Source of the DNA: a virus
Length of the DNA: 20,026 nt
IMG/VR virus record: IMGVR_UViG_3300025853_000885
Location: 1 to 20,026 of that record
Direction: 5' to 3' (one strand)
Positions 1 through 20,026 of the stretch are shown piece after piece; within the stretch, counting starts at the first letter, position 1, and each line of letters opens with the position of its first letter. Under the pieces are notes generated by a model, which was not told the origin of the DNA, did no database searches, and was given only the letters and a program-made list of their open reading frames with translations. Made by a program: the position numbers and the translations under genes.

Positions 1-307
1 GATTTATGAAGCCTGTAGGACTATGGTGGAACTAGAGGATAGATTCCTAGACCTAGTGTTTGAGCAAGGTGACATAGAAGGACTGACCAAGAAAGAGATG
101 CAGAAGTACATTAGATACATTGCAGACCGTAGGTTGCTACAGTTAGGTCTAAAGCCCAACTACAACGTCAAAGACAACCCTCTGGGCTGGTTAGACGAGG
201 TACTGGGAGTAGAACACCAGAACTTCTTTGAAGGCCGTGCAACGGCTTATATGAAGGCTGGGCTACGAGGTAACATGCAGAAGGTTAAGTTTGCTAATGT
301 AGCTTAG
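1..307 (+). CDS. nrdB: Ribonucleoside-diphosphate reductase, class I beta subunit (3' end, partial)
   Basis: The frame is open from base 2 to the TAG at 305-307, so the gene continues off the left edge; the ATG at 23 is internal. The roughly 100 visible residues match the C-terminal helices of class I RNR beta subunits: a VELEDRFLDL segment, IEGLTKKEMQKYIRYIADRR, QLGLKP, NPLGWLDEVL and EHQNFFEGRATAY. By family knowledge this subunit houses the metal/radical cofactor used by the alpha subunit to reduce ribonucleotides to deoxyribonucleotides, and many lytic phages carry it to feed replication. The metal ligands lie upstream of the window. The C-terminus (after TAYMKAG, ending KVKFANVA) has no further tyrosine and no acidic tail peptide, unlike the well-studied enterobacterial protein. 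It is the only plus-strand gene here and converges on the virion gene block. The family call is firm; the subclass is not determinable. Confidence 0.88.
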   Translation, partial: IYEACRTMVELEDRFLDLVFEQGDIEGLTKKEMQKYIRYIADRRLLQLGLKPNYNVKDNPLGWLDEVLGVEHQNFFEGRATAYMKAGLRGNMQKVKFANVA

Positions 308-314
308 GGGAACT

Positions 315-336
315 GGGGAGTCGCCTATGGCTCCCC
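315..336. terminator. GC-rich hairpin at the convergent gene junction, possible terminator
   Basis: Arms GGGGAGTCG (315-323) and TGGCTCCCC (328-336) can form a 9-bp stem, with two G-T pairs and a 4-base loop. It lies between the stop of the RNR gene (307) and the last codons of the opposing gene, whose stop is at 325-327. On the plus strand it is followed by TTCTTCC, only moderately T-rich; on the minus strand no T-run follows. It may stop transcripts from one or both sides, but the missing U-tract makes this tentative. Confidence 0.4.
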
Positions 337-1944
337 TTCTTCCGCTTGTTCGGGTTCTTCTTCTTCTTTTACAACTTTAGCGTTTTGCAACATTTCAACT
401 AAAACTAAACGGTCTGCTTTTAATTGCTCAACAAATACTTTGTCTCCTGCTTTTTCTGCTGCTTTTATAGCTTTACCCGCGTATTCAATAGCCTGTCCTA
501 TCTTTTTTCTACTTTTACTGTTAAAGGTCAGATACCCTACTCCAGCGGCTGTGCCTGCTAGAGAGCCGCCAGCTAGTAAAGATAGTCCTGTTCCGCTTGA
601 TAGAAAACTAACCCCTGCTCCAACAGCAGCGGCAGCAGCGGCTATCCCCGGAATTGTAGTCCCTACATATCTTCGTCCTCTCTTAAAGATATTCCTAAAA
701 CTCTTTTCCATATTGTCTATTATTTTAGGCCGTAAAAAATCATCCACTATTAGAAGGTTACTCATTTCTTTCATTTTGCCCTGAAAATCAGCGCCAAATA
801 CAGAAGACTCTCTTTCTAAAATTGAATTAAGTTTGCTTCTCAGTTGAAGTAAAGATCGTTGTCCTGCTTTAACTTGTGCAGCAGTGTAGTTACTGTCTCC
901 AAAATAATCGTCTAGCTCTCGTCTTAATTTTAATAGCTCCCCTAAAGTTCCTTCTCCTTTTTGTATACGATCAACAGCTATTTCAAAAAGTTCTGAAGCG
1001 GCATTATACTCTGCTTTCTGCTTCCACATTTTATCTTTGAAAAAAGAAGACAAATCTTGCTCTAGTTCAGATATTATCTGCTTCTTGTCAACTCTAGGTG
1101 CAAGGCTTAATCTTGTTTGAACTTGGCTTTCCAATCTGCTCAAACGTTTGTCAATAAGCTGCCTGTTCTTAAAAGCAGACTTAGAAGGCTTGAAGTCAGG
1201 GATGTTATTGTCTACGTAAGTTATAGCGTCGGATGTTCGTTGATCTTGAGGACGCCAACGAGTAGAATTAAACATTCCTTCCTCGACTATATCTTCAACG
1301 TTCATCTTACTTACATCAGGAGCAAGATAGTCTGTTATAGCTTTTCTTCTATTTTTGGAGATAGAACCTTCTGCTTGTCCTCTAACCCAAGCGCCTCCTT
1401 TTTCTATAGGCTCTCCTGCGGATGGTAGCGGAACTTTAGGTGCTTTTAATGCACTTAAGTTTATTGCACCTTCTACAGTTTCTAAAAGTCTTTGGTTTGC
1501 AGGACTACTTTGCGCCCACTCAGCTATAGCTGTGGCTCCTTTATCAAACGTAGCTGCAAACTCTCTACCAAGCTCTGTTTCTCTTAGGTACGAAAACAAG
1601 TCTTCAGCGGTATCAAATACAAATGGAACAGCCCTCTCAAGACCTTCTGTAACTGCCTCTGCTGCACCACCTACTACCTGTCCCCCTAAAACTCTAACAG
1701 CTTTAGCTGGTTGGCTAGTAGTGGGGTCTGCGGCAGACATAGGCTCGCCTAAAACATCTAAGATTTTAGCCCCTCTTTCAGATGCAATACGCCCTACAGC
1801 TTGTCCGTATGTTTCTTTATTTGCTTCTTCTGCTTCTTTGGCTTCTATCGCACGTTGTATTTCAGTAACAACTTCTTGAGGTTGCTTAGTTTTAACGGCT
1901 TCTTCAAAAGCAGTGTATAAGTCCTGTAAACTTAATTCTTCCAT
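325..1944 (-). CDS. Putative internal virion / DNA-ejection protein with C-terminal hydrophobic segments (539 aa)
   Basis: I do not recognise a named domain. The protein is mostly charged and helical. Residues 1-50 are acidic and amphipathic. Residues 255-400 look like long coiled-coil helices (KRLSRLESQVQTRL, ELLKLRRELDDYF). Residues 428-474 are a Gly/Ala-rich hydrophobic stretch long enough for two membrane spans, preceded by a basic KRGRR patch. The protein ends in a strongly acidic tail (KEEEEPEQAEEGEP). Last gene of the virion block, starting 2 bases after the stop of the 450-residue protein. The position at the distal end of the structural operon, the size and the membrane-capable segment fit the internal core or ejection proteins of short-tailed phages, which leave the capsid and form a channel across the cell envelope. 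That role is inference; a minor structural or lysis-related protein is possible. The ribosome site is weak (GGCGG upstream of ATG), suggesting translational coupling. Confidence 0.6.
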   Translation of the reverse strand: MEELSLQDLYTAFEEAVKTKQPQEVVTEIQRAIEAKEAEEANKETYGQAVGRIASERGAKILDVLGEPMSAADPTTSQPAKAVRVLGGQVVGGAAEAVTEGLERAVPFVFDTAEDLFSYLRETELGREFAATFDKGATAIAEWAQSSPANQRLLETVEGAINLSALKAPKVPLPSAGEPIEKGGAWVRGQAEGSISKNRRKAITDYLAPDVSKMNVEDIVEEGMFNSTRWRPQDQRTSDAITYVDNNIPDFKPSKSAFKNRQLIDKRLSRLESQVQTRLSLAPRVDKKQIISELEQDLSSFFKDKMWKQKAEYNAASELFEIAVDRIQKGEGTLGELLKLRRELDDYFGDSNYTAAQVKAGQRSLLQLRSKLNSILERESSVFGADFQGKMKEMSNLLIVDDFLRPKIIDNMEKSFRNIFKRGRRYVGTTIPGIAAAAAAVGAGVSFLSSGTGLSLLAGGSLAGTAAGVGYLTFNSKSRKKIGQAIEYAGKAIKAAEKAGDKVFVEQLKADRLVLVEMLQNAKVVKEEEEPEQAEEGEP

Positions 1945-1946
1945 TG

Positions 1947-3299
1947 TTAGCTACCGCCTATTCTGCCTTCACGAAGTAATCTGTTAAACAGGTCTTGCGT
2001 TTGTGTGCCATAGTTGCTTAAATCATACTCTGATTGAAGGTCTTGTTTATCAAAAGTCTGTCTTGGAGGAAGCTGCCGTATTTTACCCATCAGCCCAATA
2101 TCAGCAGCATCTAACGCATCTTTGTCTTTAAGGTAGTCTATTTCTCTGTTAAACCTTTCCATTCCTAGCTCTAACGCATCTCTTTCAATACCTAAAAGTC
2201 TTATTACGTTTTCTTCTGTAACAGAGGATATATCAGCACCTACCATATCTTTCGTAAAACTCAAATCAGCGTTAGAAATTCCTGTTCCTGAACCTAATGC
2301 TTTAATTCTATCAAGAACTTTTTGCGCCCTGCTTTGAACAAACTCAATAGTATTCACTGCTGTTTGAGAAGGATCTATTAGTCCCCCGCTCAAGACGCTG
2401 AGTGCTTTATCTAATTCAGTTTTAAGGTTTCCAAAAGTTCCTGTGTATATACCTTTGTCAACAAGTTCTAAAGATCTATTGTTATCTACGGCCTGTTGAT
2501 AAGCTCCTGATGCAAAATCATAAGTTTCCGCAAAATCTTTAAGAATAATGTCTTCTACGCCGCTTCCTATTCTTCCTGCTTTAGTAATAACTTGAGTTAC
2601 TCTAGGATCTTCTTCTAAAGCTCCTACGTCCTCTGCAAAAGACCATTTATTGTTATAAAAAACTTTGCCACCTCTGGTTGGCAGTTGAACAACATTATCG
2701 TCTATTACAAAGCGTTTAGAGTCTGTTCCTTCAGCAAGAGTACCCATCTTTTCGACTTCTTCTAAACTCAAGTCTTTAACATCTTGTGGCTCTAAACCAA
2801 AAGTAGCAGCAACAGCGTTTATAGCACCTTGTTGTCGTTTAGTGTCTATACGCTTAAATTCTTCTTGTCTTAAATCTTTAGAAAGTTCTTTTAATTGCTC
2901 TGGGCTTGCGTTTTGGATGCTTTCCACTAATCCTTCAGCGCCTATTGCGTTAGCCCTAGCTACTAAAGATTGTTTATATTGTTTTTGCTGTTGCGCTGCT
3001 TGTCTTCCTTCCTGTATCTTTTGTATTTTAATAAGAGCGTTTTGTATCTGTTCAGGTGTACCGTACTTAGCTACAATTTCTAAACTTTTAATCTGTGCGT
3101 TAGGATCTCTAGGATCAATACCCCGTAACTCTGCCTGTGATTTCTCCTGAGTAGAGCGCATGTCCATCCCAACTAAGCCACCTAAGTTACGTGCAAAAAT
3201 AGCTTCAGCAGGAGCCATGCCTGTCAGCATTCCGCTTGCTTGTCCTTGACCAGCTACAGGAGAAGGTCGAAAAGCCCCTATTCTATCTAAAATACCCAT
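1947..3299 (-). CDS. Putative internal virion protein (450 aa)
   Basis: Starts at the ATG at 3299-3297 (MGILDRIGAF) rather than the upstream start at 3338, because AGAGGG sits 8-10 bases before this ATG, inside the end of the preceding gene, and the longer form would add 13 residues overlapping that gene. The protein is helical and Gln/Lys-rich. Residues 60-115 form an amphipathic helix region (QIKSLEIVAKYG then IQKIQEGRQ). Residues 320-390 contain a conserved-looking block (SRAQKVLDRIKALGSGTGIS, then LGIERDALELGMERFN) that I associate with phage internal/ejection proteins. No signal peptide, membrane span or catalytic motif is visible. Middle of three consecutive large genes at the distal end of the virion operon. 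The function is inferred from context only. Confidence 0.6.
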   Translation of the reverse strand: MGILDRIGAFRPSPVAGQGQASGMLTGMAPAEAIFARNLGGLVGMDMRSTQEKSQAELRGIDPRDPNAQIKSLEIVAKYGTPEQIQNALIKIQKIQEGRQAAQQQKQYKQSLVARANAIGAEGLVESIQNASPEQLKELSKDLRQEEFKRIDTKRQQGAINAVAATFGLEPQDVKDLSLEEVEKMGTLAEGTDSKRFVIDDNVVQLPTRGGKVFYNNKWSFAEDVGALEEDPRVTQVITKAGRIGSGVEDIILKDFAETYDFASGAYQQAVDNNRSLELVDKGIYTGTFGNLKTELDKALSVLSGGLIDPSQTAVNTIEFVQSRAQKVLDRIKALGSGTGISNADLSFTKDMVGADISSVTEENVIRLLGIERDALELGMERFNREIDYLKDKDALDAADIGLMGKIRQLPPRQTFDKQDLQSEYDLSNYGTQTQDLFNRLLREGRIGGS

Positions 3300-3303
3300 G
3301 TTA

Positions 3304-4392
3304 CTACCCTCTATCAAAGATACTTGAGAACAGACCACCTAGTGTTTGCTCACCAAGTATCTGATCGAATAAATTAGCTGTGCCTTGTCCGGCGGCAGCT
3401 TGTCCACCAGCACCTATTATAGAAGAATAAATGTTTGACATTCCTTGTGCCTTAGCTGATTCAGCTTGCAGTATGTCTTCCAAAGCAGACATCTGAGCCG
3501 CAGATAAAAACCCTGCACCCTGTCTTTGACCAATACCCGCAAGGTCAGACAGAGAAACAGCAGGAGTCAGTGTTGACAATAGTTGCTGCTCTGGTGCGTA
3601 TTCTAACCCTAGACTTGCACCGATGTTCTGTAACTGTGCATCTTGTAAGAAAGCAGGTAAACTAGCAGCGGAAGTACCTAAACCAAACAGACCCTGAGCA
3701 GACGCTAGGTCTTGCTGTCTTTCAGTGCCTGCTTGTCCAAGTGCTGCTAAGGCTGCTCTGTTCTTTGCTTCCTCTTGAGCTTGTGCTAGTGCAAACTGCT
3801 CAGGAGAACCACCAAACTGCGCTGTACGTAATCCTGTACGTCCCTGAGACTGTAGTTGCTCTTGTAACGCTATGCGTTGTCTTTCTTCTTCAGGACGCTG
3901 TACTGCACGTATACGTTCAAATACGTCAGCTTCTCTAGCAGCCGTAGGGGTCATAAAGCCTGTGAGAGCGCCTGTAACGCCGCCTAACGCCTGTTGCTGT
4001 ATACCTGATACATCAGGGACACCTGCGCCTGTATAGCTGCCTAGAAGCCCTCCTGTGATGCCTGAGAGCGCCTGCTGTCTAGCTTGCTGCTCTGGGGACA
4101 AAGTAGTACCAAAACCACCTTCAGGAGTGGTTGTTATACCACCAAAACCAGTAGACACTGTAAAAGGCTTAAACTGAGACGCAGCGGCTGCTTCTTGTCC
4201 TATTTCTCTAGCACCTGTGGCAGCTTCTCGCGCTATGTCGCCGTACTGGTCATAATAGTTTTGCAGGTTAGCATAACTTAAACCGGCTCCGGCTAAGTCA
4301 CCTAACCCTATATTCCCAATGTTACTTAATAGGTCACTAAAGAAACCTTGGTTATAGTCGCCTGCGTTATAATATCCTGTTCCATTCGACAT
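3304..4392 (-). CDS. Putative virion structural / ejection protein, Ala-Gly-Gln-rich (362 aa)
   Basis: Low-complexity protein rich in Ala, Gly, Gln and Leu. An N-terminal Tyr/Asn/Gly segment (1-50) is followed by Ala-rich helices. Residues 152-215 form a charged block (ERIRAVQRPEEERQRIALQE, then GRTGLRTAQFGGSPEQFALA) of a kind I recall from marine podovirus structural genes. Gly/Ala-rich hydrophobic stretches (108-118, 138-146, 325-335) are short for true membrane spans. It begins after a moderately good AGAGAG site and is followed, with only 4 bases between, by the 450-residue gene. The combination resembles the smallest of the three ejection proteins in P22-like and T7-like phages (family knowledge), but no direct homology can be claimed from the sequence alone. 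Confidence 0.58.
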   Translation of the reverse strand: MSNGTGYYNAGDYNQGFFSDLLSNIGNIGLGDLAGAGLSYANLQNYYDQYGDIAREAATGAREIGQEAAAASQFKPFTVSTGFGGITTTPEGGFGTTLSPEQQARQQALSGITGGLLGSYTGAGVPDVSGIQQQALGGVTGALTGFMTPTAAREADVFERIRAVQRPEEERQRIALQEQLQSQGRTGLRTAQFGGSPEQFALAQAQEEAKNRAALAALGQAGTERQQDLASAQGLFGLGTSAASLPAFLQDAQLQNIGASLGLEYAPEQQLLSTLTPAVSLSDLAGIGQRQGAGFLSAAQMSALEDILQAESAKAQGMSNIYSSIIGAGGQAAAGQGTANLFDQILGEQTLGGLFSSIFDRG

Positions 4393-4402
4393 TGTTATCT
4401 CT

Positions 4403-4624
4403 CTATATCACTATACTTGTTATTACTGTTGCTGCTGTTGTAACTACTACAGTGACAACAAGCCATGCCAGCTTTTCCCATCTGGCTGCATGACTGTCAG
4501 CCACCTTACGAAGTTCACGTAATTCTACTACAGCTTCACCCCAACGCTCACCACATTCTCTCTCATGTTCAGATATGCGTTCTAAGGCTTCTAAAGCTAC
4601 TTCCATTTCAGTGTTGACAGTCAT
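4403..4624 (-). CDS. Small tail-anchored membrane protein, holin-accessory-like (73 aa)
   Basis: The ATG at 4624-4622 is preferred over the GTG at 4636 because AGGTG lies 9 bases upstream of it, while the GTG has no ribosome site. The GTG start would give 77 residues. The first 50 residues are charged and predicted helical (ALEALERISEHERE, VVELRELRKVADSHAARWEK). The last 22 residues are a single hydrophobic span (LAWLVVTVVVTTAATVITSI). A soluble helix followed by a C-terminal anchor is the layout of XhlA-type haemolysin/holin accessory proteins, so a lysis role is possible, though a virion-associated role cannot be excluded. It directly follows another small membrane protein gene. Confidence 0.62.
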   Translation of the reverse strand: MTVNTEMEVALEALERISEHERECGERWGEAVVELRELRKVADSHAARWEKLAWLVVTVVVTTAATVITSIVI

Positions 4625-4636
4625 ACCTACTTTCAC

Positions 4637-4798
4637 CTATTGCTTTGCTTTACCAACTACTAAGGCAAAATACTCAAGGACTTTATATGCTTTAGCAACC
4701 ATAGCATCGTCCTTGGGCGTTGGTGTCATTGCTGTTATTGCTGATGCTAGCGCAACGGCTGCTGTAGCAATGTTAAAGATGTTTATTAGTAATTCCAT
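4637..4798 (-). CDS. Small membrane protein with one N-terminal span (53 aa)
   Basis: ORF starting MELLINIFNIATAAVALA and ending VVGKAKQ. The ATG overlaps the stop of the tail-fibre-associated gene as TAATG, so translation is probably coupled. Residues 4-24 are a continuous hydrophobic, Ala-rich segment. A TPTPKDD turn and a short helix (VAKAYKVLEYFALVVGKAK) follow. I recall similar proteins of about 50 residues near tail genes in marine phages, all of unknown function. A holin or other membrane-active role is conceivable but only inferred. The overlap-coupled start, uninterrupted reading and sensible composition support a real gene. Confidence 0.65.
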   Translation of the reverse strand: MELLINIFNIATAAVALASAITAMTPTPKDDAMVAKAYKVLEYFALVVGKAKQ

Positions 4799-5124
4799 TA
4801 CCAAGGTACTCCATTACCGCTCACTGGGTTTTTGCTGAGTTCAATTTGATTAGCGACTGATGCTTCGTATGCTTCAACCTGCTCCTCACCAAGGGCTGCT
4901 TTAGCCCATGAAATAGCGTCTGCTTCAGAAATGTCTGCGTAAGCTGTGAAGCTGTCTGCATCTGGTGCTTCTAGCCCCACAGTGCCGTAGCATCTGCCTG
5001 AGTGCCTTATGTCATCCACTGTCTCACTGTCGATACATTGCCAGTGGAGCACAGTTACAACGTCGCTTAGGTCGCCGTCGGTTAGGGTTCTGTCCATTGT
5101 TGATACTGTCCATGTTGCTGCCAT
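4798..5124 (-). CDS. Tail-fibre-associated small protein (108 aa)
   Basis: Begins 6 bases after the tail fibre stop with a GAAGGA ribosome site. Residues 1-30 look like a beta-rich segment (ATWTVSTMDR, DVVTVLHWQC). Residues 60-108 carry a pattern I recognise from proteins placed just after fibre genes in marine phages and cyanophages: FTAYADISEADAISWAKAAL, GEEQVEAYEASVANQI, then NPVSGNGVPW at the very end. The family (possibly DUF7936, from memory) has no established function. Its constant position after the fibre gene suggests a fibre assembly or capping role; that is inference. Confidence 0.7.
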   Translation of the reverse strand: MAATWTVSTMDRTLTDGDLSDVVTVLHWQCIDSETVDDIRHSGRCYGTVGLEAPDADSFTAYADISEADAISWAKAALGEEQVEAYEASVANQIELSKNPVSGNGVPW

Positions 5125-5130
5125 TTTTAT

Positions 5131-8130
5131 TTATCCTTCAAGTGCCGTTATGCGGGCTGTAAGTGCTTCAATCAGGTCTTGTTGTTCTTGAATTGCTTTA
5201 ATTAACACAGGCACCATTTGAGCTTGGTCAACAAGCCATCTCTGTTCGCTGTCTGTGTCAATGCTGAGGTCGCTTTCATTACGAGGTGCATTTACCGCGA
5301 ATGGAAAAATATCGACCAACTCTTGAGCCAATACACCCGTCCATTTGCCACGCGCATTGCGATTGTTAAACGAAGTGTCAGAGGGGTCATCCCAATTAAA
5401 GTCCACAATGCGAACTTGGTTGACCTTCTCTAAAGCATCCATTTCGGTGTCAACAATGTTTGTTTTCAGTCGTTGGTCTGATGAAACTTGAATGGCGGCG
5501 TTGCCAATGTATAAAGTAGATGAACTGCCGCCTTCAGAGCTAGAACGTAGTTGATTAGCACTACTTATTGCTCCAACATAGACGCCTTCTCCAACGGCAA
5601 CATTGCCGCTGTTGACCCCAGTTCCATAAAGCCCAAAAAATCCAATGCCGCTCATGTGTAGGTCTTTGAATCGAACAGCACTAGCACCAAGGTCGATGGC
5701 GTTATCTGTCACAGATACAGTGCCACTTGAGTTTTGACCCGGATAAACGATGTTGGCATTCTGGTTTAGAACAATTGCTGCACCACTGCTTGAAGGTGCT
5801 GAAATATAAAATGTGCCGCCGTTAGTACCAATCAACCCTACGTTGGTGATTGCTCCGCTTGCTTCCTTGTAGAACGAAGCCAAAGTGCCGTCGCTGCCAC
5901 GCCTTCTGAGATTTATCGGTTGACCACCAGACCTTGAGATGTCTGTCCTGCCATCTGAATATATAGTAACGCCATCATGGAGATTGCTTGCTGTGTTTAC
6001 GGCATCAGAAGTCCCCACAAGCACATTGCCGCTGCTGTCGATGCGCATGGCTTCTGTGCCTGTGCTTGACCCAGCCGTTGAACCAGTAAAAAAACGCATT
6101 GCGCCACTGCTAGAGTGAATAGCATTAGAACCCGCTGATGTACTAAAGAACAACCTTGCGCTATCGGTAGAAGCATCACTATCTTGCCCAAGCTCAATAC
6201 CATTTGCAGAACCAGTTACTACACTTAGGCCCGTGTTAGGCGAATTTGTCCCGATGCCCACGTTGCCGCTGCTGTCGATTCGCATGGATTCCTGCCATGA
6301 AATGTCAGTACCAGCAGTGCCTGATGCGGCGACACGCCAAACATGATTACCAGCGTTTTGATAATAGTTGGTAGCTTCGTCTGTAACTCTGTATTCCCAT
6401 GAGCCATCAGAATCCACAAAGGCATTTTGACTAATGCTTAATGAAGCATCAGCAGTTGCCGCTGAATCAGCATAGATGTTCGCAGTGCCGCCCAAAAATA
6501 TATTTGAGTGACCGCTATTACCCGTAGTTGTAGAGGTGCCGATGCCCACGTTGCCGCTGCTGCCGATATTAAGGCGAGTCACGTAATTAGCGTTGTTTAC
6601 GTCTCCCTGTTGGATTGACAAATCGTTGCCAGCATCGTTATGTAGAAACCTAAACCCATAAACAGTCGGCTTGTCAAAAACAAGCGCACCATCAGAAATT
6701 CTAAGATTACCCGCAACGTCCAATTTATCTAAGGGGCCGCTAGTCCCGATGCCCACATTTTCTGAACTATCAATCGTGATAGCTATGGCATCTGCGTTAT
6801 CGTCAATACCGGGGCTTGTGAAGCTGCCGGTGAACGTTGGATTAGCAATAGGTGCCTTAGCATCTATCTGGGTCTGTATGGCAGACGTTACGCCGTCCAC
6901 ATAGTTAAGTTCAGCAGTGGTAGCAGTCACACCATCTAGGATGTTTAACTCTGCTGCCGTAGAGGTAACCGTTGTGCTGTTAATAGATAGCGCATCAGTT
7001 TCTAAAGTACCATCAACATCTACATCACCAGAGATGTCCAGAGAAGCCACTACAGCCGTTCCTGTTAGCGTAGGAGCAGTCAATGTCTTATTCGTAAGAG
7101 TCTGTGTGCCAGTTAACGTAGCAACAGTGCTGTCAATAGACAATGTTACTCCAGTACCTGATGCAGCAGAGTCAATACCTGTACCACCAAGGATACCTAA
7201 AGACTCTGAGTCAAGGTCAATATCAATAGATGCAGAACCATCAGTAACGTCTAAGTCCTGTGCAGTTACCTGTGAGTCTACATAGGCTTTGATGGACTGC
7301 TGAGAAGCAATACCTGTAGCACTGTTAGATGCCATATTGTCTTCATCAAGAAATGCTTTACCATCTAGTATATTAAGCTCAGCGGCAGTAGACGTTACTC
7401 CGTCCAGAATGTTAAGCTCAGCGGCTGTGCTGGTTACTGTAGTGCCGTTGATAGACAGTGCGTCAGTTTCCAACGTACCGTCAACATCTACGTCGCCTGA
7501 GATGTCCAAAGAAGCTACTACTGCTGTACCTGTAAGAGTAGGAGCAGTAAGCGTCTTATTAGTCAGCGTCTGAGAGCCTGTAAGCGTCGCTACGGTGCTA
7601 TCTATTGCAAGGGTTACACTTGTACCTGATGCAGTAGAAGATAGCCCTGTGCCGCCTAGAATTCCCAGAGACTCACTATCTAAGTCAATGTCAATGCTTG
7701 ATGAGCCGTCAGTAACATCTAAGTCCTGTGCGGTTACTTGGCTGTCAACGTATGCTTTGATGGACTGTTGAGTAGCTAGTTTGGTGGCACTATTGGAAGA
7801 CATATCATCTTCATCTTTAATGCCAGTTACAGTAGCGCCATCACCTGCAATGTTGATGCTGGTGTTTGCTACAATGGTTGTGCCTACGATACTTGAAGCA
7901 CTAGATGCTCCTATAGTCGTAGCGTCTACAGCACCACCATTGATGTCTGCTGTGGGTATAGTTACTGTGCCAGTAAACGTAGGACTAGCAATGTTTGCCT
8001 TAGTCGCTGACGCTGTTGCAATGTTATTAAACTCTGTATCAATCTCAGTGCCTTTGACAATCTTGTTAGCATCGCCTGAAGGTAAGGAGTCCTTTGCTGC
8101 AAAGTTAGTTGTTTTTGTATAATCAGTCAT
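5131..8130 (-). CDS. Tail fibre / receptor-binding protein with C-terminal S74 intramolecular chaperone (999 aa)
   Basis: The N-terminus (DYTKTTNFAAKDSLPSGD, then KGTEIDTEFNNIA) is the usual virion-attachment start of marine phage fibres. Residues 45-435 are Thr/Ser/Asp-rich beta repeats with TLTNKTLTAPTLTGT and TAAELNILDGV motifs, including a tandem duplication of about 140 residues (106-245 and 262-401). Residues 450-720 carry recurring SGNVGIGT-type turns (IDSSENVGIGT, IDSSGNVGIGT), often preceded by a MRID strand. The end, from residue 883, matches the S74 self-processing chaperone: SDQRLKTNI with the expected Ser884-Lys889 pair, WTGVLAQEL, and a closing coiled coil (AIQEQQDLIEALTARITALE). 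In this family the chaperone folds the trimer and is then cut off, leaving a mature fibre of about 883 residues. It overlaps the upstream tail gene as TAATG. It is expected to set host range. Confidence 0.9.
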   Translation of the reverse strand: MTDYTKTTNFAAKDSLPSGDANKIVKGTEIDTEFNNIATASATKANIASPTFTGTVTIPTADINGGAVDATTIGASSASSIVGTTIVANTSINIAGDGATVTGIKDEDDMSSNSATKLATQQSIKAYVDSQVTAQDLDVTDGSSSIDIDLDSESLGILGGTGLSSTASGTSVTLAIDSTVATLTGSQTLTNKTLTAPTLTGTAVVASLDISGDVDVDGTLETDALSINGTTVTSTAAELNILDGVTSTAAELNILDGKAFLDEDNMASNSATGIASQQSIKAYVDSQVTAQDLDVTDGSASIDIDLDSESLGILGGTGIDSAASGTGVTLSIDSTVATLTGTQTLTNKTLTAPTLTGTAVVASLDISGDVDVDGTLETDALSINSTTVTSTAAELNILDGVTATTAELNYVDGVTSAIQTQIDAKAPIANPTFTGSFTSPGIDDNADAIAITIDSSENVGIGTSGPLDKLDVAGNLRISDGALVFDKPTVYGFRFLHNDAGNDLSIQQGDVNNANYVTRLNIGSSGNVGIGTSTTTGNSGHSNIFLGGTANIYADSAATADASLSISQNAFVDSDGSWEYRVTDEATNYYQNAGNHVWRVAASGTAGTDISWQESMRIDSSGNVGIGTNSPNTGLSVVTGSANGIELGQDSDASTDSARLFFSTSAGSNAIHSSSGAMRFFTGSTAGSSTGTEAMRIDSSGNVLVGTSDAVNTASNLHDGVTIYSDGRTDISRSGGQPINLRRRGSDGTLASFYKEASGAITNVGLIGTNGGTFYISAPSSSGAAIVLNQNANIVYPGQNSSGTVSVTDNAIDLGASAVRFKDLHMSGIGFFGLYGTGVNSGNVAVGEGVYVGAISSANQLRSSSEGGSSSTLYIGNAAIQVSSDQRLKTNIVDTEMDALEKVNQVRIVDFNWDDPSDTSFNNRNARGKWTGVLAQELVDIFPFAVNAPRNESDLSIDTDSEQRWLVDQAQMVPVLIKAIQEQQDLIEALTARITALEG
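5134..5481 (-). other. Region encoding the S74 auto-cleaving chaperone domain of the tail fibre
   Basis: Encodes residues 884-999. By analogy with endosialidase-type chaperones the cut is expected just before Ser884 (S-D-Q-R-L-K), with Lys889 as the catalytic partner. The GVLAQEL motif and the terminal heptad-like helix complete the domain. All the key residues needed for self-cleavage appear intact. Confidence 0.82.
6928..7347 (-). repeat. Tandem duplication in the tail fibre, second copy (residues 262-401)
   Basis: Copy two of an internal repeat, offset 156 residues (468 bases) from copy one. Protein sequence is nearly the same across long stretches (for example SQVTAQDLDVTDGS, GTAVVASLDISGDVDVDGTL, STAAELNILDGV), while the DNA differs at many silent positions. 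The first 16 residues between the copies (TSTAAELNILDGK...) contain an extra short TAAELNILDG unit. Confidence 0.85.
7396..7815 (-). repeat. Tandem duplication in the tail fibre, first copy (residues 106-245)
   Basis: Copy one of the repeat, starting DEDDMSSNSATKLATQQSIK and ending TAAELNILDGV. It matches residues 262-401 almost residue for residue, with changes mainly at KLA/GIA, LSSTASGTS/IDSAASGTG and a few single sites. It forms part of the repetitive beta shaft of the fibre. Confidence 0.85.
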
Positions 8131-9662
8131 TATATAAGTCTGCCTATAACTGCTTCAGTATTTAGCTCTTGTATTGACAAGGCCCGTTGGTCTATTGTTG
8201 CTTCTATGCCTATGGTGGCTACTTTGCCTGACCCTGTTGCTTTAAGTCTAGCAACGTCAATAACAATCGTAGCACTGTACTCTGACGTACTTACGTTGTA
8301 CTCAGATATTCCGTACTCTGCGATAAGGCTAGTAGCAACAGTGAATGCTTGCTTACTATAACCTTCAGTGTAGTCGTAAGCCCAGTTGCCTACTATCTCA
8401 CTACCTGAACCGCCTATTATTGTAAAGTTAATCTCTTTGAGCATCTTAACTTTCGAGGGGTCGCCAAAGGACAGTGGATTTGTAAAGTATTTGAATGTGT
8501 ACGTATCAGCATCATCCAAGTAATCACTGTAGTCGTTGACACCTACTAAGTTACCAAAGTACAATGTACCGTCTTCGGCTCTCTCGCCACACAGTAAAGC
8601 GTTGCCTTCCCAAGTGGTCGCCCTGTAACTGCCATCTTCTAACGTACCACGCATATCAAAGCAATAGACTTCCGAGGAGGAAGGTAAGAACAATAGATAG
8701 AAGGCTTCTTCTGGACTGTACACTGACTTAATGTTACCTGTCTGTGCGTTTACAGACTGCATCATAGTGTCACGTACATTCTTGGATACGTTACCAATAG
8801 GATTAGACTTCTCTTGGATAACTCTACCTAAGCTACGTAAACCAGAGTCAGACAAGAATATAAGGTCTGTACCGTTGCTCTGTACGCTGTCTCTAGCGAT
8901 ACATCCGATACCAGTGATAGTATCAGATAGTGTCATGCTGGATGGTGATGAAGCACCTTGGTATAATAGTATGCTACGCTTACCAAAGATAACTAGAAAG
9001 TCATTAAACTCCGCTAGTGCTACAATCTCATCATGTCCTGTAGGCCAGACTGTAGTGATGTCTAAGCTACCTGAACTACCACCTGTCCACTCATGACCTG
9101 CTAAAGAGTTTGACCAGTACAGTGTGTGCTTGTTGCCTGTAACGTCAGCAGCCCATACACGACCAAAGGCAGCTAATGCTTCGTTAGCCTGTGGTGGTGT
9201 ACCTGTAGCATGAGCATGGTCGCTAAACTTTTGAAGTACGCCGGAACCTGACTCATCGGTGTATATTAGCGGCTCTTGTCCTCGCTGCCAAAAGTAAGCA
9301 TGGTCAGCAAAGTTTATAATCTTCCAGTTGTTTGCAGATACTGTGTAGCTGCCCGGAGTAATATCAGTTAGTGTAGTGGTGCCTGTGAATATCTTACTAT
9401 TGCCCGTAGAGAAAACAACTTTGTCTCCGCTATAGTCTACAAACTCAAAGATAGTTTCTACACCTATACTAGACCCTAGTGGCGTTGCTGAGCTAGTGAG
9501 CTTATTTATACCCTTACGCGCCGCAATACGACCAAACTTGTCAATGACTGCATTTTCTGCAATAGAAGCAAAGGAAGGATCTTGACCCACAGGAGAATCT
9601 TGAGTGTTTAACCCACGAAACCCCGGAGCGCCTATGTAGATGTTTTGTCTTTGCTGAGCCAT
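8130..9662 (-). CDS. Tail protein, tubular-B / stabilisation-like (510 aa)
   Basis: The N-terminus (IYIGAPGFRGLNTQDSP, then FASIAENAVIDKFGRIAARK) is the typical opening of phage tail hub proteins that follow the adaptor in T7-like and P22-like phages. The body is beta-rich with repeating WxxG-type and YxxFD-type strands (HAYFWQRGQEPLIY, ALAEFNDFLVIFGKRSILLY, EVYCFDMRGTLEDGSYRATT), consistent with a beta-propeller-like nozzle protein. In family terms it forms the lower tail and plugs or lengthens it. It overlaps the adaptor gene upstream and the fibre gene downstream by TAATG, so the three are translationally coupled. Tail tubular protein B versus P22 gp10-like cannot be decided here. Confidence 0.75.
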   Translation of the reverse strand: MAQQRQNIYIGAPGFRGLNTQDSPVGQDPSFASIAENAVIDKFGRIAARKGINKLTSSATPLGSSIGVETIFEFVDYSGDKVVFSTGNSKIFTGTTTLTDITPGSYTVSANNWKIINFADHAYFWQRGQEPLIYTDESGSGVLQKFSDHAHATGTPPQANEALAAFGRVWAADVTGNKHTLYWSNSLAGHEWTGGSSGSLDITTVWPTGHDEIVALAEFNDFLVIFGKRSILLYQGASSPSSMTLSDTITGIGCIARDSVQSNGTDLIFLSDSGLRSLGRVIQEKSNPIGNVSKNVRDTMMQSVNAQTGNIKSVYSPEEAFYLLFLPSSSEVYCFDMRGTLEDGSYRATTWEGNALLCGERAEDGTLYFGNLVGVNDYSDYLDDADTYTFKYFTNPLSFGDPSKVKMLKEINFTIIGGSGSEIVGNWAYDYTEGYSKQAFTVATSLIAEYGISEYNVSTSEYSATIVIDVARLKATGSGKVATIGIEATIDQRALSIQELNTEAVIGRLI

Positions 9663-10315
9663 TACTTAGGTTGCCAAATAAATTCTTCTGGATTCTTGTA
9701 AGCGTCTAGCGCAATTGCGTCTGATAAATGACGGTCTGCAATGGCAAAGTAGTCTTGTGCAGTCGTGCCGCCAGTCTCTCCTCTTTCTCTTGCGAGTAAA
9801 GCAACTGAGATATGAATGATAGGATTAGCAGGTAATACAGTTTCGTCTGCATCATTAGATAGGTCGCTTTCCCTCGCTATTAAATCAAAACGTAATGAAT
9901 ATACACCATCAGGATTAGGGTAAACTCTAACTTTAGTATCGTCTGAGCTATCTACTCCTGAGTAGGTGTAGTATTCAGGAGAGCCGCTGATAGACCCAGC
10001 GTTATAGACTGCGTTGTTAATCCATGTAGGTGTTTGGTAATTAATAAAGAAATTAGAAGTATCGTTAATAACGCTATATATTTTAACACGTTCTCCTGCA
10101 TTTGTAAGGCTATATTCTGTAGTTCCTTCAACTGTGGGCACAACTACTGTAGTCCTTAGAGTAGACCAGTCATGGGCGTTCTCTACTTGTGTCTTTGCAT
10201 CGTTTACAAAGTCACCTACCATCTTAGAGTAAGCTGTGTTAGTTACACCAGATACTTCGTCTTCTCTCAATCGTCTAAGGACACTGTTGACTAATGATAA
10301 ATAAGTTGTACTCAT
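9662..10315 (-). CDS. Head-to-tail adaptor / tail tubular protein A-like (217 aa)
   Basis: The N-terminal helices (YLSLVNSVLRRLREDEVSGV, then SKMVGDFVNDAKTQVENAHDW) followed by STLRTTVVVPTVEGTTEYSL and a beta-rich centre match the adaptor family that includes T7 tail tubular protein A. The family binds under the portal and links it to the tail. The C-terminal helical region (PIIHISVALLARERGETGGT, then AIADRHLSDAIALD) is also typical. Size is in the usual range. It starts by overlapping the stop of the 864-residue protein and is followed directly by the second tail protein. This pair is the strongest evidence for a short-tailed virion. Confidence 0.82.
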   Translation of the reverse strand: MSTTYLSLVNSVLRRLREDEVSGVTNTAYSKMVGDFVNDAKTQVENAHDWSTLRTTVVVPTVEGTTEYSLTNAGERVKIYSVINDTSNFFINYQTPTWINNAVYNAGSISGSPEYYTYSGVDSSDDTKVRVYPNPDGVYSLRFDLIARESDLSNDADETVLPANPIIHISVALLARERGETGGTTAQDYFAIADRHLSDAIALDAYKNPEEFIWQPK

Positions 10316-12909
10316 TATATAATTCCTTGAAACAAGCCAACTTGAGGGGCTTTATACGTGGGTAGATCTTCAATAGCGCCTATTATTTCAGGAGCTTGGT
10401 AGTTTCTCTTAAATGGTATATCTTTGAACAAAGTGTCAGTAACTGCTTGGGGTTTTAACATTCCTGATGCAAGCCCTAAAGTAAGACCTGCGCCTAACCC
10501 AGCACCCACTCCTGCACCAGTACCAGTGCCTTCTCCAGTGCCTTCACCACCTCCTGTTCCTGTATCTCCGGCTCCTACACCTGTTTCTGCTGCTCCGCCT
10601 GTTGGGTCTTCTACAGGCTCTACAGGTTCTTCTACAGGCTCTACAGGCTCTATAGGTTCTACAGGGTCAAAGGCTACAGGGCCACCTGTAAGCGGTACTT
10701 CAGGGAAGTCATCAGCTAAAGGATCTGTAGGCTCAATATCTAAATCAGAAGCAGGTTGCTCCTTAAAATAGTCTGTTAGACGGGCAACCCAAGATACTGC
10801 ATCGGTAACGTCAAAGTCTCCAGTTACATCTGGAGGAGGTGGGCCACTGGGAACAGTCTGATATTCTGTAGGGCCACCGGATAGCCACTTGTCTAACTCT
10901 AGCTGTAGACCTTCTTTAACATTAGGGTCTTCTTCAGCATCGATAGCTTCTCTTAACTGAGCAGCAATAATGTCTGTGGATGTAGGCTGTTCTTCTCCTA
11001 CATCTGTAGGTTGTGCAACAACAGGCTCTGCCGGAGTTCCTTCATCACCACCGCCCCCTGTAGTGGGGTCTTCTACAGGTTGCTCTACAACTGGCTCTGC
11101 TATATCTAATGGAGGATCTTCTGGTGGTGGTACTTGCTCGACAGGGACTACAACAGGAAGGTCATCAAACTCAGGATAATCAGGTATCGTTGTCAACAAT
11201 GCTTCATCAAGAGCTTTTTGTTGTGCAATATCTCCAACACCATCTCCATCAGAGTCTGCCCACTCAGTAGGGTCATTTGGGAATAGATCAACAACGTCGT
11301 AAACACCATCGCCGTCTGTGTCTGTGGTTCGTTGTATCCTATTTTGTTCTTTTTGCTCTGCTATACGTTGCTGTACGTCTGCTTCAGCGGTTCTACGTGC
11401 TTCTACCTGAGCTACTCTGTAAGCATCTTGAGCGTCTTTGTAAGTACCCTGTTGTAGCTTTATAGCATCTTCATAATTGGCTTGAGCTACACTTTCTGCT
11501 GTACGTGCTTGGTTTACTTTATTACGCGCATCTAGTTTTGCAGCGTCTTCTGCTGCCTTTGCTCTTTTGTAATTAGAACTAAAAGGCCCATAACGATTAC
11601 GCATATAATTAGCATAGCCTTCAGCACTAGCTACGGAAGCATTTGTTTCTTCTATTACAGTTGATACGTTGTCTGATGCAGCTTGTGTCGCTGTTTCAGC
11701 CGCAGTTACTGCATCATTTGCAGCAATAACTTCCTGAGTATCTTCAGGATTTGTTAGCGCGTCTACAGCGGCAGTAGCAGCCGCCGCTATGTCTATAGCG
11801 TCTTGTTCGCTAGTATCTTCTTCTGCTTGAGCATCCGCTGTTGCAGCAATGTTATAGATTACACTAGGGTCAAAAGAACCATCTGGGCCTGCTCCGGGGC
11901 CGCTGTAGGTTATACCGCCAGACGTTGCTGCTGCACCTAGTTCTTCAAGAATAGCAGCAGATTCTTTATCTAAATACTGATCTGCAACACTCTTTCCTGT
12001 AAGAATTGCAGCTATAGACCCTGTTAAATTAAAAGTAGCGCCAGACTCTGCAAAAGAAGGTATAACTGTACCTAACGCAGTAGTAGCCGCTGAATTTATT
12101 GCGTTTGTTGCTGCGGTTACTGTAGAATAAGTGCCTTTAGCTGCTGCTTTAAGAGCTATACCTACTTCTTTAGTAGCGTAAGATATTTTTTGAGCTACAC
12201 TAAGACCTTCTGCTGCTTTTAATCCCGCAGAAATTGCAGGGGCAATTACAGAAGCTCCAATAAAAGCAGCTACAAAAGGTATAGATGCTTCAAGACTGTC
12301 TCGCCAATCAGTTTTCTTTTCTTTTACGTAGTAAGTACCATACTGACCTACTTCACCAATTTGATTATAGTAGTCGCCAGTAGCTCCTGTTTTTAATTCT
12401 TGAGTTAGTTTACCACCAGCATTTTCTTCATTATAGTAAGCGGGGGTAATACCTAAATTTAATTTTAACTCTACACCATCTTCATTTGTTACTGAAGTAG
12501 GGATGTTTTCTTGTTCAATATACTGTTGTACTTGGTCATTATGCTCTTGCATTGCAGTAGCATAAGTTTCAAAATTAGAATAGATAGCGCCGGGAGTTTG
12601 CTTAGCTTGCTCCATACGCTTGTTATACCTGTCTCCTTCTCCCGGAACTACAGGCACATACTTAGGCTGTAGCGCAGCAAAAGTCTTAATCTGCTGTAGC
12701 TGCTCATTAGACAGCGGTGTGTTGTTATTTGCGGAAGTAACTTGATTAGCCGCTTGCCAAGAAGCTAGATATTGCTCATTGACAGGAATTGACATATCTT
12801 GATAATTAGGAACTTCCCCCATAAACTCAAGCACTTGTTCGCTTAAGTCATCGGGGAGAGCAAAACCACCTTCAAATAAATCTAAGTCTGGAGCAAAACT
12901 TTCAGCCAT
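10315..12909 (-). CDS. Large multi-region protein with a TSP3-like calcium-binding segment (864 aa), function unknown
   Basis: Not recognised as a whole. Visible regions: a Gln/Asn-rich soluble N-terminus (1-200); a hydrophobic Ala-rich segment (209-235) that could span or insert in a membrane; Ala-rich helices (236-330 and 365-425); a long charged coiled-coil-like part (430-525, KRAKAAEDAAKLDARNKVNQ); a thrombospondin-type-3-like double calcium site (529-561, DTDGDGVYDVVDLFPNDP then DSDGDGVGD); a Pro/Glu-rich linker (580-770) with VEPVEPVEEPVEPVED; a Gly-rich stretch (773-816); and a C-terminal tail (EIIGAIEDLPTYKAPQVGLF). It is coupled by TAATG to the holin-like gene upstream and the adaptor downstream, so it is very probably made late. 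It may be a virion or ejection protein; an envelope-spanning or adhesive role is also possible. Confidence 0.75.
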   Translation of the reverse strand: MAESFAPDLDLFEGGFALPDDLSEQVLEFMGEVPNYQDMSIPVNEQYLASWQAANQVTSANNNTPLSNEQLQQIKTFAALQPKYVPVVPGEGDRYNKRMEQAKQTPGAIYSNFETYATAMQEHNDQVQQYIEQENIPTSVTNEDGVELKLNLGITPAYYNEENAGGKLTQELKTGATGDYYNQIGEVGQYGTYYVKEKKTDWRDSLEASIPFVAAFIGASVIAPAISAGLKAAEGLSVAQKISYATKEVGIALKAAAKGTYSTVTAATNAINSAATTALGTVIPSFAESGATFNLTGSIAAILTGKSVADQYLDKESAAILEELGAAATSGGITYSGPGAGPDGSFDPSVIYNIAATADAQAEEDTSEQDAIDIAAAATAAVDALTNPEDTQEVIAANDAVTAAETATQAASDNVSTVIEETNASVASAEGYANYMRNRYGPFSSNYKRAKAAEDAAKLDARNKVNQARTAESVAQANYEDAIKLQQGTYKDAQDAYRVAQVEARRTAEADVQQRIAEQKEQNRIQRTTDTDGDGVYDVVDLFPNDPTEWADSDGDGVGDIAQQKALDEALLTTIPDYPEFDDLPVVVPVEQVPPPEDPPLDIAEPVVEQPVEDPTTGGGGDEGTPAEPVVAQPTDVGEEQPTSTDIIAAQLREAIDAEEDPNVKEGLQLELDKWLSGGPTEYQTVPSGPPPPDVTGDFDVTDAVSWVARLTDYFKEQPASDLDIEPTDPLADDFPEVPLTGGPVAFDPVEPIEPVEPVEEPVEPVEDPTGGAAETGVGAGDTGTGGGEGTGEGTGTGAGVGAGLGAGLTLGLASGMLKPQAVTDTLFKDIPFKRNYQAPEIIGAIEDLPTYKAPQVGLFQGII
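10603..10671 (-). repeat. Short Pro-Glu-Val coding repeat
   Basis: Residues 747-769 of the 864-residue protein are built from PVEP/PVEE units. At DNA level this appears on the plus strand as reiterated CTCTACAGG-like 9-12 base units. It is prone to slippage and would be expected to vary in length between relatives. Confidence 0.75.
11227..11325 (-). other. Segment encoding two TSP3-like Asp-rich calcium-binding repeats
   Basis: Encodes residues 529-561 of the 864-residue protein: DTDGDGVYDVVDLFPNDPTE, then a second DSDGDGVGD. The DxDGDGxxD loops and the intervening aromatic-Pro-xDP spacing are characteristic of thrombospondin type 3 repeats, which bind calcium and are common in surface proteins of bacteria. 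Confidence 0.85.
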
Positions 12910-13247
12910 TATTTGCTACCCCACTTGGATACAGCTTTCATACCAAAACTAGCCGCTATTGCAGCGCCTAAGAATCCTTTGTAGTAATCTGGCATTGTCT
13001 CCAAGACTATAAATCCCTGTTCAACGTAAGGAACCATTGAAGGTATAAACGCACCTATCAATGGCAAACTAAGGATAACGGAAAACCACTCATCCTTCCA
13101 AGAAGTCTGAGAAGCACTAGCTTGTTGAGTTTCCCAATCAGCGTCAGCATCTATGCGTCGCATCTTGGAGTCATGGACAGCTTGCTTTTCAGCAGCTTTG
13201 TTTTTAAGGAAAGTACCTGCAATACTTGTGATAGCACTAAGCCACAT
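12909..13247 (-). CDS. Holin-like membrane protein (112 aa)
   Basis: Starts at the ATG at 13247 with a good AAGGTGAG ribosome site, just after the capsid terminator. The N-terminus (WLSAITSIAGTFLK) is a short hydrophobic helix. Residues 15-50 are charged and helical, and SWKDEWF leads into two hydrophobic segments (about 53-76 and 90-104), giving two or three spans. This layout, with W(K)DEW before the first long span and a C-terminal GAAIAASFG segment, resembles the three-span holins of gene transfer agents and marine phages (from memory; not checked). Its stop overlaps the start of the 864-residue gene (TAATG). The alternative is a virion-associated membrane protein; no endolysin is nearby. 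Confidence 0.68.
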   Translation of the reverse strand: MWLSAITSIAGTFLKNKAAEKQAVHDSKMRRIDADADWETQQASASQTSWKDEWFSVILSLPLIGAFIPSMVPYVEQGFIVLETMPDYYKGFLGAAIAASFGMKAVSKWGSK

Positions 13248-13258
13248 ATACTCACCTT

Positions 13259-13291
13259 AAAAAGAAAGCGAGGGGCCACCGAAGCAGCCCC
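13259..13291 (-). terminator. Strong intrinsic terminator downstream of the major capsid gene
   Basis: On the minus strand an 8-bp stem (GGGGCTGC paired with GTGGCCCC, 13291-13272; two of the pairs are G-T) is closed by a UUCG tetraloop on a C-G pair, the most stable common loop. It is followed by TCGC and then TTTCTTTTT (13267-13259). It begins 14 bases after the capsid stop codon. The next gene starts only 12 bases beyond, and no promoter fits in that gap, so partial read-through must supply the downstream genes, or they rely on another promoter. Confidence 0.87.
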
Positions 13292-13305
13292 ATGCTTAAC
13301 GGTTG

Positions 13306-14277
13306 TTACTTAGGCACAACCAGAGTCAGACCAGCTTCAGGACGAAGTACGGCGGTGCCGTATAGCGTATCTGAAGTAAACAGGTTAGCAAGAAACTCTT
13401 GCTTGTACTGTGTCTGTGAGCGAACACCTTGCTGCTCAGCCATGACCAATGCGTCACGTTGGAACAACAGAGCACCCAGCATGTCAACAGAAGCAGCGGA
13501 GTTATCGCCAGCAGCTTCTACGACAGGACAGTTGGTGCTGACAAAAATGTCAATACCGTACAACTGACCAATTTGACCGTTAGTAACCTGACCGTTGTTT
13601 ACGAAGTCAGAGCTAACATAGCGGTCGATGCCCATGATAGTGTTGCGTACTGAAGGAGGTACAACAAAGTTGCGACCGTCCATAGGTACGTCTTCATCGT
13701 CCAGCTTCTGAATGATGGCACGGAAAGCAGAGTCAACAAAGACATCTGAAGCCGTTACGGTATCAGCAGCGTAGGTAGTCAGAGCGTTAGAGCTTGAGTT
13801 ATCTACGAAGAAAGTACCGCCATTGTTCAGGTAGGTGGAAGATGTAGTACCCGCGCTACCCAAGCCCGTAGCCAGAGAGTGCAGGTCGGTGTCAACTTGC
13901 TTAGCCAGCGCATAGCCAGCATCTTCAGTATAGAACTGACGCAAAGAAGACAGTGCTTGTACATCCGTAATATCCTCAATCAAACGTGAGTATTCAAAGT
14001 GCTTGTCAATAGAGACTTGTACTTCGCCTTCAGTGTTTGCTTGAATAGTTACGGCAGTCTTAGCTGCTTTAGCGTGTGCATCACCACGGACAGGCTTAGG
14101 CACATGGATAGTGTCGCCTTTCTTGCCAGCCATAGACATCTTCTTGACAAGATTTGCCAAGACGAGGTTCTTCTGGTATGCAGCAATAATCTCATCACTC
14201 CAAATTTCTGGAATGAAAGTTGCCGCAGCGGTGTTGTCGGTAAACCCGCCAGTTGCGGGATATGTAGAATCAGTCAT
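13306..14277 (-). CDS. Major capsid protein (323 aa)
   Basis: Follows the scaffold gene and has an excellent GAGGAGAT ribosome site. Motifs typical of podovirus coat proteins: FIPEIWSDEIIAAYQKNLVL near residues 21-40, KKMSMAGKKGDTIHVPKPVR at 45-64, VQVSIDKHFEYSRLIEDI at about 86-103, SLRQFYTEDAGYALAKQVDT at about 111-130, and a late RNFVVPPSVRNTIM. The length is usual for an HK97-fold coat without a fused protease or extra domain. In the virion it forms the icosahedral shell around the scaffold. No cleavage protease gene is visible, so maturation probably follows the T7/P22 style with scaffold removal. It is followed by a strong terminator, suggesting high expression of a discrete transcript. 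Confidence 0.92.
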   Translation of the reverse strand: MTDSTYPATGGFTDNTAAATFIPEIWSDEIIAAYQKNLVLANLVKKMSMAGKKGDTIHVPKPVRGDAHAKAAKTAVTIQANTEGEVQVSIDKHFEYSRLIEDITDVQALSSLRQFYTEDAGYALAKQVDTDLHSLATGLGSAGTTSSTYLNNGGTFFVDNSSSNALTTYAADTVTASDVFVDSAFRAIIQKLDDEDVPMDGRNFVVPPSVRNTIMGIDRYVSSDFVNNGQVTNGQIGQLYGIDIFVSTNCPVVEAAGDNSAASVDMLGALLFQRDALVMAEQQGVRSQTQYKQEFLANLFTSDTLYGTAVLRPEAGLTLVVPK

Positions 14278-14297
14278 TTAATATCTCCTCAGATATA

Positions 14298-15077
14298 CTA
14301 TTTGACCCGTTTCTCAGCATACGCTCTCATTATTTCATCTTGTAGAGCGGCATACCTATGAGGGTCATCTTTCATAAGTCTAATAATGTCTGCGCGTCTA
14401 TAGATCTTCTTGGGGCTTGATTCAGAGCTACCACTAGCACTACCTGTACTAGCTGACTTTACTGCTTGCTTACGGCTTTGTTTTTCAACACTAGCTGCTT
14501 GACCAATCATCTGTTGACGTTCTTTCCAAAGGTTGAAAAGTTCGTCAGCAGCTTCATAATCATACTGCTTGTCTGCCGCTACAAAGAGCTTAGTTCTAAT
14601 TTTAGATGCTTCAATCCACTCTGCAAATTTAGTATCCTGTAAGATACTTTCCATGTCAGGGTGATTAGCCTTCAGTGCTGACAATGCTGTTTGCATCTTG
14701 TACTGTTGACTAACTGATTCAGCTTCCTTAATCTTAGGGTGATTCTGAATAGCCTGTGCTACTGCCTTTTCAGGGTCAGTAAAGAAGTCTATTTCTTCGA
14801 CTTGTTCTTGTTGTTCGGGTGCCGGTGGAGAGTTATGTGTGGATATATATGTATCAACAACCTTACGTAGTTCACCTACTTCAGAACTTTGACGCCCTAG
14901 TAGCTTTTCAGCTTCTTGGTGCATCTGTACAAGTTCCTTAGCAGACTTGCCTTGGTATTTCTCAGGAATCTCAGGTTCACTAGTGGTTGCCTGTTCTTCC
15001 TCTTGAGGTTGCTCGTGTTCAGCAAAAACGTCCTCTTGTGACGGTTGCTGCTCCTCACGCTCAATTATTTTAGCCAT
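14298..15077 (-). CDS. Capsid scaffolding protein (259 aa)
   Basis: Acidic, Glu/Gln-rich N-terminus (1-36), then EIPEKYQGKSAKELVQMHQE and AEKLLGRQSSEVGELRKVVD, a block I know from scaffold proteins of T7-like and marine podoviruses. Mostly helical. A Ser-rich linker near 215-225 precedes a basic C-terminal helix (YRRADIIRLMKDDPHRYAAL, ending AEKRVK), the region that contacts the coat protein in this family. Located immediately upstream of the capsid gene, as expected. A GGAG ribosome site lies about 8 bases before the ATG. In assembly it templates prohead formation and then leaves. No protease motif is seen. Confidence 0.88.
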   Translation of the reverse strand: MAKIIEREEQQPSQEDVFAEHEQPQEEEQATTSEPEIPEKYQGKSAKELVQMHQEAEKLLGRQSSEVGELRKVVDTYISTHNSPPAPEQQEQVEEIDFFTDPEKAVAQAIQNHPKIKEAESVSQQYKMQTALSALKANHPDMESILQDTKFAEWIEASKIRTKLFVAADKQYDYEAADELFNLWKERQQMIGQAASVEKQSRKQAVKSASTGSASGSSESSPKKIYRRADIIRLMKDDPHRYAALQDEIMRAYAEKRVK

Positions 15078-15113
15078 TATTAAACTCCGTACTTATAGTA
15101 TTGTGGAGGGATT

Positions 15114-15137
15114 AAAAAAAGGGTTCTAGCTAGGAAC
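15114..15137 (-). terminator. Weak hairpin plus T-run between zinc-ribbon and scaffold genes, possible attenuator
   Basis: On the minus strand GTTC-N7-GAAC (15137-15123) forms only a 4-bp stem at the stop codon of the zinc-ribbon gene. It is followed after CC by seven consecutive T (15120-15114). The T-run is convincing but the stem is too short for an efficient terminator. If it works at all it would trim, not stop, transcription into scaffold and capsid. Confidence 0.3.
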
Positions 15138-15357
15138 TTTGCTTTTTCTCGTATTGGATGTGACTCGCTCTAGCCTTAGCCCAACGCCTAGTGGCGTCAG
15201 GAAAGTCTCCGCTGATGGGGTCTAGTTTAGACCTTACAGGCGAGATAATCCGTTTAGCACTGTAACCACACTCGCACCTCGCAGTGTGTTGGTCTACAGG
15301 TACTAATGCTTCAAATACATGCCCGTTAAGACACTTAAAGTCGTACAGTCTTAACAT
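15130..15357 (-). CDS. Small zinc-ribbon protein, FmdB-like (75 aa)
   Basis: Residues 5-31 read YDFKC, GHVFEALV and CECG: Cys9-x3-His13 and Cys28-x-Cys30 form a plausible zinc site in the pattern of FmdB-type ribbons (Y-F-C-xx-GH-F-E). The rest is basic (RRWAKARASHIQYEKK). Its ATG overlaps the stop of the 86-residue gene (TAATG). Similar zinc ribbons lie next to scaffold/capsid genes in other marine phages as I recall, but their role is not known; head assembly or transcription modulation are guesses. The metal site is seen directly; the role is not. Confidence 0.72.
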   Translation of the reverse strand: MLRLYDFKCLNGHVFEALVPVDQHTARCECGYSAKRIISPVRSKLDPISGDFPDATRRWAKARASHIQYEKKQSS

Positions 15358-15617
15358 TACGTTTCTAAGTCAATGTCTTCCTGTTCAGGCTCTTTAGCTT
15401 CCTGTTCAGCGTTCTGTATTTGAGCTTCTAGGTTAAAAACAGTAGCGAGTATTGCAAGTTGTCCTTTACGGAAATGCAAGTTATCGTTATCTGTTGTGAA
15501 CTCTACTGAATTAATCTGTGCTACATTCTGACTTAAATCGTCTATAAGTTGTTTCCAACCTTCTGAACGAAACATCTCAAAATAATTAGCAAAGTAAACT
15601 TCAAGTTCTTTAGTCAT
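15357..15617 (-). CDS. Conserved-looking small acidic phage protein (86 aa), unknown
   Basis: First gene after the promoter at 15657-15685, with AAGGA before its ATG. Residues 5-35 are a helical block (EVYFANYFEMFRSEGWKQLI, DDLSQNVAQI). Residues 45-75 read DNLHFRKGQLAILATVFNLE, followed by an acidic Glu/Gln tail. Proteins with the same GWKQL...RKGQL layout occur before scaffold genes in many podoviruses (from memory). No catalytic motif is visible. Placed at the head of the capsid transcription unit, it could assist prohead assembly; this is inference. Confidence 0.68.
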   Translation of the reverse strand: MTKELEVYFANYFEMFRSEGWKQLIDDLSQNVAQINSVEFTTDNDNLHFRKGQLAILATVFNLEAQIQNAEQEAKEPEQEDIDLET

Positions 15618-15656
15618 CTTATGTATTTCCTTAATAAGTTAAGATACAAGATGTAT

Positions 15657-15685
15657 AGTATAGCATACTTTTGACAAAATGTCAA
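15657..15685 (-). promoter_or_regulatory. Sigma70-type promoter for the scaffold/capsid unit
   Basis: On the minus strand: TTGACA (15685-15680), exactly 17 bases, then TATACT (15662-15657), with TGC just before the -10 (an extended -10). The -35 is perfect and the -10 has one mismatch. It lies in one of the very few non-coding gaps of the minus-strand block, 40 bases before the start of the 86-residue gene. Expected start of transcription is around 15650. The leader also has a small CTTAA...TTAAG dyad (15645-15632) touching the ribosome site. Confidence 0.85.
15671..15685 (-). promoter_or_regulatory. Inverted repeat overlapping the -35 box, possible operator
   Basis: TTGACA-TTT-TGTCAA is a perfect 6-bp dyad with a 3-base centre. 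It extends weakly outward (ATAC on one side, GTAT two bases further out on the other). It covers the -35 and part of the spacer, where a bound dimeric regulator would block or help RNA polymerase. No repressor gene is visible in this window, and a chance palindrome around a consensus -35 is possible. Confidence 0.4.
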
Positions 15686-15693
15686 GTATTATT

Positions 15694-15801
15694 TTACATT
15701 TTTCTACCAGCAGGCTTGCGAGCAGGTTTGCGCTGCATTGCTTTTTTCTTCTTAGGTGGTCGGCCTACTTTGCTTCCGTAAGTTCCTTTACCGTATGGCA
15801 T
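15694..15801 (-). CDS. Very small Lys/Arg-rich protein (35 aa)
   Basis: MPYGKGTYGSKVGRPPKKKK, then AMQRKPARKPAGRKM and stop. AGAGGA sits about 9 bases upstream of the ATG, and the start follows the previous stop by 1 base. The MPYGKGTYGxKxGRPP opening is one I recall from small ORFs in marine phages, which supports a real gene despite its size. Extremely basic with no acidic residue; the GRPPKK patch resembles an AT-hook-like DNA-binding motif. Binding to packaged DNA is a reasonable guess only. Confidence 0.65.
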   Translation of the reverse strand: MPYGKGTYGSKVGRPPKKKKAMQRKPARKPAGRKM

Positions 15802-15802
15802 A

Positions 15803-16054
15803 TTAGTTTTCCTCTTTTTTAGGTGGGTCTCTAAGTAATAGCTTAGTACCTACGTCGGATACAGGCACTAATCTAGGTTCGCAGTAAGCGTCAAAGTGTC
15901 TAGTCTTTGGCATGACAATGGCATGTTTACTGACATTTTGATGTACTAAAGCTGTCTTATATTCCAAACAGCTTGTAAGTTCTCTAAAAGCAAGTTCTAA
16001 TCGTGGCTCACCTTGTTCTAGTATCAGTAGTACAAAGATAAGCATAGTTTCCAT
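15803..16054 (-). CDS. Small protein of unknown function with hydrophobic N-terminus (83 aa)
   Basis: Starts METMLIFVLLILEQGEPRLE; the first dozen residues are hydrophobic but too short for a confident signal or span. The centre contains a Cys/Tyr pair (SCLEYKTALV), then KHAIVMPKTRHFDAYCEPRL and an acidic/basic end. A second ATG three codons in is an alternative start. Its ATG overlaps the stop of the preceding gene (TAATG) and the ribosome site is weak, so coupling is likely. I do not recognise a family with confidence. Composition and tight packing favour a real gene. Confidence 0.55.
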   Translation of the reverse strand: METMLIFVLLILEQGEPRLELAFRELTSCLEYKTALVHQNVSKHAIVMPKTRHFDAYCEPRLVPVSDVGTKLLLRDPPKKEEN

Positions 16055-16293
16055 TAGATTCTTCTTTTCTGTTTAATCGCCTGTGTCTTAACAGCCGTTG
16101 GTTTTCGTAAGTCCCAAGTTAAGATTATCAGCTTGGTGTCCCATGCTGTGCCAAGGATTCTTGGGCCTTGATTACGCACATACACCTCCGCCCCGTATCC
16201 ACATTTGCCTTTGTTGAACAACAGCCATTTCTTTGCAACTCTGTGTCGCTCTGCTGGTGGTTGCACATAGCGTAACATGCGGTATTCGCGCAT
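16054..16293 (-). CDS. Small basic protein of unknown function (79 aa or longer), start uncertain
   Basis: Reads MREYRMLRYVQPPAERHRVA, then KKWLLFNKGKCGYGAEVYV and LGTAWDTKLIILTWDLRK, ending KQKRRI. Trp/Lys-rich with a plausible globular pattern. The ATG at 16293 has no ribosome site. The frame stays open upstream (DYDPRNPTLFCD precedes the ATG) into the end of the 99-residue gene, with no ATG, GTG or TTG found there, so the real start may be unusual or reached by coupling. A competing frame starts at ATG 16325 and ends at 16128 but is Cys-rich and unlike a protein. The stop overlaps the next start (TAATG). Confidence 0.5.
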   Translation of the reverse strand: MREYRMLRYVQPPAERHRVAKKWLLFNKGKCGYGAEVYVRNQGPRILGTAWDTKLIILTWDLRKPTAVKTQAIKQKRRI

Positions 16294-16328
16294 GTCGCAG
16301 AACAGAGTGGGGTTTCTTGGGTCATAGT

Positions 16329-16628
16329 CTATTTGGCTAAGAGAGCTTGTACGAGGGCTTGTATCTGCTCGTTGGTCTTCTCTTGAATCTTCTCCTGACG
16401 GGCCAGAGAGTTGACTATTGCTTCCACCTTCTGCTCCGTCACTGCTTGTGCCTGTCCGTTGGCTTGGGCCTTTTTTGCAGCTTCCTCCGCTATGGCAGCA
16501 ATACGATCTCTGTCCTCACTAGCGTGGGCTGTATTGGCCTGTAGTACACCCCAAGCAACTGCTAGACTTACAGCAGCAGCAGCAATAGGTAAAGCCCATT
16601 GAGGGATTCTAATTGAGTTCTCAGACAT
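16329..16628 (-). CDS. Membrane-anchored coiled-coil protein (99 aa)
   Basis: A good AAGGA ribosome site precedes the ATG. Residues 9-31 form one transmembrane span (WALPIAAAAVSLAVAWGVLQ). The remaining 65 residues are charged, Gln/Ala/Glu-rich and heptad-like (DRDRIAAIAEEAAKKAQANG, EQKVEAIVNSLARQEKIQEK). One N-terminal anchor with an extended helix outside the membrane is the layout of inner-membrane spanins, so a lysis role is one option. A virion or packaging role is equally possible given its place between portal and scaffold. No outer-membrane spanin partner was seen in another frame. Confidence 0.65.
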   Translation of the reverse strand: MSENSIRIPQWALPIAAAAVSLAVAWGVLQANTAHASEDRDRIAAIAEEAAKKAQANGQAQAVTEQKVEAIVNSLARQEKIQEKTNEQIQALVQALLAK

Positions 16629-16640
16629 TATTTTTCCTTG

Positions 16641-16862
16641 TTATACTGCCCGTAAGTTACCGGACTTTTTGTTTACTACTTTTGCGCTAGTTTCTAGGAT
16701 AAAAGCAGAATGCTGTTTAATCATTTCCAGAATCTTTAACTGTATGTCAATGTCTTGTGCTTCAATTAAAGAACCCCCTAAGTACGAGATAGTCTCTGAG
16801 TTGAGACGCAAAGCGCTTGTTTCAGGGTCATCGAACACGGGTATAAACTCAGATTCTATCAT
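16641..16862 (-). CDS. Small acidic protein of unknown function (73 aa)
   Basis: MIESEFIPVFDDPETSALRL start, helical middle (LIEAQDIDIQLKILEMIKQH) and a basic end (VVNKKSGNLRAV). AAGGA lies 8 bases before the ATG and 9 bases separate it from the preceding stop. The helical middle with alternating hydrophobic residues suggests a small helical bundle or an assembly partner. I do not recognise the family. Its acidic N-terminus contrasts with the basic proteins around it. Confidence 0.58.
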   Translation of the reverse strand: MIESEFIPVFDDPETSALRLNSETISYLGGSLIEAQDIDIQLKILEMIKQHSAFILETSAKVVNKKSGNLRAV

Positions 16863-16871
16863 ATCCAGTCC

Positions 16872-17129
16872 TTATTTTTTTCTTGACTTAGCCCCTGAAC
16901 ATTTCCAACGCTTGCGCGATAGGTTGTTTGGAGTATTTGGGTCGTTTTGCTTTTTCTTAGGCAGTCTTTTTTTGATGCCTAAACTTCTAGCGCAATAACT
17001 ATCCCCTTTGCTAGTTCCGGGCTTGACTCTAGGGCCACCACCTTTTGCTTTACCGGCTTGTCCGTAGGAAACTTTCTTACCACTAGAGGTTATCTTTACT
17101 TTTGCTTTTCCTTTTCTTGGTGTAGCCAT
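16872..17129 (-). CDS. Lys/Gly-rich basic small protein with a Cys pair (85 aa)
   Basis: Opens MATPRKGKAKVKITSSGKKV, then YGQAGKAKGGGPRVKPGTSK, GDSYCARS, a KKRLPKKKQND segment, and TPNNLSRKRWKCSG near the end. I recall similar proteins with the GQAGKAKGGGxRVKPGTxKG and NTPNNLSRxxWxC pattern in marine phages, function unknown. Very basic, with only three or so acidic residues. The start overlaps the stop of the 49-residue gene (TAATG). Its charge suggests contact with nucleic acid; that is inference. Confidence 0.7.
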   Translation of the reverse strand: MATPRKGKAKVKITSSGKKVSYGQAGKAKGGGPRVKPGTSKGDSYCARSLGIKKRLPKKKQNDPNTPNNLSRKRWKCSGAKSRKK

Positions 17130-17278
17130 TAAGTATCCTCTTGTTTAGTCTTGCGCGTCTGCGCTGGCCTTTTCGTTTCATTCTTGGATTCTAGTTCCTT
17201 AATCTTGTTTTCAAGTTCTTCAAACTTGGCATTAATTTGGTCGATAGCGTCTTGGAATTGTGCTGAAGTAATTACCAT
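17129..17278 (-). CDS. Short coiled-coil protein (49 aa)
   Basis: MVITSAQFQDAIDQINAKFE, then ELENKIKELESKNETK and a basic tail ending KQEDT. The ribosome site AAGGA lies in the last codons of the portal gene. The ATG is two bases after the portal stop, and its own stop overlaps the next start (TAATG). The heptad pattern (I-x3-F-x2-L-x3-I-x2-L) indicates a short coiled coil. Position and couplings support it as a real gene; it could be a portal-binding factor, unproven. Confidence 0.62.
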   Translation of the reverse strand: MVITSAQFQDAIDQINAKFEELENKIKELESKNETKRPAQTRKTKQEDT

Positions 17279-17279
17279 T

Positions 17280-19310
17280 TTACTGTCCTTGTCCCTCTAC
17301 AGGGGGTCGCATGGGTTGATTAAGTTGCGTGGGTTTCTGAGAAAGTTTTAAGTCAATCTCTTTCTCTTTCAACATAGTTTGTGCCATCTTCAGCCTACGT
17401 TCAAACTCCTTATCGTCTTGGTCGCCTGCCTGTAGGTTGGTTGTGATAGCTTTAATCCTGTCAATCTCTAGCTCCTGTGGTGCCAACTGAGTCTCTACAG
17501 CCATCTTCTGTGCTCTGGCTTGTGATTCAGTAGCTTGACCATTCAACGCTGCTGTCTGAGACTGCTGGAAGGCAAGTTGTGCCTGTTGTGCAGCCTGAGC
17601 CAACTGTTGTTGCTCTGGAGTAGGTTGTGATTGCTGTGCTGCCTGTTGTAAACGAGCAGTTAGTTCTTCACGGTTTGACAGGTTCATGTTGTCAATTATG
17701 GACTCTATAAGTGTGTTGTACAGAGGTGAGTCCTGTGACATTGTTTGTAAGAGTTGTACAAGTTGTGTAACTTCGTACTCACGAGCAATGATGCCTAGAG
17801 TAGACGCTGCATTGAACTTGTAGTCAGCAACGGGATAGTTGTCAGGATCAAACTGCATGTAACGACACGCTGCCTTCTTGACAAACGGAACCAAGAAACA
17901 ATCTTGGAAGTTAACTAATGTACGCTTGTGACGCTTAATGATAGCGCCAAGAGACATACTAATACCAGCAGCAGTCGCATCACCATTGATACTCCCCGGA
18001 ATGCCAGCGGAGTCTATGGCCCCTGTTGACATCTGAACCATACGCTGTAGTGCGTTAGCTTGCTCAAATGTAATCTGGCTTACTTGTCCAAAGTTGAAAG
18101 GTTGTAATACTTGTCGTGGGTCGCCATTGGTTAGAATAATCTTACCCGGACGAACTTGTGGCCTAGACCCTCTAGGAAGCCGTGTGGCGTCCATAGCGAG
18201 CATTGGGTGTACAGTAAGGGATAAAGCGTCAATACGTGCGCGAAGCTCTGTATCAAGCGCCTTTTGGCTGTTATAGCCCTTCTCACAAACACCGCGACCC
18301 CAAAACCTTCCCGGAACAACATCCCAAGGGAAAGCTACGATAGGACGGTCTTGCATCATGTAAGGGTTTTCTTCAGCTTTCAGTAGTATACCACCGTTAG
18401 CAATAACAATAATTGCTTCTACGTAGTAGCCCTGATTAGCTTCTTCTTCCTCACCTTCAGGAGTCAGAGACTGTACTTCAGCAATGTCCTCATCATCCTC
18501 AAGCAGTGCTTCCTGCTCAGTCTTCATCAGAAGATGACGAGGTACTTTACCATAGTATTTAGTAAGACGTACTTTGTCCTCATCGTAACTAGCTAACTCT
18601 TGGTCAGGCTCTAGTTCGTAGTCAGACGCAGCATTACCTACATATACGTCCCTATAGACGCCAGCTTCTTGTAGCTCCTCTACAAGATGCCTAGAGACAA
18701 ACTCATCAACCGCACAGCCTAGCGCACTTTCTACATCAGTGGCTATGGGGTCAATGAGAAAGTTTTGAGGAAGGACGGGTCGCAGTTTGACCACTGTACG
18801 GTCAGTCACATTAACGCCTACTGCTGTCAACTCACCACCCATGATGGGCTGAGTAGCGGGTGCCATCTCTTTGACTTCCTCAAGCACTACCTCTGCAACT
18901 CCTGTGCCGAATACGGCTGAGTTGATAAGGCACTCTCCTACAGACTGTCTTAGCTTTGTTTTTTCAAAGTCAGCGTGGAGTTTGGTTCTCAGGTATACAA
19001 TATCCTGACTATCTTGGTCATCCATGTCATCAGAGATTGTGAAGTAAGTCCCACGACCAAACGTGGCTTCCTCAATCTCAGCAACACTAGATTCTACAGC
19101 CTGCTGCAATGCAGGACTAATTATACGGCTTCGTTCACTCTCGCGGTCTGAGTCCTGTGATGCCCAGATACCACGCCAGAGTCTATAGTATTCTTCGTAC
19201 TTGGCTGCGTAGTTAGCTTCGTAATGGTCACGCCAAGTGTTGCATTTGTCTATTACCCAATCTTCAACACGCTGCTCAGTAGCAAGAGTGTCATTGTCAC
19301 CGTATTCCAT
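17280..19310 (-). CDS. Portal (head-to-tail connector) protein (676 aa)
   Basis: The N-terminal WRDHYEANYAAKYEEYYRLW, RSRIISPALQQAVESSVAEI and EEATFGRGTYFTI motifs, the GTGVAEVVLEE segment, the DRPIVAFPWDVVPGRFWGRG block near the middle, and SAGIPGSINGDATAAGISMS before the helical stem are typical of podovirus portals. The ring sits at the capsid vertex and is the channel through which terminase packages DNA. The C-terminus from about residue 550 is Gln/Ala-rich and coiled-coil-like (QQAAQQSQPTPEQQQLAQAA onward), likely the crown or barrel. The length is normal for this type. The ribosome site AAGG lies about 8 bases before the ATG. It sits after TerL and the small basic genes, as in related phages. 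Confidence 0.9.
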   Translation of the reverse strand: MEYGDNDTLATEQRVEDWVIDKCNTWRDHYEANYAAKYEEYYRLWRGIWASQDSDRESERSRIISPALQQAVESSVAEIEEATFGRGTYFTISDDMDDQDSQDIVYLRTKLHADFEKTKLRQSVGECLINSAVFGTGVAEVVLEEVKEMAPATQPIMGGELTAVGVNVTDRTVVKLRPVLPQNFLIDPIATDVESALGCAVDEFVSRHLVEELQEAGVYRDVYVGNAASDYELEPDQELASYDEDKVRLTKYYGKVPRHLLMKTEQEALLEDDEDIAEVQSLTPEGEEEEANQGYYVEAIIVIANGGILLKAEENPYMMQDRPIVAFPWDVVPGRFWGRGVCEKGYNSQKALDTELRARIDALSLTVHPMLAMDATRLPRGSRPQVRPGKIILTNGDPRQVLQPFNFGQVSQITFEQANALQRMVQMSTGAIDSAGIPGSINGDATAAGISMSLGAIIKRHKRTLVNFQDCFLVPFVKKAACRYMQFDPDNYPVADYKFNAASTLGIIAREYEVTQLVQLLQTMSQDSPLYNTLIESIIDNMNLSNREELTARLQQAAQQSQPTPEQQQLAQAAQQAQLAFQQSQTAALNGQATESQARAQKMAVETQLAPQELEIDRIKAITTNLQAGDQDDKEFERRLKMAQTMLKEKEIDLKLSQKPTQLNQPMRPPVEGQGQ

Positions 19311-19312
19311 AG

Positions 19313-19573
19313 TTATACCTTACGTGATTTTTTTGTTTTCTTAGCTATCTTTTTAGGTTGAGAGCTATGCTGTTTCCCCGCTGCTGTGTCTTTTCTTTTC
19401 TTTCGTGTTGTCGCAGCGTACTCTTTGGAAGACAATGACTTTATAGCTTTTTCAGGCAAGTAACGCTCTCCTGTGGCTTTTGAGCCTTGAGTGCTAGGCT
19501 TACCTGACTTTGTTCTCCACTTTTGCTTTGTCCACTTTTTTAGGGACTTCTGTGGTTTCTTTAGGCCAGCCAT
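19313..19573 (-). CDS. Small basic protein, DUF5872-like (86 aa)
   Basis: MAGLKKPQKSLKKWTKQKWR, TKSGKPSTQGSKATGERYLP, EKAIKSLSSKEYAATTRKKR, then a Lys-rich tail with QPKKIAKKTKKSRK. The WTKxKWxTKSGKPS...GERYLP...EYAATTxKKR pattern is one I recall from viral proteins, possibly DUF5872, with no known function. Starts by overlapping the stop of the 57-residue gene (TAATG); the portal gene begins 3 bases after its stop. Net charge is strongly positive, pointing to DNA or RNA contact, which is inferred. Confidence 0.75.
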   Translation of the reverse strand: MAGLKKPQKSLKKWTKQKWRTKSGKPSTQGSKATGERYLPEKAIKSLSSKEYAATTRKKRKDTAAGKQHSSQPKKIAKKTKKSRKV

Positions 19574-19746
19574 TACTTTTTACCTTTCACTTTCTTTTGT
19601 ACGGTCTTGCTTAAATCCTTTAAGTGAAACAATCGTTGGCTTGTTTTGGTATGGGACTTGTTTGTGTGCAACTCACCATTAGGCATCTTATGCGTATTGC
19701 CTTTCCACTCCTTGCCTGACTTTGTGTAGTGTGGCACTCCTTTCAT
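19573..19746 (-). CDS. Small basic protein (57 aa)
   Basis: MKGVPHYTKSGKEWKGNTHK, MPNGELHTNKSHTKTSQRLF, then HLKDLSKTVQKKVKGKK. The PHYTKSGKEWKGNTHKMPNG layout is one I recall from small ORFs in many marine phages. The start overlaps the previous stop as ATGA, and its stop overlaps the next start as TAATG, so it sits in a coupled chain. It has about six histidines and many lysines but no cysteine pairs. Function unknown. Confidence 0.7.
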   Translation of the reverse strand: MKGVPHYTKSGKEWKGNTHKMPNGELHTNKSHTKTSQRLFHLKDLSKTVQKKVKGKK

Positions 19747-19928
19747 CTGTATCCCCCGCCTTTGGCTTTATATTCTTTGGCAAGCATCTGGGCTTTACGG
19801 GCCGACCACTGGCCGGGTTTTCCACCTTTACCACCTGCCTTAATCTTGTTGAATAAGTTTTTACGCATAGTGGGCTTTGTATAGTTTCCAGCTTCATTTA
19901 CTTTTGATTTAGGTTTTTTTGTAGCCAT
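19743..19928 (-). CDS. Small basic protein (61 aa)
   Basis: MATKKPKSKVNEAGNYTKPT, MRKNLFNKIKAGGKGGKPGQ, then WSARKAQMLAKEYKAKGGGY. The RKxLFNKIKAGGKGGxPGQWSARKAQMLAKxYK core is a widespread marine viral pattern as I recall, with no known activity. Its start overlaps the stop of the terminase gene (TAATG), and its stop overlaps the next ATG (ATGA). Another frame over the same bases (19688-19897) lacks a sensible start context and was not chosen. Confidence 0.75.
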   Translation of the reverse strand: MATKKPKSKVNEAGNYTKPTMRKNLFNKIKAGGKGGKPGQWSARKAQMLAKEYKAKGGGYR

Positions 19929-20026
19929 TAGTACCCCGTAAGTTCGTCCAACACCTCATGGTCATCTATTTCAAAATCGTATGTATACGCTACCTTAGCC
20001 AACTGGTCTATGTAAGCTAATGCGTC
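19928..20026 (-). CDS. Probable terminase large subunit, C-terminal end (partial)
   Basis: The frame is open from the right edge to the TAA at 19928-19930: 32 residues starting DALAYIDQLAKVAYTYDFEI. The DALAY motif followed by a short helix and an acidic tail matches the end of the nuclease domain of phage large terminases, where the Asp is next to the last metal-binding site. Its place directly upstream of the small basic genes and portal fits the ATPase/nuclease that cuts and pumps DNA into the prohead. Only the very end is visible, so the call rests mainly on the motif plus context. Confidence 0.6.
   Translation of the reverse strand, partial: DALAYIDQLAKVAYTYDFEIDDHEVLDELTGY

What the first reader, a model, noticed from the sequence alone, without database searches (positions are those of the whole stretch)
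15694..19928. Set of five very basic small proteins spread through the head module
Proteins of 61, 57, 86, 85 and 35 residues, each dominated by Lys/Arg/Gly and each tied to its neighbours by TAATG/ATGA overlaps or gaps of a few bases, lie between terminase and scaffold. They share charge and style but not sequence. Being made with the packaging machine, they could neutralise or organise DNA in the head, or act on host nucleic acid. As far as I know none has an assigned role, so this is the best candidate here for an undescribed system.
Basis: inference. Interest (0 to 1): 0.6.

Follow-up and report, generated by a model that had tools for sequence, protein, structure and literature searches.

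The report
Swappable basic mini-proteins in phage head operon
Marine phages carry, between their DNA-packaging and head genes, a few very basic mini-proteins drawn from a shared, interchangeable stock; in cyanobacterial phages one of these domains sits on a protein found in purified virus particles, so the set probably binds the genome in the virus head.

Summary
The five basic ORFs exist where stated (net +12 to +25, pI 10.4-11.7; neighbours mostly acidic), lie in the head operon and are under strong purifying selection. P1 (61 aa) and P3 (86 aa) are the two halves of DUF5872, split into adjacent genes; they are fused in some phages and in many alphaproteobacteria, where a Rho_N-like nucleic-acid-binding domain follows. 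P4 (85 aa) is a divergent DUF6321 relative. P2 and P5 have no named family.

The five do not travel together. P1 and P3 always do (15 contigs both, 41 neither, 0 split). The rest are exchanged: most relatives carry several small basic genes between terminase and scaffold, from a stock of at least 12 modules filling alternative slots. Two sister contigs, 97-98% identical on both flanks, differ there only by P1-P2-P3 against M7-M6. In cyanomyoviruses several modules are strung into one protein (T4-GC119) ending in DUF6321; DUF6321-tailed proteins were detected by mass spectrometry in S-SCSM1 and S-CREM2 virions.

Best explanation: nucleic-acid-binding proteins packaged in, or acting at, the head. 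DNA binding and virion location of the window's own proteins are untested.

The parts
19743..19928 (-). P1, 61 aa, net +15; N-terminal half of DUF5872 as a free gene; phrog_17747; slot A
19573..19746 (-). P2, 57 aa, net +12; optional gene, often between P1 and P3 (HKMPNGxLHTxKSHxKTS motif); no named family
19313..19573 (-). P3, 86 aa, net +25; C-terminal half of DUF5872 as a free gene; phrog_14910; confidently folded helical domain; slot A
17280..19310 (-). portal gene, separates slot A from slots B and C
16872..17129 (-). P4, 85 aa, net +25, two conserved Cys (YCARS...RWKC); divergent DUF6321 relative; slot B
16054..16293 (-). 79-aa basic ORF (net +14), a sixth basic gene of the interval, membership unclear
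15694..15801 (-). P5, 35 aa, net +13, MPxGKGTYGSKVGRPP start with a GRP core; slot C
14298..15077 (-). scaffold gene, downstream boundary of the interval
19928..20026 (-). C-terminus of the terminase large subunit, upstream boundary of the interval
   Evidence: L281 homologue

Best explanation
The five proteins are members of a larger, exchangeable stock of small basic nucleic-acid-binding modules that marine tailed phages express with the head and packaging genes. Shown here: P1 and P3 are one unit (split DUF5872), P4 is a DUF6321 relative, the modules occupy alternative slots and are swapped cleanly between near-identical phages, and in cyanomyoviruses several modules are strung together in one virion protein that ends in DUF6321. 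Inferred: they bind the packaged DNA, or DNA at the portal, enter the head with it, and there organise the genome or travel with it into the host. Folded, strongly constrained sequences suggest defined binding rather than simple charge neutralisation. DNA binding and virion location of the window's own proteins are not shown.
For: Location beside terminase, portal, scaffold or capsid genes in several unrelated phages. Virion mass spectrometry of DUF6321-tailed proteins: S-CREM2 gp137, 4 unique peptides (PMC10665884 Table 3), and S-SCSM1 gp29, marked 'virion protein' in the record of a paper that reports 45 virion proteins by MS (PMC9602691). T4-GC119 of S-SM1, S-SM2, P-SSM2 and S-RIM8 strings several of the same modules between gp15/gp16 and gp17. 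Rho_N-like tail on the alphaproteobacterial P1-P3 fusions. P1-P3 partnership 7/0/0/15 and 8/0/0/26, fused in either order elsewhere. Slot replacement: recurring in 120. Purifying selection. P3 model pLDDT 88.8.
Against: No virion proteomics was found for any phage with free-standing P1, P2, P3 or P5. Peptides of the MS-detected proteins may come from parts other than the basic domain (S-CREM2 gp137: 4.1% coverage). The S-TIM5 record labels several neighbours 'virion structural protein and packaging' but not its P4 relative. No nucleic-acid-binding family is hit by the window proteins themselves, and P3 has no solved structural relative. The Rho_N matches are just below Pfam's cut-off.
Confidence: 0.52

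Rival explanations
1. Assembly or packaging helpers absent from the mature particle: small basic adaptors that bind the acidic scaffold, portal, capsid protein or terminase and leave after assembly.
For: Always among terminase, portal, scaffold and capsid genes; those partners are acidic; P3 is a folded, specific-looking domain.
Against: DUF6321-tailed proteins were detected in mature virions of two cyanophages. The same modules occur beside portals only 24-28% identical, unlike a dedicated partner of one structural protein. Alphaproteobacteria keep the P1-P3 protein, with no head genes among the few neighbours checked.
Confidence: 0.2
2. Host-directed proteins made late or ejected with the DNA: they bind host nucleic acid or its guards (nucleoid, ribosome, RNA, anti-phage nucleases), as T4 internal proteins can. 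Swapping then reflects host or defence differences.
For: Clean cassette swaps between near-identical phages resemble accessory, host-matched loci; homologues exist in bacteria.
Against: Each module is strongly conserved over saturated synonymous distance, unlike fast-evolving anti-defence genes. Nearly identical modules serve phages of hosts as distant as Methylophilales, Roseobacter, SAR116 and SAR11. No PADLOC search or host assay was done.
Confidence: 0.18
3. Bulk charge neutralisation only: protamine-like polycations with interchangeable sequence, selected just for charge.
For: All are strongly basic and functionally replaceable by unrelated basic proteins in the same slots.
Against: P3 is predicted folded; invariant Trp, Gly, Pro and Cys positions and low pN are not needed for charge; P1 and P3 are never separated.
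Confidence: 0.1

Closest known systems
DUF5872 (PF19197), also listed in the algal giant virus CpV-BQ1 (PMC12085832)
   Same: P1 plus P3 correspond to its two halves; alphaproteobacterial P1-P3 fusions reach the family cut-off.
   Different: In the window the family is split into two adjacent genes with P2 between; the window's own halves are below the detection limit of the Pfam model.
DUF6321 (PF19846) and cyanomyovirus T4-GC119
   Same: P4 shares the S[YF]CARS...RWKC core; T4-GC119 ends in DUF6321 and lies in the neck/terminase region; relatives detected in virions.
   Different: P4 is free-standing with its own N-terminal half (GKAKVKxTxSGKKVSYGQAG) and is not itself recognised by the Pfam model.
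T4 internal head proteins (IPI-IPIII)
   Same: Small basic phage proteins of a variable locus, made with the head (from general knowledge).
   Different: T4 IPs carry a targeting peptide cut by the prohead protease gp21; no such peptide or protease was identified here; no sequence relation.
Ascovirus P64 and other viral DNA-condensing proteins (PMC6163548); DVNP of algal giant viruses (PMC11953307)
   Same: Basic virion proteins; P64 combines repeated two-cysteine modules with basic stretches and condenses the genome, a parallel to the beaded T4-GC119.
   Different: No sequence match was found; DNA condensation is demonstrated for P64, not for these.

Membership tests
DUF5872 (PF19197) | direct match of window P1 or P3 to the Pfam model | tested here: not met
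   no hit at E<=1
DUF5872 (PF19197) | homology to full-length members through intermediates | tested here: met
   P3 is 50-59% identical to alphaproteobacterial fusions, two of which pass the cut-off (27.7 and 28.8 against 27.5 bits); the adjacent pair in L325 matches the N-half and C-half above the cut-off
DUF6321 (PF19846) | direct match of window P4 to the Pfam model | tested here: not met
DUF6321 (PF19846) | shared core with DUF6321 proteins | tested here: met
   hhalign probability 97.9%, E 3e-13 over 36 columns; P4 matches the same PHROGs (4689, 11180, 10346, 727) as DUF6321 proteins; DUF6321-positive proteins fill the same gene position in relatives
T4 internal head proteins | located inside the virion head | not testable with these tools
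   only DUF6321-tailed relatives have virion MS evidence (PMC10665884, PMC9602691)
T4 internal head proteins | N-terminal targeting peptide cut by a prohead protease | not tested
   no protease gene was noticed in the interval, but the genome is incomplete
Protamine-like condensing proteins | low-complexity, unfolded Arg/Lys-rich chain | tested here: not met
   P3 pLDDT 88.8 with defined helices; P4 ordered in its C-terminal half only; P5 could fit
AT-hook proteins (P5) | RGRP core flanked by basic residues | tested here: inconclusive
   P5 has VGRPPKKKK; GRP is conserved in homologues but not RGRP

The most novel reading that the evidence does not exclude
A slot-organised, interchangeable repertoire of at least 12 basic mini-domains serves as a common genome-organising kit of marine tailed phages, made either as separate genes or as one beaded virion protein, and shared at the level of single domains with algal giant viruses and with bacterial Rho_N-fused proteins.
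Probability: 0.3. Interest if true: 0.85.

Novelty: new variant of a known kind. Interest (0 to 1): 0.62.

Why it matters
Tailed phages are usually thought to pack DNA with metal ions and polyamines rather than dedicated nucleoproteins, T4-type internal proteins being an exception (general knowledge). A widespread, strongly conserved and swappable set of basic mini-proteins in the head operon of abundant marine phages would give a large number of 'hypothetical' late genes one testable role, and would link phage, giant-virus and bacterial domains of unknown function (DUF5872, DUF6321, DUF5754).

Tried and rejected
Pfam and NCBIfam on the window's own basic proteins: no family. PDB sequence search for P3 and P4 and PDB fold search for P3: nothing. 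Bacterial gene neighbourhoods: UvrD beside one Sphingomonas homologue, but no shared neighbour among the few loci checked. A first co-occurrence count was discarded because the P1 profile contained a P1-P3 fusion and recognised P3 (seen); rebuilt profiles gave. A first module scan missed most M6 genes through a faulty pattern, corrected. Cryo-EM paper on P-SCSP1u: no decoration protein in the capsid, and the passages read do not mention gp18. Supplementary tables of PMC3037559 could not be read, so the S-SM1 virion status of T4-GC119 rests only on notes in related records. P5 was too short for a collection scan. Literature searches on DUF6321 and on basic internal phage proteins gave no prior description of this set.

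Full report
Observation. The window is a 20,026-base IMG/VR virus record. Read on the minus strand it runs: terminase C-terminus (cut), P1, P2, P3, portal, 49-aa, P4, 73-aa, 99-aa, 79-aa, 83-aa, P5, 86-aa, 75-aa, scaffold, major capsid protein, tail genes. The five basic ORFs have the stated coordinates and lengths. Their net charges are +15, +12, +25, +25 and +13 with 0-5% acidic residues; 18 of the 20 other listed genes are neutral or acidic, and a 79-aa ORF (net +14) is a sixth basic gene. The genes are real: against relatives, synonymous sites are near saturation while few residues change (median pS and pN: P1 0.82, 0.11; P2 0.88, 0.16; P3 0.84, 0.18; P4 0.75, 0.065; P5 0.66, 0.20). Relatives were retrieved best-first, so high identity is selected for, but the contrast between pS and pN is not.

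Distribution. P1 and P3 are phrog_17747 and phrog_14910, both of unknown function. P1 is 64-90% and P3 52-81% identical in isolates of very different phages: HMO-2011, Roseobacter CRP phages, pelagiphages of several types, Methylophilales MEP401/402; S-CRES1 has P3. The portal, in contrast, is only 24-28% identical to any isolate's. P4 is 71% identical in CRP-7 and 66-72% in Vibrio phages, with distant relatives in S-TIM5.

P1 and P3 are one unit. In 162 fetched loci both lie on the same strand with P1 first, 76 with a gap of at most 60 nt and 75 with 60-400 nt, of which 60 also carry P2. In 22 relatives chosen by capsid protein and spanning the interval, 7 have both, 15 neither, none one alone; in 34 other contigs from a portal-anchored scan the numbers are 8, 26 and 0. 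Two isolates, S-CRES1 gp97 and Hodr gp15, have the domains fused. A genome scan found 102 relatives of P3: Methylobacterium, Sphingomonas, Acetobacteraceae and others carry P1-P3 in one protein followed by a Rho_N-like tail (best 23.9 bits against a cut-off of 24.9), and some Pelagibacteraceae contigs carry the fusion in reverse order, P3-P1. Two alphaproteobacterial fusions pass the DUF5872 cut-off, one over model positions 2-109 of 116 and one over 2-80. In relative L325 an adjacent pair of small genes matches the N-half and the C-half of DUF5872 above the cut-off. P1 and P3 are therefore best read as a split DUF5872. DUF5872 and DUF5754 are both listed in the algal giant virus CpV-BQ1 (PMC12085832).

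P4 is a DUF6321 relative. Window P4 does not hit Pfam, but shares its C-terminal core with DUF6321 proteins (hhalign 97.9%, 36 columns), and close relatives of the window phage carry a genuine DUF6321 protein in the same place. DUF6321 relatives occur in 550 phage records, mostly cyanomyoviruses. In the cyanomyoviruses examined the domain is the C-terminus of a larger protein, T4-GC119, which strings several small modules: KYG, M12 (SLxxWF, like the C-half of DUF5872), M11 (KDACYxKV...PSAYASG), CWGY and DUF6321, between the neck genes gp13-gp15 and terminase gp17. The same modules are free genes in podoviruses: M11- and M12-like genes beside P4 in CRP-7; P5, M6 and DUF6321 between scaffold and capsid genes in HTVC022P.

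Virion evidence. In S-CREM2, gp137 (108049-109521) was detected by mass spectrometry in CsCl-purified virions with 4 unique peptides (PMC10665884, Table 3); it ends in DUF6321. In S-SCSM1, gp29 is annotated 'virion protein' in the record of the paper reporting 45 virion proteins by mass spectrometry (PMC9602691); it carries M12, M11, CWGY and DUF6321. None of this concerns free-standing P1, P2, P3 or P5.

Replacement. In the 22 capsid-anchored relatives the terminase-scaffold interval yields many small basic ORFs in sense and one in antisense (a few of the sense ORFs are spurious, lying out of frame inside larger genes). Named by motif, they come from a stock of at least 12 modules; 20 of 22 contigs have two or more, in 15 combinations. 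Slot A (terminase-portal, in the nearer relatives) holds P1(-P2)-P3 or (M7-)M6: never P1 with M6 (0/7/11/4, p=0.004). Slot B holds P4 or M10 (DUF5754-like, 18.8 bits, below cut-off): 0/11/7/4, p=0.004. Slot C holds one of P5, M8, M9 (7, 7 and 4 contigs, never two). In the second sample of 34 contigs the exclusions recur: P1-M6 0/8/11/15 (p=0.034), P4-M10 0/5/17/12 (p=0.044), and no slot-C doubles. These p-values ignore relatedness, and P4 against M10 partly follows portal clade. The strongest evidence is pairwise: L281 and L285 are 98.1% identical up to the end of terminase and 96.8% from the start of the portal, with P1-P2-P3 (about 600 bp) in one and M7-M6 (about 300 bp) in the other. L267 and L279 show a second swap inside 96% and 94% flanks. 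L270 and L279 differ at slots B and C, M10-M8 against P4-P5, inside 90.5% and 88.8% flanks. The slot-C proteins M8 of L270 and P5 of L279 share the same C-terminal tail, so that exchange fell inside the gene. In more distant relatives the P1-P3 pair lies after the portal instead.

Fold. P3 is predicted with mean pLDDT 88.8 as a mainly helical domain with no solved relative; similar predicted viral proteins exist. P4 is confident only in its Cys-containing C-terminal half.

Mechanism. Best reading: nucleic-acid-binding modules that enter or serve the head. One copy of each of the five gives about +90 charges; for a genome near 36 kb (inferred from relatives' contigs of 35-37 kb), 72,000 phosphates, neutralising 1% would take about eight copies of each. 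Bulk neutralisation thus needs high copy number, while the conservation and predicted folding of P3 favour a defined contact. Shown: unity of P1-P3, family assignments through intermediates, replacement, and virion location of DUF6321-tailed relatives. Inferred: DNA binding, packaging of the window's proteins, and any role after ejection.

Comparison with what is known. The set works most like T4 internal head proteins (general knowledge) or, in its beaded form, like ascovirus P64, a basic virion protein with repeated two-cysteine modules that condenses the genome (PMC6163548). It is not a member of either by any test made here.

Verdict.

Noticed in passing
   Followed up: partly
window 17083-17181, minus: 32-aa very basic ORF (MKRKGQRRRARLNKR...) out of frame across the 49-aa/P4 junction; a similar 33-aa ORF is kept in L281 and L285.
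   Followed up: no
window 15130-15357, minus: 75-aa zinc-ribbon-like protein (PF09723, below cut-off); S-SM2 also has a PF09723 protein right after its terminase gene.
   Followed up: no
window 12909-13247, minus: 112-aa protein of phrog_2524 (unknown function, membrane-like); relatives lie near P1-P3 in several unrelated phages.
   Followed up: no
L053:5556-6518: P3 domain fused to a DUF6496-like stretch and to a region also found in tail tape-measure proteins, another link to virion proteins.
   Followed up: partly
HMO-2011 gp63 (L001:3918-4235): P1 preceded by a KYGxKKGExVFYA module that also occurs at the start of T4-GC119 in S-SM1.
   Followed up: yes
P-SCSP1 records, e.g. OM416772.1 11870-11917: A P5-like start (MPxGKGTYGSKVGRPP) lies unannotated between the capsid gene and the DUF6321 gene in 17 Prochlorococcus podoviruses.
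   Followed up: partly
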